From Methylocapsa sp. S129 (GTDB lineage: Bacteria > Pseudomonadota > Alphaproteobacteria > Rhizobiales > Beijerinckiaceae), in assembly GCF_009765995.1 (NCBI RefSeq), contig NZ_LMUI01000024.1, positions 73,882-137,881 on the forward strand: DNA of 64,000 bases, in the 5' to 3' direction. Shown here piece by piece: positions 1 through 64,000 of the stretch. The position numbers and the translations under genes were made by a program. The notes beneath the pieces were generated by a model. The model was not told the DNA's origin, did not search any database, and saw only the letters and a list, made by a program, of their open reading frames with translations. The first letter of the stretch is position 1. Each line of letters begins with the position of its first letter.

Positions 1-3000
1 CGCGAAAGTCGTCATCATGATGGGCCTAAAACGCAGCATGCAGGCTTGAAAGATCGCCTCGGGCGGCGCGAGGCCGGCCCTTTGCGCCTGCAGGGCGAAA
101 TCGATCATCATGATCGCGTTCTTTTTGACAATGCCGATCAGCAAAATAATGCCGATCAAGGCGATGATCGTGAACTCGGTGTTGAACATCTTCATTGCGA
201 GCAGGGCGCCGACGCTGGCGGAGGGCAAGGTCGAGATGATGGTGAGCGGATGGATGTAGCTCTCGTAGAGGACGCCGAGCACGATATAGACCGCCGCCAA
301 CGCCGCGGCGATCAACAAAGGTTCGTTAGCCAGGGACTGCTGATAGGTCAGGGCTGTCCCTGCGAAGGAGCCGCGAACTGTCGACGGCATGCGAATGTCG
401 ATGATCGCATCCTTGATGGCCTGCTGCGCTTCGCTGAGCGCATGGCCGGGCGCGAGATTGAACGAAATGGTGGTGGCGACGAACGGGCCCTGATGGTTGA
501 CGGCCAGCGGGGTCAGGGCGGAGCCGAAACGAGCGAAAGCGGCGAGCGGAACCATCGTTTCCTGGCTGGTCGACACCGAAGCGCCGGCCGAAGAGCTCGA
601 GCTTCCCGTCGCGGCGATTGAATTGATCGCCAGATTGCGCGCCGAATCGGCGGCGATCGTCGAGGCCGTGCTGGTCGCCGCCGACGAACTGGTCGCCGCC
701 GAGGCGGCATTGTTGGTGGTTGTCGATGCGGCGTTGTTGACGGTCGTCGTCACGGCACTATTCGCGGTTGCCGTCGTCACTGTCGAAACGGGCGCGGCGC
801 TGGCGATGGTCGTCGTGGCGGTATAGGTGCCGGCGACCGCATTTGTCGTCTGCGTGCCCGAAGGGTTGGCGCCCGAAGTCGAGACCCAGACGTCCTTCAG
901 GGTCTGCGGATCTTGCCAGTAACGCGGCGCCACCTCCATCACGACATGATACTGGTTGACCGCCGCGTAGATCGTCGACACCTGGCGCTGACCAAAGGCG
1001 TCGTAAAGCGTGGCGTCGATGGCGTTCAAGCTGAGGCCAAGACGCGCCACGGTCGGGCGATCGATATTGATATCGGCCAGCAGGCCGCCTTGCTGCTGAT
1101 CGGAATTGACATCGGTCAGGACGTCGATCTTCTGCATTGCGGCCGCCAGCCGGGGCGCCCATCGATAAAGCGTTTCCGTGTCGTCGCTCTGCAATGTGAA
1201 TTGATACATTGCGTTGCTTTGTCGCCCGCCTGTGCGCAAATCGGCGGCCGCCTGCAGAAACAGGCGCGCGCCGGGCACCTCGGCGAGTTTGCCGCGCAGC
1301 CTGTTCACAACCACATCCGCGGAAACTTTGCGTTCGGCAAGCGCCTTGAGCGAAACGAACACGAAGCCGGAATTGGTCTGCCGACCGCCGGTGAAGCCGA
1401 CGACGCTGTCGACCGCCGGGTCAGTCTGCACAATGTTCTGCAACTGGGCCAGTTTCACTTTCATCGCCTGAAACGAAATGCTCTGATCGCCCTGGATGTT
1501 GCCGATCAATAGGCCGGTGTCCTGGGCCGGAAAAAGGCCGTAGGCGATATGCGTGAAGAGATAGACGTTGAGGCCGATGGTTGCGATCAGAACGAGCGCG
1601 ACGATCAGCGAATGCCGCAGCGCGACGGTGAGCGTGCGGCGATAGAAATTCTGCATCGCGTCGAAGCCGCGCTCGGTGACCCGATAGAACCAGCCGTTGG
1701 AATGTTCGGCCGGATTGGGCAAAAAACGCGAGCACATCATTGGCGTCGCGCTCAGTGAAATGAACAGCGAAATCATCACCGCCATCGACAGGGTGATTGC
1801 GAATTCGCGGAACAATCGCCCGATGATCGAGCCCATCAGAAGAATCGGCAGGAAAACCGCCACCAGCGAAATGCTCATCGAAATGACGGTGAAGCCGACC
1901 TCGCGCGCGCCCATCAGTGCGGCCTGCATCCGCGTCGCGCCGAGCTCCATGTGGCGGGAAATGTTCTCTAGCACGACGATGGCGTCGTCGACGACGAAAC
2001 CGGTTGAGATCGTCAAGGCCATCAGCGAGAGATTGTCGAGGCTGAACCCCAGAAGATACATGGCGCCAAACGTGCCCACGATCGACACCGGGACGGCGAT
2101 GCTCGGAATCGCGGCGGCGCGCAAATTGCGCAGGAATACGAAAACGACGAGTGTGACCAGTCCGACCGATGTGACCAGCGTCTTCTCGGTATCGGCCAAA
2201 GAGATGCGGATCGTTTTGGAGCGGTCCACCACGACGTTCATATCGACATCGCCGGGCAGGGACGCGGCCATGCGCGGCAGTTCGGCCTTGATGGCGTCGA
2301 CAGCGTCGATGATATTGGCGCCCGGCTGGCGGTAAAGAATGACCAGCACGGAAGGCTTACCATTGGCGAGCCCCGCATTGCGCAGATCTTCGACCGAATC
2401 ATCGACCTCGCCGACGTCGGTGAGCTTTATTCCCGCATTGTTGCGGTAAGCGACGACGAGGTCGCGATATTGGTCGGCGTGGCTCGCCTGATCGTTGGTG
2501 TAAATCTGATAGTGGAGCGTGTCGTCCTCGATCGCGCCCTTCGGGCTGTTGGCGTTGGCGGATGCGAGCGCGGCGCGCACGTCTTCGAGGCCGACGCCAT
2601 ATTTGAAGAGTGCTGTCGGATTGAGTTCGACGCGCACCGCCGGCAAGGCGCTGCCGCCGACATCGACCTCGCCGATGCCCGTGAGCTGCGACAGCCGCTG
2701 CTGCATTACGTTTGACGCCGCGTCATAGAGCTGGCCTTGCGTGCGCGTCGGCGAAGTCAGCGCAACAATGAGGATCGGCGAATCGGATGGATTGACCTTA
2801 TGATAGGTTGGGTTTGAACGAAGGCTGGTCGGCAGATCAGCGCGCGCCGCGTTGATCGCGGCTTGCACGTCGCGCGCGGCGCCGTTGATGTCGCGGTCGA
2901 GCCCGAATTGCAACGTGATGCGCGTATTCGCCAAAGAGCTCTGCGAAGTCATTTCCGTGACGTCGGCGATCTGGCCGAGGTGTTTCTCGAGCGGCGCAGC

Positions 3001-3195
3001 GACGCTGGAGGCCATAGTGTCCGGACTTGCGCCGGGCATGGTCGCCTGCACCGACACGGTGGGAAAATCGACCTGAGGCAACGGCGAGACCGGCAGGAGG
3101 CGGAAGGCGAAAGCGCCGGCAAGCGCGATGCCGATGGTCAGCAGCGTCGTCGCGACCGGCCGTCGAATAAAAACGGCGGAAATATTGTTGTTCAC
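1..3195 (-). CDS. RND-family efflux permease (AcrB/MdtB/HAE1 type), 3' end outside window
   Basis: Inner-membrane proton-driven drug or solvent efflux pump of the hydrophobe/amphiphile RND family. I translated about 1065 codons by hand from a GTG start at 3195, preceded by a GGAAG ribosome site. The N-terminus contains ISAVFIRRPVATTLLTIG, the classic HAE1 opening helix. The paired aspartates of the proton relay (FVVDDAIVV) lie near residue 400, as in AcrB. The frame stays open to base 1, so the C-terminal membrane domain lies off the left edge. Residues of about 778-875 form a Ser/Thr/Ala-rich low-complexity insert between the conserved blocks ending LKDVWVST and starting ETMVPLAAFARF. No membrane-fusion partner sits upstream, so it must lie downstream of this gene or elsewhere. 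The class is secure; the substrate is unknown. Confidence 0.93.
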   Translation of the reverse strand, partial: MNNNISAVFIRRPVATTLLTIGIALAGAFAFRLLPVSPLPQVDFPTVSVQATMPGASPDTMASSVAAPLEKHLGQIADVTEMTSQSSLANTRITLQFGLDRDINGAARDVQAAINAARADLPTSLRSNPTYHKVNPSDSPILIVALTSPTRTQGQLYDAASNVMQQRLSQLTGIGEVDVGGSALPAVRVELNPTALFKYGVGLEDVRAALASANANSPKGAIEDDTLHYQIYTNDQASHADQYRDLVVAYRNNAGIKLTDVGEVDDSVEDLRNAGLANGKPSVLVILYRQPGANIIDAVDAIKAELPRMAASLPGDVDMNVVVDRSKTIRISLADTEKTLVTSVGLVTLVVFVFLRNLRAAAIPSIAVPVSIVGTFGAMYLLGFSLDNLSLMALTISTGFVVDDAIVVLENISRHMELGATRMQAALMGAREVGFTVISMSISLVAVFLPILLMGSIIGRLFREFAITLSMAVMISLFISLSATPMMCSRFLPNPAEHSNGWFYRVTERGFDAMQNFYRRTLTVALRHSLIVALVLIATIGLNVYLFTHIAYGLFPAQDTGLLIGNIQGDQSISFQAMKVKLAQLQNIVQTDPAVDSVVGFTGGRQTNSGFVFVSLKALAERKVSADVVVNRLRGKLAEVPGARLFLQAAADLRTGGRQSNAMYQFTLQSDDTETLYRWAPRLAAAMQKIDVLTDVNSDQQQGGLLADINIDRPTVARLGLSLNAIDATLYDAFGQRQVSTIYAAVNQYHVVMEVAPRYWQDPQTLKDVWVSTSGANPSGTQTTNAVAGTYTATTTIASAAPVSTVTTATANSAVTTTVNNAASTTTNNAASAATSSSAATSTASTIAADSARNLAINSIAATGSSSSSAGASVSTSQETMVPLAAFARFGSALTPLAVNHQGPFVATTISFNLAPGHALSEAQQAIKDAIIDIRMPSTVRGSFAGTALTYQQSLANEPLLIAAALAAVYIVLGVLYESYIHPLTIISTLPSASVGALLAMKMFNTEFTIIALIGIILLIGIVKKNAIMMIDFALQAQRAGLAPPEAIFQACMLRFRPIMMTTFA

Positions 3196-3323
3196 GGCGC
3201 TTCCGCCGCAATTTGACCTAATGCAGTCAAAGCGCCTGGGCGCTCGCGGCGGCGCGGCGTGAAGGCTGAGGCTTTTGGCGAAATATGCAAAAAGCTGGGC
3301 ATCTCGCCAATCCTATCTGCGCG

Positions 3324-3707
3324 TCAATGGACTGGATGCCCTGGCGAGATCGTCACATCGGGAGCGCCAGGTTGAATCGGTGCCGGCGACGAAGGACCGG
3401 CTGGAAGCTCTTGCGATTTCCAGGCGGGAGAGTTGCTCCCCATTGTAACCTCGATGCAGGTCAGCACCTCGACATAGCTTTGAATTTCGCGCCCTAGTTC
3501 AGCACAAGTCGCACGCGCGGCGGCTGGAATTTGCATCCACTCCTTCTTGAGCGCCTCTCGCGCCGCCTGCTCGTCGCGCATACAGCTCTGATAGACCTGC
3601 GCTCGCTGATCGGCGGCAATCCCCGTTTGTTCGCCCCGGCAAATCCTTGGCAGGTCCATCGTCGGCACAGAAGCTGCGAGCGCTACAAACAAGAGCACGG
3701 GCGCCAT
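3324..3707 (-). CDS. Small exported hypothetical protein
   Basis: A protein of about 127 residues that I do not recognise. I chose the ATG at 3707 because GGAGG lies eight bases upstream. This puts a short hydrophobic signal-like segment (APVLLFVALAASV) at the N-terminus. The mature part has four cysteines (ICRGE, QSCMRD, ATCAELG, LTCIE) that could form two disulfides in the periplasm, and a Pro/Ser-rich tail. The central region is predicted to be helical and charged. It stands alone between the RND permease and the flagellar cluster, and both neighbours are also on the minus strand. No function can be given. Confidence 0.6.
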   Translation of the reverse strand: MAPVLLFVALAASVPTMDLPRICRGEQTGIAADQRAQVYQSCMRDEQAAREALKKEWMQIPAAARATCAELGREIQSYVEVLTCIEVTMGSNSPAWKSQELPAGPSSPAPIQPGAPDVTISPGHPVH

Positions 3708-3997
3708 TGCTACGCCCTCCATCGTTGGAAAATTCACACCCTCGCGGCGAGCCGCGACCGTGCAGCAATCTTTGCCACGAGCATGTCCATTGTTAGGCCG
3801 CGTATGAGCGATGAGGTGTTAAGTGATATTAAGACATGTTTCCGATCGGGCGTTCGAGCGGATGCGGGCTTTACCCGTTTTCACGCAAGCCGGTCGAGCC
3901 GCACAGGTTCATGCGTTTTGACGAACGCCATGCCCGATCGCGGCGAGGCGATCCTTATGGAACGCGTCGAAGGCGGCGCCTGCGGCGGATTGTCCCG

Positions 3998-4675
3998 CTA
4001 TCCGCAGAACGCGCGCGCGTTCGGCGTCCATTGTCCCATGCCGCTCGCCACCATATTGCGGATCACGGAACAGACATATCTTTTCTGCGCAACCTCATTG
4101 CCCGGCCCGGCATTGTAGCGGGCGACTGCGAGCGTCCAGGTTCCCTCGCGCGCGCGCAGATCTTTGAGAAAATTGGCGGCGTAGCGCACGTTTTTGGCCG
4201 GGTCGAACATTTCGGCCACGGAGTGAAAGTCCGACGCATGCCAATGATGATTGATCTGCATGCAGCCGATGTCGATCAATTGGGCGCCTCTGGCCCGCTC
4301 GGCCGCGAATTTATCAAGCGCCTCGCTCAGGCTTGCGGAGGAGACGGTTCGTCCATCGACATTCATATCGAAGGGATTGAGCGTGCCCCTGTGGCCCGTC
4401 TCGGTCAGCCCGACCGCGTAGAGAACGTTAAGGGGAATGTCATTGGCTTGGGCAGCGCGCACCATTTCCCGCTCGCAAACCTGAGCGTCTTCGGCGACGG
4501 CCGCGCGCGACGCGCTAAACGACGCGATGGCCAAAATTACTGTCGCCGCCAGGCTCGCCCGCGTTCGCGCGATTCTGCCGCGCCGACTGCCGTTGATCGC
4601 CCTGGCCTTGGAGGGATCGTCCATTGCCTGAACCATCGGCGGTTTGTCCCGATTGACCTTGCTGGGCCTCGCCAT
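3998..4675 (-). CDS. Lytic transglycosylase with SLT domain at end of flagellar operon
   Basis: Probable periplasmic peptidoglycan-cleaving enzyme. An N-terminal basic and hydrophobic segment (ASLAATVILAIASFSASRA) is followed by a single-domain SLT fold: the presumed catalytic Glu in GLTETG, then the conserved IGCMQINHHWH and ARYNAGPG blocks. Rhizobial clusters have a transglycosylase after motC-fliK, where it is thought to open the wall for the rod or hook. The start is uncertain. The ATG at 4675 has AGGA ten bases upstream but makes the gene overlap the end of fliK by 161 bases. A later ATG at 4624 would still overlap by 110 bases. The overlapping N-terminus is rich in Arg and Ser and may be poorly constrained. 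Confidence 0.85.
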   Translation of the reverse strand: MARPSKVNRDKPPMVQAMDDPSKARAINGSRRGRIARTRASLAATVILAIASFSASRAAVAEDAQVCEREMVRAAQANDIPLNVLYAVGLTETGHRGTLNPFDMNVDGRTVSSASLSEALDKFAAERARGAQLIDIGCMQINHHWHASDFHSVAEMFDPAKNVRYAANFLKDLRAREGTWTLAVARYNAGPGNEVAQKRYVCSVIRNMVASGMGQWTPNARAFCG

Positions 4676-6086
4676 AGCCTGATGTTCCTGTGTTCGACGA
4701 ATCGGCGCTCGCGCTACCCGACGCGACGGCGTCCGACGCCTTGACCGTGAGAGACTCGACTGAGAAATTAAGCGACTTCAATTTGTCTGAAATCGCGCCG
4801 CGTTCATTATCGATCAGTTTGAGCGTGTCCGGTTTTTCAGCCTTGATGGTGACGTTCAAATTGCCGTTGGACAGTCTCATTTCTATCGAGAGAGAGCCGA
4901 GGCTGGCCGGGTTCAATTGGACATCAAGTTCTTTGATGGGGCTCATGCGCGCGGCGTCGGCGGTATTGGCGGTTGCAGCGGACGAAGTCGCGTCGCCGCT
5001 TGACGAATCCAGTTGTTGCGCGACGCTTGCGACGACGTCAGCAAGCTGAGCGATCGGGACAGACGGCAAGCTATTTCCAGGCATTGCGCTAAGGCTCGCC
5101 TGAGTGACGCCGGTCACCACCGCCGGCGCGGCCTGGCCGCTGTCGCTTGTCGCTTCCTGTGTTGCGCGGGCGATCTTGGCCGACGCAGATTCATTGACGC
5201 TCGCGTCATGCGTATTCTGTTTGCGTTGGTCGCCGCTCGACATGGCGGAGGAATCGCCCTGCGCGTTTGGCAATGCGACGGGCGCATTATTTTCAGGCGC
5301 CGTCTGAAGGGAAGCGGCGGTGGACGAACCCGCAGCGGTCGACCGGCTCGGCGCGCTCGTCGCGGCCTGGACGTTGCGGGCGGTCGTGTCGAGGCCGAGA
5401 TAGGTGATGGACCGCACGACCTTGACGTCGACCGGCGCCGTTCCGGCATTCAACGCGACCGTTTGCGCCGTCGCCGCCGGCGCGGCGTCCGAAGGCATGA
5501 CGTCTTGAATCGCTGCGCCGGCGGCGGGGGCGCTTGCGGCGACACTGGCTTTGCCGATAAGGGGCGCGGATGTGAGGCCGGCCGTCGTCGCCGCTGCTGT
5601 GGGCGCCGCCGCCGTGGGCGTTGTCGTCGCGCCTGTCATGCCGCCAACGAGCGAGGCCCATCCGATAGTCGCCAGCGTCGAGGCGTCCGTGCTGTCGTCG
5701 GCATTGGCTTTGAGGGTTTTCGAAGAGGCCGGTTGCGGATCGCCGGTTGCGGTCGAATCGAGCCGCTTGTCCAAGGCGATGAGGACGCCCGATCCCAGAC
5801 TGTGAACCGCGGAAACGGACCGCCAAGACGTGGCCGCCGGCAGGGTCTCGGGGGCCAGTTGGGCGGGAAGCGGCGCGCCCGTCGCGCTTGTTCCGTTCGC
5901 CGACCCACTGGCGGGATGAGTCTGGGGGCTGGAATCGTCAAGGGCGCCGAGCAATGCGGCGAACGCCGAACTCTCCTGGGAGTCGGGCTGGCCTCCCGCG
6001 CTGCGGTCGCTGGCCAGAGCGTTGGCGGCGGCGGCGCTGTTGGCGAGCGGCATCGCGCTTTGAGAGGGCAGGGCGAGGCTCGTCAT
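4515..6086 (-). CDS. fliK: Flagellar hook-length control protein FliK (rhizobial MotD/FliK)
   Basis: A 523-residue molecular ruler that sets hook length and switches export specificity through FlhB. The first ~370 residues are low-complexity Ala/Ser/Thr/Pro, as usual for FliK. The C-terminal Flg_hook domain lies at about residues 380-450, with the recognisable ELDVQLNPASLGSLSIEM and LKSLNFSVESLTV. A Gln/Gly/Ser-rich tail follows. The ATG overlaps the TGA of motC by four bases (ATGA). The order motB-motC-fliK matches rhizobia, where this gene was first called motD. Its 3' end overlaps the transglycosylase frame by at least 110 bases. Confidence 0.9.
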   Translation of the reverse strand: MTSLALPSQSAMPLANSAAAANALASDRSAGGQPDSQESSAFAALLGALDDSSPQTHPASGSANGTSATGAPLPAQLAPETLPAATSWRSVSAVHSLGSGVLIALDKRLDSTATGDPQPASSKTLKANADDSTDASTLATIGWASLVGGMTGATTTPTAAAPTAAATTAGLTSAPLIGKASVAASAPAAGAAIQDVMPSDAAPAATAQTVALNAGTAPVDVKVVRSITYLGLDTTARNVQAATSAPSRSTAAGSSTAASLQTAPENNAPVALPNAQGDSSAMSSGDQRKQNTHDASVNESASAKIARATQEATSDSGQAAPAVVTGVTQASLSAMPGNSLPSVPIAQLADVVASVAQQLDSSSGDATSSAATANTADAARMSPIKELDVQLNPASLGSLSIEMRLSNGNLNVTIKAEKPDTLKLIDNERGAISDKLKSLNFSVESLTVKASDAVASGSASADSSNTGTSGYGEAQQGQSGQTADGSGNGRSLQGQGDQRQSARQNRANAGEPGGDSNFGHRVV

Positions 6087-7237
6087 GGCGCCCCTTCGCT
6101 CGCGGGATGCTGGGATTTCAACAAGGCGGCTTCCGCCAGATGGATCGTCGCGACGGCCGGATCGTCCGCCGCGGCCGGCGGCGCACTGGCCGCTGGCGCG
6201 GGAGTCTTTTCACGCACGCGGCGGGCCACGGTTCGCGCCGCCGCAAGCAGGGCGACGTCCCGCTTGAGCAGCTTCTTGGCGTCGATCGCCTGCAATTGGG
6301 CGAGGCCGAATTCATATTGATCCGTCAAGGTCCGCGCAGCGGCCTGATAGAGCTTGCCGCGCGCCTCGTCGCCGCTATCGGCTAGCGCCAGCGTCAACGC
6401 CTTGCTCGCGGCGACGTCGGCCATGGCGATTTTACCGCTGACGAGGGCGGCGCGCGCGATCGCCAGAAAGACGCCGCGGCGGTCGTCGTCGCCGAGGTTT
6501 TCCGTCACCGCTTCCAGCTTCGGAAAATTGTCGACATCTTCATCGAGCCGCAGGCGGATCACAGTCGCGGTGAAGCTCCGGAGAAAACTGTCGGCATAGG
6601 GCGATTTTGGAAAACGGCCGAGATATTGCCCCGCAAGCGTCAGGAATCTGTCGGGTTCGCCGACCAGAAAAACCTCGCGGCGCAAGGCGGCTTCCTCGAC
6701 CAATCCTCCGGGCATCAGCAGGCGGGCGAGATCGAGAAGCGCGACCGCTTTTTTGGCGTCGATCGCCGTCAGCAGCACCGACTGCACAAAGGCGATCTGA
6801 CCGCCAAGGGCGGGATCGAGCGTTTTCGGATCGGCGTCGCCCAATAATTTCTGCGCCTCCGCTTCATGGCCGAGCACATAGGCGAGCGCGCCCCTCATCA
6901 GCTTTTCATCGTCGGCGGGAATATTGCCGCTCTCGATCAGATGCATGATGACCCGAGGCTGGCCGCCGCTGAGGATGTAGATGATCGCGGCGCGGGCCTC
7001 TCTCGAATTCTTCCAGACCTCTGGCTTGGTCGCGGAAAACGCCTCGGAAATGTCGCGCAGGAGCTTGGGCTGTGCGGCATAGGCGGCCAGATTGCCCCGC
7101 GCAATTTCGCCCTGCGTATTTTGCAGGTTGCTGACGAGTTGAATTGGCGTCAGCGCCGCGTCCTCAGCGCGCGCCAATGGCGTCGCCATCCATGCGCAGG
7201 CCAGGAGGCTCGCGGCGATCCGCCGCCTCGCCTTCAC
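6083..7237 (-). CDS. motC: Chemotaxis/motility protein MotC (periplasmic)
   Basis: A periplasmic motor accessory protein of about 384 residues. In rhizobia MotC is needed for motor function and is thought to assist MotB. I placed the start at the GTG at 7237, which overlaps the motB TGA by four bases and leads straight into a signal peptide (RRRIAASLLACAWMATPLARA). Frames extending further upstream lie inside motB and lack a signal. The mature part is helical and Ala/Leu-rich, in keeping with a repeat-type helical protein: LTPIQLVSNLQ, then GGQPRVIMHLIESG, then GRFPKSPYADSFLRSF. A Pro/Ala linker sits near the C-terminus. It is translationally coupled on both sides. Confidence 0.9.
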   Translation of the reverse strand: MKARRRIAASLLACAWMATPLARAEDAALTPIQLVSNLQNTQGEIARGNLAAYAAQPKLLRDISEAFSATKPEVWKNSREARAAIIYILSGGQPRVIMHLIESGNIPADDEKLMRGALAYVLGHEAEAQKLLGDADPKTLDPALGGQIAFVQSVLLTAIDAKKAVALLDLARLLMPGGLVEEAALRREVFLVGEPDRFLTLAGQYLGRFPKSPYADSFLRSFTATVIRLRLDEDVDNFPKLEAVTENLGDDDRRGVFLAIARAALVSGKIAMADVAASKALTLALADSGDEARGKLYQAAARTLTDQYEFGLAQLQAIDAKKLLKRDVALLAAARTVARRVREKTPAPAASAPPAAADDPAVATIHLAEAALLKSQHPASEGAP

Positions 7238-8526
7238 GGCTTTTCCTTTCGCAGCAATATTTCGATGCGGCGATTCTCCGCGCCTTCCGGCTTGTCCGGC
7301 GTTTTCAGGCGACGGTCGGCATAGCCTTCGATGCGCTCGAACCGCTTTTCGTCCAGCCCGCCGCGAACCAGCATGTAATAGGCCATCTGCGCGCGCGCCG
7401 ACGACAGCCGCCAATTGTCGTAGCCTGTTCCTTTGTACGGGCGCGCGTCGGTATGGCCGCGCACGACGATGGAGCCAGGGCGCGTTTTCAAGCTTTGAGC
7501 GATTTTTTCCATGATCCGCACGACCTTGGCCTGGGGCTCGGAGGATCCGACGGCGAACATGCCAAAATTGAATTCGTCGGTCAGGCTGATGAGGATGCCT
7601 TCGGACGTCGCCTGAACGTCGATTCCCGGGGCCGGTTGCGCGTGGATCTCCGCGCGCAGTTCTTTCACGAGCTCGCTCTGAAGCTTCGTCGCCTCTGCGG
7701 CGGTCGTGGCGGAGGGATGTTCGGCCTCGGCCGGATGCGTCGCCGACGGCGCGGCGGCTGGCGGCTGCGCGGCGGCGGGCTCTTTGACGCTTGGCTCAGG
7801 ACGCGGCTGGGCGGCGGCGGCGGTCGCCCCCGGCGACGGCCCTGGCCCCGTTTGCGGCGCGGGGGCTGTATCTGCAATTGCGGGCGCCGGCGGTTGCGCG
7901 GACTCGGGCCTTGCGGCGTTGGGGGAATCGACGGCGCCTCGCGCAAGCGGCTTGAACGGGTCCACAAAGGCATCGAGATCGAGGGCGGTAGGCTCTCCGG
8001 TCGTTTCGCTGCCCGCCGAACCGCGCGCCTTCGCGGCTTCCTGCGGCGCGACTTTGCCCGCGATCTGATCCAGGCTGCCATAGGGGTCGCCAGCGAGCGT
8101 GCTTTCCGAAAGATGGGCCTTGGGCTGCGCGGAATCGATGGAGTCGACGGAGTCTTTCGCCTTCTCGCTGCTGTCCTTGGCGGTTGGATCTTTCTTGTCG
8201 CTCTCGCCTGAATCTTTGGCGGGGTCCGCCGGTTTTTGCGTCGTATCCTCGACGCTGATTTTTGTCTCCCGCGCGTCGTCGCCCTGGGGCAGCCGGATGC
8301 CCTTTTGCGCCTTGGCCATGTCCTCGAGCTTCAGCGGATTGAAATAGCGGGCAATGATCGTCTTGGTGTTCTTGTCGGTCGCGTTGATGATCCAAAGCAC
8401 CAGAAAAAACGCCATCATGGCGGTCATGAAATCGGCGAAGGCGATCTTCCATGCGCCGCCATGATGCTCTTCCTCATGGCTGCTGTGGCGCTTGATGATG
8501 ATGATTTCGGGATGCTTATCTTCCAT
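7234..8526 (-). CDS. motB: Flagellar stator protein MotB
   Basis: Proton-channel stator subunit that anchors MotA/MotB to peptidoglycan. After a charged N-terminus rich in His and Glu comes the single membrane helix with the essential aspartate at residue 32 (AFADFMTAMMAFFLVLW). A long disordered Pro/Ala/Lys-rich linker of about 200 residues follows, then an OmpA-like peptidoglycan-binding domain from about residue 285 (IVVRGHTDARPYKGTGYDNWRLS, with NRRIEILL near the end). At 430 residues it is longer than enteric MotB (about 308); the extra length is the linker, as in other alphaproteobacteria. Its partner motA lies 17 kb away at the head of another operon. The 3' end overlaps motC by four bases. 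Confidence 0.96.
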   Translation of the reverse strand: MEDKHPEIIIIKRHSSHEEEHHGGAWKIAFADFMTAMMAFFLVLWIINATDKNTKTIIARYFNPLKLEDMAKAQKGIRLPQGDDARETKISVEDTTQKPADPAKDSGESDKKDPTAKDSSEKAKDSVDSIDSAQPKAHLSESTLAGDPYGSLDQIAGKVAPQEAAKARGSAGSETTGEPTALDLDAFVDPFKPLARGAVDSPNAARPESAQPPAPAIADTAPAPQTGPGPSPGATAAAAQPRPEPSVKEPAAAQPPAAAPSATHPAEAEHPSATTAAEATKLQSELVKELRAEIHAQPAPGIDVQATSEGILISLTDEFNFGMFAVGSSEPQAKVVRIMEKIAQSLKTRPGSIVVRGHTDARPYKGTGYDNWRLSSARAQMAYYMLVRGGLDEKRFERIEGYADRRLKTPDKPEGAENRRIEILLRKEKP

Positions 8527-8535
8527 CGTCGTCTC

Positions 8536-9162
8536 TCATTCGCCGATGGCTTCGATATGGTCGATCCAGGCCTGGAGCTGGGACTTTATGATCGTCTGAT
8601 TGGCTTCGATGGTCACGTCGAGATCGTCCGCCGCGACATATTCCACCGCCGCCGAATGCGCCGACATCTTGTCGCGCAACACGCTCAAAAGCGCCTCCGG
8701 GCCGGTGATCTTGAGCACCGCGGGCGTATCTTTGGACAATATTCTGGAAAGGTTCTCGGAAAGAGCCTCGGTGATGCTCTTGACGCGCTCCTCAACGAGG
8801 AAGGGCTTCAATATCCGCGCGACGGCCAGCGCCAGGCTATCCTCGATCGACGCCATGGCGTGTTCGATTTTCTCCGCGAACCGCGCATATTCATTCGCTT
8901 GCCACGCGAGGCGCCGCTCATTCTCCCCTTCGGCCCTGTCGGCCTGCTCCTGCGCCATGGCCGCCGCCGATTCGGCGCGCCCGGCGGCTAGGCCTTCCTG
9001 CCTGCCGCGCTCCAGCGCCTCCTCGATTCGCGCGTCGATATCAGCAGGCATCGAAAGAACCCTCGGTCTTAGCAATACGCTGTCGCGTGGGGCGCGGTCA
9101 GTCTGCGTGGGCTCCGCTCTCCCCAAATGATTGAGATATTGGGCGATCGGTATCGGCCTCAT
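8536..9162 (-). CDS. FliH-like flagellar assembly protein (export ATPase regulator)
   Basis: Likely FliH equivalent, a cytoplasmic stalk that binds and restrains the FliI ATPase. No strong FliH motif is visible, so the call rests on position and architecture. About 208 residues start with RPIPIAQYLNHLG. An Ala/Glu/Arg-rich coiled coil with GxxxG-like spacing follows (ARIEEALERGRQEGLAAGRAE), then a globular half (SIEDSLALAVARILKPFL). The whole resembles the FliH/YscL/V-ATPase E-subunit layout. The ATG at 9162 overlaps the fliF stop by four bases. It sits where fliG-fliH would normally follow fliF; fliG is in the other operon here. Confidence 0.7.
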   Translation of the reverse strand: MRPIPIAQYLNHLGRAEPTQTDRAPRDSVLLRPRVLSMPADIDARIEEALERGRQEGLAAGRAESAAAMAQEQADRAEGENERRLAWQANEYARFAEKIEHAMASIEDSLALAVARILKPFLVEERVKSITEALSENLSRILSKDTPAVLKITGPEALLSVLRDKMSAHSAAVEYVAADDLDVTIEANQTIIKSQLQAWIDHIEAIGE

Positions 9163-10826
9163 GCGTTTTCTCCCTGGCGAATCCACTGCTTGAGGATGGC
9201 CGCCGCTTGCCCTTCATCGTAATCCACCAACTGCTCCAGTTGTTTTTGCGGATTCTTGTTTTTGCGCGCGAGAATATTGCGCAGCATGTCGTCGCCTTCG
9301 GCCGGCTCGGGCAGAAGACTTGCCGCGCCGCTCTTGGGGAAATTGTCGACGATGGAGGCGAATTCGCCCATTGCCGGCCGGCCGTCTGGCAGGAATGCGA
9401 TCGGCGCCTCCGCCGCGGGCTTGGGCGTTGCGAGCAGCGCCCTCGTGGCTGGCCGCAAACCCAGCCAGATCAGCAGGACGGCGACCAACAGCACGGTGCC
9501 CGCGCTCACCAGGGAGCCGGACTGGCGCATGAGTTGTTCGGTCAGCGACGGCCCCTCGACGGGCTCCAGTTCGCGGCCGCTGTCGACAAAATCGACCACC
9601 GAAACCTTGATCGTGTCGCCGCGATCCTTGCGCAATCCAGCGGCCGAGGAGACCAATTGTTCGATTTCCTTGACCTGCTTGTCGACCGCCTCGGGCGTCG
9701 CCTTGTCGCCCAGCGAAGCGGTTATTCCCGAACGATTGACCAGAACGGCGACCGACAGTCCCTCGACGACGAAGCCCGAGCTGACGGTCGACACGGTCTT
9801 GGAAGACACTTCGTAATTGGTCAATTCTTCGTTCTTTTTGGTTTCGTCGGTCGATTGTTTGGCGTCGTTGGCAGTCGGCTTGGCCTGCGGCAGATTGCGT
9901 TCGACCCCGGTGGCGGTCGAGGGGGTGGTGTTCTGCGAATTCGAGTTTTCCTTGACGGTGCGCACCGATCGTTCGACCCGCGATTCCGGATCATAGGTCG
10001 TCTCGTTCACCTGTTTTTTATCCGTGTTCAGGCGGGCGGCGACGCTGATCTGGAAATTGCGCAGGCTGAGGTAAGGGGCCAGGGTTTTGCGAACGGAGTC
10101 CTGTATGTCCTGCGAGACGCTTTTTTCGAGCGCGAGCATATTGCCCGGCTCCTGATCGCCCGAATCCGATCCTGACGCCAGAAGCAGGCCGTCGACGTTC
10201 AGAACCGTGACCTCATCGACGGTCATGCCAGGCAAAGCGGCCGAGACAAGATGGCGAATGGCCTGTGCGGTGCTGCGGTCATCGGCCGATTCGGTTCGAA
10301 TGACGACGGAGGCAGACGGGGCCTGGCGCTCGCGCCGGAACGAACCTGCGTCGGCCATGACAATATGCACGCGCGCGGCCTTCACGCCGCGCATCATCTG
10401 GATCGTGCGTGCGAGCTCGCCTTCCATCGCCCGCACCTTGGTGACTTCCTGCATGAAGGACGTGAGGCCCAGGGAGCCGAGCTTGTCGAAAAGTTCGTTG
10501 CCGACGCTGCTGCTGTGGGGAAGCCCTTTTTCCGCCAGCGTCATGCGCGCCATCGCGCTCTGTCCGACAGGCACGACGACCGACGCCCCGTCCGTGCTCA
10601 CGTCGAACGGAATGCCGGCCTCCTTCAGCGCTGAGCCGATGCCCGCGACGTCCTGACGATCGAGGCCGGAATAGAGCGTTTCCATCGTCGGGCGGCTGAG
10701 GTAATAGCCGCCAAAAACTGTCGCGGCGACAATGCTGAAGCCCATCATGCCGAGAACGGCAAGCCGCCTTGCCCCAAGCGCGAGCAGATTATTCCATAAA
10801 CGTTGCGCTTGTTCCCACGCGGCCAT
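9159..10826 (-). CDS. fliF: Flagellar MS-ring protein FliF
   Basis: MS-ring scaffold in the inner membrane, 555 residues. The N-terminal helix (LAVLGMMGFSIVAATVFGGYYL) is followed by the periplasmic ring-building domains with the conserved TLYSGLDRQD, ARVHIVMA and SASVVIRT segments. The low-complexity Ser/Asn/Thr region typical of the beta-collar comes next, then a second membrane helix near residue 445 (GTVLLVAVLLIWLGLR). The FliG-binding tail ends in QLEQLVDYDEGQAAAILKQWIRQGE. It heads the minus-strand operon fliF - fliH-like - motB - motC - fliK - transglycosylase, in which almost every junction overlaps by four bases. Confidence 0.97.
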   Translation of the reverse strand: MAAWEQAQRLWNNLLALGARRLAVLGMMGFSIVAATVFGGYYLSRPTMETLYSGLDRQDVAGIGSALKEAGIPFDVSTDGASVVVPVGQSAMARMTLAEKGLPHSSSVGNELFDKLGSLGLTSFMQEVTKVRAMEGELARTIQMMRGVKAARVHIVMADAGSFRRERQAPSASVVIRTESADDRSTAQAIRHLVSAALPGMTVDEVTVLNVDGLLLASGSDSGDQEPGNMLALEKSVSQDIQDSVRKTLAPYLSLRNFQISVAARLNTDKKQVNETTYDPESRVERSVRTVKENSNSQNTTPSTATGVERNLPQAKPTANDAKQSTDETKKNEELTNYEVSSKTVSTVSSGFVVEGLSVAVLVNRSGITASLGDKATPEAVDKQVKEIEQLVSSAAGLRKDRGDTIKVSVVDFVDSGRELEPVEGPSLTEQLMRQSGSLVSAGTVLLVAVLLIWLGLRPATRALLATPKPAAEAPIAFLPDGRPAMGEFASIVDNFPKSGAASLLPEPAEGDDMLRNILARKNKNPQKQLEQLVDYDEGQAAAILKQWIRQGENA

Positions 10827-11228
10827 TCAGTTCCTCGCGATATTCCCGCTGCTTCGAGCCCACTCTTCACGCGGGAGCTTGCGCGGGGGTTGCCGGACGA
10901 AAAACTTTGCGTTCGGTCCGAGCTATGGCGACCACGTGAGGCGAAGGCGGAAGGAGGCGGGCCTCGCTCGGCGGGGCCTTGAAACCAACTGTTAACGACA
11001 AGCGGATGGGACGCGAATGAGGCGGCGCCATTCACCGTTTCTTAATGCCGGCGATGCACTGTCGCCTTGTCTGACCGACATCGATCGCCCAAGCGGCGCG
11101 ATGCCTCAGAGAAATACACGACGAGTTAGGTTCACAAGATTGAACCTATAGGCATCAGGCCGTTTCGTCGTACCGGTGTGAGTCCGAATGTCGCTAGTAA
11201 TGTCATTCATTTGTCAGGAAGCACACCC
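10827..11228. promoter_or_regulatory. Divergent intergenic region between fliF and flagellin
   Basis: About 400 bases without a convincing gene. It must carry the promoters for the fliF operon (minus) and flagellin (plus). I found no clear sigma-28, sigma-54 or paired CtrA box by eye. The only distinct structure is the inverted repeat at 11127-11148. Confidence 0.5.
11127..11148 (+). promoter_or_regulatory. Perfect 8-bp inverted repeat upstream of flagellin (candidate operator or 5' UTR hairpin)
   Basis: TAGGTTCA, a six-base spacer (CAAGAT), then TGAACCTA, ending 80 bases before the flagellin ATG. It could be a dimeric operator. It could also be a hairpin in the mRNA leader; flagellin leaders in alphaproteobacteria are controlled post-transcriptionally by FlbT in Caulobacter. 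Function is inferred. Confidence 0.45.
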
Positions 11229-12350
11229 ATGTCTTCACTTCTCACGAACGCCTCGGCTCTTACCGCACTTCAGTCGCTCAATATGACGCAGCAGAATCTG
11301 GCGACCACGCAGGCCCAGATTTCCACCGGCCTGAAGGTCGCCAATGCGTCTGATAACGCCGCCTATTGGTCGATCGCTCAGAGCTTGCAATCCAACACCG
11401 GCGTCCTTGGCGCGGTCAATGATTCGATCGCCCAGAGCCAGTCGGTCCTGGGCGCCGCGACAGCGGCGATCAACAATGTCATCACCACCATCCAGAGCAT
11501 CCAGACCGTTCTTGGCGAAGCGGAAAATCCGAGCTCCGACGCCGCCACGATGGCCACGCTCAACACCACCCTGCAGTCGCTCGGCCAGCAGTTGACCGCG
11601 GCGGTCAACAGCGCCTCGTACAGCGGCGTCAACTTGCTCGACGGCAGCCAGACAGGCGCGCTGAGCTTTGTCTCCGGCTATAACGTCAGCGGCACCGGCG
11701 TCGCCAGCTTCGACAACATTTCGCTGACGGCGCAGTCCCTGACCGGCACCGGCGGCGTCGCATCGACCACCGTGCAACCCAATATCACCGACGCCGCCAC
11801 GATCACCGGCATCGCGGCTCTCGTCGCCAATACCTACACCGCCAGCTATGGCGTCGACGCGATCACGACAGCCGCGGATTCCACCACGGTCTCCTCGATG
11901 AGCCTGTCCGGCGTGACGACCACCACCACCTATAGCGGTCTCGACGCCAACGGCAATGCGACGACCGTTTCAGGGGCTGCCTCGCTCAGCGTCAGCGTCA
12001 CGACGACGCCGCCGGCCGGTCTGTTCACTCAGGGCACCACCGACCTGACGAATATCGTCACGAGCACGACGGCGGCGGCTCAGCAGATGACGGACGTCAG
12101 CGCGGCGTTGTCGGCGATCACGAGCTATTCCTCGATCATCGGCTCCGTCTCCAACACCCTGACCAATGCGGCGACCTTCAACTCCGCTTTGTCGGACAAT
12201 TACACGACCGGCATCGGCGCCCTCGTCGACGCCGACATGAACCAGGCCTCGACCCGCCTGCAGGCCCTGCAGACGCAGCAGCAACTCGGCGTCCAGTCGC
12301 TGTCGATCGCCAACCAGAGCAGCCAGCTTATCCTGAAACTGTTCCAGTAA
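11229..12350 (+). CDS. Flagellin
   Basis: Flagellar filament subunit of about 373 residues, exported through the flagellar type III apparatus. The start at 11229 has CAGGAAG seven bases upstream and gives the usual flagellin N-terminus (SSLLTNASALTALQSLN). The D0/D1 core follows: QAQISTGLKVANASDNAAYW and, later, SASYSGVNLLDG. The C-terminal coil ends in LGVQSLSIANQSSQLILKLFQ. The central third is rich in Thr/Ser/Ala and probably surface exposed, with many potential O-glycosylation sites. It is the only flagellin in the window and the only plus-strand gene inside the minus-strand flagellar block. A strong hairpin terminator lies about 55 bases downstream. Confidence 0.95.
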   Translation: MSSLLTNASALTALQSLNMTQQNLATTQAQISTGLKVANASDNAAYWSIAQSLQSNTGVLGAVNDSIAQSQSVLGAATAAINNVITTIQSIQTVLGEAENPSSDAATMATLNTTLQSLGQQLTAAVNSASYSGVNLLDGSQTGALSFVSGYNVSGTGVASFDNISLTAQSLTGTGGVASTTVQPNITDAATITGIAALVANTYTASYGVDAITTAADSTTVSSMSLSGVTTTTTYSGLDANGNATTVSGAASLSVSVTTTPPAGLFTQGTTDLTNIVTSTTAAAQQMTDVSAALSAITSYSSIIGSVSNTLTNAATFNSALSDNYTTGIGALVDADMNQASTRLQALQTQQQLGVQSLSIANQSSQLILKLFQ

Positions 12351-12405
12351 AACGCGCATAGGCAGGCGACGCCGGCATATCGGCTTCGCCGCCTTCGACA
12401 ATATC

Positions 12406-12441
12406 AGGGCCATACTCCTCAGGAAGGGTATGGCCTTTTTT
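12406..12441 (+). terminator. Rho-independent terminator after flagellin
   Basis: Stem GGCCATAC / GTATGGCC (12408-12415 and 12428-12435) with a 12-base loop, followed by a run of six T. It ends the monocistronic flagellin transcript just before the convergent glycosyltransferase gene. Confidence 0.85.
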
Positions 12442-12496
12442 CATTGATCTTGAGTTCGGGGCCAGGCGCGTCACGTGGGACGGTCGCGCCGATTGC

Positions 12497-14830
12497 CTAA
12501 GCCGCCTCGGCGGGGTTTCTCTCGCCCATCCCTTGCGCTTCGAAGGACGCGGCAGGCTCTCCGGCGCGCCAGCGATTCCACATTTGCCTGAAAGCCGTTT
12601 CGAGCGTGGGCGTGAAGCGGGCGCCGTCGCACAGCGGCGACGCCGTCATGCGGCGTCGTAACGAATGCCGCAGCGCCATCAGTCGGTCAGAATCGGCGGC
12701 GAGCGCCGTCGCGCAGCTCACATATTCGGTCGGCGAATGCGCGACGCAATCGCTCAAACCGAGAAGATTGAGAAATCCGATGGTCTGGCGCGAAGCCGGT
12801 CGATCGCCCGGCAATGTCGCGACCGGCGCCCCCATCCACAACGCCTCGCAGCTCGTGAGGCCTCCGCCGAAGGGGAAGGGATCGAGGGCGATGTCGATAT
12901 CGCCGTATTGCGCCAGCATTTCCCGGTGGGGCGAAAAGCCGCGAAGCTCCAGCCGCTCCTCGACGACGCCGGCGGCGCGGAAAGCATCGCCAAAGCGGCG
13001 GCGGACGCCTTCATTGTCGAAGGATTTCCATTTGAGCAACAACCGGGATCCCGGCGTGGCCTGTAGCACCGCGGCCCAGAGGCTGATGACGCCGGCGCCG
13101 ATCTTGGCGACATTGTTGAAGCTGCCGAATGTGACGTAGCCCCGCTTCAGCGAGGGCGGATCGACCGGGTCTGGCGCATATTCGGGCGGCGCATAACAGA
13201 AACGGCCGTAAGGCAGCCGCACGACCGCTTCGGTGAACCAACGCTCTTCGCCGGCTGGCACGGTCGCTTCGTCCATCACCAGATAGTCGATCGACCGAAG
13301 GCCGGTCGTGCCAAAATAGCCGAGCCAGGACGCCTGTACGGGCGCCGGCCGACGCGTGAACAGCAGCAGTCGACTCTTGGCGGTATGGCCGGAGAGATCG
13401 ACCAATATGTCAATGCGATCTCGCTTGATCATCGCCTCGGCGTCGGCGTCCGACACGCCGACGATGCTGCGCCAGTGATCGGCGGCTTTCTTCAAACGCT
13501 CGGTGACATGATCGACGTTTGTGCTGTTGGCGTAGCAGAATATCTCGAACGCCGCGCGATCATGCGCCTCGAGCACTCGAGCCAGAAGGAAACCGACGGG
13601 ATGCTGTTGAAAGTCGCCGGAGACATAGCCGATGCGCAACCGCCGTCCGAGCGAACGGTCGTTTGAAAAAACCTCGCCCTCGGCCTTGCGGTCGAATTGG
13701 TCGCCGAAGCGGCGCGCGGCGGCAAGCAGCTCCGCGTTCGAAATCCCATCCGCGTAATGCTGGGTCAACAGCAGATTGCCGTGCGCCCCGGCGAAGTCGG
13801 GCTTCAATGCGATGACCCGTTCGTAGGATTCAAGCGCCGCGTCCAGCCTGCCTTGATGTTTCAGGACGTTGGCGAGATTGTTGTGCGCCTCGGCGAGGTT
13901 TGGTTCTCGCGCCAGTACGAACCGATAGGATTCTATCGCCTCGCCGAACTTGCATTGATCTCCAAGCGCGGTTGCGAGGTTATGATGCGCATCGAGGTTG
14001 TTCGGCTCGATCGCCAAGGCTTGGCGATAGGAAACCACCGCCCCGTCAGGGTCTTCGCGTTCCCTGAACAGGTTTCCTAAATTGATGCGCGCGTCGACAT
14101 AGTCCGGATTGATCGCCAAAGCCTTGCGATAGGAGGCCGCGGCCTCGTCGAGCTTGCCCCAGTCCTTAAGAGTCACGCCCAGATTGTTGTGAGCGTCGGC
14201 CGCGTTTGGATTCAACGCGAGCGCTTTCGCGTAAGAGGCCGCCGCCTCACTCAACTTGCCCTGTTTGAGAAGCGCATTGCCGAGGTTTTTGTGGGCGTCG
14301 ACAAATCTTGGATTGATCGCCAGCGCCCGACGGTACGATTCTATCGCATCATCCGGTCTGCCCTGGTCGCCGAGCGCATTGCCCAGATTGCTATAAGCGT
14401 CGGCGAAATCCGCCCGCAGCGCGATCGCCCGCCGGTAAGACGCGATCGCTTCGTCGAGCTTGCCAAGGCCCTTGAGCGCATTGCCAAGATTGCTGTGCAT
14501 CGTCGGCTCGTCGCCCTTTAGCGCGATCGCGTTGGCGATGAAAGCCGCCGCGATGTCGCAACGTCCGACCTGAAATGCAAGAACGCCGAGACAATGGTGG
14601 GCGTCGGAGTGATTGGGTTCTATCTCAAGAATTTGGCGACAAATACGCTCGGCTTCCGCGAGCCTGCCCGATCGCTGATGCGCGACGGCCGCGCCGAACA
14701 GCGCCGACACTTTTTCGTGTGAGGGGTTGGCGCCTCCAGTGGCCAGTCCAACAGGTCCGGGGCCCTGTTTCGCGGCGGCGCGCCGCTGTTGCCGATTCAT
14801 GCGAGACCCATTGACAGAGTTCACGCTCAT
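12497..14830 (-). CDS. TPR and SPINDLY/OGT-type (GT41) protein glycosyltransferase, candidate flagellin glycosyltransferase
   Basis: A cytoplasmic enzyme of about 777 residues. From about residue 40 to 370 there are roughly ten tandem TPR units with the repeating pattern (A/N)LG(N/V)xLxxxGxLDEAxxSYRRA. The GT41 catalytic half follows from about residue 390 (LRIGYVSGDFQQHPVGFLL, QASWLGYFGTTGLRSIDYL, FGSFNNVAKI, DPFPFGGGLTSCEALWMGAPV). GT41 enzymes add sugars to Ser/Thr of proteins. In Caulobacter the TPR/GT41-type protein FlmG glycosylates flagellin. Here the gene sits 146 bases from flagellin and 13 bases after fliP, so flagellin is the obvious candidate substrate (inference). A second start at 14800 (NRQQRRAAAKQG) is also possible. 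Confidence 0.92.
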   Translation of the reverse strand: MSVNSVNGSRMNRQQRRAAAKQGPGPVGLATGGANPSHEKVSALFGAAVAHQRSGRLAEAERICRQILEIEPNHSDAHHCLGVLAFQVGRCDIAAAFIANAIALKGDEPTMHSNLGNALKGLGKLDEAIASYRRAIALRADFADAYSNLGNALGDQGRPDDAIESYRRALAINPRFVDAHKNLGNALLKQGKLSEAAASYAKALALNPNAADAHNNLGVTLKDWGKLDEAAASYRKALAINPDYVDARINLGNLFREREDPDGAVVSYRQALAIEPNNLDAHHNLATALGDQCKFGEAIESYRFVLAREPNLAEAHNNLANVLKHQGRLDAALESYERVIALKPDFAGAHGNLLLTQHYADGISNAELLAAARRFGDQFDRKAEGEVFSNDRSLGRRLRIGYVSGDFQQHPVGFLLARVLEAHDRAAFEIFCYANSTNVDHVTERLKKAADHWRSIVGVSDADAEAMIKRDRIDILVDLSGHTAKSRLLLFTRRPAPVQASWLGYFGTTGLRSIDYLVMDEATVPAGEERWFTEAVVRLPYGRFCYAPPEYAPDPVDPPSLKRGYVTFGSFNNVAKIGAGVISLWAAVLQATPGSRLLLKWKSFDNEGVRRRFGDAFRAAGVVEERLELRGFSPHREMLAQYGDIDIALDPFPFGGGLTSCEALWMGAPVATLPGDRPASRQTIGFLNLLGLSDCVAHSPTEYVSCATALAADSDRLMALRHSLRRRMTASPLCDGARFTPTLETAFRQMWNRWRAGEPAASFEAQGMGERNPAEAA

Positions 14831-14843
14831 TGCCCGCGGTCTT

Positions 14844-15578
14844 TCAATTCACGGACCGCACAAGACTGCCGATCAGCAGGTTCCAGCCGTCGATCAGCAC
14901 GAAAAACAGGATCTTGATCGGCAGGGAGATGACGGACGGCGGCAGCATCATCATGCCCATCGACATGGTCAGCGTCGCCACGATCATGTCGATGACCAGA
15001 AACGGCAGAACGACGAGAAAGCCGATCTCGAAGCCGCGCCGCAATTCGGAGATCATAAACGCCGGAATGAGCAGGCGCAGGTCGATCGTCGCGCGATCCT
15101 TGATCTGGAAACTGCCCTTCGACAGGTCTTCGAACAGGTTCAGATCCTTGTCGCGAACCTGCGCGAGCATGAACTGGCGAAAGGGCTCCGTCACCTTGCC
15201 GTAGGCCTCCTGTTCCGTGATGGAATTGTCCATCATCGGCTTCAGGCCCGTCTCCCACGCGCGGTCGAACGTGGGCGCCATGACGTAAAAGGTCATGAAC
15301 AGCGACAGGCTGATCATCACCAGATTGGGCGGGGAGCTTTGCAGTCCCAGTCCCGACCGCAGGAAGGAAAGGGCGACCACGAAGCGCGTAAAGCTTGTCA
15401 CCATGATGAGCAAGCCCGGCGCGACGGACAGGATGGTCAATATCGCGACCAGTTGGATGATGCGGCCGGTTGCCGAACCGCCGCCGCCGGGAATCAGCGA
15501 GCCGAGATCGATCGTCTGGGCGCTCGCGCTCGCGCATGTCAGAGCAAGCAGGAGAACCGCGACGAGAAGGCGCTTCAC
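14844..15578 (-). CDS. fliP: Flagellar export gate protein FliP
   Basis: Core membrane component of the flagellar type III export gate, 244 residues. A cleavable signal peptide (LLVAVLLLALTCASASA) precedes the conserved body: SVAPGLLIMVTSFTRFVVALSFLR, then MAPTFDRAWE and PAFMISELRRGFEIGFLVVLPF. The C-terminal helices end in ILFFVLIDGWNLLIGSLV. The ATG overlaps the fliL stop by four bases. fliQ and fliR, the usual partners in the gate, are not in the window. It is the last classical flagellar gene of the motA-to-fliP block. Confidence 0.96.
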   Translation of the reverse strand: MKRLLVAVLLLALTCASASAQTIDLGSLIPGGGGSATGRIIQLVAILTILSVAPGLLIMVTSFTRFVVALSFLRSGLGLQSSPPNLVMISLSLFMTFYVMAPTFDRAWETGLKPMMDNSITEQEAYGKVTEPFRQFMLAQVRDKDLNLFEDLSKGSFQIKDRATIDLRLLIPAFMISELRRGFEIGFLVVLPFLVIDMIVATLTMSMGMMMLPPSVISLPIKILFFVLIDGWNLLIGSLVRSVN

Positions 15579-16024
15579 TGGAGCACCAGGGTTCGGATGA
15601 CGAGTTCCTTGACGCTGCCGTTCGAGCGGATCGCGACGCGCTCGTTGAGATCCTGACGCAGGTTTTGCAGGCCGGCGATTCCCTGGATTTGCGTCAATGT
15701 GGTCGTGCGCAGGAAAGCGAGGATGTCGCCGGCGATCTCCGCGCCCAGAGCTTCGGGATGCGGCACGGCCTTCTCGTCAAGCAACAACGAGGCTTCGAGC
15801 CTGATCCACGTATCTTGCGGCATGCTCAGATTGGTGACGATCGGAGGAAGGTCGAACAGGACTGAATTCGGCTGAAGGCTCGCAGCGGCCGCCGGCTTGT
15901 CTTCGGCGCGCGTCTCTTTTTCAGAACGTTCCGATCCCGGCGCGACGACCCGAAGGCCATAGAAGCCGCCCGACGCCCCCGCCAGCGTCGTGACGATCAG
16001 TATGGCGATGATGAGCTGCTTCAT
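15575..16024 (-). CDS. fliL: Flagellar basal body-associated protein FliL
   Basis: Single-pass inner-membrane protein that surrounds the stators and supports motor torque, 149 residues. One N-terminal helix (LIIAILIVTTLAGASGGFYGL) is followed by a short charged linker and the periplasmic stomatin-like domain (FDLPPIVTNLS, TWIRLEASLLLDE, LRTTTLTQIQGIAGLQNLRQDLNER). The C-terminus ends in VKELVIRTLVLQ, the usual FliL ending. It lies 75 bases after flgH and overlaps fliP by four bases. Confidence 0.92.
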   Translation of the reverse strand: MKQLIIAILIVTTLAGASGGFYGLRVVAPGSERSEKETRAEDKPAAAASLQPNSVLFDLPPIVTNLSMPQDTWIRLEASLLLDEKAVPHPEALGAEIAGDILAFLRTTTLTQIQGIAGLQNLRQDLNERVAIRSNGSVKELVIRTLVLQ

Positions 16025-16099
16025 AGCCGCGCCCGTTCAGCAAGGCGGCGAGAGAAACGAAACATGGGCGTGGTGACTGTCATGTCGATCCGGCGCGGG

Positions 16100-16792
16100 T
16101 CAGAATGGTCTCAGGCGATCGTAGACTTGCTGACCCCAGGCCGGCTGCTGCACCTCGTCGAGCCGTCCGCGGCCGCCGTAGGAAATGCGCGCTTCGGCGA
16201 TCTTGTCGTAGGGAATCGCATTGTTCTGGTTGATGTCGCCGGGCCACGCAATGCCGCCGACCGTCAGAAGGCGCAGTTCGTAGTTCACTCGGACTTCCTG
16301 CGACCCGCTCAGGAGGAGATTGCCATTGGGGAGCACCGCGGTGACGACCGTTGCGACGGAAACCTGGATTTGCTCCGACCGGGCGATGTTGCCCTGACCT
16401 TGAAAGGTGGAGGTGGAGCTGAGATCGTTTTTCGACGAGCCCGTATACAACAGGCTCCAATCGGCTTGAGCCGTGGCCGTGGCCGCTGTGGATCGCCCTG
16501 TCGTATTGCCCAAAGTCGCCTGGTCGTTGATCGCGATATTGACGGTCACGATGTCCCCGACCTTCGAGGCGCGCCGCTGCCTGTAGATCGTGGCGCCGCT
16601 CTCGACGAACAGGGACTGGGCGGAATGGGCGGCAGGCGGCGTAAAGGCCGCGATCGCGGGATCCGCATTGGTCGCCAGCCCGCTGCCGATCGGCGTCATA
16701 CTGGGTTCGCGTCCGATATCGGCGGCGCATCCGGCAAGCCCGATCGAAAGGAGACCGGCGACGGCGAAAATCCCTGCATGGCTTTTCATCAT
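16100..16792 (-). CDS. flgH: Flagellar L-ring protein FlgH
   Basis: Outer-membrane lipoprotein that forms the L-ring bushing of the basal body, about 230 residues. The ATG at 16792 overlaps the motE stop by four bases and opens a lipoprotein signal with lipobox LAGC. The conserved FlgH features follow: SLFVESGATIYRQRRASKVGDIVTV, then the ring-forming beta domain and GGIAWPGDINQNNAIPYDKIAEARISYGGRG near the C-terminus. It ends in WGQQVYDRLRPF. It pairs with flgI (P-ring) two genes upstream. Confidence 0.96.
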   Translation of the reverse strand: MMKSHAGIFAVAGLLSIGLAGCAADIGREPSMTPIGSGLATNADPAIAAFTPPAAHSAQSLFVESGATIYRQRRASKVGDIVTVNIAINDQATLGNTTGRSTAATATAQADWSLLYTGSSKNDLSSTSTFQGQGNIARSEQIQVSVATVVTAVLPNGNLLLSGSQEVRVNYELRLLTVGGIAWPGDINQNNAIPYDKIAEARISYGGRGRLDEVQQPAWGQQVYDRLRPF

Positions 16793-17313
16793 GACTTCTT
16801 TCGGTCGGCCATCGCGCCGGATATCAAATCGGTCAGCTTGGCGGCCTTGCCGGCCTCCATCTCGTTGAGGATCGCGCTGGAAACCCTCGGATTGAGCTTG
16901 CTGAGAAGAGCGGCGGCGGTGTCGTCCTCCATGACGCCCATCTGCGCGGCGGCGGCCTCCGGCTGCATCTTGGCGTAGATGGCGACGACGCCGTCCTGCG
17001 CCTTTTTCATCAGCGCCTCGCGTTTGTCGATCCATTCCTTGGATTCGGTTTCTTTTGCTTCGAGATCGGCGATTCTCTGCTTGAGCTGCGCCTCCAGATC
17101 GTCCATCCGCTTCATCTGCCAGGCGATGCGCGCGTCGGCGGCGAAACTGGCGATATTGGAGCAATATTGCTGCACGCCGTCGCCGGCGTCGGTCTCCGCC
17201 CTTTTGGCCTCGGCCTCGGGCTTTCGGGGATCTTGCGGCAGCGAAGGCGTGGGAAACATTGCGATCGCCATCGCAGTCAGAATCCCGAGGGTGAATGGCT
17301 TGGGCTTCAACAT
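16789..17313 (-). CDS. motE: MotE family flagellar chaperone-like protein
   Basis: Periplasmic protein of 174 residues. MotE in Sinorhizobium is the chaperone for MotC. A signal peptide (TLGILTAMAIAMFPTPSLPQ) is followed by a charged coiled coil (MDDLEAQLKQRIADLEAKETESKEW), then an MgtE-N-like helical domain (GVVAIYAKMQPEAAAAQMGVM, LLSKLNPRVSSAILNEME). The position between flgI and flgH is the same as in Sinorhizobium. The 3' end overlaps flgH by four bases. Confidence 0.88.
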   Translation of the reverse strand: MLKPKPFTLGILTAMAIAMFPTPSLPQDPRKPEAEAKRAETDAGDGVQQYCSNIASFAADARIAWQMKRMDDLEAQLKQRIADLEAKETESKEWIDKREALMKKAQDGVVAIYAKMQPEAAAAQMGVMEDDTAAALLSKLNPRVSSAILNEMEAGKAAKLTDLISGAMADRKKS

Positions 17314-17392
17314 GGTTGGGTCTGCACGCCGGGCTGCTGGGAGTCGATGGCGTCAGAGTGCCGCGTACAGCTTGCGCCGGGCTGACGGAGCC

Positions 17393-18487
17393 TTACTGGA
17401 CCACCAGGTCCGCCTGTAGCGCGCCGGCTGTTTTGATCGCCTGCAGAATAGCGATAATCCCCGGGGGCTTGAGCCCGATCCGGTTGAGGCCGGCGACCAG
17501 GGAGCGCAAACTGGTGCCCCCGATAATGGCGACCTGGCCGCCTTGTTCGGTGGCTTCAATCTGCGTGCGCGGCGTCACCACCGTCTTGCCATCGGAAAAG
17601 GGCGCAGGTTGAGAGACCGTGGGCGTCTCCGTGATTCGAACCGACAGCGTCCCATGCGTCACGGCGACGGTGGATATTTGCACATCCTGCCCGATGACGA
17701 TCGTGCCCGTGCGCGCGTCAAGAACGACGCGGGCCGCCATGTCCGGTTCGATCATGAGATCGCCGATTTCCGCCATGAAGCGCGCGACGCCGATTTGCGG
17801 GGGGCGGAACAGCGTGATCGTCCGGAAATCCTGGTCGTAGGCGACCTGCTTGTGGAAGCGCTCGCGCGCATAATCATTGATCGCGTCGGCGATCCGCACC
17901 GCCGTCTTGTAATCGGGATTCCGCAGTTCCAGGGTCAGCACGCCGCCATCCTTGATGGGCGGCAGGCTTTTCTCAACCAGCGCGCCATTGGATATGCGCC
18001 CGGCGGTAGGCACGCCCTGAGACAGGGTTTCCGCTTGTCCGGCGACGTCGAATCCTGTCACGGAAACCGCGCCCTGCGCGACGGCGTAGGTCTGTCCGTC
18101 GGCGCCCGACAGGGTAGTCAGAATCAGCGTTCCTCCCATCAGGGAAGTCGCATCGCCAAGCGAAGAAACCGTCACGTCGATGCGTGAGCCGACGCCCGCG
18201 GCCGGCGGCAGGTCGGCGGTGACGATGACGGCCGCGACGTTGCGGCTGCCCAGCGTCGTGTTGCGCACCTCGATGCCCATCCGGTCGAGCATGGATTGCA
18301 TGGCCTGCTGCGTAAACGGCGAATTGCGCAACGTATCGCCTGAGCCCTGCATGCCCACGACCAGACCGTAGCCGAGCAATTGGTTGTCGCGCACGCCCTG
18401 CAACGACGAGATGTCCTTGATGCGCACCGCGGCGGAAGCCTGGACGCTGAGAAGGCAGGCGATCGCGACCAGAAACAGGCGTCTCAT
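17393..18487 (-). CDS. flgI: Flagellar P-ring protein FlgI
   Basis: Periplasmic P-ring subunit, 364 residues. A signal peptide (FLVAIACLLSVQASAA) leads into the highly conserved start of mature FlgI: VRIKDISSLQGVRDNQLLGYGLVVG, then GSGDTLRNSPFTQQAMQSMLDRMG. Further conserved blocks are VAAVIVTADLPP, GSRIDVTVSSLGDATSL and GTIVIGQDV. The C-terminal GLNRIGLKPPGIIAILQAIKTAGAL is also typical. Its ATG shares one base with the flgA stop (TAATG), so the two are coupled. Confidence 0.97.
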   Translation of the reverse strand: MRRLFLVAIACLLSVQASAAVRIKDISSLQGVRDNQLLGYGLVVGMQGSGDTLRNSPFTQQAMQSMLDRMGIEVRNTTLGSRNVAAVIVTADLPPAAGVGSRIDVTVSSLGDATSLMGGTLILTTLSGADGQTYAVAQGAVSVTGFDVAGQAETLSQGVPTAGRISNGALVEKSLPPIKDGGVLTLELRNPDYKTAVRIADAINDYARERFHKQVAYDQDFRTITLFRPPQIGVARFMAEIGDLMIEPDMAARVVLDARTGTIVIGQDVQISTVAVTHGTLSVRITETPTVSQPAPFSDGKTVVTPRTQIEATEQGGQVAIIGGTSLRSLVAGLNRIGLKPPGIIAILQAIKTAGALQADLVVQ

Positions 18488-18990
18488 TAGCTGTCGCCCA
18501 CGCTGACGGAGCCATCGGGCTGAATGATGCCCGAAATGGTCAGGCCGCTGTCTGAATTGCGAACCTTGATCGTGTCGCCCACGCCGCCAGCCTCAAGCGC
18601 CAGAGCGGAGGTGACGATCATCAGGCCGCCGTCGCGGTAAATGAGTTTGACCTGAGCGCCATTGGCGACGGCTCTGGGATCGCCGACCGCGAGCGCGACA
18701 ATTCCCCGACCCGGCAGCAGCGTGCGCTTGGCGACTTTGCCAACGAGCGCGGCGCGGCTTTCGACAATCGAACCGTCGGCGGCCGGAAGGTCATAGATAG
18801 AGACATCGTTCAGCATGGACTCGCGGATAATGTCGCCGGGATAGATAACGTGGCTGGGCGTCGGGACCATCCGTTCCTGCGCAAGGACGGGGAGCGTTCC
18901 TTGCATAAGAAGGCTCGCCAGCAGCAGGCACGATGGCGCCAGATTCGCCAATGCGCTTCGTCTCGATCGCCGCTTAGGGCCAAAAGACAT
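18487..18990 (-). CDS. flgA: Flagellar P-ring chaperone FlgA
   Basis: Periplasmic chaperone for P-ring assembly, 167 residues, shorter than enteric FlgA (219) but usual for rhizobia, which keep only the C-terminal SAF-like domain. A basic N-terminus and signal sequence (CLLLASLLMQGTLPVLAQ) precede VIYPGDIIRESMLNDVSI, SRAALVGKVAKRTLLPGRGI and the final SDSGLTISGIIQPDGSV. It lies 10 bases after flgG and is coupled to flgI. Confidence 0.92.
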   Translation of the reverse strand: MSFGPKRRSRRSALANLAPSCLLLASLLMQGTLPVLAQERMVPTPSHVIYPGDIIRESMLNDVSIYDLPAADGSIVESRAALVGKVAKRTLLPGRGIVALAVGDPRAVANGAQVKLIYRDGGLMIVTSALALEAGGVGDTIKVRNSDSGLTISGIIQPDGSVSVGDS

Positions 18991-19000
18991 CGTTCTTGCT

Positions 19001-19789
19001 TTACTGTCTGATATTGGTGATGGTGCTCGACATCTGATCGGCCGCCTGGATCACCTTGGAATTCATCTCGTAGGCGCGCTGCGCCGCGATCAGATTGGTG
19101 ATTTCGGTGACGGGGTCGACGTTGGACGATTCAAGATAACCCTGTTGCAACGTGCCAAAGGAGGTGTCGCCAGGAACGCTCACAGTCGGCGGCCCGGAGG
19201 CTTCCGTCTGCTGCGTGAGATTGCTGCCAAGCTGCTTCAGTCCTGCCTCATTGACGAAATTGGCGAGGGTCAACTGGCCGAGCGTTTGCGGCGCCACAGT
19301 GCCTGGAACCGTCGCGGTCACCAGACCGGTTTGACTCACCGTGATAGCGGTCGAGTTGACCGGTATCAGGATCGGCGGCGTGACCAGATAGCCGTCCGTC
19401 GTCACGAGTTGGCCTGTTCCGTTGGTGTTGAAGGCGCCGTCGCGCGTATAGGCGATGGTGCTGTCGGGCATGGTCACTTGGAACCAGCCTCGACCGTTCA
19501 CGGCAAGATCGAGACTGTTGCCCGTATTGGTCAGCGATCCCTGCAGGTTCAGGCTGCGGATGGCGGCGGTGCGCACGCCCAGACCAAGCTGCGCGCCTTC
19601 GGGAATCGTCGCGTCGCGGCCGCGGTTAGAGACGCCCATCAGCCGTTCGGACTGGTACATCAGATCGGTGAATTCGGCGCGCGAGCGCTTGAATCCCGTC
19701 GTGTTGATATTCGCAATATTGTTGGCGATGACTTCCAGGTTTTGTTCCTGGGCGCTCATTCCGGTCGCAGCAATGGCAAGCGTAAGCAT
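19001..19789 (-). CDS. flgG: Flagellar distal rod protein FlgG
   Basis: Distal rod subunit of about 262 residues. The ATG at 19789 gives the expected N-terminus ([22 protein letters not shown] followed by [16 protein letters not shown]). The open frame extends 40 codons further, but that part overlaps fliE and is not conserved in type. The central [21 protein letters not shown] and the C-terminal [28 protein letters not shown] are diagnostic of FlgG. It lies 10 bases after fliE, an order (flgB-flgC-fliE-flgG) shared with rhizobia. Confidence 0.97.
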
Positions 19790-19799
19790 GATAAAATCC

Positions 19800-20114
19800 T
19801 TAAATAGCCATCCGGCTGATTTCTTGATAGGCCGAGACAGCCTTGTCGCGCACCGCCAGGAAAGACTGCAGCGAGCGCTGCGCCGACATGATCGACTCGA
19901 CCACCTCATGCACCGGCGTCGTACCCTGCAGGCTCCCGATCGAAGCAGCCTCCGCAGTTTTCAGATTGCCGATGGCGTCGCCGGAAACCTCGTTCATGAT
20001 CTGGCCAAAGTCAGCACCGCCTGCGGCGTTGACGGTTGATCCGGCCGCGCTCGGCGCGCCCAGGGAAGCGATGGATGATTTGGATGCCGTAAGGGCGGAA
20101 ATGCCGTCTATCAT
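19800..20114 (-). CDS. fliE: Flagellar hook-basal body complex protein FliE
   Basis: Small adaptor that joins the MS-ring to the proximal rod, 104 residues. Conserved features are [21 protein letters not shown] in the middle, the motif [17 protein letters not shown], and the C-terminal [20 protein letters not shown]. The length is normal for the family. It starts three bases after flgC. Confidence 0.96.
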
Positions 20115-20117
20115 TTT

Positions 20118-20534
20118 TTAGTCCTTCAAAAGACCGATCGTCATTGATGTCAGGTCGCCCGATTGCTTGACGACCTGTAGGTTCGCCTCATAGGAACGAT
20201 TGGCTTCGCGCATATCCGCGAGTTCGACGAGAAGGTTGACGTTGGGCATTTTGACGAAGCCCTTCTCGTCCGCCGCCGGATTGCCGGCGTCGAGCTCCAT
20301 CTTGAACGGCTGGTCGTCCAGGCCGATGCGCTTGACGCGCACGGTCTGAATGCCTGAGGCGCGGTCCATCTCATTGTCGAATGAAATGGTCTTGCGGGTA
20401 TAGGGGTCCGCTCCGGGCGTCTGGCCCGTCGATTCGGCGTTCGCGACGTTTTCGGAGATGACGCGCAGGCGCGTCGATTGAACTTCCATGCCCGAACTGG
20501 CGATTTTCAAAGAGGCTTGCAGGGCGTCATTCAT
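20118..20534 (-). CDS. flgC: Flagellar proximal rod protein FlgC
   Basis: Proximal rod subunit, 138 residues. The N-terminal rod signature is [21 protein letters not shown] followed by VANAEST. The middle has [10 protein letters not shown], and the C-terminus has [30 protein letters not shown]. The length is normal. It starts six bases after flgB. Confidence 0.97.
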
Positions 20535-20540
20535 GATCGA

Positions 20541-20918
20541 TCACTTCACGGCGAGCATAAGCATCTGGTGAAACGCCCGCTTGATGTTGGAGTTGAGCGT
20601 AAAGGAGCGATTGATGTCGCCCTCTTTCATCATTTCCTGTTCCAGGCTCACCGAATTGCCGGAATAGCTGGTTTCCCAGGAATCGGTCGCCGCGGCGCGG
20701 GTCGCCGTGAAATCATTGCCTTCGGGGAGCATATGCGCGCTGTTGGTCGCGACCATTGTGATCCGGGTCTTGTCCAGCACGTCGGTAAATGGCTGGACGT
20801 CCATGGCCGTGTATCCCGGCGTATTGACGTTGGCGATATTGCTCGCCGTGGTCCGCTGCCGCGCCGACAGCCATTGGGCCTGCTGCGACGCCAATTCCAG
20901 GAGATAGATTGGTGACAA
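20541..20918 (-). CDS. flgB: Flagellar proximal rod protein FlgB
   Basis: Proximal rod subunit, 125 residues. It has the rod N-terminus with LSARQRTTASNIANVNTPGYTA and the C-terminal SVSLEQEMMKEGDINRSF followed by TLNSNIKRAFHQMLMLAVK. A gap of 156 bases separates it from the upstream hypothetical gene, so an internal promoter for flgB-flgC-fliE-flgG may exist there; I saw no clear box. Confidence 0.96.
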   Translation of the reverse strand: MSPIYLLELASQQAQWLSARQRTTASNIANVNTPGYTAMDVQPFTDVLDKTRITMVATNSAHMLPEGNDFTATRAAATDSWETSYSGNSVSLEQEMMKEGDINRSFTLNSNIKRAFHQMLMLAVK

Positions 20919-21074
20919 GGCCGAACTCCGGTGAAGCTAACGCTTGATCGCAGATTATCGGACATATCTTGCCCGAGGCTGGCGTTGGGCCGGTCGCAGT
21001 GCAATTGCTTGTCCTTTCGCCGGGAGGGCCTGGCGCCGCCCCGCTGGGCGGCAGGCCTGGCCCCGCGGTGCACG

Positions 21075-21530
21075 TCAAGCCGCCGACGACCGCAATTGCG
21101 TTCTCGGGTCCGGCAATTTGGCGTCGGCGACGGCGTCAGTCAGCCTTTGCACCCTGAGCTCTTGATCGAGCCCGGTCTCATCGAAGAAAATATCGATGAC
21201 CTCGACCGCGGCGCGCGACTGGCTCAGCACCAATCGGAAGAACACGCTCACCGCAGCGTGGCGAAATTCCATATCGAGCAGAATCGTCGGCGACGTGTCC
21301 CATCGCACGCTGCATCCGGCCGCCAACGCGTATTTCAGCGTTCCATTCTTGAAATAGAGTTCGGTCGACGAATTGACGAGATCCTCGATATTCGCCGCTT
21401 GATCGCTTCGGATGAAGAGCATCAGGTCGGAGACGTCGGTCAGCCGCAATTCCGTGGCGACATCGACGATGCTTTCGGCAATGATCTTCTCCGCGTCCCG
21501 AAAGTGTGTCTTGGCGGCTTGTATGGTCAT
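21075..21530 (-). CDS. Conserved hypothetical protein coupled to flhB
   Basis: About 151 residues, function unknown. The ATG at 21530 overlaps the flhB stop by four bases, so it is translated with flhB. No signal peptide or membrane helix is visible. The sequence is acidic and mixed alpha/beta (FRDAEKIIAESIVDVATELRL, LTDVSDLMLFIRSDQAANIEDL, RHAAVSVFFRLVLSQSRAAVEV). Its place between flhB and flgB in an otherwise complete flagellar operon suggests a cytoplasmic accessory role in assembly or regulation (inference from position only). Confidence 0.75.
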   Translation of the reverse strand: MTIQAAKTHFRDAEKIIAESIVDVATELRLTDVSDLMLFIRSDQAANIEDLVNSSTELYFKNGTLKYALAAGCSVRWDTSPTILLDMEFRHAAVSVFFRLVLSQSRAAVEVIDIFFDETGLDQELRVQRLTDAVADAKLPDPRTQLRSSAA

Positions 21531-22624
21531 GCGCGCTGTCCATGTCTGACGATGGGCCAATTGCTCTTCTTTGTCTGGATGAGGTGTATGACCTCGGCGA
21601 TGGTTCGATAGAATTCCGCGGGAATCATGCTGTCCACGCTGACAACTTCATACAGGGACCTTGCGAGAGCCTTGTCTTCGATAAGGGGAATGTCATTTTG
21701 TTCGGCGATCTCGCGGATTTTGAGGGCGATCAGATCCTGGCCTTTGGCCACCACCATCGGCACGCCGCCCTCGCTGCGCACATAACGCAAGGCGACGGCG
21801 TAATGCGTCGGATTCACGATGACCATCGTGGCCTTTGGCACGCCCGCCAGCATTCGCCGGCGGGAACGGTCGAGACGGATCGAGCGAAGGCGGGCCTTCA
21901 GCATTCGGTCTCCTTCCGTCTGCCTGATTTCCTCCTTGATCTCGTGACGGCTCATCCTGTGATCGCGACGCCAGTGAATCCGCGACCACACGACGTCGGC
22001 GGCGGCGATAACTAGGGTCGCGACGACCACCGCCGCGAGGAGCCGTATCGCATCGCCAAGAATAAGCTCGGGCAAGTCGCCTATGTCCATATACATGGCG
22101 TTCACGAGTGAAACGCGTTCGCCGCTCAGGACCATCGCGACAATGGCGCCCACCGCGCCAAGCTTGAGGATGCTTTTGAGAAATTCCGTCAACCCCTTTA
22201 GACCGAAGGTGCGCGAAAACCCCTTGATCAGAGACAGCCTGCCCAAATCGGGTTGAATGCGTTCGAGCACAAAGCGCGGCGCGTTCTGGGCCATCGAGGC
22301 GACAACGCCGCCGACAATCAGCAAGGCGATGATCGGCGCGAGGAAACTGAGGGCGTCGCTCACAAGCATCTTGTAGAGAGCCATGACGTCGTCGACTCTC
22401 TCGAGCCGTAACTGGCCCGAATCGTCCAGAAACAAGACAAGCGCGGCGACCAGGCGTTGCGCCCCGTCGCGTAACAGAAAAATCATCGAGACAAGGATAC
22501 AGGCCAGAGACGTGACGAGCGCCACTTCGCGCGACATCGGAACATCGCCGCGCTCCATCGAGTCGTTGAGTTTTTTCTCTGTTGCGTTTTCGGTTTGACT
22601 TTCCTTGTCGGTTTCCTCGCTCAT
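21527..22624 (-). CDS. flhB: Flagellar export switch protein FlhB
   Basis: Export-gate membrane protein that switches substrate specificity when hook length is reached, 365 residues. After a charged N-terminus (SEETDKESQTENATEKKLND, MERGDVPMSREV) come four membrane helices. The cytoplasmic domain carries the autocleavage motif NPTH near residue 269 (TMVIVNPTHYAVALRY) and KGQDLIALKIREIAEQNDIPLIEDKALARSLY. It starts 18 bases after fliG and overlaps the next hypothetical gene by four bases. FliK, its regulatory partner, is in the fliF operon. Confidence 0.97.
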   Translation of the reverse strand: MSEETDKESQTENATEKKLNDSMERGDVPMSREVALVTSLACILVSMIFLLRDGAQRLVAALVLFLDDSGQLRLERVDDVMALYKMLVSDALSFLAPIIALLIVGGVVASMAQNAPRFVLERIQPDLGRLSLIKGFSRTFGLKGLTEFLKSILKLGAVGAIVAMVLSGERVSLVNAMYMDIGDLPELILGDAIRLLAAVVVATLVIAAADVVWSRIHWRRDHRMSRHEIKEEIRQTEGDRMLKARLRSIRLDRSRRRMLAGVPKATMVIVNPTHYAVALRYVRSEGGVPMVVAKGQDLIALKIREIAEQNDIPLIEDKALARSLYEVVSVDSMIPAEFYRTIAEVIHLIQTKKSNWPIVRHGQRA

Positions 22625-22642
22625 CTGCGCGCCGGATGCCGA

Positions 22643-23668
22643 CTAGGCCGCGTCGAGTTCGGTGGGGGTAATTTCGATTTCGTTGCGTTGCGCCATTTCC
22701 AGCACGAGATCGGCGATCGCACGGCGCGCCTTCGCCACGTCGCGCGGCGAAACGACCGAGCCGTCGTCGAGCTCGCTCTCGACCAGGCGACGCGCGCGCG
22801 AAGTCAGCGATGAAAGAACGGCGTCGCGGAACGCGGCTTCGGTGCCCCTGAGCGCCAGAACGACGCGCTCGGTCGGTATCTTGTCGAACAGCGTCGAGCG
22901 CGCCTTGACCGAAAGCTTGAGCATGTCGTCAAAGGAGAACAGCAATCGCTTGAGGATTTCGACTTCCTTGGGCCGGGCCAGGGTCAGACTCTGGAGGACA
23001 TCCTCCATCTCCTCCGGCTCCAGTTGATTGATGATGTTGGCCATGCGCGAATGCGGGCTGGCGCCGCTGTGCCGCGCGGCGGCGTTGAGCAGATCTTCCT
23101 GCAGGACGCCTTCGATGCTGCGCAAGGTCGAGTCCTGGACGGGCTCGAGGGCGAGCATGCGGCGCATCACGTCATTGCGGAAATCGCGCGGAAGTTGCGC
23201 CGATATTTTGGCGGCGTGACTGGAGCTCAGCTTGGAAAGGATAAAGGCGGTGGTTTGCGGGTGTTCCTTAAGAAGATAAGTAGCGAAGACATTTTCGGGA
23301 ATGCCCGCCAGCTTCTCCCACATGCTCGAATTGGAGCTGCCCAGAACATCCGACAGGATATCGGCGACCTGTTCGGGCGAAAACGCGCCGGTCAACAATT
23401 GCTCCGCCTCACCCGCATTGCCCAGAAGGTCGAGACCATTGGAGAAATGGGCGGAAAATTCTTCAACGAGCGCCTCAAGCACAGGCGTCGGCACCGCGCC
23501 CAATCCCGAAGCCGATTTCGTGATCTGGCGCAATTCCAGGGGATCGAAATGCTTCAGAAGCCGCCCCGCGACCGGTTTGCCCATCGCCAGAAGCAGCGCC
23601 GCGACCTTATCGGAACCCTTCAGGTTGCGCGTTGAGGCGGGAATTCGCACGGTGGAGGTCACGGTCAT
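22643..23668 (-). CDS. fliG: Flagellar motor switch protein FliG
   Basis: C-ring rotor subunit that contacts MotA, 341 residues. The N-terminal FliF-binding domain holds KVAALLLAMGKPVAGRLLKHFDPLELRQI. The middle has EHPQTTAFILSKLSSSHAAKI and the C-terminal torque domain has SFDDMLKLSVKARSTLFDKI, then VLALRGTEAAFRDAVLSSLTSRARRLVESEL. The charged torque residues are recognisable in this last segment. It starts 13 bases after fliN. Confidence 0.97.
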   Translation of the reverse strand: MTVTSTVRIPASTRNLKGSDKVAALLLAMGKPVAGRLLKHFDPLELRQITKSASGLGAVPTPVLEALVEEFSAHFSNGLDLLGNAGEAEQLLTGAFSPEQVADILSDVLGSSNSSMWEKLAGIPENVFATYLLKEHPQTTAFILSKLSSSHAAKISAQLPRDFRNDVMRRMLALEPVQDSTLRSIEGVLQEDLLNAAARHSGASPHSRMANIINQLEPEEMEDVLQSLTLARPKEVEILKRLLFSFDDMLKLSVKARSTLFDKIPTERVVLALRGTEAAFRDAVLSSLTSRARRLVESELDDGSVVSPRDVAKARRAIADLVLEMAQRNEIEITPTELDAA

Positions 23669-23681
23669 GGATTGGCTCCGG

Positions 23682-24011
23682 TCAGGCCGTGTTTTCGCTG
23701 CTCGATGAGGAAACGATTTCGGTCAGCGAGACTCCAAAGCGTGAACTGTCTTCGTCAACGACCACCACTTCGCCGCGCGCCACGACGCGTCCGTTGACGA
23801 CGACGTTGACGGGCTCTCCGACCCTTTGATCCAGGGAAATGACGGCGCCGCGCCCCAGTTTCATCAGGCTGGCGACCGGCATGGATGTCGAGCCGAGAAC
23901 AACCTGAACCGTGACCGGGATTTTCAGGATCGTCTCGTAATTGCCCGCATTTTCTCGCGACCCGGCGCCGGCCGCGGCGGATGGGTTGATCGGGGCGTCA
24001 GTGTCGGACAT
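23682..24011 (-). CDS. fliN: Flagellar motor switch protein FliN
   Basis: C-ring SpoA-domain protein of about 109 residues. I chose the ATG at 24011 (SDTDAPINPSAAAGAG); an in-frame TTG at 24041 would add ten residues. The SpoA core is clear: ILKIPVTVQVVLGSTSMPV, LMKLGRGAVISLDQRVGEPV and VVARGEVVVVDEDSSRFGVSL. It follows fliM after about 100 bases and precedes fliG, the fliM-fliN-fliG order of rhizobia. Confidence 0.94.
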   Translation of the reverse strand: MSDTDAPINPSAAAGAGSRENAGNYETILKIPVTVQVVLGSTSMPVASLMKLGRGAVISLDQRVGEPVNVVVNGRVVARGEVVVVDEDSSRFGVSLTEIVSSSSSENTA

Positions 24012-24115
24012 TGGATAGTTCGCCTTTTCATTGTTCAACAAAAGGGGCCGAGCGTCGCAGCGTCTGGCGCTTCTTCGTTTGGATCGAAGCGCGGCTCAAT
24101 CTCTCCGAAAATACT

Positions 24116-25057
24116 CTAGCTCAAGATAAGGTCGTCCAGAATATCCTTCTCCTTGACGATGGGCTCCTGGATCTCCAGGCTGTAGCGCCCATCGGCCTGG
24201 CTGAGTTTGCACCAGAACAGATCGTGTTCACCGCATTCGAGCCTTACGCGGCCCATGCCCGAGCCGCGCAGTTTGAGAACATGCCCGATCTCGAACGCGG
24301 CGACTTCGCCTAATGTCATCGGGATTTCCTCGAGTACGCCCTTGACGGCGATCTCGGCGAAGCTGACCCCGGTTTGCATCTGCCGCGCCCAGCGCGGGTC
24401 GCCGGCGGCGCTTTCGTTGGATAATTCGCGCGCCAGTTTTTGCCGGACCGGCTGCAGCGCCGCTTGCGGGATGACGATTGTCATTGTTCCGCGCATGCCT
24501 GAGGCCTGGAACAGAATATTCGCCGTGACGACGGGCGCGTCGCGCCGCCCCAGAATGGTCGTGTCGACAAGCGTTTCCTGACGCTCCAGCTTGAAGGAGG
24601 TCTCGATGATTCCGGTCAACGCGGATTGCAGCGATTTGGCCGTCAGTTCCGAGATTTTCTGGAGCAGATTCATCTCGATTCTTGTAAAGGGACGGTCCGG
24701 CTGCTCCTGGGCATCCGAGGCGTCCCCGCCCAACAAGATCTGCACAAGCGAAAGAACGAAGCTGCGATCGAAAATCGCCAGGGAACGGCAGTCCAGTTCC
24801 GGGGAATGGAGCACGGCGCCGACAGATTCCCTGGAAGTCGCCAGAACCTCGAAAAGGTCGCCCGTCGCAATAGCGTCCACCGAAAACATCGTCGGAGCGC
24901 GGCACAGGAGGCGCAGGCCTTCGACCAGGCTCGTGGCGAGCTCGTCAAAGATGACGCGGAGCATCGGCAGGCGTTCGACCGCAAAGCCGGACTGATCGAG
25001 CAGCGGATCAGCGCTCTTGCGCTGGGACGGCGGCGTCCTCTGTTGGCTGGCGATCAT
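24116..25057 (-). CDS. fliM: Flagellar motor switch protein FliM
   Basis: C-ring protein linking FliG and FliN, 313 residues. The central CheC-like domain is recognisable (FDRSFVLSLVQILLGGD, RPFTRIEMNLLQKISE), as is the C-terminal SpoA domain (VLEEIPMTLGEVAAFEIGHV, LKLRGSGMGRVRLECGEHDLFWCKL). The N-terminus (IASQQRTPPSQRKSADPL) lacks the LSQxEIDALL-type CheY-P binding motif seen in enteric FliM, as far as I can see. It starts four bases after motA, so they are probably cotranscribed. Confidence 0.93.
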   Translation of the reverse strand: MIASQQRTPPSQRKSADPLLDQSGFAVERLPMLRVIFDELATSLVEGLRLLCRAPTMFSVDAIATGDLFEVLATSRESVGAVLHSPELDCRSLAIFDRSFVLSLVQILLGGDASDAQEQPDRPFTRIEMNLLQKISELTAKSLQSALTGIIETSFKLERQETLVDTTILGRRDAPVVTANILFQASGMRGTMTIVIPQAALQPVRQKLARELSNESAAGDPRWARQMQTGVSFAEIAVKGVLEEIPMTLGEVAAFEIGHVLKLRGSGMGRVRLECGEHDLFWCKLSQADGRYSLEIQEPIVKEKDILDDLILS

Positions 25058-25061
25058 GATG

Positions 25062-25958
25062 TCAGGCCGCCGCTTTGAGTGGAGCTTCCGCTCCGCCGCT
25101 CGGCGCGCCGCCAGAAATCGTCTCGTTTTCGACCGTGTCGATTGTTGGTCGTTCCTTGGCGGGAATGGTCTTGCGGCCGAATTCCACGGCGACCTGCGGC
25201 ATTGCGCCGTTCATGAAGGCCAGCAAGGTCTGCTTGATCAGAACGAACTGCCGCAATTGTTTCTGACGCACCACCTTGATCTTGCTGGCGACTGGCGACA
25301 TCACGGCATAGGACAGGAAAATGCCGGCGAACGTGCCCACAAGCGCCGCGCCAATCAGGCCGCCCAACAATTCGGGCGATTGGTCCAGCGCGCCCATCGC
25401 ATGGATGATGCCCAGCACCGCCGCGACAATGCCAAGAGCTGGCAAACCATCGGCCACGGCGTTCAGCGCATGGACGGGTTTGAATCTGTCGTAGGTCAGC
25501 GTTTGAATCTCTTCGTCCATCAGCGCTTCGATCTCGTGCGTTCTCGCATTGCCGATGATGATGAGGCGGCAATAGTCGCAGATGAAGGTGACAAGATCCT
25601 TGTCCGCCAGCAGGTTCGGAAAGGCTTTGAAGATTTCCGATTCCTTCGGATTCTCGAAGTGATTTTCAACTTCGCTGCGCGACTTGCCCTTCAATTCGCG
25701 CATCAGGGCGTGGAGGACGCTGAGAACGTCGAGGAAATTGCGCGCCTTCGGCCCCTTGTCCAGAATCGCTTCAACGATCGCCTTGCCGCAGTCCTTGATG
25801 GTCGACAAAGGATTGGCGACCACGAAAATGCCTAAGGAAGAACCGCCGATAATGACGAATTCGAAGGGCTGCATCAGCACTTCGAGATGGCCGCCGAGCG
25901 CCGCGAACCCGCCAAGCATGCAGCCAATGGCGATGACCAGACCCACGATGAAATTCAA
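25062..25958 (-). CDS. motA: Flagellar stator protein MotA
   Basis: Proton-channel stator subunit, 298 residues. Four membrane helices are visible, the first with FIVGLVIAIGCMLGGFAALGG and the later pair with LPALGIVAAVLGIIHAMGAL and GGLIGAALVGTFAGIFLSYAV. The cytoplasmic loop contains RNFLDVLSVLHALMRELKGKSR, the FliG-contact region. It is the first gene of the motA-fliM-fliN-fliG-flhB operon and diverges from flgF with 178 bases between them. motB lies 17 kb away. Confidence 0.97.
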   Translation of the reverse strand: MNFIVGLVIAIGCMLGGFAALGGHLEVLMQPFEFVIIGGSSLGIFVVANPLSTIKDCGKAIVEAILDKGPKARNFLDVLSVLHALMRELKGKSRSEVENHFENPKESEIFKAFPNLLADKDLVTFICDYCRLIIIGNARTHEIEALMDEEIQTLTYDRFKPVHALNAVADGLPALGIVAAVLGIIHAMGALDQSPELLGGLIGAALVGTFAGIFLSYAVMSPVASKIKVVRQKQLRQFVLIKQTLLAFMNGAMPQVAVEFGRKTIPAKERPTIDTVENETISGGAPSGGAEAPLKAAA

Positions 25959-26136
25959 CTGGCTCTCCTGCCGCGTTCTTAAGGCCCCTCTAGGTTGCGT
26001 CGTTGAGCTTGCGTGAGGCTGTTCCGGTCAAACCAGCTTCGCGCAAGTCAAGGATGGGAGGATGAGATCGGCGCGATCGGGATATTTCCGGTCGAACCTT
26101 CCAGCCGGTTCACCGGCCGCACGACGGGTCTTCTCC

Positions 26137-26862
26137 ATGCAATCTGGGCTCTATGTCGCTCTTTCCGGACAAGTCGCGCTTGAGCGGCGTCTGCAGACGA
26201 TCGCTTCCAACGTGGCCAATATGAACACTGTCGGCTATCGGGCGGACGGCGTCAGCTTTGAAGCGCAAATGGCGAGGGCGGGGGACAGCACGGTCGCTTT
26301 TGCGGGCAGCGGCGCCGATTTCATTTCGCGCCGGTCCGGCGGGACCAGCAAGACCGACAATCCGCTCGATGTCGCCGTTCAGGGCGACGCCTGGCTCGGC
26401 ATCAAGACGCCGGCGGGAACCGTCTACACCCGCGACGGCCGGATGACGATCAAGGACTCAGGCGAGCTGACGACTCTGAACGGCTATTCCATCCTCGACG
26501 CCGGCGGCGCGCCGATCCTGCTCGACTCCAGCGCTGGTCCCCCCGACATCTCGCGCGACGGTATGATCAGCCAGAAGGGCAATCAGGTCGGCGCATTGGG
26601 TCTGTTTGCGATCGACGACAGCGCCAAACTGACGCGCTTCGCCAATTCTGGCGTCATCCCCAGCAAGCCGGCGACCCCGATCCTCGATTTTGCCGTGAAC
26701 GGCGTCGCCCAGGGTTTTGTCGAAAACTCGAACGTCAATCCGATCATGGAAATGACCAAACTCATTACCGTGACCCGGGCTTTCGACGGCATCAACGCCG
26801 CAACGGAAAAGACCGAGTCCTCTTTGACGGACGCGATCAAGACGCTGGGCTCAAGCGCTTGA
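26137..26862 (+). CDS. flgF: Flagellar proximal rod protein FlgF
   Basis: Rod subunit of about 241 residues. The ATG at 26137 gives the conserved start QSGLYVALSGQVALERRLQT followed by IASNVANMNTVGYRADGVSF; codons upstream are not typical. The body has TDNPLDVAVQGDAWLGIKTP and the C-terminus has VENSNVNPIMEMTKLITVTRAF. FlgF rather than FlgG is called from the Q-S-G-L-Y start and from the presence of a separate flgG. It is the first gene of the plus-strand flgF-fliI unit. Confidence 0.93.
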   Translation: MQSGLYVALSGQVALERRLQTIASNVANMNTVGYRADGVSFEAQMARAGDSTVAFAGSGADFISRRSGGTSKTDNPLDVAVQGDAWLGIKTPAGTVYTRDGRMTIKDSGELTTLNGYSILDAGGAPILLDSSAGPPDISRDGMISQKGNQVGALGLFAIDDSAKLTRFANSGVIPSKPATPILDFAVNGVAQGFVENSNVNPIMEMTKLITVTRAFDGINAATEKTESSLTDAIKTLGSSA

Positions 26863-26914
26863 CGAGGCCGCCGCGGCGCAAACTTCCTGAAACGAACAGC
26901 CGGACCAAGCAACC

Positions 26915-28270
26915 ATGAACGCTCTCGATCGTCTTGAAGCCGGCATGACCTGGGGCCGCAAATATATCGAGCCGGTGCGCCTGGGCGGCGTCGTGACCGA
27001 AGTCGCCATGTCGCACTACCGCGTGGCGGGCCTTTCGCGCTTCCTCAAGCTTGGCGAATGCGTCAGTCTCGACGCCGGGGGGCGCGCCCAGATCGGCGAG
27101 GTCGTGCGCATCGATGGCGGCACCGTCACCCTCAAGCCGTTCGATTCGCGATGCGACGCGGGGATCGGCACCAGGGCTTTCCGCACGGAAAATCTGTCTT
27201 TGTCGCCGCACCCCCTTTGGAAGGGCCGGGTGATCGACGCCCTTGGCCGGCCGATCGACACCAGCCTGCCCCTTGAACAGGGCGAGCGCGTCATGCCGCT
27301 CGACGCCGAGCCGCCGCCCGCCATGCGCCGGGCGCGGGTCAAGGATCCCATCAAGAGCGGCATCCGGGTCATCGATTTCTTTTCCCCGCTCTGCGCGGGG
27401 CAAAGAATTGGCGTCTTTGCCGGATCGGGCGTCGGAAAATCATCGCTGCTCGCGATGCTGGCGCAATCGCCCGATTTCGATACGGTCGTCATCGCTTTGG
27501 TGGGCGAGCGCGGGCGCGAAGTGCGCGAGTTTCTTGACGACACGCTCAGCTCCAACAAGGCCTCGGCGATCACGGTGGTCTCCACCGGCGATGAGAGCCC
27601 AATGATGCGGCGCCTCGCCCCCAAGACCGCGATGACGATTGCCGAATATTTTCGTGATCGCGGCGATTCCGTCCTTCTGATCATCGATTCGGTGACACGC
27701 TTTGCGCATGCCGCGCGCGATGTGGCGCTCGCCGCCGGCGAGCCGGCCGTGGCCCGCGGCTATGCGCCAAGCGTCTTCAGCGAGTTGCCCCGGCTTCTTG
27801 AACGGGCCGGTCCTGGCCTTGAGGGCAGCGGTTCGATCACCGGCATTTTCTCGGTGCTGGTCGACGGCGACGATCACAACGATCCGGTCGCCGACAGCAT
27901 TCGCGGCACGTTGGACGGCCATATCGTGCTGGATCGCACGATCGCCGACCAGGGCCGCTATCCCGCCGTCAATATTCTATCGTCGATTTCGCGCCTCGCT
28001 CATTTTGGATGGACGCCGGAGCAACGCAAGCTTGTTGCAAGACTGCGCTCATTGGTCTCGCGCTACGAGGAAACCCGCGATCTTCGCCTCATGGGCGGAT
28101 ATCAGCCCGGTTCCGACGCGGCGCTTGATCAGGCCATCAGCGTCGTGCCGCGAATCTACGAGGCGATGACGCAGGTTCTGTCATCCGGCCCGAGTGTGGA
28201 TGCGTTCCAGGAACTGGCGGCGGCTTTGAAGCCCGACACAAAGGCGGAGAAGCCGGGGAAATCGCCGTGA
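26915..28270 (+). CDS. fliI: Flagellar export ATPase FliI
   Basis: Type III export ATPase, 451 residues, cytoplasmic, homologous to F1 beta. The Walker A motif is at about residues 165-177 (GVFAGSGVGKSSLL), Walker B is in VLLIIDSVTRFAHAARD, and the signature RGYAPSVFSELPRLLERAG is present. IVLDRTIADQGRYPAVNILSS and the C-terminal YEETRDLRLMGGYQPGSD also fit. The start lies about 50 bases after flgF. Its regulator is probably the FliH-like protein of the fliF operon. Confidence 0.97.
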   Translation: MNALDRLEAGMTWGRKYIEPVRLGGVVTEVAMSHYRVAGLSRFLKLGECVSLDAGGRAQIGEVVRIDGGTVTLKPFDSRCDAGIGTRAFRTENLSLSPHPLWKGRVIDALGRPIDTSLPLEQGERVMPLDAEPPPAMRRARVKDPIKSGIRVIDFFSPLCAGQRIGVFAGSGVGKSSLLAMLAQSPDFDTVVIALVGERGREVREFLDDTLSSNKASAITVVSTGDESPMMRRLAPKTAMTIAEYFRDRGDSVLLIIDSVTRFAHAARDVALAAGEPAVARGYAPSVFSELPRLLERAGPGLEGSGSITGIFSVLVDGDDHNDPVADSIRGTLDGHIVLDRTIADQGRYPAVNILSSISRLAHFGWTPEQRKLVARLRSLVSRYEETRDLRLMGGYQPGSDAALDQAISVVPRIYEAMTQVLSSGPSVDAFQELAAALKPDTKAEKPGKSP

Positions 28271-28315
28271 CCCTGATGCTCCGACTTTTTCACCGCGAAA
28301 GGCGCCCCCGTCGTC

Positions 28316-28954
28316 ATGTCTGACAACCCCGCCTCAAACGCCTCGCCCAAGAAACCGCCGCGGCGATATTCGCCCGCCGCGATCAGCCACGGTTCATCGG
28401 TCGACCGCATGCTCGCCGCCTTCGGCGTTTTGATCGCGCTGTCTTCCCTCGGCTTCGCCGGTTACATGGTCGCCGATGTCGACAGGCCGCCGCGAATCGC
28501 CGGCCTGGAATATCTTTCGATCTTCGCCCGCCCGAGCCATCCGGTCGCGACGGCGCAGGAACGGCCTGCGACGCTCGTCGAGGCGGATGCCTCGAACAAT
28601 GCCCCGCAAGCGATCGACCGGACCCCGACGGGGTCTATTCCCGACAAGGCAGGCGCCAGCCGAACGGTCAATGTCATCGTGGCGCCCATGCGCGTCGCCG
28701 ATCTCAAGCCGTCGTCTTCGCCCTACAAGCTTCTCGACGTGCTGAATGGCGAAGCCTTGGTCCAGACCGACGTCGGGCTGCGCCACGTCAAGGCCGGGGA
28801 TTTGCTGCCCGACCTCGGCCGAATCAATACGATCGAGAAAAGGGGGGACCATTGGGTCCTGCTGACCCAGAGCGGCGTGTCTCTCGAATGGCCGCCTGAG
28901 CCAGCGCCGGCCTCCGCCGCGCCGGAGCCTTACAAGAAGACCTCGCCGCGCTAA
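28316..28954 (+). CDS. Hypothetical membrane-anchored protein downstream of fliI
   Basis: A 212-residue protein of unknown function. A basic Pro/Ser-rich cytoplasmic N-terminus is followed by one membrane helix at about residues 32-52 (MLAAFGVLIALSSLGFAGYMV). After a low-complexity periplasmic linker, a small beta-rich domain (YKLLDVLNGEALVQTDVGLR, HVKAGDLLPDLGRINTIEKRG, WVLLTQSGVSLEW) resembles in outline the periplasmic domains of PulC/PilP-type pilus or secretion proteins. That is only a shape resemblance. It lies 45 bases after fliI on the same strand and is probably cotranscribed, hinting at a flagellar role. Confidence 0.75.
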   Translation: MSDNPASNASPKKPPRRYSPAAISHGSSVDRMLAAFGVLIALSSLGFAGYMVADVDRPPRIAGLEYLSIFARPSHPVATAQERPATLVEADASNNAPQAIDRTPTGSIPDKAGASRTVNVIVAPMRVADLKPSSSPYKLLDVLNGEALVQTDVGLRHVKAGDLLPDLGRINTIEKRGDHWVLLTQSGVSLEWPPEPAPASAAPEPYKKTSPR

Positions 28955-28966
28955 GGAACGCGGGCT

Positions 28967-29968
28967 TTACGCGGTGTCTTCGATGATGATGCGGTTTCTG
29001 CCGGTGCGTTTGGCTTCGTAGAGCATGGTGTCCGCCCGCTTCACCAATGTTTCGGAATCGTCTTTTTCACTGAGCCGGACGATTCCGAAAGACGCCGTTA
29101 TCTTGCTGAAGAGCTGGCCGCTTTGGGCGTTCATCCATTGCTGGGCTTCGAGCCGGCCGCGAATCTGATCGGTCAGCCGCGTCGCGCTCTCGAGCGTCGT
29201 TTGCGGGAGAATGACCGCGAATTCCTCGCCGCCAAGCCGCGCTGCAATATCGCCGTCCTTGATATGTTTCAGCAGAAGCTCGGCGAAATATTTCAGGACG
29301 CGGTCGCCGAACGGATGGCCGTAATTGTCGTTGACCTTTTTGAAATGATCGAGATCCCCCATCATCAGGCACATTTCCGTTCCCTGCGCCCGAGCCTGAG
29401 CGATTTCCTTGGTCAGGTTGCTGTCGAACGCGCGCCGGTTGCTCAGAGAAGTGAGGGAATCGCGCATGCCGATCGCCTGGGCCTCGACCAGTTTGGAACG
29501 CAGCGCCGCCACTTGCGATCGCGACTTTTCAAGGCTGGTTGAGAGTTCGCCGGTTTCGCGCCGCATCTTCTCGTTGGCGTCAATCAGAAGGCGGACGATC
29601 GCGCGAACCTTCTCCGGATTGGTCGAGGGGAGCAGGCCCTGGTCCGCCTGCGCGAGCGAATCCGAATAGCGGCCGTTGGCGTCGAGATGCGACTGGATAA
29701 GATTGGCGATCGTGTCGAGTTCGCGATCGAGCTGCGCGCGCCTTGCTTCGAAATCGTCCTTGAGATTGGCGCCGTCCGAGGAATGGGCTGAAGCGCCCGC
29801 GCCGCGCAATTCGCCCAGGCCCATGCCGATAAAACCCAGGGCCATCAGCCCAAGAATGCAGGCCAGGGCGTAAGGGTTCTGAATATTGTCGATCGCGCCG
29901 ACCATGCCCAGGAGGGCGATCAGGATGACGATCGCCAATTGCAGCCAGGGTGTTTTAAAAAATCTCAT
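28967..29968 (-). CDS. Membrane diguanylate cyclase (GGDEF domain)
   Basis: Makes cyclic di-GMP from two GTP, the signal that usually favours sessile over motile growth. The ATG at 29968 gives 333 residues. Two membrane helices open the protein (LQLAIVILIALLGMVGAI and LACILGLMALGFIGMGLG). A coiled-coil linker follows, then the GGDEF domain with DSLTSLSNRRAFD, DLDHFKKVNDNYGHPFGDRVL and the active-site variant RLGGEEF near residue 241. The inhibitory I-site, normally RxxD, reads KDGD here, so product inhibition may be weak. There is no EAL domain. Convergent with the gene after fliI and 12 bases from it. Confidence 0.92.
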   Translation of the reverse strand: MRFFKTPWLQLAIVILIALLGMVGAIDNIQNPYALACILGLMALGFIGMGLGELRGAGASAHSSDGANLKDDFEARRAQLDRELDTIANLIQSHLDANGRYSDSLAQADQGLLPSTNPEKVRAIVRLLIDANEKMRRETGELSTSLEKSRSQVAALRSKLVEAQAIGMRDSLTSLSNRRAFDSNLTKEIAQARAQGTEMCLMMGDLDHFKKVNDNYGHPFGDRVLKYFAELLLKHIKDGDIAARLGGEEFAVILPQTTLESATRLTDQIRGRLEAQQWMNAQSGQLFSKITASFGIVRLSEKDDSETLVKRADTMLYEAKRTGRNRIIIEDTA

Positions 29969-30318
29969 GGCGGACCGTTCAATCGAGGTTGACGAAAGAA
30001 AGCATTCGGCGTCGCCGCCAAATTTTTCTCGCCAAAAATTTCTTGCGGTCAAAGGCGCGCGTGCGAATGACAGGCTCCCCCCGAGCGCGAATCAACACAA
30101 CGAAACAGCACAACTATCCATTGAGAAATTTCGCGCGAGGGTCAATCCATTCTCGTAGAGATAACGAACCGACCGATCCGCTTGCGCAGTCTCGATGGTC
30201 CGGTCTCGGCGAGCCCCCACCCGCGTCGTCGCCGACCCTTCTCAAGGCGTTAACGGCGAAAGATTAATTCTGTGAAGGCTAACGCAAGGTGAAGTTTCGG
30301 CGTCGCGGGAAGATATTT
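29969..30318. promoter_or_regulatory. Intergenic region upstream of the GGDEF gene
   Basis: About 350 bases without a recognisable gene, richer in A+T than its surroundings. It should carry the promoter of the GGDEF gene. An inverted repeat AAATTTTT - six bases - AAAAATTT lies at 30020-30041, about 50 bases before the GGDEF start, and could be an operator. Nothing else is evident. Confidence 0.45.
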
Positions 30319-30807
30319 TTACGTCCGGCCGCCGCTGATAAGGCGCGCCTGGGCGCGGTCGACGAGCATATTGGCGATCGCCACCCGGCGCGTCGCGCTT
30401 TCCCGCTGCGCCTCGTCGTGGCGATCGGGGTGATTGCGCCACATGTAGAGACGCCGCGCCTGATTGAGCTCCTCGTAGGTGAGGTTTTCGCTCAGGCCGA
30501 GTTCATCCAGAATCGCTTCCGCGGTGTCCCCGGCCGGGCGCCGCGATTCGACAATCGCCGTTGGCCCATCCTGCTCGCCGATCCAGGCCAGCGCCGCGTC
30601 CCAATGCGATCCGCCGCCGGTCGTCGGCGGTCGATCGTCAACCGAAAATATCGTATTCGCGAAAGGATTGGCCGAGAAGAGCGAAGATAAGCCGTCTTCC
30701 TCGCTCAGCGCAGCCGGATTCGCCTTGGCGCCTTGCACCTCGGCCAATATTTGCCGAAATCTGGCGCCCGGCGTTTCCTCGGGAGATTCTTCTGGGATAT
30801 GCAACAT
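30319..30807 (-). CDS. Hypothetical protein with C-terminal J-domain-like segment
   Basis: About 162 residues from the ATG at 30807. The N-terminal two thirds are acidic and low in order (PEESPEETPGARFRQILAEV, SANPFANTIFSVDD). The C-terminal third looks like a J domain: LTYEELNQARRLYMWRNHPDRH, then an Arg/Ala-rich helix (SATRRVAIANMLVDRAQARL). The HPD tripeptide near residue 125 is the signature that stimulates DnaK ATPase. The first helix is short and the domain is at the end rather than the start, so it may be a degenerate or specialised co-chaperone. Its partner is unknown. Confidence 0.6.
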   Translation of the reverse strand: MLHIPEESPEETPGARFRQILAEVQGAKANPAALSEEDGLSSLFSANPFANTIFSVDDRPPTTGGGSHWDAALAWIGEQDGPTAIVESRRPAGDTAEAILDELGLSENLTYEELNQARRLYMWRNHPDRHDEAQRESATRRVAIANMLVDRAQARLISGGRT

Positions 30808-30992
30808 GAACAAGAACCCGCAACGCGACGGGCAATCCAACACCTGACAAATTGACATCCAGTAAATGGCCTTCGAGGCGGGTGGCGCCGACCGACACCG
30901 CTGTTGCAAGGCTGGCGAAAGGCTGAGGCTTCATGTTCGGCGATGAGCCGGCAGCGCCCGATCCCCGGGCGCGCGGCGCGGGGTGAGAGCGG

Positions 30993-31769
30993 ATGTCCAA
31001 ACCTTTTGTCGTCGTGTCGACGCCCTGTTTCGGCGGGCTGGTCAATCAGAGCTACATGCTGTCGATCCTCAAGCTGATGCAATTGGCGTCCGGCGGCGAG
31101 TTTGAACTCGATGTCGTCTTGCTCGGGGGCGATTCGCTGATCACCCGCTCGCGCAGCGTGCTGGTCTCGCGTTTCCTCGACAATCCGCGCGCCACGCATC
31201 TCATGTTCATCGACGCTGACATCGCCTTCGAACCCGATCAATTCCTGCGCCTGCTGCGGATCGACAAGCCCTTCGCGGCCGGCGCCTATCCGCTCAAGCA
31301 GATCGATTGGCGCGCGCTGCCAAAGCGCGCGGTCAACGGGGAACCTCTGGCGGCGGCGGGTCTCTCTTATGTCGGGCAAATCTGCGAGGGCGACGAACTG
31401 CGTCGCGAAGGCGGCTTCGCAACGGCGAAATACGCCGGCACCGGGTTTCAACTGATCCGGCGCCATGTCTTCGAGCAATTGATCGACGCCCATCCGGAAC
31501 TCAAATTCAGGGCGGTCCATACGCTGACCAATGAGACGCCGAACAGCGACAATCTCTATGCTCTGTTCGAATGCGCGATCGACCGTGAAACGGGAGTCTA
31601 TCTGAGCGAGGATTATGCGTTCTGCGGCCGCTGGCGCGCGCTGGGCGGCGAGATCTGGCTCGATCTGCAGAGCCGGCTGACTCATGCCGGAATGAGCTAT
31701 TACGACGGCGATTGCACGGGGCGCTATGCGGCGCGTGCGCCGGTCGAAGCGATGCGCGCGGCTGGCTGA
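30993..31769 (+). CDS. GT-A type glycosyltransferase-like protein
   Basis: Probable nucleotide-sugar dependent glycosyltransferase, 258 residues, cytoplasmic, no membrane helix. The N-terminal Rossmann-like half has VVVSTPCFGGLVNQSYMLSIL and ends in a DXD metal-binding motif (THLMFIDADIAFEPD, about residues 70-75). The pattern AGAYPLKQIDW and the later TGVYLSEDYAFCGRWRALGG (a possible catalytic Asp/Glu pair) resemble ANP1/GT2-like bacterial enzymes. A GAGAG-type ribosome site precedes the ATG. It stands alone between a divergent gene and a toxin-antitoxin pair. The acceptor is unknown. Confidence 0.7.
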   Translation: MSKPFVVVSTPCFGGLVNQSYMLSILKLMQLASGGEFELDVVLLGGDSLITRSRSVLVSRFLDNPRATHLMFIDADIAFEPDQFLRLLRIDKPFAAGAYPLKQIDWRALPKRAVNGEPLAAAGLSYVGQICEGDELRREGGFATAKYAGTGFQLIRRHVFEQLIDAHPELKFRAVHTLTNETPNSDNLYALFECAIDRETGVYLSEDYAFCGRWRALGGEIWLDLQSRLTHAGMSYYDGDCTGRYAARAPVEAMRAAG

Positions 31770-31859
31770 GCCGCCAGGGATTGCGCCGCGCCGATTCTTC
31801 GAATGACAAGACCCACAGCAGCGCTACGTAAGGTTCTGGCAGAGATTTCTCGCTCGGAA

Positions 31860-31877
31860 TAGGTTACATGTGACCTA
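31860..31877 (+). promoter_or_regulatory. Near-palindromic operator candidate of the DUF3018/MazF pair
   Basis: TAGGTTACATGTGACCTA, an 18-base dyad with one mismatched pair, centred 24 bases before the antitoxin ATG and just ahead of its GGGAG ribosome site. Toxin-antitoxin operons are normally autorepressed through such palindromes. Confidence 0.55.
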
Positions 31878-31892
31878 AGCGGGAGAACGGTC

Positions 31893-32117
31893 ATGGCCTC
31901 GGCGCCGACGCCAAAATCTTCGCGCCTTAAGGTGCAAAACCAACGCGCGCGGCTGCACAAGCAGGGCCTGCGTCCGATCCAGATTTGGGCGCCGGACGTG
32001 CGCGCGCCGGCCTTTCGCGCTGAGGCGCATCGCCAGTCTCTGGCCGTCGCCGCCAGTGCTGCGGCGCGCGACGATCAGGCCTTCATCGACGCGGTTTCGG
32101 ATCGGGACGATGAGTGA
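31893..32117 (+). CDS. DUF3018/MazE-like antitoxin
   Basis: A 74-residue antitoxin that should bind and neutralise the downstream MazF-type RNase and repress its own operon. The motif RLHKQGLRPIQIWAPDVRAPAF is characteristic of DUF3018 antitoxins. The acidic C-terminal tail (AFIDAVSDRDDE) is the likely toxin-wrapping part. A GGGAG ribosome site lies seven bases before the ATG. Its stop overlaps the toxin start by four bases (GTGA). Confidence 0.85.
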   Translation: MASAPTPKSSRLKVQNQRARLHKQGLRPIQIWAPDVRAPAFRAEAHRQSLAVAASAAARDDQAFIDAVSDRDDE

Positions 32118-32467
32118 AGCGGGGCGACATCTGGACGGTCTTAGGCGGCAAGGATTGCGCAGGCAAACCGCGTCCCATCGTCATCGTGCAGGATGACAGC
32201 TTTGACGCAACCGACTCGATCGCGATCTGCGCCTTCACTATCGACGCGACGGAAGCGCCGCTGTTTCGTCTTCCCGTCGAGCCGAACGATCGCAATGGGT
32301 TGCGCGCGCCGTGCCGTTTGATGGCGGACAAAATCACGACCGTGCCGAAATCCAAAGTCGGCGCCCGCATTGGGCGCCTCGACGACGAAGACATATTGCG
32401 TCTCAATCAGGCGCTGCTGGTGTTTCTCGGTTTGGCTGTGTCGCCCAGGGCGAAACGCGGAGCATGA
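32114..32467 (+). CDS. MazF/PemK-family endoribonuclease toxin
   Basis: A 117-residue sequence-specific mRNA interferase, the toxin of the type II pair. It begins KRGDIWTVLGG, the usual MazF start, with the conserved GKPRPIVIVQDD, then the shortened core CRLMADKITTVPKSKVGARIG and the C-terminal LDDEDILRLNQALLVFLGL. The GTG start at 32114 overlaps the antitoxin stop. All core elements look intact, so it is probably active. The family call is strong; the cleavage site is unknown. Confidence 0.9.
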   Translation: MKRGDIWTVLGGKDCAGKPRPIVIVQDDSFDATDSIAICAFTIDATEAPLFRLPVEPNDRNGLRAPCRLMADKITTVPKSKVGARIGRLDDEDILRLNQALLVFLGLAVSPRAKRGA

Positions 32468-32474
32468 TTCGACA

Positions 32475-33497
32475 ATGACCAACAAAGCATGGGCGCTGCG
32501 GGGCGGGTTCGGCATCGACAGGCTCGCGCTTGAGGAGCGGCCTGAGCGTGAGCCCGGCTTTGGCGAGGCGCGGGTGCGGATCGAATGGGTCAGCCTCAAC
32601 AGGCGCGACCTGCTGCTCGTCGAAGGCATCTATAATCCGCGGCAGGCCTTGCCGATCGTTCCCTGTTCGGACGGTGCGGGAATCGTCGAGGCTTTAGGCG
32701 CGGGATGCGAGCGCGTCCAGGTCGGCGATCGCGTCGTCGTGCATTTCTTCCCGGGCTGGATCGCCGGCGAGCCTGATATGGCCAAGCTTGCGACCGGGCT
32801 CGGCGGACCGGGCGGCGACGGCACGCTGCAGCAGACGCTTGTTATCGCTGAGCAAGCGCTTGTTCGCCTGCCCGAAGCCCTCTCGACGCAGGCGGCGGCG
32901 ACCTTGCCCTGCGCCGCGCTGACCGCCTGGTGCGCGATCGTCGAACAGGGCGGCGTCAGGCCGGGCTCGGTCGTGCTCACCCAGGGTACGGGCGGCGTGT
33001 CGCTGTTCGCAGTACAATTCGCCAAAATGCTTGGCGCGCGCGTTGTCGCGACGACGTCCAGCGACGCCAAGGCGGCGACTTTAAGCGAACTCGGCGCCGA
33101 CGCGATCGTCAATTATCGCACCGATCCCGATTGGGCGCGCCGCGCCCGCGAACTGGCTGGCGGCCCCATCGACCTCATTGTCGAAGTCGGCGGCGCCGAT
33201 ACGCTCGACGCCTCGTTACGCCTCATTCGCCCTGGCGGCACGATCGCGCTGATCGGCGTTCTCTCCGGCGCGAAGGCCGCGATCAATCTGCCGCTCGCCG
33301 TGATGCGTCAGGTGCGCCTGCAAGGCGTCACCTGCGGGCATCGCGAGAATTTCGAGGCGATGCTGCGCGCTATCGCTGCACATGGAATCGATCCCGTTAT
33401 CTCGCATCGCTTCGGGTTCGGCGAGGCGCGCGAGGCGTTCCAGTGCATGGCGAGAAATGAGCACGTCGGCAAAATCGTGGTGGCGATGGATGGTTGA
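32475..33497 (+). CDS. Zinc-independent alcohol dehydrogenase / quinone oxidoreductase family protein (MDR)
   Basis: NAD(P)-dependent oxidoreductase of about 340 residues. I chose the ATG at 32475 (TNKAWALRGGFGIDRL), where the GroES-like domain begins; the longer frame overlaps the toxin gene. The N-terminal domain has SLNRRDLLLVEGIYN and VGDRVVVHFFPGWIAGEP. The nucleotide-binding domain has VLTQGTGGVSLFAVQFAKMLGARVV and the Gly-rich loop, and LGADAIVNYRTDPDW follows. The four-Cys structural zinc lobe of classical alcohol dehydrogenases is absent, so it groups with quinone-reductase-like MDR members. The substrate cannot be assigned. It starts seven bases after mazF, but a functional link is unlikely. 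Confidence 0.88.
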   Translation: MTNKAWALRGGFGIDRLALEERPEREPGFGEARVRIEWVSLNRRDLLLVEGIYNPRQALPIVPCSDGAGIVEALGAGCERVQVGDRVVVHFFPGWIAGEPDMAKLATGLGGPGGDGTLQQTLVIAEQALVRLPEALSTQAAATLPCAALTAWCAIVEQGGVRPGSVVLTQGTGGVSLFAVQFAKMLGARVVATTSSDAKAATLSELGADAIVNYRTDPDWARRARELAGGPIDLIVEVGGADTLDASLRLIRPGGTIALIGVLSGAKAAINLPLAVMRQVRLQGVTCGHRENFEAMLRAIAAHGIDPVISHRFGFGEAREAFQCMARNEHVGKIVVAMDG

Positions 33498-33557
33498 TGC
33501 GGGGCGAATCACGCATCAAAGGGTCGGGTGTGATCCATCGTTTCGCATGGCGGAGCG

Positions 33558-33654
33558 TTTTTCACCTTTGAGAACTTGTCAAGGATCGCCCTGCGGGCGA
33601 CCGCCGGAGGCGGCGCGCTTCGCGCGTCCTGGACAAGTTCTCAAAGGTGAAAAA
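33558..33654. repeat. Cloverleaf-like structured intergenic element (long inverted repeat enclosing three hairpins)
   Basis: A 97-nt element between convergent genes. Perfect 23-base arms (33558-33580 and 33632-33654) form the outer stem, extended by AGGA/TCCT after one A-G mismatch. Inside lie three adjacent hairpins, each with a 5-base stem and a 3-base loop: CGCCC-TGC-GGGCG (33587-33599), CCGCC-GGA-GGCGG (33601-33613) and CGCGC-TTC-GCGCG (33614-33626). No T-run follows the stem on either strand, so it is not a standard terminator. It is probably one copy of a dispersed palindromic family (inference). Confidence 0.85.
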
Positions 33655-33740
33655 GAATGGCCTGCATGCGAACAATGGCTCAATAACGAACGCTAAGCCG
33701 TCTAGTGAATTGCGCTTCGCTTCGTTCGTTTCTTCAGGCG

Positions 33741-34529
33741 CTAAATCGCCAGCCTTGCCCCCACCAGCGCGAGCGTGCCCGCCAGCACCGGGCGCAGCAC
33801 TTTATCAGGCACGCGCGAGGCGAGCTGACTGCCGATCGCTATGCCGGGGAGGGAGCCGATCAAGAGCGAGACAAGCAGCGACCAGTCGATCGAGCCGAGG
33901 AACCAATGGCCTGTTCCGGCGATCAGGGTCAAAGGCACGGCGTGAGCGATATCCGAGCCGACGATCCTGACCGTCGGCAATTTGGGATAAAGCATCAGCA
34001 GCGCGGTCACGCCGATGGCGCCAGCGCCCACCGATGAGATCGAGACAAGCACGCCGAGCACGGCGCCCAGAAGATTAGTCAGCAACCGGATCTGCCCATC
34101 GTTCAGTGTCTCGAGCGTGCTGGCGACTTTGGCCAGCAGCCAGGTGCGGAAGATGAGCGTCACGGCGGTGACGATCAAAGCAAAGCCCAGCGTCGTGGTG
34201 ATGACATCGCTCGCCGTCTTGCTGTCATGGCCGAAATAGGCGAGCGCCAGCAGCGTCAGCGCGGCGGCGGGCGCACTGCCTGCGGCCAGGCGCCGCGTAA
34301 TGCGCCAGTCGACCGCGCCGTTCAGCCCATGCACCGCGGTGCCGCTGATTTTGGTGAGCCCGGCATAGAGCAAGTCGGTGCCCACGGCGGTGGCGGGATG
34401 GATGCCAAACAACAGCACCAGCAGCGGCGTCATCAGCGAGCCGCCGCCAACGCCGGTGAAGCCGACCAGCGCGCCGATGGCGAGGCCGGAGAGCGAATAG
34501 AGCGGATTGAGGGTGTGAAGAAAATCCAT
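33741..34529 (-). CDS. TauE/SafE (TSUP) family sulfite/anion exporter-like membrane protein
   Basis: An integral membrane protein of 262 residues with about eight hydrophobic helices. It has the two TSUP repeat signatures: LYSLSGLAIGALVGFTGVGGGSLMTPL near the N-terminus and GVLVSISSVGAGAIGVTALLMLYP in the second half. TSUP members export sulfite or sulfoacetate or transport other small anions. It lies 24 bases downstream of a sulfhydrylase gene on the same strand, so a role in sulfur-compound traffic is likely. The substrate is not shown by sequence. Confidence 0.88.
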   Translation of the reverse strand: MDFLHTLNPLYSLSGLAIGALVGFTGVGGGSLMTPLLVLLFGIHPATAVGTDLLYAGLTKISGTAVHGLNGAVDWRITRRLAAGSAPAAALTLLALAYFGHDSKTASDVITTTLGFALIVTAVTLIFRTWLLAKVASTLETLNDGQIRLLTNLLGAVLGVLVSISSVGAGAIGVTALLMLYPKLPTVRIVGSDIAHAVPLTLIAGTGHWFLGSIDWSLLVSLLIGSLPGIAIGSQLASRVPDKVLRPVLAGTLALVGARLAI

Positions 34530-34553
34530 GATGCAATCCGCTCCCGCTTGCGA

Positions 34554-35870
34554 CTATTCGGCGGCGATGGCGTATGAGCCCGCCGCGTTCAGCGCGCGAT
34601 CGAGATCGGCGAGAATGTCGTCGATATGTTCGATGCCGACCGACAGGCGGACATAACCATCCGAGACGCCGGTCTTGATCTGGTCCTCGGCCGAAAGTTG
34701 CGAATGGGTCGTCGAGGCCGGATGAATGGCGAGGCTGCGCGCGTCGCCGATATTGGCGACGTGGTAGAACAATTGCAGGCTGTCGATGAAGCGCCGTCCC
34801 GCTTCGCGTCCCTTGGCGAGTTCGAAGCCGACGAGGCCGCCGAATTTGCCATTGAGATATTTGTCGGCGCGTTGCCGCGCCGCGCCGGTCTGTACCGAGG
34901 GGTGGATGACGCGCACGACTTCCGGGCGTTTCTCGAGCCAAGCGGCCACCGCGCTGGCGTTGGCGACATGGCGCTCGATGCGCAAGGCGAGCGTTTCGAC
35001 GCCCTGCAAGGTCAGGAAGGCGTTGAACGGCGAAATCGCGGAGCCCAGATCGCGCAGCAGAATGACCCGGGCGCGGATGATATAGGCGACGGGGCCGAGC
35101 GGTTTGACCGCCTCAACCCAGACCGCGCCGTGATAGCTGGGGTCCGGCGTATTGAGCGCGGGCTGACGTTCGGGGAATTTCTCCCAGTCGAAATTGCCGC
35201 CGTCGACAATGAGGCCGCCGATCGAATTGCCATGGCCGCCAAGATATTTGGTCGAGGAATAGACGACGATCGCCGCGCCATGATCGAGCGGGCGCGCAAT
35301 CAAAGGCGTCGCCGTATTGTCGACGATCAGCGGGATGCCGAGGCTACGCCCGATCGCGGCGACTTCGGCGATCGGAAATACGACGAGTTTCGGGTTGGGC
35401 AGCGTCTCGGCGTAATAGGCGCGCGTGCGGGAATCGGTGGCGCGGCGGAAGTTTTCCGGATCGCTCGGGTCGACGAAGCGCACTTCGATCCCCTGGTCCT
35501 TCAGCGTATTGGCGAAAAGATTCCAGGTGCCGCCGTAGAGATCGGTCGAGGAGACGATATTGTCGCCGGCGCGCGCCAGATTCTGGATCGCGAAGGCGGA
35601 GGCGGCCTGCCCTGAAGAGACAGCGAGAGCGGCGACGCCGCCTTCAAGCGCGGCGATGCGTTTTTCGAGCACGTCGTTGGTCGGATTGCCGATGCGCGTA
35701 TAAATATTGCCAAGCTCCTTCAACGCGAAAAGATTGGCGGCATGTTCGGTGCTGTTAAATTGATAGGATGTCGTTTGATAGATCGGCACGGCGACCGCGC
35801 CGGTGGCGGGATCGGCCCGCCAGCCGGCGTGAACGACAAGGGTTTCGGGCTTCTGCGGGTGGTCGGACAT
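34554..35870 (-). CDS. metY: O-acetylhomoserine sulfhydrylase / aminocarboxypropyltransferase
   Basis: PLP enzyme that makes homocysteine from O-acetylhomoserine and sulfide (direct sulfhydrylation in methionine synthesis). The ATG at 35870 (SDHPQKPETLVVHAGW) gives 438 residues. Hallmarks are YQTTSYQFNSTEHAANLFAL, IYTRIGNPTNDVLEKRIAALEGG and the PLP lysine near residue 207 in YSSTKYLGGHGNSIGG. The C-terminus has HPASTTHSQLSAEDQIKTGV. At this length it fits MetY rather than MetB or MetZ, which are about 40 residues shorter. It is probably cotranscribed with the TauE-like gene. Confidence 0.93.
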   Translation of the reverse strand: MSDHPQKPETLVVHAGWRADPATGAVAVPIYQTTSYQFNSTEHAANLFALKELGNIYTRIGNPTNDVLEKRIAALEGGVAALAVSSGQAASAFAIQNLARAGDNIVSSTDLYGGTWNLFANTLKDQGIEVRFVDPSDPENFRRATDSRTRAYYAETLPNPKLVVFPIAEVAAIGRSLGIPLIVDNTATPLIARPLDHGAAIVVYSSTKYLGGHGNSIGGLIVDGGNFDWEKFPERQPALNTPDPSYHGAVWVEAVKPLGPVAYIIRARVILLRDLGSAISPFNAFLTLQGVETLALRIERHVANASAVAAWLEKRPEVVRVIHPSVQTGAARQRADKYLNGKFGGLVGFELAKGREAGRRFIDSLQLFYHVANIGDARSLAIHPASTTHSQLSAEDQIKTGVSDGYVRLSVGIEHIDDILADLDRALNAAGSYAIAAE

Positions 35871-35917
35871 GGGTTGGGCGCTCCCTATTTGCCGTGTGAC
35901 GGCGTTCAATCTATAAG

Positions 35918-35946
35918 TTGACAAATACTATAGACTGAGTTCATAT
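35918..35946 (+). promoter_or_regulatory. Candidate sigma-70 promoter for the flavin reductase gene, embedded in a TCTATA/TATAGA dyad
   Basis: TTGACA at 35918-35923 is followed, after exactly 17 bases, by TCATAT at 35941-35946, about 50 bases before the plus-strand start at 35995. Overlapping it is TCTATA ... TATAGA with a 13-base spacer (35910-35934), which could bind a repressor acting on both divergent genes. The minus-strand (metY) promoter was not identified. Confidence 0.4.
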
Positions 35947-35994
35947 GCAAGTGGCCAATCTGGCGACGTGCTAATCGAACAGGAGCGCCCAAAC

Positions 35995-36579
35995 ATGGGA
36001 GCGACGTTGAAGAATGCCTTCGTGAACGGATCGAGCGCCACCCCGTTCGAGACGCCGCGTGAGGAGTTTCGCGCGGCGATGCGCGAACTCGCCGGCGCCG
36101 TCAGCGTCATTTCATGCGGGGAGGGCGAGCGTCGCGTCGGCTTCACGGCGACATCGGTTTCATCGCTATCCGCCGATCCGCCGACTCTCATTCTCTGCAT
36201 CAATCGCGCTTCATCGTCCTGGCCGACTTTGCGCGCAGCGCGCAGCTTCGGCGTCAACGTTCTCTCGGCGTCGCATCGCGAACTGGCGCATCGGTTTGCT
36301 GGCCGCACCGGCGCCGAAGGCGCGGAGCGGTATCAGGGCGGCCACTGGATCACCCTCGCCACAGGCGCACCGCTGCTCAGCGACGCGCTCGCCGCGTTCG
36401 ACTGTTCGGTCGAAGAAATCATCGAGCGGCACAGCCATGCGATCGTGATCGGCCGGATTGAAGCCGTGCGGCGGCGCGGCGGCGGCGGCGCGCTTGTCTA
36501 TTGGCGCGGCGACTACGATCAATTGGGCTGGTCGCAGGACGAAATATCCAACGCCGTCGGCTTGGCGCGTCGTTCTTAG
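35995..36579 (+). CDS. Flavin reductase-like FMN-binding protein
   Basis: An NAD(P)H:flavin oxidoreductase of about 194 residues that supplies reduced flavin to a monooxygenase. I chose the ATG at 35995, after AGGAGCGCC. The split-barrel flavin domain is typical: FRAAMRELAGAVSVISCGEG, then VGFTATSVSSLSADPPTLILCINR and FGVNVLSASHRELAHRFAG. The C-terminal part has FDCSVEEIIERHSHAIVIGRI. It is divergent from metY. Such reductases often serve sulfonate monooxygenases, which fits its sulfur neighbours, but no monooxygenase is present here. Confidence 0.9.
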   Translation: MGATLKNAFVNGSSATPFETPREEFRAAMRELAGAVSVISCGEGERRVGFTATSVSSLSADPPTLILCINRASSSWPTLRAARSFGVNVLSASHRELAHRFAGRTGAEGAERYQGGHWITLATGAPLLSDALAAFDCSVEEIIERHSHAIVIGRIEAVRRRGGGGALVYWRGDYDQLGWSQDEISNAVGLARRS

Positions 36580-36609
36580 AGCAAGATGACATCCGGTTGC
36601 CCGCCAGCC

Positions 36610-36830
36610 GTCATTGCGAGCGGAGCGAAGCAACCCAGGTGTCGTGACGATTGCTGGCTCGGTCGCGGGTCGAGGCCTCCCTATCGAAATATGGGCGTCT
36701 CGCTCATTATGACCTTGGAACTCGATGTTTAAGCTGTCTACGTTGGAAAAGGTACTTAGATCGTCGCTATCCCAGCGCACAGCCAGCAGATGTCACGACA
36801 CCTGGGTTGCTTCGCTCCGCTCGCAATGAC
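36610..36830. repeat. 221-bp element with 50-nt inverted arms (REP/MITE-like)
   Basis: The arms at 36610-36648 and 36792-36830 are perfect inverted repeats of 39 bases (beginning GTCATTGCGAGCGGAGCGAA). After a 3-base mismatch they continue for 8 more matching bases (TGCTGGCT at 36652-36659 and AGCCAGCA at 36781-36788). The 121-base centre (36660-36780) has no convincing gene. The GCGAGCGGAGCGAAGCAA core is a widespread intergenic repeat type in bacteria. The paired arrangement suggests a non-autonomous mobile unit or two facing copies of one repeat. Confidence 0.8.
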
Positions 36831-36863
36831 AGCTCTTTGATTCCACCGTGAATCATCACCGTC

Positions 36864-37100
36864 CTAGAGCAGCCGCTCCGCCTCCGCTGCCTCCGGCTCA
36901 CCGACCGGCTTGAAGTCCGCGCAGGAGGCGCGGGCGCTGAGATAGCGGTCATGCCGCTCGCAGACGCCGTCGTCGGCGCGCACTGACGCGTCGCCGGAAC
37001 TCATGCTCGACAATCCTGGCATGGCCGCTTCGAGATAGGCGCGGTCGTTGTGGAAGTGGACGCAGCGCCCACACTGCGCCTTGACCGGACCGCCGCCCAT
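36864..37100 (-). CDS. Small cysteine-containing hypothetical protein
   Basis: A 78-residue protein starting at the ATG at 37100, directly preceded by a purine-rich AGAGAGAGG site. It has four cysteines in an ordered pattern: CGRC near the N-terminus, then GVCERHDRYLSARASC and DFKPVG. The C-x2-C plus two later cysteines with nearby histidines would suit a zinc or iron-sulfur site, but this is unproven. No signal peptide. It lies 10 bases after the YeiH-type gene, on the same strand, and is probably cotranscribed with it. Function unknown. Confidence 0.7.
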   Translation of the reverse strand: MGGGPVKAQCGRCVHFHNDRAYLEAAMPGLSSMSSGDASVRADDGVCERHDRYLSARASCADFKPVGEPEAAEAERLL

Positions 37101-37110
37101 CCTCTCTCTC

Positions 37111-38511
37111 CTAACGCGCGAGATTGGCCCAGTGCGACGCGAACACGATCGCCGACAGGAGAAAGCCGAGCGCCACATTGACGACGACGCCGACGCTAAA
37201 GGCGGCGAACGGCTTCCTGCCGGCCTGCGCCAATTCGCCGAATCTCGTCGTCAGCCCGATGCTGAAGAAGCAGAAGATGAACGCCCAGGTCCGCAGATCC
37301 TTGATCGGCGCGACGAGCGTCGGATTCACCAGCTTGTTGTAGTCGGCGAGGCTATAGCCCTGCGCCGCAAAGGTGACGATCAGCGAGGCGATGACGAAAC
37401 CGATGACGAATTTCGGGAAGCGCCACCAGATTTCGGCCGCTTCCGGCTTGCGGCCGGATTCTGCCGGCTCCCAGCGGGTGGTCGAAATGATCGCGAGGAC
37501 GAGCGCCCAGACGCCGATCCAGACGTCGCGGCCGACCACTTTCATCAACGTGAAAGCCCAGACCGCCTGATCGCTCGTCCCGGCGATCCCAGGGACCTGA
37601 CCGGCGAATTCGCCATAGGTCTGCGCGGCGGCAAAGCCGGCGGCGTCGGCGAACTCGGATGTGCCGATCCAGGCCCCCGCGACGCCGGTCGGGAGGAGCA
37701 GGAACCGCGCGGCGAAGGGCAGAACGAAGATCATGACGATCGCCCACAGGATGACCACGGCGATGGCGATCGGCGCATCGCCCTTCTTGGCGCCGACGGC
37801 GCCGGCGATGGCGATCGACGCCGAGACGCCGCAGACCGCGCCGCCCGCGGCGAGCGTCGCCGCCAGACGCTTGTCCAGCCCCAAGCGGCGAGCCACGGCG
37901 AAAATCACCAGGAAGGTCGCGATCGAAACGATCGACGCCTGCAGAATCGCGACCGGGCCCGCCCATACGATCAGCGAGAAGGGCAGGGTGGCGCCGAGCA
38001 GCACGATGCCGGTCTTCACGTAGAATTCGACGCGGAACCCGGCGTCCATCCATCGCGGCAGGCCGATCAGGTTTGAAATCAGCAAGCCGAGGACGAGCGC
38101 GACAAGCGGCGGTTCGAGATTGTAGTAATTGGCCTGCGTCCATTGGCCGAGCGCGAAGATGACGACCGAGGCGACGTAGAGGAAAACGAAGGAGGGGATG
38201 AATTCCCGCGCGCTATGGCCGAGCGCAACCAGCGCGACGCTGAAAATCGCCAGCCAGAAGACGAATTGCGCGACATAACGAACGCCATTGGCCGCGAAAT
38301 GCGCGCCGAGCTGACCGAGGCTGGACCATTTCTCCGGCGTTACGGCGATCCATTTGAGGCTCGCGCCATTGGCGAACAGGACATAGCCGACGACGACGAT
38401 GCCCAGACCCAGCCAGATCGCCCACCAATCCTCTTTCAGCCAGAGTTCGCGCCAGCCTAGTGTCGATGATGGCGTGAAATCGGCCCGGGTTCCCAATTCG
38501 GTCGTGCTCAT
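37111..38511 (-). CDS. YeiH/UPF0324 family putative sulfate exporter
   Basis: A polytopic membrane protein of 466 residues. The conserved C-terminal two thirds of the family are evident: YNLEPPLVALVLGLLISNLIGLP, then VKTGIVLLGATLPF, AAGGAVCGVSASIAIAGAVGAKKGDA and VPGIAGTSDQAVWAFTLMKVVGRD. An extra N-terminal pair of hydrophobic helices (WAIWLGLGIVVVGYVLFANG) makes it longer than E. coli YeiH (about 349), as in other large members of the family. Sulfate export is an annotation by family, not established. It lies near metY and a TauE-like gene. Confidence 0.88.
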   Translation of the reverse strand: MSTTELGTRADFTPSSTLGWRELWLKEDWWAIWLGLGIVVVGYVLFANGASLKWIAVTPEKWSSLGQLGAHFAANGVRYVAQFVFWLAIFSVALVALGHSAREFIPSFVFLYVASVVIFALGQWTQANYYNLEPPLVALVLGLLISNLIGLPRWMDAGFRVEFYVKTGIVLLGATLPFSLIVWAGPVAILQASIVSIATFLVIFAVARRLGLDKRLAATLAAGGAVCGVSASIAIAGAVGAKKGDAPIAIAVVILWAIVMIFVLPFAARFLLLPTGVAGAWIGTSEFADAAGFAAAQTYGEFAGQVPGIAGTSDQAVWAFTLMKVVGRDVWIGVWALVLAIISTTRWEPAESGRKPEAAEIWWRFPKFVIGFVIASLIVTFAAQGYSLADYNKLVNPTLVAPIKDLRTWAFIFCFFSIGLTTRFGELAQAGRKPFAAFSVGVVVNVALGFLLSAIVFASHWANLAR

Positions 38512-38747
38512 GATCGTTCGCTCTCTGCGGTGAAGGTCAGCGCGCCTTCAGCCGGAATCCGCCCGATCATTGTTATCTCTACGAAGTAATAATGTCTATC
38601 AATTTAGTCTACATATGCGGACAGGGGTTCACTTCTTCCACGCGTGGAAAAACACGACACGCCCCGCCGGGGAAGATTGGACGCCATTGACGGAAGATCG
38701 TGTGAAAAGTGAAGGCGTGCGGACGCCAGCGCCGATTCGCGCCCCGA

Positions 38748-39368
38748 TCACGGCTCCAGTTCGCTGTCCCAATAGAGATAGTCCATCCAGCTCTCATGCA
38801 GATAATTGGGCGGGAACAGGCGCCCGTTCTGGTGGAGGTCATGGACGGTCGGCTGAAACGGCATGGTGGCGGGCCACATGCGGGCGGCGGCGGGCAGGAG
38901 GTCGCCCTTCTTCAAATTGCAGCAGGAACAGGCGGCGACGACGTTCTCCCAGCTTGTGAGGCCGCCCTTGGAGCGCGGCACCACGTGATCGAAGGTCAGT
39001 TCGTCGCGTTCGCCGCAATATTGGCAGGTGAAGCGGTCGCGCAGGAAGACATTGAACCTTGTGAAAGCGGGAAATCGCGACGGCTTCACATAGGTTTTCA
39101 GCGAGACGACCGAGGGTAGCCGCATTTCGAACGAGGGGCTGCGCACCGTCAGGTCATAGAGCGAAACGATATTCACGCGATCGAGGAACACGGCCTTAAT
39201 CGCGTCCTGCCAGCACCAGATCGAGAGGGGGTAATAGCTCAGCGGACGGAAATCCGCATTGAGCACCAAGGCCGGACAGGCTTCCGGCGACACCGCTCGG
39301 ACATGAACCGTCAATCCGACGCTCCGTTTCTCCGCGAACAGGCAACCGGATGCGAATCCGATTGTCAT
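38748..39368 (-). CDS. HNH endonuclease family protein
   Basis: A 206-residue protein of a family very common in alphaproteobacteria. The N-terminal part (PALVLNADFRPLSYYPLSIW, CWQDAIKAVFLDRVNIVS) is followed by the HNH fold: RFTCQYCGERDELTFDHVVP, RSKGGLTSWENVVAACSCCN, with two CxxC zinc knuckles and the catalytic His of DHV. The start is unsure. A TTG at 39314, with GGAG upstream, fits the family better than the ATG at 39368, which lacks a ribosome site. The role is unknown; related proteins may act in repair or phage defence. Confidence 0.88.
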   Translation of the reverse strand: MTIGFASGCLFAEKRSVGLTVHVRAVSPEACPALVLNADFRPLSYYPLSIWCWQDAIKAVFLDRVNIVSLYDLTVRSPSFEMRLPSVVSLKTYVKPSRFPAFTRFNVFLRDRFTCQYCGERDELTFDHVVPRSKGGLTSWENVVAACSCCNLKKGDLLPAAARMWPATMPFQPTVHDLHQNGRLFPPNYLHESWMDYLYWDSELEP

Positions 39369-39426
39369 AATAGTCTACAACTGGCGTGACGGACTTGTGA
39401 AGGCGCCATAGATGGCGGCGTTGGCC

Positions 39427-39852
39427 TCAAGCCGCAGCCGCCTCGATCGCCTCAATATCCTCGTCCGAGAGGCCGAAATGATGGCCGATCTCGTGAACCA
39501 GGACATGGGTCACGACAGTTCCCAGACTATCCTCCCCCTCGCACCAGAAGTCGAGCAAGGGGCGGCGGTAGAGCCAGACCATGTTGGGCAAGGTCCCGGT
39601 TTCGGCGACCGCAGGGCGATGAATCATGCCGCGACCGCGAAACAGCCCTAGCAGGTCGAATTCCGTCTGCGCGCCCATTTCGTCGAGCGTCTCCTCATCG
39701 GGAAAATCGACGACCTGGATAATCAGCCCCTCGCAAAGCTTCTGGAACCCGTCGGGCAATCGTGCGAACGCGGCTTCGGCCAGGCGCTCGATGTCGCCAG
39801 CCGTCGGCGCGCCGACGACCGCCCAATCTTCCAATCGCGAGGTCTCGTTCAT
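39427..39852 (-). CDS. Minimal zincin-type metallopeptidase family protein (DUF1025-like)
   Basis: About 141 residues from the ATG at 39852. The C-terminus holds a zinc-protease signature HEIGHHFGLSD near residue 120, with the preceding helix LGTVVTHVLV. Upstream are the family blocks LPDGFQKLCEGLIIQVVDFPDEE and RGRGMIHRPAVAETGTLPN followed by MVWLYRRPLLDFWCE. No signal peptide, so it is cytoplasmic. Family members are short, often uncharacterised, and lack an obvious pro-region. Substrate unknown. Confidence 0.85.
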   Translation of the reverse strand: MNETSRLEDWAVVGAPTAGDIERLAEAAFARLPDGFQKLCEGLIIQVVDFPDEETLDEMGAQTEFDLLGLFRGRGMIHRPAVAETGTLPNMVWLYRRPLLDFWCEGEDSLGTVVTHVLVHEIGHHFGLSDEDIEAIEAAAA

Positions 39853-39996
39853 TCCGGGGAACCTTCGAACAAGGGGCGCGTTGTCTCCGCAAGCCTGCTG
39901 CGGCCCGCCTGTCCGGTCAATCTTTTGTGAAAATCGACGGGCGCCCGCATCCGGCAATTATATCAGACCGTAACAGGAAGACGGGAAGCACGGGAG

Positions 39997-40263
39997 ATGG
40001 CGAACATGACAAACGCCCCCTATTTCGATGAAGACGCCCTTGAGGCCAGTACGGCCGATGGCGAAGTCCGGGCCATGGCGCAGCGCCAGTTCGGGATATC
40101 GCTGATCGTCGCATTCGCTCTTCTGGCCGTGGCCGGGATGATGGCGGTGCGCGCGCCTCATGACGAAGCGACCGTCGCAACGGCCGCGCCGCACAGAATC
40201 GCGGGCGTCCAGGCGCCGCAGATGGTGGTGGCGCAGCCGGTTCTGGCGATGAACCAGCAATAA
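39997..40263 (+). CDS. Small single-pass membrane protein, hypothetical
   Basis: An 88-residue protein with a CGGGAG ribosome site right before the ATG. An acidic N-terminus of about 30 residues (YFDEDALEASTADGEVRAMA) is followed by one membrane helix (FGISLIVAFALLAVAGMMAV) and an Ala/Val/Gln-rich periplasmic tail. No known domain. It is convergent with the cNMP-binding gene; a GC-rich hairpin (GGGGCG-GCT-CGCCCC) at 40277-40291 lies between them. Confidence 0.65.
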   Translation: MANMTNAPYFDEDALEASTADGEVRAMAQRQFGISLIVAFALLAVAGMMAVRAPHDEATVATAAPHRIAGVQAPQMVVAQPVLAMNQQ

Positions 40264-40290
40264 GCGGACAAAGGTCGGGGCGGCTCGCCC

Positions 40291-40752
40291 CTAGCGGACG
40301 GGATCAATCGCCCGCCGGCGCAATTCCTCAAGCTCTCCGGAGATTTTTCGCATCCGCGTCGCCAGATTGGCCCGTATGCGCGCCGCCTCCTTGGGAAACT
40401 CTCCCAGCACGCGATGAAAGACCTGGCGCGGGATTCGCAAGACAATAGAGTTTTCCCGCGCCCGCGCGCTGGAAGGGCGGTGAACTTCCGCGACCATCGC
40501 ATTCTCGCCAATCAGCGTCCCCGCATGCGCGATATGCGCGCGCTCTCCCGCGTGTCCGCGCGCGGTCAAGATGATGGCGCCGGAAAGAACGAAATAGCCG
40601 CAATCGCCCAGATCGCCTTCCTCGAAAAGGCTTTCATTGGCGGACAGCATCCGCTTTTCGGCGGAGAAGGCGACGAGCTGGATGGCTTCGCGCGGCAGCA
40701 GATTGAACGGCCTTGTCCGCGATAGGCGTTCGATGTCGTCGGCAAGCGCCAT
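40291..40752 (-). CDS. Cyclic nucleotide-binding domain protein without DNA-binding domain
   Basis: A 153-residue stand-alone cNMP-binding (CRP/FNR-type) beta barrel: PFNLLPREAIQLVAFSAEKRML, LFEEGDLGDCGYFVLSGAIIL and GTLIGENAMVAEVHRPSSARA, the last matching the phosphate-binding cassette region (GE..., R-x-S-S-A-R-A). A helical tail follows, with no helix-turn-helix. It may therefore bind cAMP or act as a partner regulator rather than bind DNA. The neighbouring gene 20 bases upstream is an OmpR-type regulator on the same strand, so the two may be cotranscribed. Confidence 0.88.
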   Translation of the reverse strand: MALADDIERLSRTRPFNLLPREAIQLVAFSAEKRMLSANESLFEEGDLGDCGYFVLSGAIILTARGHAGERAHIAHAGTLIGENAMVAEVHRPSSARARENSIVLRIPRQVFHRVLGEFPKEAARIRANLATRMRKISGELEELRRRAIDPVR

Positions 40753-40772
40753 CTAATTCCCTCCCGCAACGC

Positions 40773-41459
40773 TCACGGCAGCAGCTTGTAGCCGCCGGCG
40801 TCGGTCACCAGCAGGCGGGCGTCGGCCGGGTCGACTTCGATTTTCTGCCGCAACCGATAGATATGCGTCTCCAGCGTGTGGGTCGTGACATTGGCGTTAT
40901 AGCCCCAGACGTCCTTCAGGAGCACTTCGCGCGAGACGACCTGCCGGTCGGCGCGATGCAGGAAGCGCAGAATGGCCGCCTCCTTCTCGGTCAGGCGAAG
41001 CCTCGCGCCTTTGGCGTTGACGAGGTTTTTTGAGGCGGGCCGGAACGTATAGGGGCCGATTTGAAATTCGGCGTCCTCGCTCGCCTCGTGCTGGCGCAAC
41101 TGGACGCGCAGGCGCGCCAGCAGCACCGCAAAACGGAACGGCTTTGGAATGTAATCGTTCGCGCCCGCGTCGAGCCCCAGGACGGTGTCGGCGTCCGAAT
41201 CATGCGCGGTCAACATGATGATCGGCCGTTTGAAGCCGTCCTTGCGCATCAGCCGGACCGCCTCGCGCCCGTCCATGTCGGGCAAACCGACGTCCATCAC
41301 GATGAGGTCGGGCGGATTGTCATGCGCGATCGTGCGGGCCGACGTCGCATTGTCGGCGACGGAGACCGCGAATTCCTCGTGCAGCGCCAATTGTTCAGCC
41401 AAAGCGCCGCGCAGCTCGGCATCGTCGTCGACGATCAGGATATGGCGGGTCTGGACCAT
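40773..41459 (-). CDS. OmpR/PhoB-type response regulator
   Basis: A 228-residue two-component transcription factor. The receiver domain has the acidic pocket at D11-D13, the phosphoacceptor D56 in LIVMDVGLPDMDG, and the KPF lysine in ANDYIPKPFRF. The winged-helix domain has LTEKEAAILRFLHRADRQVVS and ANVTTHTLETHIYRLRQKIE. No histidine kinase gene is adjacent, so it is an orphan here. It precedes the cNMP-binding gene by 20 bases. Confidence 0.94.
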   Translation of the reverse strand: MVQTRHILIVDDDAELRGALAEQLALHEEFAVSVADNATSARTIAHDNPPDLIVMDVGLPDMDGREAVRLMRKDGFKRPIIMLTAHDSDADTVLGLDAGANDYIPKPFRFAVLLARLRVQLRQHEASEDAEFQIGPYTFRPASKNLVNAKGARLRLTEKEAAILRFLHRADRQVVSREVLLKDVWGYNANVTTHTLETHIYRLRQKIEVDPADARLLVTDAGGYKLLP

Positions 41460-41612
41460 GAATGATTCTCTCGTAGGGTCGGTTCGGCTTCGATCATATC
41501 CGGTTTTCCCGTAATCCGCATAGACGCCCGCAATGTCGGCGCGGCAAAAGCGAATTGTTCACTTTGTGGTCATGATTGGAGTGTTTCTATCGGCTGCGCG
41601 GGGGCGCAGAGG

Positions 41613-43121
41613 ATGGCTCAATTCATGGCGATTCCCGACCCGCGCTTGCTCGTCGCCTTCAATCGCTTCGGTCTTGGCCCGCGCCCGGGCGATTTTGCGC
41701 GGACGAGCGATCCGCGCGAGGCGATCCTCGCCGAATTGAACGCGCCCCAGAGCGCGCTTCTCGCCGATCCCGCCTTGCAACGCACGCCTCTGATCCTCCA
41801 AGCGGTTTATGCGGACGAGGACCGCAAAAAACAAGAACGCGACCGCCTGGCGCAGGCCAATCTCGCGCGCCTTGGCATGCCTGCGCCCAATGTCGCGGCG
41901 TTGATCGAGACGCCGCCCGCCGCGCCGCCAACGCCCGCCGCCATGTCCGCGCCTGCGATGACGGGCGCGCCCGCCGCCATCGCGGCCCCCGCCATGACGC
42001 CGCAGGTTCCGGTCGAACAACAGATTTTCCGCGCGGAAGCGACGGCGCGCTTCGCCCGCGCCTGCGCCGCGCCGATCGGCTTTGTCGAGAGGCTCGTGGC
42101 CTTCTGGTCGAACCATTTTTGCATTTCGCTCGCCAAGAGCAATATCGGGCGCGCCTGCGCGGGCGCCTTCGAGCGCGAGGCGATTCGCCCCTATGTGACC
42201 GGCCGTTTCGCCGACATGCTGCGGGCGGTCGAGCAGCATCCGGGCATGCTCAATTTCCTCGACAATGCGCAATCCATTGGCCCCAATTCCAAAGCGGGGC
42301 AGAATCGCAAACGCGGCTTGAACGAGAATCTGGCGCGCGAAATCCTGGAATTGCACACGATGGGCGTCGGGTCAGGCTATAGCCAGACCGATGTGACGCA
42401 GCTTGCGCAGGTCCTCACGGGCTGGACGATCGTCGGGCGCGAGGGCAAGCTTGGCGAACCTGGCGCCTTTGCTTTCAACCCCAACGCGCATGAACCGGGG
42501 ACGGCGACATTGCTGGGGCGCGTTTACGCCCAGGATGGCGTGGCGCAGGGCGAAGCGGCGCTCGCCGACATCGCGCGTCAAGGCGCGACAGCGGCCCATA
42601 TCGCCAAAAAAATCGCGCGCCATTTCGTCGCCGACGACCCCGATCCCGCGCTTGTGGCGCGGCTCGCCAAACTCTTCCGCGACAGCGAGGGCGATCTGGG
42701 CGCGCTGGCGCATGCCCTCGTCATGGACGAAGCCGCCTGGAGCGCGCTGGCGACGAAGATACGCAATCCCTGGGAAATCGTCGTCGCCTCTCAGCGCGCC
42801 TTCAATCGCCCCGTCGCCGATCCGGGACCGGCGCTTAATGCGATGAACCTTCTGGGCATGCCGCTTTGGCAGCCGGGCGGCCCCAACGGATTTTCCGACG
42901 ATACGGCCGCCTGGGCTTCGCCCGAAGGCATGAAAATGCGCCTGGAGCTTGCGGCTCAATTCGCGCGGCAGACTAAAGACGCGCCCGCGCCGGCGGCCCT
43001 CGTCGACGACATTCTCGGCCCCACCGTCTCGCCGCAAACGCGCGAGGCGGTGACGCGCGCCGAGTCGCGCGAACAGGCCTTCGCGCTGCTCATCATGTCG
43101 CCCGAATTTCAGCGGAGGTAA
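41613..43121 (+). CDS. DUF1800 domain protein
   Basis: A 502-residue protein of the DUF1800 family. It starts DPRLLVAFNRFGLGPRPGDF, the family's usual opening. A Pro/Ala-rich insert is at about residues 95-135, and the conserved GFVERLVAFWSNHFCIS, RGLNENLAREILELHTMGVG and YSQTDVTQLAQVLTGWTIVG blocks follow. No clear signal peptide is visible. It is always found with a DUF1501 gene, as here, with five bases between the two. The biochemical role is not established in sequence terms. Confidence 0.9.
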   Translation: MAQFMAIPDPRLLVAFNRFGLGPRPGDFARTSDPREAILAELNAPQSALLADPALQRTPLILQAVYADEDRKKQERDRLAQANLARLGMPAPNVAALIETPPAAPPTPAAMSAPAMTGAPAAIAAPAMTPQVPVEQQIFRAEATARFARACAAPIGFVERLVAFWSNHFCISLAKSNIGRACAGAFEREAIRPYVTGRFADMLRAVEQHPGMLNFLDNAQSIGPNSKAGQNRKRGLNENLAREILELHTMGVGSGYSQTDVTQLAQVLTGWTIVGREGKLGEPGAFAFNPNAHEPGTATLLGRVYAQDGVAQGEAALADIARQGATAAHIAKKIARHFVADDPDPALVARLAKLFRDSEGDLGALAHALVMDEAAWSALATKIRNPWEIVVASQRAFNRPVADPGPALNAMNLLGMPLWQPGGPNGFSDDTAAWASPEGMKMRLELAAQFARQTKDAPAPAALVDDILGPTVSPQTREAVTRAESREQAFALLIMSPEFQRR

Positions 43122-43126
43122 CGGCC

Positions 43127-44353
43127 ATGCTCCTTTGCGAAACGCCCAAACTTTCCCGCCGCGCGCTTCTGACAGCGGGCGGCGCGCTTTACGCCTGGGC
43201 GCATATCCCGTCTTTCGCCAGGGCCGCCGATGCGCGCGATCCCCGTCTTGTTGTGATGATCTTGCGCGGCGCGCTCGACGGCCTCTCCGCCTTGGCCCCG
43301 ATCGGCGATCCTGATTATGCCGCGCTGCATGGCGAACTGGCGCTGCAATGGGCGGGCGCTCATCCCGCTCTCGCGCTCAATTCCTTCTTTGGCCTCAATC
43401 CCGCCATGCCGAATTTTGCGCGCCTCTATGGCGCGAAACAGGCGATCGCCGTGCATGCCTGCGCGACGAATTACCGCGAACGCTCGCATTTCGACGGACA
43501 GGACGTGCTCGAAAGCGGCATGCCCGGCCCCGGCCAGGTGCAAAGCGGCTGGCTCAACCGCGCGATCGCGGCGCTCCCCAAAGGCGAGCGCGTTGCCGAG
43601 CGCGGCGGTCTCGCGGTCGGCGCCACGCCGCCGCTGGTGTTGCGCGGGGCCGCGCCGATTCTCGGCTGGGCGCCGTCCGGATTAACCGCGCCGACCGACG
43701 ATCTGACCGCCCGGTTGATGGACCTCTATTCCCATCGCGATCCCGCCTTGGCGGCGGCGCTGCGGGCGGGCATCGACGCCGACCATATGGCGACGAAAAA
43801 CGGCATGGATGGGATCAAGCCGGGCGGCGACATCGCTTTGGCCATGCGCAAGGCGGCTGAAGGGGCGGCGCGGTTGATCAGCGCCGATGACGGACCTCGC
43901 GTCGCCGCGCTCGCCTTCGACGGCTGGGATACGCATGTCAACGAGGGGGGCGCCACTGGACGCCTCGCGCAATTGCTCGGCGGTCTCGACGGCGCGATCG
44001 CGGCGTTCGAGACGGAAATGGGTCCGCGCTGGAAGGACACCGTGATCGTCGCCGCCACGGAGTTCGGGCGCACCGTGCATATCAACGGCACGACGGGCAC
44101 CGATCACGGCACGGGCACGGTGGCGTTCCTTGCCGGCGGCGCGCTCAATGGCGGGCGCGTCATCGCCGATTGGCCGGGCCTCAAGACTGCGGACCTCTAT
44201 GAGAATCGCGACCTCAAGCCGACGACCGATCTGCGCGCGGTGCTCAAAGGCCTGCTGGCCGATCAATTCGGCCTGTCCGCGGATGCGCTGGGGCGGACGG
44301 TGTTTCCAGACACATTGGGCGTGAAGCCGATGAACGGGCTGCTGGCGGCGTAA
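43127..44353 (+). CDS. DUF1501 domain protein, Tat-exported
   Basis: A 408-residue protein with an N-terminal twin-arginine type signal (LSRRALLTAGGALYAWAH). The body resembles the sulfatase/alkaline phosphatase fold of DUF1501: DPRLVVMILRGALDGLSALAP, then HACATNYRERSHFDGQDVLE, VAALAFDGWDTHVNEGGATG and TVIVAATEFGRTVHINGTTGTDHGTG, whose last His lies in the family's TDHG motif. It is probably exported folded to the periplasm and works with the preceding DUF1800 protein. Confidence 0.92.
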   Translation: MLLCETPKLSRRALLTAGGALYAWAHIPSFARAADARDPRLVVMILRGALDGLSALAPIGDPDYAALHGELALQWAGAHPALALNSFFGLNPAMPNFARLYGAKQAIAVHACATNYRERSHFDGQDVLESGMPGPGQVQSGWLNRAIAALPKGERVAERGGLAVGATPPLVLRGAAPILGWAPSGLTAPTDDLTARLMDLYSHRDPALAAALRAGIDADHMATKNGMDGIKPGGDIALAMRKAAEGAARLISADDGPRVAALAFDGWDTHVNEGGATGRLAQLLGGLDGAIAAFETEMGPRWKDTVIVAATEFGRTVHINGTTGTDHGTGTVAFLAGGALNGGRVIADWPGLKTADLYENRDLKPTTDLRAVLKGLLADQFGLSADALGRTVFPDTLGVKPMNGLLAA

Positions 44354-44383
44354 ACCTGCGAACACTTTGCTGAAAAGCGCTGA

Positions 44384-44794
44384 CTATGGATGCAGCGCGG
44401 CGCCCTTCGTCGCCTTGTCGACATCCTTTTTCGGTCCCCGCAGCGCGACGCCCACAAGATCGGGTGCGTCCGCCGGCTCCGCCCGGAACGCCGCGCGATT
44501 GGCCGCGTCGTGCCCGGTGGAGAACATCGCCCTGACATAGACGGCGCGGGTCAGGCCGCGCTCGATGCCGGCGCGCCAGGCGCGCTGCAACGCCTCGGGC
44601 CCGGCTGCGAAGATCAGCATGGGCTGGCCGAGCAGCCGGGCGTGCCGGCGGCCCACCGAATCTTCATAGGGGTCGCCCATCGCCTCCGGCGCCGCCCCGG
44701 CAATGCCCGTCGCGAGGAAAGCCGTCACATTCAGCTTCTGCCAGACCGGGAGATCGTCCAGCACCAGAATCGCTACCTTCGTATCAAAAATCAT
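44384..44794 (-). CDS. DUF2000 family protein
   Basis: About 136 residues; I chose the ATG at 44794 (IFDTKVAILVLDDLPVWQKL), with AGG nine bases upstream, because the family begins just there. Other motifs are LNVTAFLATGIAGAAPEAMG and GQPMLIFAAGPEALQRAWRAG. DUF2000 has a peptidyl-tRNA hydrolase 2-like fold, but its activity is unknown. It follows the AraC-type gene closely (frames separated by under 40 bases), a common pairing, so the regulator probably controls it. Confidence 0.85.
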   Translation of the reverse strand: MIFDTKVAILVLDDLPVWQKLNVTAFLATGIAGAAPEAMGDPYEDSVGRRHARLLGQPMLIFAAGPEALQRAWRAGIERGLTRAVYVRAMFSTGHDAANRAAFRAEPADAPDLVGVALRGPKKDVDKATKGAALHP

Positions 44795-44831
44795 GTCCAT
44801 CGCCTGCGTGATCCCCATTGGGAACCGCAGT

Positions 44832-45770
44832 TCAGCCGATGTCGGCCCCATTGTCTGGAACGCCCGTGCAGCAGGCGCGGTAGGCGGCCGGCGTCAGGCC
44901 GTAGCTTCGGCGGAACCAGCGGCCGAGATGGCTCTGGTCGGCGAAGCCGCAGGCCGCCGCGACGGCGGCCGGTCTTTCTCCGCCCGCCAGCATGGCGCGG
45001 GCGCGCAGCAAGCGAATTTGCACGAGATAGGCGTGCGGCGAAGCGCCATAGGCTGCGCGGAAGGCGCGCGCGAGCTGGAAGCGATCGGCGGCGCCCGCCG
45101 CCCGCGCGAGCGCGTCGGCGCCGATATCTCGATCCATTTCGTCGTGCAGCCGCTCGCGCGCCCGCCGCGCCACGGGCGCATCGTTTTGCGCGGTCGCGCG
45201 CCGCTCGGGGCGGCCGAGATGGCGCCGCAGCAGCCGCAGGACCGCGTCCAGCGCCGCATCGCGCGCCAGCCGCCCGGCGGGCTCTGCAAGGGCGCTACAG
45301 GCCGCGCGGACCGCGCCGCCGAGCGCGGCGTCATCGGACAGGGTGGCCCGGAAGGCCGGATCGCCGCCCGGCGCGCCGGCGAGGCCGGCCCGCAACCAGG
45401 CTGGCGGAAGATACAGCATACTGTAAGCGAAGCCGCCGGCGTTTCCCGCTTGCCCGTCATGCATCTCTCCCGGCTCGATCAGGATGACGCGCCCTGGCGT
45501 GCTGCGCTGGCGAGCGCCGCGGCAGAAGAAATCCTGCACGCCGCGATCGGTGACGCCGACCAGCCAATCGTCATGGCGATGCAAATCATAGGCGTGGCCG
45601 GCAAAACGCGCGCGGATCGCCTCCACACCGCTCGCGCCGTCGCGCGTGAAACGGATGCGGTCGGGCGGCGCATTGATCCCGGCGGGCGGCGCGGTCAATG
45701 CGGGAAAGGCTCGGATAGGATCATGGCGCACCCAGCATAGTGGAATCGACCGAGGCGGAAAATTGCGCAA
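44832..45770 (-). CDS. AraC-family transcriptional regulator
   Basis: A 312-residue regulator. The N-terminal cupin-like sensing domain has YDLHRHDDWLVGVTDRGVQ and ILIEPGEMHDGQAGN. The C-terminal double helix-turn-helix has IGADALARAAGAADRFQLAR, GASPHAYLVQIRLLRARAML and AAACGFADQSHLGRWFRRSYG, with the typical ending LTPAAYRACC. It lies directly upstream of the DUF2000 gene and may also regulate itself. The inducer is unknown. Confidence 0.93.
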   Translation of the reverse strand: MRNFPPRSIPLCWVRHDPIRAFPALTAPPAGINAPPDRIRFTRDGASGVEAIRARFAGHAYDLHRHDDWLVGVTDRGVQDFFCRGARQRSTPGRVILIEPGEMHDGQAGNAGGFAYSMLYLPPAWLRAGLAGAPGGDPAFRATLSDDAALGGAVRAACSALAEPAGRLARDAALDAVLRLLRRHLGRPERRATAQNDAPVARRARERLHDEMDRDIGADALARAAGAADRFQLARAFRAAYGASPHAYLVQIRLLRARAMLAGGERPAAVAAACGFADQSHLGRWFRRSYGLTPAAYRACCTGVPDNGADIG

Positions 45771-45795
45771 GCGCTCCCATCCGCCACGCCCGGCT

Positions 45796-46254
45796 TCACA
45801 GCGCGAGTTTATAGCCTTCGTGGCTCGCTTTGAACCCGAGCCGTTCGTAGAAACGATGCGCGTCAGGACGGCTCTTGTCTGTCGTCAGTTGAACGAGAGC
45901 GCAGCCGCGCGACCGGCACTCGGCGATCGCCCAATCCATCATTTGCCGGCCGAGACCGGCGTTGCGGCAATCGGCGGCGATGCGAACCGCTTCGATCTGT
46001 CCGCGCCATGCGCCTCGCCTGGCGAGCCCCGGAATGAAAGAAAGCTGGAGCGTTCCGATGATGCGGTCGTCGATCACAGCGACGACGAGCCATTGATTGG
46101 GATCGGCTTCAATGGCTTGAAAAGCGGCTGAATAGTCCGGATGCAACGGCAAGCTCGCATCGTCGCGCTGACGCCCCAATTGATCGTTGGCGATCAGAGC
46201 GATGATTGCGGGTAGGTCAGACGAGCGCGCGGCGCGGATCAGGACGCTTTTCAT
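45796..46254 (-). CDS. GNAT-family N-acetyltransferase
   Basis: A 152-residue acetyl-CoA dependent transferase. Features in order: IRAARSSDLPAIIALIAND at the start, the beta-strand WLVVAVIDDRIIGTLQLSFI, the acetyl-CoA loop RIAADCRNAGLGRQMMDWAI (Q/R-x-x-G-x-G/A) and C-terminal HRFYERLGFKASHEGYKLAL. Length and layout are normal. The substrate cannot be told. Confidence 0.92.
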   Translation of the reverse strand: MKSVLIRAARSSDLPAIIALIANDQLGRQRDDASLPLHPDYSAAFQAIEADPNQWLVVAVIDDRIIGTLQLSFIPGLARRGAWRGQIEAVRIAADCRNAGLGRQMMDWAIAECRSRGCALVQLTTDKSRPDAHRFYERLGFKASHEGYKLAL

Positions 46255-46470
46255 CGCCAGATGATTGCCGAGATGATTTGTTCTTGTCCAATGCCCTTTG
46301 GTCTGGCGCGGAAATCATGAGAAAATGAGGGCGTTCCGCCCATAACGGCCCGCAAAAGATATCTCTTCGCCTTGGCGCGCGCGCGTCGCGCCGACTTTGG
46401 TCCGCGGGCGCTGGCAACCGAAAGCCCGCGGCCGCGTTGATGTCCGGATTCCTCTTCATCCGGCGAGAGC

Positions 46471-47904
46471 ATGGATCCGGGCCTCCTCACCACAAATATC
46501 CCCGCGCGCCTGGAGCGCCTGCCTTGGGGGCGGTTCCATACGCTCGTGGTCGCGGCCCTCGGCATCACCTGGATTCTCGATGGGCTTGAGGTGACGTTGG
46601 CCGGCTCGGTGGCTGGCGCATTGAAGGCGAGCCCGGCGCTTGGCTTTTCCGATCCGGAAATCGGCCTGGCCGGCAGCGCCTATCTCTTTGGCGCGGTGGT
46701 CGGCGCGCTTTTTTTCGGATGGCTGACCGATCGCCTCGGGCGCAGAAAACTGTTCTTCATCACCATCGCTGTCTATCTCACTGCGACCGCGCTGACGGGC
46801 GCCTCGTGGAGCGCCTGGAGCTTTTTTCTTTTCCGCTTTCTCACCGGCGCCGGCATCGGCGGCGAATATGCCGCGATCAATTCGACGATCCAGGAACTCG
46901 TTCCCGCGCGCTATCGCGGTTTTACCGATCTGGTCATCAATGGCAGCTTCTGGGTGGGCGCGGCGCTCGGCGCGCTCGTCGCGGTCGCGCTTTTGAACCC
47001 CGCTCTCGTCGATCCCGAGACCGGCTGGCGGCTCGCCTTTCTCGTCGGCGCGGCTCTTGGCGTGATCGTCTTTGTCATGCGGATGTGGATCCCGGAGAGC
47101 CCGCGCTGGCTGATCATTCACGGACGCGCGGCCGAGGCGGAAGCAGCGGTCGGCGAGATCGAGGCGCGCTTTCGCCGCGCCGGCGCCGAGCTTGCGCCGG
47201 TCGAAGACGGCGCCGGCATCCGGTTGCGCTGGCGTTCCCACACGCCAATTTTAGAAGTGTTCGATACATTGTTCAGAAAATATCGGCTGCGCACTTTGGT
47301 CGGCCTCGCGCTGATGGCGGCGCAGGCGTTTTTCTACAACGCGATATTCTTCACTTACGCGCTGGTTCTCACCAAATTCTATTCTGTCGACGCCGGTCGC
47401 GTCGGCTGGTACATCCTGCCCTTTGCCGCCGGCAATTTCCTCGGACCCGTGGTCCTCGGGCGCCTTTTCGACACGCTGGGCCGGCGCCGGATGATCTCGA
47501 TCACCTATGCTCTGTCCGGTCTGCTGCTGGTCGGCTGCGGCGCGCTGTTCGAGCAGAACCTGCTGACGGCGTTCACGCAAACGCTCGGCTGGATGATCGT
47601 CTTCTTCTTCGCTTCGCCCGCCGCCAGCGCCGCTTACCTGACCGTCAGCGAGACCTTCCCGATCGAAATTCGCGCGGTGACGATCGCCATTTTCTATGCG
47701 ATCGGCACGGGGATCGGCGGCGTCGCCGCGCCCTTCATTTTCGGCAAGCTGATCGAGAGCGGCTCCCGCCAGAGCGTCTTTGCAGGTTACGCCGTCGCGG
47801 CCGCATTGATGCTCGGCGCCGCCATCATCGCCGCGCTTTTCGCCGTGCGGGCCGAACGCAAATCGCTCGAAGACGTCGCGACGCCGCTGTCGGCGGCGTC
47901 CTGA
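46471..47904 (+). CDS. MFS transporter, sugar/aromatic acid:H+ symporter type
   Basis: A 477-residue major facilitator protein with about twelve membrane helices. Loop signatures are FFGWLTDRLGRRKLFFITIA (motif A between helices 2 and 3), TGAGIGGEYAAINSTIQELVP, and MWIPESPRWLIIHGRAAEAE, whose PESPRWL is typical of the sugar porter and related families. The second half repeats motif A as GRLFDTLGRRRMISITYALS. The substrate cannot be assigned from sequence. No neighbouring enzyme suggests one. Confidence 0.93.
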   Translation: MDPGLLTTNIPARLERLPWGRFHTLVVAALGITWILDGLEVTLAGSVAGALKASPALGFSDPEIGLAGSAYLFGAVVGALFFGWLTDRLGRRKLFFITIAVYLTATALTGASWSAWSFFLFRFLTGAGIGGEYAAINSTIQELVPARYRGFTDLVINGSFWVGAALGALVAVALLNPALVDPETGWRLAFLVGAALGVIVFVMRMWIPESPRWLIIHGRAAEAEAAVGEIEARFRRAGAELAPVEDGAGIRLRWRSHTPILEVFDTLFRKYRLRTLVGLALMAAQAFFYNAIFFTYALVLTKFYSVDAGRVGWYILPFAAGNFLGPVVLGRLFDTLGRRRMISITYALSGLLLVGCGALFEQNLLTAFTQTLGWMIVFFFASPAASAAYLTVSETFPIEIRAVTIAIFYAIGTGIGGVAAPFIFGKLIESGSRQSVFAGYAVAAALMLGAAIIAALFAVRAERKSLEDVATPLSAAS

Positions 47905-48024
47905 TTCGGACCCGGCTCTCGATTGCTTGAAAGCGTGCGCGATTTGGGAAAAGCCGGCGTCCACGTTTTCGCCGTGCGCTCCAGGCGCCGCGGCGCTTTC
48001 AATAGCGTTTCGATCTCGCCGTTG

Positions 48025-48654
48025 TTACGAAGAGACGGCCCGCAAGTGGGGCGTGGGCGCGCCGCCGGCCGTTGGTCTGCCTGGAGGCTCCGATTTTGCG
48101 GGCTTCTGCGGGCCGCGCCATGGGCGGCCTCTCGCGCCTTCGCCATCAGCCAGGCGCTTTATGAACGTCAGACAGCCGTGCGATTGAGCTTCCGTGGATT
48201 CGCGGCGCAATTCGATGATTTGCTTGTCGTTGGTTTCCGCCCGCTGCACCTGCGGCAGAAAGCCGCCGCCCCAATCGATGACGACTTTCGCGATCAGTTC
48301 GGAAAGCTCGGGGCGTTCCCCCAATTCGTAAACGATGGGTTCCGCCTCGATCCTATCCCGCTTTGAGGCGCCGGGTGTGGAGAATATTTCCGGTCGCTTC
48401 GATAGGACGCCGTAGATCCCGACGAACAGGGTCTCCTCATCGGGCGTTACGACAAACGACGCCCAGAATTTCGCGTGTCCGATTATTTTTTCCGCCCGCG
48501 CGCTCTGACGCGATTGGTGCGCCATGAAGTCGTCATAGCTGTCGCGCCACAGCTTGTAAGGCGCGAAGTCGCGGTCCGCGCCGGCGCCTTGATGGCGGAG
48601 AAGGCGAACGTTCCGGGGATCGATCTCCGCCGCTTCGAGAAGAGCATTGAACAT
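48025..48654 (-). CDS. Conserved hypothetical protein (possibly nuclease-associated)
   Basis: A soluble protein of about 209 residues; the ATG at 48654 was chosen, with an in-frame TTG three codons upstream. The N-terminal FNALLEAAEIDPRNVRLLRHQG and YKLWRDSYDDFMAHQSRQSAR, and the middle AKFWASFVVTPDEETLFVGIYGV, resemble a module sometimes found ahead of GIY-YIG or HNH nuclease domains. No such domain is seen in the remaining C-terminus, which has IAKVVIDWGGGFLPQVQRAET and a low-complexity Pro/Gly tail. Function unknown. Confidence 0.65.
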   Translation of the reverse strand: MFNALLEAAEIDPRNVRLLRHQGAGADRDFAPYKLWRDSYDDFMAHQSRQSARAEKIIGHAKFWASFVVTPDEETLFVGIYGVLSKRPEIFSTPGASKRDRIEAEPIVYELGERPELSELIAKVVIDWGGGFLPQVQRAETNDKQIIELRRESTEAQSHGCLTFIKRLADGEGARGRPWRGPQKPAKSEPPGRPTAGGAPTPHLRAVSS

Positions 48655-48693
48655 GATCGGCAAAGGAGGTCTCCAGTTTCGCGGGACGGCCGC

Positions 48694-50403
48694 CTAATTC
48701 ACCAAAACCGCGTGATTGCAATTGACGCCCATCACCCATGTGTCGGCGTTGCCGAGGCCGACGCCGAGCGTGCCGAGCAGACTGGCGAGAACCTGGTCGA
48801 TCGGGCTCACCGCCGCCGCCGCCACGCCCGCCACGGTTTGCGAGAGATTGGCGGGCACCAACAGCGGCAGCCCGATCACGTTGACGGTCAAGTGCAGGCC
48901 GCCGATGAGGCTCGAGAGCAGCGAGGAGATGTAATCGGTCGTCGACACCGTTTGCTTCGTGCCGGCGCTGATCTGCGCGGCGGTGAACGTCACCGGCGTC
49001 GCCTGCATATTGGCGATCGATGCTGTGGCCGATCCCGTGACCGTCACCAGTCCCAACACATTGAGGATCGTCGCCGGGCCTGGCGATGGGGCGGTGGTGA
49101 AATCGTTGAATTGGACGTTCGACACATTGCCGATGAACGCGCTGACGATTCCGGGCGTGACGCCGAGCGTCACCGATTCGGCCTGCGTCGACGATGGGCA
49201 TTGGATCGCATTCAATGTCGCCGTGCCGGACGCGATCTCAATATAGATCGGCAGATTGACCGCGACGCCAAGAACCTGGCCGACCGCCACCGTCAGCAGC
49301 ACCCGGGTCTGGGCGGTGTGAACGCTCGCGCCTGCGCTCCCCACCGTCACCCAGCTTGTGCCGACAGGGCGTTCGCCGATCGCCAGTTGCAGGCTTGCGC
49401 TGGCGATGCCCGGCACGCCGGCGTTGAGCGTCGTCGTAATCTGATGCTGCCCATTGGCGACCTGCGCGGCGGCGGAGACGAGATCGAGGGCGGAGACCGC
49501 GGCGCCGATGAGCCCCGTCGAGCCGACCGTATTCTGCGCATAGGGGCCGTAATTGATGAGGGAATTGAGCTGCATCACCGTCGACGAGCTCGCTTCCAGC
49601 GCGGCGATCTGGGTGAGGGCACTAATTTCCGTCGCATTGGAGCCGGAGCTCGCCTGCGCCGCGTCGAGCATGGCGCCGAACACCTGACCGACTGTGACGT
49701 TGGAATTAGCGAGGGAATTATAGGTGACGCCGGTAAGATTGGCGCGGGTCGCCAGCGCGTTGGAGAACGAGAACATGTCGATGTTGGCCGAGACTAGCGA
49801 TTGATAGCTCATCGCGGAAAGCGAAAGACTGCCGCCAAGCAGACTGCCGAGCAGCGAGTTGAGCAATCCGCCATTGACCGTCAAGAGACTGGAGCCGATG
49901 GCGAAGGAGGCGTTGGTCTGCTGCATCGCGACGGCTTGCGCGCCGATGGTCACGCCGCTGCTGCTACTGACCGTGTTCGACGACGTGTTGTTGCTGGAGG
50001 AGGCGAGGGCCCTGAAGACGCCGCTAAAGAACACCGGCGCCGTCGCTTGCGTCGTCACCAGCACCGCATTGGCGCCGCTCGCCTGCGCCTGGAATCTTTG
50101 CGCGGCGGGCGTCGCGCTATTAGCGGAATAGATTCCGGTCGCGACGCTTTGCAGGACGCCGGCGGGATAGCCGTTCAACTGCAGTTCGCTGGTCGCCGTC
50201 TGCTGGGCGGTGGCGAGATTCTGGGCGGCGGCGATGGCCGCAAGATCGGTATAAGTCTGGAGATCGCGCTTCTGGAAGTAGAAAAAACCGATGTCGACCG
50301 CGATCGCGACGAAGCCAAGCAGAATGACGGACAACAGCGCTGTCGCTATGGCGACGGCGCCGCGGCTATCCGCGGCGAAGCGACGACAATGCCTAAGATT
50401 CAT
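48694..50403 (-). CDS. TadG-like pilus-assembly/surface protein
   Basis: A 569-residue protein with a GGGAGG ribosome site. It starts with the Tad pseudopilin-like segment: SRGAVAIATALLSVILLGFVAIAVDIGFFYFQKRDLQTYTDLAA (shown in parts: VAIATALLSVILLGFVAIAV, then DIGFFYFQKRD), a single hydrophobic helix with the conserved Ala/Asp after it. The long remainder is Ala/Ser/Thr/Val-rich and probably extracytoplasmic. TadG proteins help assemble Flp pili. The pair with the TadE gene upstream is normal, but no other tad genes are in the window. Confidence 0.85.
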   Translation of the reverse strand: MNLRHCRRFAADSRGAVAIATALLSVILLGFVAIAVDIGFFYFQKRDLQTYTDLAAIAAAQNLATAQQTATSELQLNGYPAGVLQSVATGIYSANSATPAAQRFQAQASGANAVLVTTQATAPVFFSGVFRALASSSNNTSSNTVSSSSGVTIGAQAVAMQQTNASFAIGSSLLTVNGGLLNSLLGSLLGGSLSLSAMSYQSLVSANIDMFSFSNALATRANLTGVTYNSLANSNVTVGQVFGAMLDAAQASSGSNATEISALTQIAALEASSSTVMQLNSLINYGPYAQNTVGSTGLIGAAVSALDLVSAAAQVANGQHQITTTLNAGVPGIASASLQLAIGERPVGTSWVTVGSAGASVHTAQTRVLLTVAVGQVLGVAVNLPIYIEIASGTATLNAIQCPSSTQAESVTLGVTPGIVSAFIGNVSNVQFNDFTTAPSPGPATILNVLGLVTVTGSATASIANMQATPVTFTAAQISAGTKQTVSTTDYISSLLSSLIGGLHLTVNVIGLPLLVPANLSQTVAGVAAAAVSPIDQVLASLLGTLGVGLGNADTWVMGVNCNHAVLVN

Positions 50404-50431
50404 GCCGGCCTCCCATTGGCAATGGCGCGCT

Positions 50432-50965
50432 TCACGCGCCCCCGTTCAAGACGACGGCTGTCCTGTGGATCGTCGGCGAGGGCAGCGGGAGCAGATTGCT
50501 GAACTGGTAGACGAATGAACCGGACATGTCGTAAGTAATATTCACCTGATAGGTGGATGGACTGGTGCTAACTGTCGCTGACGTCACTGAAATTTTCTTT
50601 GGATCGAGGAAAGTATAAGATCCTATATTGCTGCTGATAAATGTCGTAACTATGCTTGAGCGCTCTGTATCAGACATTCCAGCGACCGACGCCCGAGCAG
50701 CTTCTGCTGCAAGCTCTTGAGTTCCAATGTACGTATTTTCTACTGTAGCGTAACAAATCAATCCAAATATAAGGAGAACGAACATCGGAAAAACTAGCGC
50801 GAATTCTATGGCGCTGGCGCCTCTGACGCTCCTGTCATCGGCCTGATCGGGGGCGGAAGGGTCGAAGAAGATCGCCATCTCGCGCGTCAAAGGCGGAAGG
50901 AAGCTCGGCGCGCCCATCGCGAATTCGTCTGCGGCGTTGCGGCCTTTGTTCCATAACGGCCCCAT
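50432..50965 (-). CDS. TadE-like pilus assembly protein
   Basis: A minor-pilin-like protein of about 177 residues. I chose the ATG at 50965 because GGGAGGAG lies five bases upstream. After about 40 residues of low order comes the TadE signature: RGASAIEFALVFPMFVLLIFGLICYA, with the prepilin-type Ala/Ile-Glu-Phe (E at +5 of the processing site). The rest is a periplasmic beta-rich domain (VTSATVSTSPSTYQVNITYD). Bases of about 50520-50830 are visibly more A+T-rich than neighbouring genes, so codon use is atypical inside this gene. It precedes the TadG gene by 28 bases. Confidence 0.87.
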   Translation of the reverse strand: MGPLWNKGRNAADEFAMGAPSFLPPLTREMAIFFDPSAPDQADDRSVRGASAIEFALVFPMFVLLIFGLICYATVENTYIGTQELAAEAARASVAGMSDTERSSIVTTFISSNIGSYTFLDPKKISVTSATVSTSPSTYQVNITYDMSGSFVYQFSNLLPLPSPTIHRTAVVLNGGA

Positions 50966-51430
50966 GCCTGCTCCTCCCGTTTTACGGATCGGCGTCCGCC
51001 TGCGCCGCGATATTGCGACAAGGGTAGCCGCCGCGATAATCATGCCTCGTTCGGCGTCGGCTGGTTTCCTGTTTCCCCGGCATGCGCCGCAATGGCGGCA
51101 TTGAAGTCAGCATAATAAAAGCAATCTAATATTGTACTAATTTATATCGTCATATAATAGCCCATATCCTGCCCATGAATCGTCATCGTCGCGGCGCACT
51201 GCCCCTCTGACGGCGACATGACGGTCGCGACCGTCGAACAGCAGGCGGCTACAGATGCAGGCTTCCAAACGGTCGCGAAGAGACGCCTCCCCTCTAAATT
51301 AGGCTGGTGAGTCGCAGACGTCTGACGGAAAATACGACGGAGTTTTCAGGGCTTTGCAGGCATGAGTTTTTGTCGCGCCCCGGTAGCCAAAGGGACGGAG
51401 AAAATCGGCCGCAGCGCAGAGGAGTCGGCT
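50966..51430. promoter_or_regulatory. Intergenic region upstream of tadE
   Basis: About 460 bases. It contains an A+T-rich tract at about 51105-51180 that could hold a divergent promoter, and a perfect 16-base palindrome GACGGTCGCGACCGTC at 51220-51235. No gene was recognised. Confidence 0.4.
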
Positions 51431-51763
51431 ATGGAATCAGTCGACGACATCGGAAAGTTGGTCGCACATCTTGAAATCTGTGCGCGAACCGGCGCGGGCG
51501 CACATTTGACGCCCGATTTGGTTGAACGGCTGCTGGTCGCGCTTCGCGCCCATATCGAGGCCGTCGAGCAGTCCCAGCCAGCGTTCGAGGCGCACCCATT
51601 CCAGGTGGTGGCCGTGGTCGCCGAAGGGAGCGCCGAAGAGATTCTGGCGCTTGCCTCCGACGCGTTGATCGCCAGGGCCATATTTGATGAGGCGGCGGAG
51701 TGGCAATCTGGCCGCAAAATCAGATTGAAACACCACGCGCGCGTCCTGGCTGAATCGGCGTAG
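51431..51763 (+). CDS. Hypothetical protein, first member of a paralogous pair
   Basis: About 110 residues, not recognised. I chose the ATG at 51431 because AGAGGAG precedes it by six bases. No signal or membrane helix. It shares with the gene at 52395 a common pattern: GAGAHLTP, then ALRA, FQVVAVVAEGSAEEILALASDALIARAIFDEA and the ending RKIRL ... LAESA. The DALIARAxFxEAxxxxxxRKIRLxH block is nearly identical in both. Helix-rich and acidic with His-containing ends; probably cytoplasmic. Both copies end in LAESA, suggesting a real family. Confidence 0.75.
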   Translation: MESVDDIGKLVAHLEICARTGAGAHLTPDLVERLLVALRAHIEAVEQSQPAFEAHPFQVVAVVAEGSAEEILALASDALIARAIFDEAAEWQSGRKIRLKHHARVLAESA

Positions 51764-52394
51764 CGCCCTTTGTTCGAATTGTGAAAGCCGCGCCAGGCCA
51801 ATGGAAAGGCGCATCGCCTGGCGGCGGCTAAAAGTCGCGAAAATCGCCGCCGCTAAGGAAAACCCCCGCCGCCAAGCCTGCGGTGAAACTTTATGGTAAA
51901 CATTTTGTAACACCTTTGCCGTGAAAATTATGCGACATGCCGTGCAATCAATGAGGCTCGTTTGGGGGGCAAAGTCGCCTGCGATTTTCGCCGGCGTCCC
52001 GCGCGGAGAATGAAATCAAGGGAAATTCGCCCCTCTATGCGTCACTTTGCCGCATATCGAAACTAGGGGATTCGCCGTTTTCCGGCTCGTCCCCTCATAC
52101 TATTATCCGATATCGCTGATGTGTCGTTTTGTCGCGCAAACGTTTACTGACTCGGAAGAACGGGCCGCAGGCGTGAAGGCCAATTCTCCCCACGTCGATT
52201 ACGGGAAATGTGTCCGACGCCGCTTAATGTTAGAGAGCCGTTCTGTGTCTCGCTCGATTTCCGCTCCAGTGGAAATCATTCCGATCGTTTACTGAGTGGA
52301 AAGAACGGGTAGCTGAGATGAGGGCCAATTCTCTTCGCGGCGATTCCGGGATTCATAGTCGGCGGCGCTTAACCTTACGGCGGTGTGTCACCTC
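51764..52394. repeat. Long intergenic region with diverged direct repeat (52141-52230 and 52286-52375)
   Basis: About 630 bases without a clear gene before the second paralogue. Two 90-base blocks starting CGTTTACTGA align without gaps; I count 64 of 90 identical, with a period of 145 bases. Both contain GGCCAATTCTC and CGCTTAA. Short frames in both (VKANSPHVDYG and MRANSLRGDSG, each followed by an RRRL stretch) are similar, so the repeat may come from a small duplicated coding sequence or a regulatory leader. The block from 51890 to 52090 is otherwise featureless. Confidence 0.65.
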
Positions 52395-52751
52395 ATGATT
52401 GAGCCCGATTCGATTGACAGCTTGGCGAGTGGCGACATCCACAAACTTGCCGATCAATTGGCGCAACATTCCCAACGCGGCGCCGGCGCGCATCTGACGC
52501 CGCAATGCGTCGATCTCGCCTTGGCGGCGCTTCGAGCCTATGGCGACATGTTGGGGCCTCCCAAAATCAAACGAACCCGACAGATGTTTCAGGTCGAGGC
52601 GATGGATAGCCGGGGCTGGCCCGAGGAAGTGCTGGCGGTCGTCAGAGACGCCCTGATCGCCCGTGCGGCCTTCGAGGAAGCGGTGAAACAGCACCCGGAC
52701 CGCAAGATCCGGTTGCGGCACGGGACGAATCAACTGGCGGAATCGGCGTAG
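52395..52751 (+). CDS. Hypothetical protein, second member of the paralogous pair
   Basis: About 118 residues. The ATG at 52395 (IEPDSIDSLASGDIHKLAD) is used; a GTG at 52383 is an alternative, and neither has a strong ribosome site. It resembles the 51431 gene over most of its length: RGAGAHLTPQCVDLALAALRA, FQVEAMDSRGWPEEVLAVVRD, ALIARAAFEEAVKQHPDRKI and the ending NQLAESA. Unlike the first copy, it follows a 630-base region with diverged direct repeats. No known domain, no membrane segment. Function unknown. Confidence 0.75.
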   Translation: MIEPDSIDSLASGDIHKLADQLAQHSQRGAGAHLTPQCVDLALAALRAYGDMLGPPKIKRTRQMFQVEAMDSRGWPEEVLAVVRDALIARAAFEEAVKQHPDRKIRLRHGTNQLAESA

Positions 52752-52926
52752 CGCGCGCGTTTCGCCCTCGCGCAACCCCCCAATCAGGCCAAGCGCGCCG
52801 CCGGACCCGCGCCGGCGCCAGCGGTCAAATCATACGCTCGGCGCCCCTCATGCGGACGGGCGTGGCGTCTGCGTTTGGTGGTCAACGGACAGACAGCGGG
52901 AAATCTGACGAAGCGCCGTAGCTTTG

Positions 52927-53361
52927 TCACCGGTAGACGGCCTCATCGAACGCCAAGCGGGCGTCCTTAATTGCGGCATGGCTTCGATTGGCCCAACGGA
53001 CAAGAGAAGCCAGCGGTTCAAGGATCGTGGCGCCAAGAGGAGTTAGCCGGTACTCGACGCTGGGCGGCTTGGTCGGGAATACCGCGCGCGCGATCAGGCC
53101 ATCACGCTCCAGGTCGCGGAAAGTCTGCGTCAACATCCGCTTGGAAATGTCCGGGATCGCGCGCTGGACGGCGCTGAACCGGCGCGGGCCCGCCGCGAGA
53201 GTAACCAGTATCAGCGTTGACCACTTATCCCCGATGCGATCGAGAACGTCCCGCACTGGGCATTGGGCGTCGGGCGACCAATCGGGCAGGTCTTCGACGA
53301 AGGAGTGACTGGCCGCGTCAACGGCTGCCGGGGCGGTTACTGCTGCCTCACCTTGTCCCAA
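52927..53361 (-). CDS. HxlR-family transcriptional regulator
   Basis: A 144-residue winged-helix regulator. It has the conserved single cysteine in [20 protein letters not shown], then the HxlR core [40 protein letters not shown] and [16 protein letters not shown]. The start is a TTG at 53361 after a perfect AAGGAGG, seven bases away. It is divergent from the quinone-reductase-like gene (77 bases apart), the classic arrangement in which the HxlR protein represses the reductase in response to quinones or aldehydes via the cysteine. Confidence 0.92.
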
Positions 53362-53438
53362 AATCCTGCCTCCTTCACGCCGCCCATGGTCTCACTTAGT
53401 TACCTTGTGTCGGATGCAAACCACAGGGAAAAACGATC

Positions 53439-54365
53439 ATGCCCGCCACGCCCACGCTCTTTATCACCGCCGCCACCGGCCAGCTCGGAAGCCTGGTCAT
53501 TGACGCGCTCCTTGAGACAGCGCCCGCCAGCGCCATCGTGGCGGGCGTGCGCGATCCCGCCAAAGAGGCGGCGGTCGCGATTCGCGACAGAGGCGTGGAG
53601 GTCCGCGTCGCCGACTATTCCCGGCCGGAGACGCTGGCCAGCGCGCTTGCGGGCGTGGATCGGCTTCTCCTGGTTTCCGGCAGTGAGCTAGGCCAGCGCA
53701 CGGCGCAGCACCGCAACGTCATCGCCGCCGCGAAGGACGCGGGCGTTGGCCTGATCGCCTACACGAGCATCCTTCATGCGGACACGTCCCCGCTGTTCCT
53801 CGCGGGCGAGCATCGCGAAACGGAGGCCGCCTTGGCGGAGTCCGGCGTGCCGTTCGTGCTGCTACGGAACGGTTGGTACACGGAGGTTTATACGTGGAGG
53901 ATTGCGCCCGCCTTGCAGCATGGCGCGTTTCTCGGCGCGTCCGGGGAGGGCCGTATCTCGTCCGCCGCCCGGGCCGACTACGCCAGGGCTGCGGCGGTCG
54001 TGCTGGCGGGCGGCGACCATGCCGGCCGCACCTACGAGTTGGCCGGCGACGCCTCCTACACGCTGGCGGATTTTGTCGCCGCTGTGGCGGAGTCCTCAGG
54101 CAAGCCGCTCCCCTACCGGAACATGAACGCGGAAGATTACCGAACGGCGCTGCTTAGTGCCGGCGTGCCCGAAAAATTCGCCATGATCTTGTCGGACACC
54201 GATGCGGGCGTGGCGAAGGGGGCGCTATTTGAGGGTGGCGGCGACCTTGCCCGGCTGATTGGGCGGCCAACCACCCCCTTCCGCGCCACAGTCGCCGAGT
54301 TCGTCCAGAATAAGCTTTTGGCGGGCCGACCGTTGAGCCACGCAGAGATCGGCCCACCGCGTTAG
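53439..54365 (+). CDS. NmrA/QorB-like NAD(P)-dependent quinone oxidoreductase (atypical SDR)
   Basis: A 308-residue atypical short-chain dehydrogenase. The nucleotide-binding start is LFITAATGQLGSLVIDALLE (Gly-rich T/A-A-T-G-x-x-G), followed by VRVADYSRPETLASALAGVD and RLLLVSGSELGQRTAQHRNV, typical of QorB/YtfG. The core has YTSILHADTSPLFLAGEHRE, and the central VLLRNGWYTEVYT also fits. QorB reduces quinones with NADPH; in E. coli its partner YtfH is an HxlR regulator, the same pair as here. Confidence 0.9.
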   Translation: MPATPTLFITAATGQLGSLVIDALLETAPASAIVAGVRDPAKEAAVAIRDRGVEVRVADYSRPETLASALAGVDRLLLVSGSELGQRTAQHRNVIAAAKDAGVGLIAYTSILHADTSPLFLAGEHRETEAALAESGVPFVLLRNGWYTEVYTWRIAPALQHGAFLGASGEGRISSAARADYARAAAVVLAGGDHAGRTYELAGDASYTLADFVAAVAESSGKPLPYRNMNAEDYRTALLSAGVPEKFAMILSDTDAGVAKGALFEGGGDLARLIGRPTTPFRATVAEFVQNKLLAGRPLSHAEIGPPR

Positions 54366-54420
54366 CTGCAAACAGCTCGGCTTCCCAAAAGCGAACGCAT
54401 AGCGGGGAGAGAGCGGCGCG

Positions 54421-54460
54421 TAGAGCCTGTTACGATTCGATTGAATCGCAACAGGCTCTA
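54421..54460. terminator. 40-nt palindromic repeat between convergent genes
   Basis: TAGAGCCTGTT then CGATTC, a four-base loop (GATT), GAATCG and AACAGGCTCTA, with a single A/C mismatch in the stem. It lies between the convergent quinone reductase and exonuclease III genes. It may act as a bidirectional transcription stop, or be a copy of the dispersed palindromic repeats common in Hyphomicrobiales. A T-rich follow-up is short on both sides. Confidence 0.65.
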
Positions 54461-54520
54461 TATTCCCCGAAAACGCGCGCGCTTCGCGACAAACCGGCAT
54501 CCGCTTCTTTGCGGCGCGCG

Positions 54521-55327
54521 CTAGAGGTCCAGTTCGACCATGATCGGGACATGATCGGACGTGCGCTCCCAGCCGCGCGCGTCACGCAATATCTCCATCG
54601 CGCGCAGATTGGCGCCGAGCTTTGGGCTGACCCAGACATGGTCGAGCCGGCGCCCCTTGTTGGCGAGCGCCCAATCCGGCGAGCGATAGCTCCACCACGT
54701 ATAGAGCTTTTGGCTATCGGGCACGAATTTGCGCAAGGCGTCGACCCATTCGCCCGCCGCCTGGACCGCGTTGAGTTTTTCGACTTCGATGGGCGTGTGG
54801 CTGACGACCGAGAGCAGCGCCTTATGGCTCCAGACGTCATGTTCGAGCGGCGCGATATTGAGATCGCCGACAAGGATCGCTCGCCCCGCCGCGATCTTGT
54901 CGCTGCGCGTCCACGCCTCCATTTCATCAAGGAAGGCGAGCTTGTGCGCGAATTTCTCGTTGATTTCGGGATCCGGCTCGTCGCCGCCGGCCGGCACGTA
55001 GAAATTATGGATGTCGAGGCCCGCGGCCGCCCCGCCTAACGTCACATGCATATGGCGCGAATCGCCCTTGCCGCAGAATTCGCGCTTCCGGCTGGAATGG
55101 ATGGGAAAGCGCGAGACAATGGCGACGCCGTGATAGCCCTTCTGGCCGTTGATCGCGATATGCTGATAACCAAGCTTGTGAAATTCGGACAGGGGAAACT
55201 CGGCGTCGCGGCATTTGGTCTCCTGCAGGCACAGGACGTCCGGCTGCTGCTTCTGCAGATAACGCGCGACGAGGCCGATGCGCAGCCGCACCGAATTGAT
55301 GTTCCAGGTCGAGACGGTGAAGCGCAA
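54521..55327 (-). CDS. xth: Exodeoxyribonuclease III
   Basis: An apurinic/apyrimidinic endonuclease and 3'-5' exonuclease of base-excision repair, 268 residues. Conserved residues: start TVSTWNINSVRLRI (Asn), VLCLQETKCRD (catalytic Glu), YHGVAIVSRF, NFYVPAGGDEPDPE (Tyr), LVGDLNIAPLEHDV (Asp and Asn), RLDHVWVSPKL and the ending ERTSDHVPIMVEL (catalytic His). Length is standard. Monocistronic, convergent with the quinone reductase gene. Confidence 0.96.
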   Translation of the reverse strand: MRFTVSTWNINSVRLRIGLVARYLQKQQPDVLCLQETKCRDAEFPLSEFHKLGYQHIAINGQKGYHGVAIVSRFPIHSSRKREFCGKGDSRHMHVTLGGAAAGLDIHNFYVPAGGDEPDPEINEKFAHKLAFLDEMEAWTRSDKIAAGRAILVGDLNIAPLEHDVWSHKALLSVVSHTPIEVEKLNAVQAAGEWVDALRKFVPDSQKLYTWWSYRSPDWALANKGRRLDHVWVSPKLGANLRAMEILRDARGWERTSDHVPIMVELDL

Positions 55328-55468
55328 GGGAGCCTGCTATGCCAAGAGAGCGGGCGGACAATGGCGGCTTCCCGCGCCGTTGCAAGAGCGCGCGCGCACT
55401 TGCCCACAGACCATGCGCCGCACAGGTCTCTCGAACGGCCTGTTATCGGCGCGACGATTGCGCAGCGC

Positions 55469-56173
55469 TCAGTGCTTTTGCCCGATCATCCGCTGTTCGT
55501 CGATCGTGAACAGGCTTTCGTCCGGTTTCGTCGTCAGGTCGATATTGAACAGCGTCACGACGGTCTGGTAGCCCTGCGCGTCGTTGACGGTCCATTGCTT
55601 GAGGGCGAAGGTCGTCGGATCGAACAGCAGTTCGATCTGCGCCGAGCCGCCGAGCGTCGCCTTGTCCTCGATCAGGATCGACACGGCGGCGTCATTCGTC
55701 TCGACGCGCAGAACCTGGGTGTCCTTGGCCAGATCGATATGATCGGCAAGCAGGAATTTCAGCGGCGTCTGCCCGATGAGATAAAGGTCCTGCGTATCCA
55801 TCTTCTGGTCGCGCACGGCGACGCTGCGCCCGTCGGCGATGATCTCGAGCCTGGCGGGCGGCGCGAACTGGAATCGCATGCGGCCGGGCCGCTCGACATA
55901 GAGCTTGCCTTCGGAGCGATGGCCGTCGGGGCCGATCTGCACGAAATCGGCGGTCAGGACCTGCGCGCTTTCAAAATAGGCGTTGGCGCGGCGCACCGCC
56001 TCCGCGCTGCTGATCGCCTGCTTTGGCGCGGCCTTGGCGTCTTTGGCCGGTTTGGCGCCGGGCGTGGCTTTGGCGGCCGGATGCAGGTCGACCGGGGCGT
56101 CCTGCGCCAGCGCGAATCCGCCGGGGCCGGTCAGCATCAGCGCCAGCAAAGCGATCAACCGCGACATCGACAT
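55469..56173 (-). CDS. lolA: LolA-like outer-membrane lipoprotein carrier protein
   Basis: A periplasmic lipoprotein chaperone of about 234 residues. The ATG at 56173 has AAGGAG six bases upstream and opens a signal peptide (RLIALLALMLTGPGGFALAQ). After a short Lys/Ala/Pro linker come the LolA features: ANAYFESAQVLTADFVQIGP, EGKLYVERPGRMRFQFAPPARLEI, DQKMDTQDLYLIGQTPLKFLL and the ending KPDESLFTID. The gene lies between exonuclease III and the ParE toxin, all on the minus strand but with gaps of over 100 bases. Confidence 0.9.
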   Translation of the reverse strand: MSMSRLIALLALMLTGPGGFALAQDAPVDLHPAAKATPGAKPAKDAKAAPKQAISSAEAVRRANAYFESAQVLTADFVQIGPDGHRSEGKLYVERPGRMRFQFAPPARLEIIADGRSVAVRDQKMDTQDLYLIGQTPLKFLLADHIDLAKDTQVLRVETNDAAVSILIEDKATLGGSAQIELLFDPTTFALKQWTVNDAQGYQTVVTLFNIDLTTKPDESLFTIDEQRMIGQKH

Positions 56174-56314
56174 GATGGCTCCTTCGCCGGCTTTTTTTCG
56201 TGTGCGCCGGCCGCGCCGCGCTGCTGTAGGGAGCCGATGTGGCGTTAATTGGACGCGCTGCCGCCCGGGTTCGTCCGCCCAATTGTCGTAATCATATCGC
56301 TGCACATGAGCCCC

Positions 56315-56605
56315 TCAATCCGGCATTGCATCAGGCCATCGCCGCGACCCATGCAAGATGCGCAGAATGTGCGCAGTGTCGCCAATAACCCGATAGGCGG
56401 CCAAATATGGCGTTTGGTTAATGATCAACTCGCGCGTGCCCTTTATGCGACCAGGGCGGCCGCGCTCCGGGAATTCGATCAGCAGGGCGACGAAGGCGCT
56501 AATCCGGTCATCCATCATGATGGCGGCGCGTGGGCTATCCGCTTCGAGGTAATCGAAAATTTCGTCGCGATCCGACAACGCAAAATGGGACCACTCAAGC
56601 TTCAC
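56315..56605 (-). CDS. RelE/ParE-family toxin
   Basis: A 96-residue toxin of the RelE/ParE superfamily. It begins LEWSHFALSDRDEIFDYLEA and has IEFPERGRPGRIKGTRELII, then PYLAAYRVIGDTAHILRILH with the C-terminal RRWPDA. The layout (Arg in the middle strand, H-G-S-R-R-W-P at the end) is typical of the ParE branch, which usually poisons gyrase, but RelE-like ribosome-dependent RNase activity cannot be excluded. Its start overlaps the antitoxin stop by four bases. Confidence 0.92.
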   Translation of the reverse strand: MKLEWSHFALSDRDEIFDYLEADSPRAAIMMDDRISAFVALLIEFPERGRPGRIKGTRELIINQTPYLAAYRVIGDTAHILRILHGSRRWPDAMPD

Positions 56606-56910
56606 ATCTCGCCCTCGGCGGCTCTACGGAGGGCTGTCGCGCGCCGCCTCACGAAATGAGCTTCGACATCTTCGTGCGGGATCGGGGGACGCGTATCCTC
56701 TAAAGCCTCCTGCACTTTCCCCCGGAACCAGGCGTCATAGGCCGCAGGATCGGTTGCAAACGCGAGGGGTAGGGCGCCCTCTTTGGCGATGCGGGTCAGC
56801 AAGATACGCACCGCGTCGGAGATGGTCAGACCCATATTGTCCAAAACCGCCGCCGCACGCTCTTTTACGGCCGAGTCGATACGCGTCTGCACGAGTGCAT
56901 TGGCGGCCAT
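56602..56910 (-). CDS. RelB/DinJ-family antitoxin
   Basis: A 102-residue antitoxin. The ribbon-helix-helix N-terminus reads VQTRIDSAVKERAAAVLDNM followed by GLTISDAVRILLTRIAKEGAL, the standard RelB/DinJ DNA-binding form. The C-terminal part (PHEDVEAHFVRRRATALRRA) should wrap the toxin. It is first in the operon and probably represses it through the palindrome at 56943-56968. Confidence 0.92.
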   Translation of the reverse strand: MAANALVQTRIDSAVKERAAAVLDNMGLTISDAVRILLTRIAKEGALPLAFATDPAAYDAWFRGKVQEALEDTRPPIPHEDVEAHFVRRRATALRRAAEGEM

Positions 56911-56942
56911 GGGCGTTTTCTCCGTTCAACAAGCTGGTCAGT

Positions 56943-56968
56943 GTTTGTAATTCATTTGAATGACAAAC
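56943..56968. promoter_or_regulatory. Palindromic operator candidate of the RelB/ParE operon
   Basis: A 26-base dyad, GTTTGT / ATTCA - TT - TGAAT / ACAAAC with one mismatched pair, lying 33 bases before the antitoxin start. A ribbon-helix-helix antitoxin would bind such a site for autorepression. Confidence 0.65.
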
Positions 56969-57174
56969 TCCAGCTTTCTTTGCGGACGGGTTGATGCGAA
57001 CTCATTGAGCCACAGGGACGCTAGCGATCTGTCGCGTAGCCGCAAACGAGAGGCTGTGCGGGCCGGCGCAAGCTCCTCAGTGGGCAGGGTCCTGCACATT
57101 TATTTCAGACAGCAATTTTCTCAGCGACTCCGCATGATTGTGGTCTTCTGGGTTCTGCTCGTACGACGGACCTG

Positions 57175-59781
57175 CTACTCGTCCTGTTCGACCGAGAAGG
57201 CGCCGCGATCGACCCCCTCGCCGACCAGGATTTCGCGCTTGCCGGCATGATTGGCGGGACCGACGACCCCCTCCTTCTCCATCCGCTCGACCAGGGAGGC
57301 CGCCTTGTTATAGCCGACCGAGAGACGGCGCTGGATATAGCTCGTCGAGCATTTGCGGTCGCGCAGCACGATGTTGACGGCGCGGTCGTAATAATCGCCC
57401 GCTTCCTCGGCGTCCATCGAGCCGGGCGAAGCGGCGGGGCCGCCTCCTTCGTCATCTTCGCTCGGGCCCTCGTCCTCGGTGATGGCGGTCAGATATTCCG
57501 GCTGGCCCTGCGTCTTCAAATGGGCGACGATTTTTTCGACCTCATTATCCGCGACGAACGGCCCGTGCACGCGCGAGATGCGTCCGCCGCCCGCCATATA
57601 GAGCATGTCGCCCTGGCCGAGGAGCTGCTCGGCGCCCTGCTCGCCAAGAATGGTGCGACTGTCGATCTTCGAGGTCACCTGGAACGAAATGCGCGTCGGG
57701 AAATTCGCTTTGATGGTGCCGGTGATCACATCCACCGACGGACGCTGCGTCGCCATGATGAGGTGGATGCCGGCCGCGCGCGCCATTTGCGCGAGGCGCT
57801 GGATCGCCCCCTCGATATCCTTGCCCGCGACCATCATCAGGTCGGCCATTTCGTCGACGATGACGACGATATAGGGCAGTTCGGAGAGCTCCATCTCCTC
57901 CTGTTCGTAGATCGCCTCGCCCGTCTCGCGATCGAAGCCGGTCTGCACCGTGCGCGTGATGATTTCACCCTTGGCGGCGGCCTCCGCGACGCGCACGTTG
58001 AAGCCGTCGATATTGCGTACGCCGACTTTGGACATTTTCTTGTAGCGGTCCTCCATCTCGCGCACCGCCCATTTGAGGGCGACCACCGCTTTTTTCGGAT
58101 CGGTGACGACAGGCGTCAGCAGATGCGGAATGCCGTCATAGACGGAGAGTTCGAGCATTTTCGGATCGACCATGATGAGCCGGCACTGTTCGGGTTTCAG
58201 CCGATAGAGCAGCGACAGGATCATGGTGTTGATGGCGACCGATTTGCCCGAACCGGTCGTGCCGGCGACGAGCAGATGCGGCATGCGCGCGAGATCGACG
58301 ATCACCGGCTCGCCGCCGATCGTCTTGCCGAGCGCGATCGGCAGGCGGTGTTTCGACTTCTCGAAATCCTGGCTGGCGAGGAGTTCGCGCAAATAGACGG
58401 TTTCGCGGCGCTGGTTGGGCAGTTCGATGCCGATCGCATTGCGTCCCTGCACCACGGCGACGCGGGCCGAGATCGCCGACATCGAGCGCGCGATATCGTC
58501 GGCGAGGCCAATGACGCGCGACGATTTGATGCCCGGCGCCGGCTCCAGTTCATAGAGCGTCACGACAGGGCCGGGGCGGACGTTGATGATCTCGCCCTTG
58601 ACGCCGAAATCGTCGAGCACGCCTTCGAGAAGACGCGCGTTCTGCTCAAGGGCGTCCTCGGAAATCTTGGAGGCGACCAGTTTCTTGGGCTCCGCCAGCA
58701 TGAACAGCGGGGGAAGCTGATAAGCGTGGTTGATGCGATCGAGCAGCGAAGGCTGCGTTTCGTTGGCGATGCGCCGCCCTGGTTTGAGGGCGCCGGCGGG
58801 CGCGGCGACGCGCGAGACCGCGCTCGCCGCGGCCGGCTGGGCGACATCGGCGGGCGCCGCGGCAGGCGCTGGCCCACGGCCAGGCGCCGTCGCGCCGAAA
58901 GACGGTTCGACGCGGCGGGGCGATGCGAGGGCGCTGGAATGATCGTCGCCCGAGGAAAAAAAGCTGCTCTGGCGATTGAGCCATGGCGCGCGCGGGGGAA
59001 CGCCGCCGGGCTCTCCCTGACGCTTCCTCGCCGCAAACAAGCGCCGCACAGCGCTTTTGACGGTCAGCGCGACATGGATCGCCGCGCCGAGCGAGACCAG
59101 GCCAAAGCCCGGCTCGCCTTCCGAATCCTCGTCCTCGTTGTCGACCGGCTCTTCGACGCGGCGGCGGGGCGGGGCGACGGTCTTGGCTCTCGTCTCGAAC
59201 TCGTCATCGTCCTGCGTCTGCATCAGGCCAAAGCCGGCCGCCGCCGTCAAAGTCAGGATGGCGACGCCGGCCAGCGTCAAGCCGGCGATCAACATGCCGC
59301 TCGCCGAGCCCGCGAAGAAACAGCGGGGAAGCCACAAGACGGCGTCGCCCAGGACGCCGCCAAGGCCCGTCGGCAGCGGCCAGCGGGCAGGGGCGGGCAG
59401 GAATGAGGCGAGGCCGGCGGCCGCGGTCGAGCCGACGAGCCAAAGAGCCACCCGGATGCGCGCGCGCTCCAGCCTGCGGCGCGTCATCAGGCGCCAACCC
59501 CAGAATGCCGGCGGCGTCAGCGCTACGACGCATGAAAGCCCCATGGATTGCATCGCAATGTCGGCGGCGATGGCGCCGGGGGCGCCCAAAAGATTGTGGA
59601 TCGCCGTCGATGTCGCATGGTTCAAGCTGGGATCTTCGACTGACCATGTCAGCAAGGCGAGCGACATCGCCCCGACGCCCGTGAGGACGCCAAGGCCGAT
59701 CAGCTCGGCCGCGCGCCGTTTGGGAAATTCCCGAAGAGAATCGGGCAGGTAGTCGATGATCGAAAAGCTCGTGGTTCGCAT
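57175..59781 (-). CDS. ftsK: DNA translocase FtsK
   Basis: Division-septum DNA pump that clears chromosome termini and activates XerCD, 868 residues. Four membrane helices lie in the first ~190 residues ([20 protein letters not shown] first). A Pro/Ala linker follows, then the RecA-like motor with [20 protein letters not shown], Walker A near residue 508 ([16 protein letters not shown]) and Walker B ([19 protein letters not shown]). The C-terminal gamma winged helix ([39 protein letters not shown]) would read KOPS. The length is normal for alphaproteobacteria. Confidence 0.97.
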
Positions 59782-60067
59782 AGCTTGGTCCGCACTCGAC
59801 CGGATCGGGGCGCGGCGCCCGGCGCCGGTCTTGCCGCAAGCTAGGCGCGCGGAGTTAATGCCGGCCTAACCTTAATGGGTGCGCGACGCTCTCTGTCCGT
59901 GAAACGAAAAACTGCGGCCGGGCGAAGTCGGCCCAGGGGCGAAGGTCTCCTCGCGTCGCTCGCGCCGCCGGAGCGAGCCGTTCTCCCAATGGTGTCATCG
60001 CCCTGGACAGCGCCCGTTCGACGCGCCGCGACGACCGCGACCTGGGGTTCCATCGCTGCGAAAACGC
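59782..60067. promoter_or_regulatory. ftsK upstream region
   Basis: About 290 bases of mostly GC-rich sequence with no gene. It holds the ftsK promoter and, at 59855-59869, TTAA-N7-CTAAC, a one-mismatch match to the CtrA box TTAA-N7-TTAAC of alphaproteobacteria. It ends at the amtB terminator. Confidence 0.35.
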
Positions 60068-60096
60068 AAAAAAAAAGCGCCCTCGCGAGAGGGCGC
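60068..60096 (-). terminator. Rho-independent terminator of the glnK-amtB operon
   Basis: On the minus strand, stem GCGCCCTC / GAGGGCGC with a four-base loop (60077-60096), followed by nine T (60068-60076). It lies about 75 bases after the amtB stop. Confidence 0.92.
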
Positions 60097-60171
60097 TGAG
60101 TTGGGGAGGAAACGAAGAAATCAGAAGGCGAGGGCGGCGGCGCATGACGCCGCCGCCCGGCTTGGTTTGTC

Positions 60172-61728
60172 TTACTGCACGACCTCGCCATGCAGCGCGA
60201 GATCGAGGCCGTCGCGCTCGACTTCGTCGCTGACCCTAAGGCCGATGGTCACATCGATGATCTTCAGGATGATCAGCGAGAGGATCGCGTCATAGACGAT
60301 GACCGTTCCCACGCCGATGAGCTGGTTGATCACCTGACCCGGATTGCCCTCGATCCAGCCGGAATGGCCGCTATACTGGTTGATCGCGAACACGCCGGTC
60401 AGGATCGCGCCGATGATGCCGCCGACGGCATGCACGCCGAAGGCGTCAAGCGCGTCGTCGTAACCAAAGGCGTGTTTGAGGGCGGTGGCGCCGAGGTAGC
60501 AGCCGACGCCGCAAGCGACGCCGATCACCATCGAACCGATCGGACCGACAAAACCCGAAGCCGGCGTGATAGCGACGAGGCCGGCGACGGCGCCCGAGCA
60601 GATGCCGATGACCGTCGGCTTGCCGCGATGGGCCCATTCGACGAACATCCAGGTCAGGGCTGCGACAGCGGTGGCGATCTGGGTGACCGTCATCGCCATA
60701 CCGGCCTGCACGCCGGCCGAGACCGCCGAACCGGCGTTGAAGCCGAACCAGCCAACCCACAGCAAGCCGGTGCCGATGAACGTCAGCACCATATTGTGGC
60801 CAGGACCGGTGTCGCGGCGCTTGCCAAGCATCAGGGCCGCCATCAGACCGGCGACGCCAGCGTTGATGTGCACGACCGTGCCGCCGGCATAGTCGAGGAC
60901 CATCACCTTGCCAGCGAAGTTGCCCTTGTCGTCGAGGTTAGCCGTCGAGAACATGCCGTCCGGACCCCAGACCCAATGAGCGACTGGCGCGTAGACGACG
61001 ATCGCCCACAAGCCGATGAACCAGAGCATCGCCGAGAACTTCATGCGCTCCGCGAAGGAGCCGGCGATCAGGGCCGGTGTGATGATCGCGAAGGTCAACT
61101 GGAAGCACATGTAGACCGTCTCGGGGATCGTCGGCGCCAACGGATTGGGATTGCCAATGCCGCCATTATTGACGTCGCTCAATATGCCCTGAAGGAACGC
61201 TCGAGTCGTTCCGCCGATGAACCAGCCGCCCGGAGTGAACGCCAGGCTGTAGGTGACGACGGCGTAGAGCACCGTGATCAGGCAGGTGATCGCGAAGCTG
61301 GTCATCACGGTGTCGCCGACGTTCTTCTTGCGGACCATGCCGCCGTAGAAGAGGCCGAGGCCCGGGATGGTCATCATGAGCACCAGCGCGACGGAGGTCA
61401 GCATCCAGGCGGTGTCGCCGCCCGAGGGCGTGCAGTTCGTGAGAACGGCGGGGACGGCCGGGACGGCGGCATATTTGTCCGTGGCGTCGACAGCCGCTAC
61501 GCCGGCCGCGCAAGCGGGCGTCGCCGGCGGGGCCGGCTTGGCGGCGGCGGGCGCCGCGGTTGCATCGGCCGCCGGCGCAGCGGCCGCGGGAGCCGCAGCC
61601 GCAGGAGCGGCGGCGGCGGGCGCCGCGGGCGCGTCGTCAGCGCGCGAAGGGCTTAACCCGGTAAAGGTGATCAGCGCGCCGATCGCCAGCGCCGGCGCGA
61701 GGCCAGCAAGGAACCTAGACAGTTTCAT
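60172..61728 (-). CDS. amtB: Ammonium transporter AmtB
   Basis: Trimeric ammonium channel in the inner membrane, about 518 residues. The ATG at 61728 opens a signal peptide (FLAGLAPALAIGALITFTGL). An Ala/Pro repeat follows at about residues 36-70, before the eleven-helix core: MLTSVALVLMMTIPGLGLFYGGM, then the twin-His lining GTVVHINAGVAGL and FGVHAVGGIIGAIL. The C-terminal regulatory tail ends VERDGLDLALHGEVVQ. The Ala/Pro extension is absent from E. coli AmtB. It follows glnK by 37 bases, the standard nitrogen-control pair. Confidence 0.95.
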   Translation of the reverse strand: MKLSRFLAGLAPALAIGALITFTGLSPSRADDAPAAPAAAAPAAAAPAAAAPAADATAAPAAAKPAPPATPACAAGVAAVDATDKYAAVPAVPAVLTNCTPSGGDTAWMLTSVALVLMMTIPGLGLFYGGMVRKKNVGDTVMTSFAITCLITVLYAVVTYSLAFTPGGWFIGGTTRAFLQGILSDVNNGGIGNPNPLAPTIPETVYMCFQLTFAIITPALIAGSFAERMKFSAMLWFIGLWAIVVYAPVAHWVWGPDGMFSTANLDDKGNFAGKVMVLDYAGGTVVHINAGVAGLMAALMLGKRRDTGPGHNMVLTFIGTGLLWVGWFGFNAGSAVSAGVQAGMAMTVTQIATAVAALTWMFVEWAHRGKPTVIGICSGAVAGLVAITPASGFVGPIGSMVIGVACGVGCYLGATALKHAFGYDDALDAFGVHAVGGIIGAILTGVFAINQYSGHSGWIEGNPGQVINQLIGVGTVIVYDAILSLIILKIIDVTIGLRVSDEVERDGLDLALHGEVVQ

Positions 61729-61765
61729 TTGAGGAAACTCCGATTGGAATGAGGATGGGGTCGCC

Positions 61766-62104
61766 TCAGAGGGCGTCTGAATCTTTTTCGCCAGTGCGGA
61801 TGCGGACCGCCGAGTCGATGCCGTAAACGAAGATCTTGCCGTCGCCGATCTGGCCGGTGCGCGCGGCCGCCGTGATGGCTTCGATGACCTGATCGACAAG
61901 ATTGGCGTTGACCGCGACTTCGATCTTCAGCTTGGGCAGAAAGCTCACGGCATATTCCGCGCCGCGGTAGATTTCCGTGTGCCCCTTCTGCCGGCCATAG
62001 CCTTTGACTTCGGTGACCGTCAGGCCGTGCACGCCGATGGAGGTGAGCGCGTCGCGCACCTCCTCAAGCTTGAACGGCTTAATCACTGCCATTACTATTT
62101 TCAT
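61766..62104 (-). CDS. glnK: PII signal-transduction protein GlnK
   Basis: A 112-residue nitrogen sensor that blocks AmtB when ammonium is plentiful. The PII signatures are complete: KIVMAVIKPFKLEEVRDAL, the T-loop GYGRQKGHTEIYRGAEY with the uridylylated Tyr at residue 51, and TGQIGDGKIFVYGIDSAVRIRTGE. The ATG at 62104 is used (an earlier in-frame ATG adds three residues). It is cotranscribed with amtB and sits behind a sigma-54 promoter. Confidence 0.96.
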   Translation of the reverse strand: MKIVMAVIKPFKLEEVRDALTSIGVHGLTVTEVKGYGRQKGHTEIYRGAEYAVSFLPKLKIEVAVNANLVDQVIEAITAAARTGQIGDGKIFVYGIDSAVRIRTGEKDSDAL

Positions 62105-62650
62105 GTGCCTCATCCCAGCTTGGCGGTTCCCAGGGCTTAGAGAACGAGCGCCCCCATCCCCGCGCGGTGTCGGCTGGGCGCGCCAAAGTCGCCCCGCTCA
62201 CGGGCTTTCTTAACAAGCCTTGTGCCAAGCAGGTTCTGGCAAGGTAAGTCTATGAAATATTGGAATATTCAGCGGGAATGGAAGGGGATGCCCTTCTCCA
62301 GCTTTCCGCCGCGCTGGCTGCGTTGATTAAAAAATGGGCGCCTAGAAATCGGGCTGCGAACCCACGATCTGCCGGGCGAAAGGCTTGCCAGAGTTCCGCA
62401 GGCCCCGACAGCGACAAAATTCCTCAGCGCGGCAAAATGATGCGATGCGCCACACGCTGAAGCGATGCCGACTTCGTGGCGTCACAGAACACCTCCTGCT
62501 CCCGTCTTGAGAGCGCCGCACGGTTTTGCCATGATGCGCCGGAGCGCATGCTGGCGCGCCAGGGAAGCTTCCTAGCAGTGCATAACCTCGATGCGTCTGC
62601 GTCCGCGAGGCCATCGCGGAGCGGGATTTCGGCTGGGCTTCGGGCGGAAC
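62105..62650. promoter_or_regulatory. Intergenic region between glnK and the hydrolase gene
   Basis: About 545 bases with no recognised gene. It carries the sigma-54 promoter of glnK at 62212-62227. The rest, including an A+T-rich patch at about 62245-62275, shows no clear feature. Confidence 0.45.
62212..62227 (-). promoter_or_regulatory. Sigma-54 (RpoN) promoter of glnK-amtB
   Basis: On the minus strand TGGCAC-N5-TTGTT, matching the -24/-12 consensus TGGCAC-N5-TTGCW with one change, about 110 bases before the glnK start. glnK-amtB is a classic NtrC/RpoN target. I did not find an NtrC site upstream by eye. Confidence 0.75.
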
Positions 62651-63910
62651 ATGCGCAACTTGCTGATGGCGATTGTGGCGGTATCCATGACTTGGATGCA
62701 CAACGCTCAGGCCCAACCGCTGACCGTTGATCCGGAGTCGGTCGTTCCGCTGCCCGACAAGTTCGATATGGAGATTCCGGCGCCCGACGCGCCGCCCGAG
62801 ATCGCCCGCTTTCAAGGCGCGTGGATCGGGACCTGGCATGACGACAGGCATATTCTCGTGGTCGAGCGCGTCACGCCCGATGGGCATGCGAACGTGGTTT
62901 TTGCGCAAGCAGACTCGGCGTTCTACGGCACGAATCGGGAGTGGTGGCGGGACCAGGCGACGATCGTCGACGGCGTGCTGACCATGACGGGATTTCGCAC
63001 CTTCCGATACGCCTTCGATGGTCCCGACCGGCTGTACATGACCGCGACCCTTAAAAACGGCGGCGTGACCTCGGGAACGCTGGTCCGCACCGATGCGGCG
63101 CGCCTTGCGGCAGGGGATCGACCGATCGAATGGCCCTGGCCCGGCGCGCGCGTATCGATTCCGCATCTTACGGTTCGAACGCCCGATGGCGCACGGCCAA
63201 TCATGCTCGAGGCGACATTCTATCCGCCCGCCGGTCCTGGGCCGGCGCCGCTGGCGATCATCACCCACGGATCGGAAGTCGGCCGAAATCAGCTCAGGAC
63301 CTGGTCATTCTCGACCGAGGCGCATTGGCTGCGCGACAAAGGTTTTGCCGTGCTTGCGCTGATGCGCCGTGGATACGGAAGGTCCGAGGGAATCAACGGC
63401 GAGGATGATTTTGGACGCGATCATGAGGGTAGCCTCGTTGATGTTTCGTCAGGCGTCGCGCAAGCCGTCGAGGATCTGGAATCGGCGATCGCCTATGGCC
63501 GCAAACTGCCGGGCGTAAGGCCGGGGCCGGTACTGCTCGCCGGCCAGTCGCGCGGCGGGTTTCTCGCCATGCACTATGCCGGCCTCAAGCCCAGCGAGGT
63601 CATGGGCGTGGTGAATTTCTCCGGCGGCTGGTATCCCTACGGACCGGTGACCACGCCGTATTATGCGAATGCTGGCCGCGGCGCGGCGGACAAGGTTCCG
63701 CAGCTTTGGCTCTATGCGGACAACGACAAGCTCTATGATGAAGCCCTGATCCGGGAATATTATCAGGCCTTCACGGCGGCCGGCGGTCGCGCGCGTTTTG
63801 AGCTCATCGACGGCGTTCCGGGCGACGGCCATTTGCTGCGGCTTTATCCCGAGAGGTGGCGGCCGATTGCGGATCAATTCCTGGCGACGCTCGATCTCAA
63901 ACGGCCTTGA
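62651..63910 (+). CDS. Secreted alpha/beta hydrolase family protein
   Basis: About 419 residues from the ATG at 62651, preceded by GGCGGA. A signal peptide (LLMAIVAVSMTWMHNAQAQ) is followed by an N-terminal beta-rich domain (ARFQGAWIGTWHDDRHILVV), then the alpha/beta hydrolase: oxyanion loop PLAIITHGSEVGRN, the nucleophile elbow LLAGQSRGGFLAM with Ser near residue 301, the acid in LWLYADNDKLYDE and the final His in GVPGDGHLLRL. These suggest an esterase or peptidase of the dienelactone hydrolase-like group. The substrate is unknown. It stands alone on the plus strand near the right edge. Confidence 0.9.
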   Translation: MRNLLMAIVAVSMTWMHNAQAQPLTVDPESVVPLPDKFDMEIPAPDAPPEIARFQGAWIGTWHDDRHILVVERVTPDGHANVVFAQADSAFYGTNREWWRDQATIVDGVLTMTGFRTFRYAFDGPDRLYMTATLKNGGVTSGTLVRTDAARLAAGDRPIEWPWPGARVSIPHLTVRTPDGARPIMLEATFYPPAGPGPAPLAIITHGSEVGRNQLRTWSFSTEAHWLRDKGFAVLALMRRGYGRSEGINGEDDFGRDHEGSLVDVSSGVAQAVEDLESAIAYGRKLPGVRPGPVLLAGQSRGGFLAMHYAGLKPSEVMGVVNFSGGWYPYGPVTTPYYANAGRGAADKVPQLWLYADNDKLYDEALIREYYQAFTAAGGRARFELIDGVPGDGHLLRLYPERWRPIADQFLATLDLKRP

Positions 63911-64000
63911 AGCGGCACACAATTCTGCGCGTTCTGATAGGATCGCCCGTTGCTTGTCCCTCTCGAAGTCACGCGCCCTCTCGCCGCCGCCGGATCAGAC

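Follow-up and report, generated by a model that had tools for sequence, protein, structure and literature searches.

A cloverleaf-bearing palindrome of Methylocapsa sp. S129 as the probable core of an IS630-type MITE with drifting, complementary arms

ISY100, a relative of IS630, inserts at the dinucleotide TA and duplicates it, as described in PMC2170065. The reference list of the same paper names the study by Tenzen and Ohtsubo (1991) on the preferential transposition of the IS630 transposon to the TA within CTAG. Polymerase template switching has been reported to homogenise the arms and invert the spacers of quasipalindromes in yeast genes (PMC8604942). Features of both systems meet in a 97-nt element at positions 33558-33654 of the window, the whole stretch of 64,000 nucleotides of Methylocapsa sp. 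S129 that was analysed (contig NZ_LMUI01000024.1, positions 73,882 to 137,881, forward strand). The 97 nt are probably the core of an IS630-type MITE of approximately 245 bp, inserted at TA and in stop codons, with arms rewritten by template switching. From comparison of its copies, the feature is best read as an IS630-type MITE core with an unusual stem, in which pairing appears to be kept and sequence left free. None of the open-licence papers searched recognisably describes this repeat family.

The outer arms of the core (33558-33580 and 33632-33654) are perfectly paired over 23 nt, and the pairing extends to 28 nt at 96%. They enclose three hairpins, separated by 1 base (hairpins 1 and 2) and by 0 bases (hairpins 2 and 3). 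The resulting cloverleaf is the minimum free energy fold both as DNA and as RNA, with z-scores of -10.4 and -7.9 respectively against shuffles, none of which was as stable (0/200 each). A sequence-only reading of the locus had described the perfect 23-base arms, the three nearly spacerless hairpins of 5-base stem and 3-base loop (TGC, GGA, TTC), a regularity unlikely by chance and the lack of a T-run on either strand. The sequence and its fold agree with this description.

Two familiar identities were rejected for the core. It is not an intrinsic terminator, as the T-run (U-run in RNA) typical of such terminators follows the big stem on neither strand; a simple scan of 33400-33850 returned a single weak terminator-like site at 33539-33557 (chance expectation 0.7). 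A tRNA-like cloverleaf was likewise dismissed, since no tRNA model matched and ARAGORN found no tRNA. Alignment of the copies suggests that the 97 nt fall short of a larger repeat unit, placed at about 33497-33741, the parts and neighbours of which are given below.

32475..33497, + strand: zinc-binding dehydrogenase family gene; the left boundary of the element overlaps the TGA with which it stops
33497..33741, no strand assigned: probable complete element, a diverged type-1 copy of ~245 bp; boundaries placed by alignment with L014, L015 and L017
33497..33534, + strand: A-end terminal region; TA followed by GAGCnTGATGATTTTTGATCGAAACGGTCGAG is the consensus of other copies, degenerate in the window copy
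33535..33557, + strand: outer stem, A side, CCATCGTTTCGCATGGCGGAGCG
33558..33585, + strand: 5' arm of the long middle stem; variable on the outside, with the conserved GTCAAGGA at its end (33578-33585)
33587..33599, + strand: hairpin 1, CGCCC-TGC-GGGCG
33601..33613, + strand: hairpin 2, CCGCC-GGA-GGCGG
33614..33626, + strand: hairpin 3, CGCGC-TTC-GCGCG
33627..33654, + strand: 3' arm of the middle stem, containing the start of a promoter-like match (33630-33658)
33655..33678, + strand: outer stem, B side, with CATGCGAACAATGG at its end
33679..33741, + strand: B-end terminal region; the minus-strand TauE gene has the next TA (33742-33743) in its stop codon
33741..34529, - strand: TauE/SafE family gene, convergent; its stop codon lies at the right element boundary

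Similarity among the type-1 copies, those which resemble the window copy, spans about 240-245 bp, far past the 97 nt. The order of parts is an A end starting with GAGCnTGATGATTTTTGATCGAAACGGTCGAG, outer stem A (CCATCGTTTCGCATGGCGGAGCG), a middle arm, the three hairpins, the second middle arm, outer stem B (CCTCCATGCGAACAATGG) and a B end finishing in CCGTTCGATTCAATCAATTCTCATCTCGCTC. The terminal inverted repeats are imperfect and start with GAGC (GAGCnTGATGATTTTTGATCGAAACGG at the A end, GAGCGAGATGAGAATTGATTGAATCGAACGG at the B end). At ~245 bp the element is too short to hold a transposase gene; open reading frames run across it. Directly upstream of the dehydrogenase gene lies a PemK/MazF-like toxin gene (window 32114-32467).

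The 97 nt were used to search the genome of S129 itself (6.87 Mb, 62 contigs), giving 42 matches at E<=10. Eighteen of these had E<1e-8 and mark 17 places, the window copy having matched on both strands; many of the weaker matches were short. The covariance model R1, built from 14 type-1 cores, gave 47 matches at E<=1 with both strands combined, at 28 places, 24 of them matching the whole model and 4 a part. Type 1 comprises 16 cores of 57-64% GC (L001-L012, L014-L017) and a seventeenth, truncated copy (L013). Type 2 (L018, L019, L021, L022, L025, L026, L080) and type 3 (L023, L081) have other arms and ends, and two further copies are partial (L082, L083). At E<=0.01, R1 matches 7 of the 11 genus genomes, S129 included, and hence 6 of the 10 others; the matches of G001 are weak, with TGTCGAAGG in place of TGTCAAGG. 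The dispersed palindromic family proposed by the sequence-only reading is borne out by these searches and by the compensatory change in the arms: the element is neither a lone copy nor missing from relatives, and covariation is present. The REP/TnpA-REP part of the same interpretation was not supported.

Several copies carry additional sequence. An insert of ~33 nt with two hairpins, located in hairpin 3, is common to L013 and L014 (type 1) and L018 (type 2), which suggests exchange of cores between the types. In L025, L026 and L080 the middle hairpin bears in its loop a common insert of ~40 nt, within which lies a TTGCTGAC..GTCAGCAA hairpin. Two type-2 elements on contigs 50 and 38 of the same genome (L117:985-1064 and L120:839-918) are split by an identical 80 nt, in both at a CTCAA/GTCAA motif. 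The 80 nt match 55 plasmid records, in one of which (Bradyrhizobium barranii) the match lies just downstream of the ltrA gene of a group II intron; the interrupted loci matched no intron among the Rfam models. Class C introns are described as inserting at terminator motifs and attC (PMC4424553).

The ends were counted on the 12 type-1 copies that have both; L001, L003, L006 and L008, with degenerate ends, were left out. TA adjoins the B end in 10/12, the A end in 6/12, both ends in 5/12 and at least one end in 11/12. TA together with the next element base forms the stop codon of the neighbouring gene (TAG or TAA) in 9/12, and the window copy fits this pattern, the end of the TauE-family gene being TA plus an element base. 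Gene context could be classified for 13 of the 17 type-1 copies, the other four having one side without a called gene: 8 lie between convergent, 4 between tandem and 1 between divergent genes. Convergent pairs make up 13/71 of the background (9/58 within the window, with three longer, element-bearing loci supplying the remainder), against which the 8/13 represents an excess with p 0.0007, on gene calls from a simple codon-usage caller trained on the window. The 11 type-2, type-3 and partial copies, 8 of them classifiable, are tandem in 6 cases, divergent in 2 and convergent in 0. As the excess is limited to the type ended by TA and GAGC, insertion at TA in stop codons explains the convergence better than a role of the core.

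Four loci in the S129 genome were found by a PF13358 (DDE_3) search. L041 and L042 carry TA followed by GAGC at both ends, at a distance of about 1.06 kb; the ends of L043 differ, and L044 yielded no end pair. The agreement between the MITE and the IS630-type ends is limited to TA-GAGC and scattered bases, and only two of the four IS630-type loci have even that, which counts against the assignment. Identity past GAGC being scattered, the assignment is to the IS630 type and not to one named IS. A stretch resembling L042 is annotated as an IS630 family transposase in a Sinorhizobium record.

A transposase of the IS630/Tc1-mariner type would probably insert the non-autonomous ~245-bp element at TA, with CTAG preferred. 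Mobilisation in trans is suggested by the dispersed copies, their terminal inverted repeats and TA flanks, and by IS630-type loci whose ends start with the same bases. A stop codon may tolerate insertion at its TA, as the first base of the element, usually G and sometimes A, would restore TAG or TAA. A stop codon rebuilt in this manner would account for copies positioned exactly at gene ends, often between convergent genes. The family illustrates how stop codons may harmlessly accommodate an IS630-type MITE.

No clean empty site was found in the relatives, nor was the dehydrogenase-TauE gene pair. Matches to the TauE gene and to its other neighbour, a Cys/Met metabolism gene, fall on separate contigs in the relatives, and the dehydrogenase gene is matched in short pieces only. 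At the L015 site, the right-hand gene is present in G003 and G008, with the left-hand gene not beside it. AlgH-like and RecF-like genes lie ~30-70 bp apart, by match ends, in G001, G002, G004 and G005. In S129 two elements, one of type 1 and one of type 2, occupy the same interval along with a cytochrome c gene, and more than one event must therefore have occurred there. The cytochrome c gene, bracketed by the two elements at L087:1553-2660, is a possible element-bounded gene insertion.

The long stem keeps its pairing as its sequence drifts. Pairing holds in 98.7% of the 599 cells taken from 14 of the 16 type-1 cores, and double changes occur in 15/43 pairs. The covariation score of this alignment was reached by 0/500 shuffles, and pairing drops to 36-43% in slid control alignments; the test for covariation put forward by the sequence-only reading thus revealed strong compensatory change. 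In the outer helix of these cores, variation leads from Watson-Crick to Watson-Crick or to a non-pair, never to G-U. Identity between copies (12 copies, 66 pairs) is 63% in the variable arm, 77% and 84% in the ends, 98% and 96% in the outer stem and 88% in the cloverleaf.

The wider family behaves similarly with some exceptions. Of 41 selected loci given to R1, 40 matched, in the genomes of six species (L030 did not), and their 1040 stem cells on the best strand of each comprise 1009 Watson-Crick pairs, 8 G-T, 4 A-C and 19 others, in an alignment fitted to the structure, which flatters the pairing. Half of the stems (20/40) are perfect. Among 30 distinct arms, positions 1-18 are 39.5% alike and positions 19-25 (GTCAAGG) 82.6%; the parts of the core that look constrained are the GTCAAGG/CCTTGAC stem base and the GC hairpins. 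Mismatches at positions 18-19 account for 13/31, are mostly C-C and recur in type-2-like copies of several species. The imperfect stems and this mismatch beside the motif count against arm copying, as copying should erase such a mismatch. The outer stem maintains its A/B differences in the type-1 copies compared, so that homogenisation, if real, is limited to the inner stem.

Measured against the element ends, the cloverleaf is direct in 9 of the 16 type-1 copies and inverted in the other 7; each arm class includes copies of either orientation. On a tree of the ends, at least 4 changes are required for orientation and 4 for arm class, but the tree is poorly resolved and a single clade for arm class Q is not rejected (p-AU 0.076). 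Coreless forms are also present. L116 and L168 consist of two ends with the core missing, L118 and L119 have lost the core and part of the flanks, and L170 is a 59-bp remnant. The L118 junction lies between the direct repeats CACCCTTGA and CACCCTCGA and fits slippage, and that of L116 fits the 3-base repeat CAC. Hairpins in replicating DNA are expected to yield such deletions.

A palindrome of this length would form hairpins during replication. Switching of the polymerase from one arm to the other would copy changes across, so that the arms drift with their complementarity intact, and may at times flip the cloverleaf, the flipped products of which are observed. Slippage across the hairpin would likewise delete the core, which the observed coreless products match. 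A mutational origin of the covariation is preferred, since matched arms and flipped spacers are the two reported products of template switching. As both are known from that process, covariation alone is no proof of a functional RNA.

The design extends beyond the genus. The model R2, built on 75 aligned matches, was found at E<=1e-6 in at least 8/249 genomes of the order, S129 included, a lower bound set by strict filters and by 16 candidates scored per genome. Thirteen of 18 order-level loci, representing seven genomes, were inspected in register; each has a long stem with apical hairpins, two or three where countable, and one or both arms carry a (G/C)TCAAG-type motif. L177, L181, L184, L187 and L189 were read in register for the TTGAC motif only. 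The arms differ between the genomes of the order and are common to the four G046 copies viewed. In G046 and G185, the cores at L174, L176, L180, L183, L186 and L188 lie near another strong hairpin, mostly GCGCCAATGGCGA..TCGCCATTGGCGC, which is possibly part of a larger unit. Class-wide, the pattern TGTCAAGG..CCTTGACA occurs in 6/385 genomes and its reversed control in 1; the pattern is insensitive, with 0 matches in the window's own genome.

A scan of viral contigs gave at least 120 stretches, 80 of which, along with 7 class-level loci, gave 88 scored hits. Three of the 14 hits examined by eye are family-like: L195 (class), L204 and L251 (both viral). The L251 element (L251:3125-3181) is of the same design and occupies the gap that separates two baseplate genes, one like Mu gp45 and one like gp46. 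Plasmid records contained no match to the 97 nt, and phages none to 33490-33745. On a Burkholderiales MAG contig, of which 600 bases were examined, the outer-stem box is present and the core absent.

The same observations bear on explanations in which the core itself is functional. A somewhat unlikely one is that the cloverleaf and long stem are a mobile or exchangeable module of their own inside MITEs with different ends, read through GTCAAGG and the hairpins by a putative structure-specific protein. Elements of type 1 (TA-GAGC), of types 2 and 3 and of the G010 type do carry one core design despite their differing ends, and it recurs in a Mu-like viral contig and in seven further genomes of the order; elements without a core exist, and the ~33-nt insert links type 1 (L013, L014) to type 2 (L018). 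The coreless junctions, however, resemble slippage deletions, no partner gene emerged from the loci compared, and a CATTGTT-like outer-stem box common to types 1, 2 and the G010 type would allow for common descent of the whole unit. Sites such as attC are recognised by structure and not by sequence. By analogy, the family may belong to an order-wide fold-back superfamily with a fixed head (a GTCAAGG-type stem base with two or three GC hairpins) and a paired stem of free sequence, carried in different-ended MITEs and at least one Mu-like viral contig, whose folded single strand would be read by a putative protein with the C-C mismatch marking the strand; this is considered unlikely. Equally unlikely is selection on an RNA structure that would stabilise or terminate mRNA 3' ends or serve as an RNase III substrate. 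Such selection could keep the pairing, and the very stable fold (DNA z -10.4, RNA z -7.9), the strong compensatory change, the convergent setting of 8/13 type-1 copies and the reported action of ERIC and NEMIS elements on mRNA (PMC2229807) agree with it. The stem nevertheless displays no clear strand preference, with G-T at 8 and A-C at 4 among 1040 cells on a strand chosen by the model. The cloverleaf moreover occurs in both orientations, the T-run is absent, and TA insertion explains the placement at stop codons, the other types being convergent in 0/8. The reading as a MITE core with arms rewritten by template switching is preferred over all three.

Known motif classes offer further candidates. 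The conserved motif could act as a -35 box: CCTTGACA, read outward with a weak -10 some 16-17 nt on, would form a promoter directed out of the element at one of its sides, a proposal rated as quite improbable. The scan of 33400-33850 that covered the window copy found a promoter-like TGGACA-17-AAGAAT on the + strand at 33630-33658, starting within the 3' arm, where shuffles expect 0.0. Over 58 loci, a -35-like TTGACN points outward on 95/116 sides, and 21 of these 95 have a -10-like hexamer at a spacing of 16-18 (shuffled mean 2.8, maximum 10), which belong to 13/15 type-1 copies, on a single side in each, and to a further 8 from G257, G185, G169 and G046. Correia elements also have reported putative promoters in the overview given by PMC2229807. 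Every one of the 21 matches, however, agrees with the -10 in only 4 of 6 bases, control spacings of 34-36 and 31-33 yield 20 and 14, related copies inflate the counts, and no type-3 or G010 copy has such a -10. A REP/REPIN-type element moved by a Y1 (RAYT) transposase, suggested by the sequence-only reading as a TnpA-REP substrate, is highly improbable. It shares the dispersal of extragenic palindromes, but GTAG is absent from 33558-33654, CGTC occurs inside the core only, the unit far exceeds the 20-40 nt of REPs, it has terminal inverted repeats, and its TA flanks and GAGC ends resemble those of two IS630-type loci of the same genome. Identity with the Rfam DUF3800-IV RNA (RF02963) was rejected as generic long pairing with no DUF3800 gene. 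The full-length window match scores 29.3 bits (E 0.002-0.007), short of the gathering score of 60.7; the S129 genome gave no match to RF02963 and 0 matches to the DUF3800 gene (PF12686). Against miRNA models, two other elements reach still lower E-values (L073 plant models at 7e-13, L190 animal models at 5e-5), which attributes the DUF3800-IV match to long pairing alone. An Rfam scan of 17 and 11 further loci gave only a flanking tRNA gene above threshold.

Strong covariation is usually taken as evidence for a functional RNA. Here it occurs in presumably mobile repeats together with products of spacer inversion and deletion, a combination that points to the arms of a palindrome rewriting each other. 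Drifting but still matched, the arms document in nature how a palindrome may rewrite its own sequence. If confirmed, the family would offer a natural system in which to test bacterial template switching, and a caution for RNA-motif discovery.

Compared with described systems, the family is closest in form to the RUP elements of Streptococcus pneumoniae and the Correia/NEMIS elements of Neisseria, which PMC2229807 presents as short non-coding intergenic units with terminal inverted repeats and a terminal TA. NEMIS of 155/107 bp have long and short forms, with or without an internal segment (PMC2229807), as does the present family. In contrast to RUP and Correia/NEMIS, the internal segment of the present family is a three-hairpin cloverleaf found in both orientations, on a stem that is variable yet complementary. 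Most IS630-associated MITEs are A+T-rich in the same account (PMC2229807), whereas the type-1 cores have 57-64% GC. IS630 insertion sequences duplicate TA (PMC2170065), a probable parallel to the TA flanks seen here, and L041 and L042 begin and end with TA and GAGC; unlike them, the window element has no transposase gene and its internal parts are unrelated. The CIR repeats of Caulobacter are also alphaproteobacterial, intergenic and formed of long stem-loops, but are described with two separate arms, a linker and GANTC sites, compared to the one stem with apical hairpins seen here (PMC2229807). The DUF3800-IV RNA (RF02963) shares a long low-information outer stem with apical hairpins. Quasipalindromic hotspots of template switching share the homogenised arms and inverted spacers; those of PMC8604942 are short repeats in yeast genes, while the present family is dispersed, presumably mobile and present in several species.
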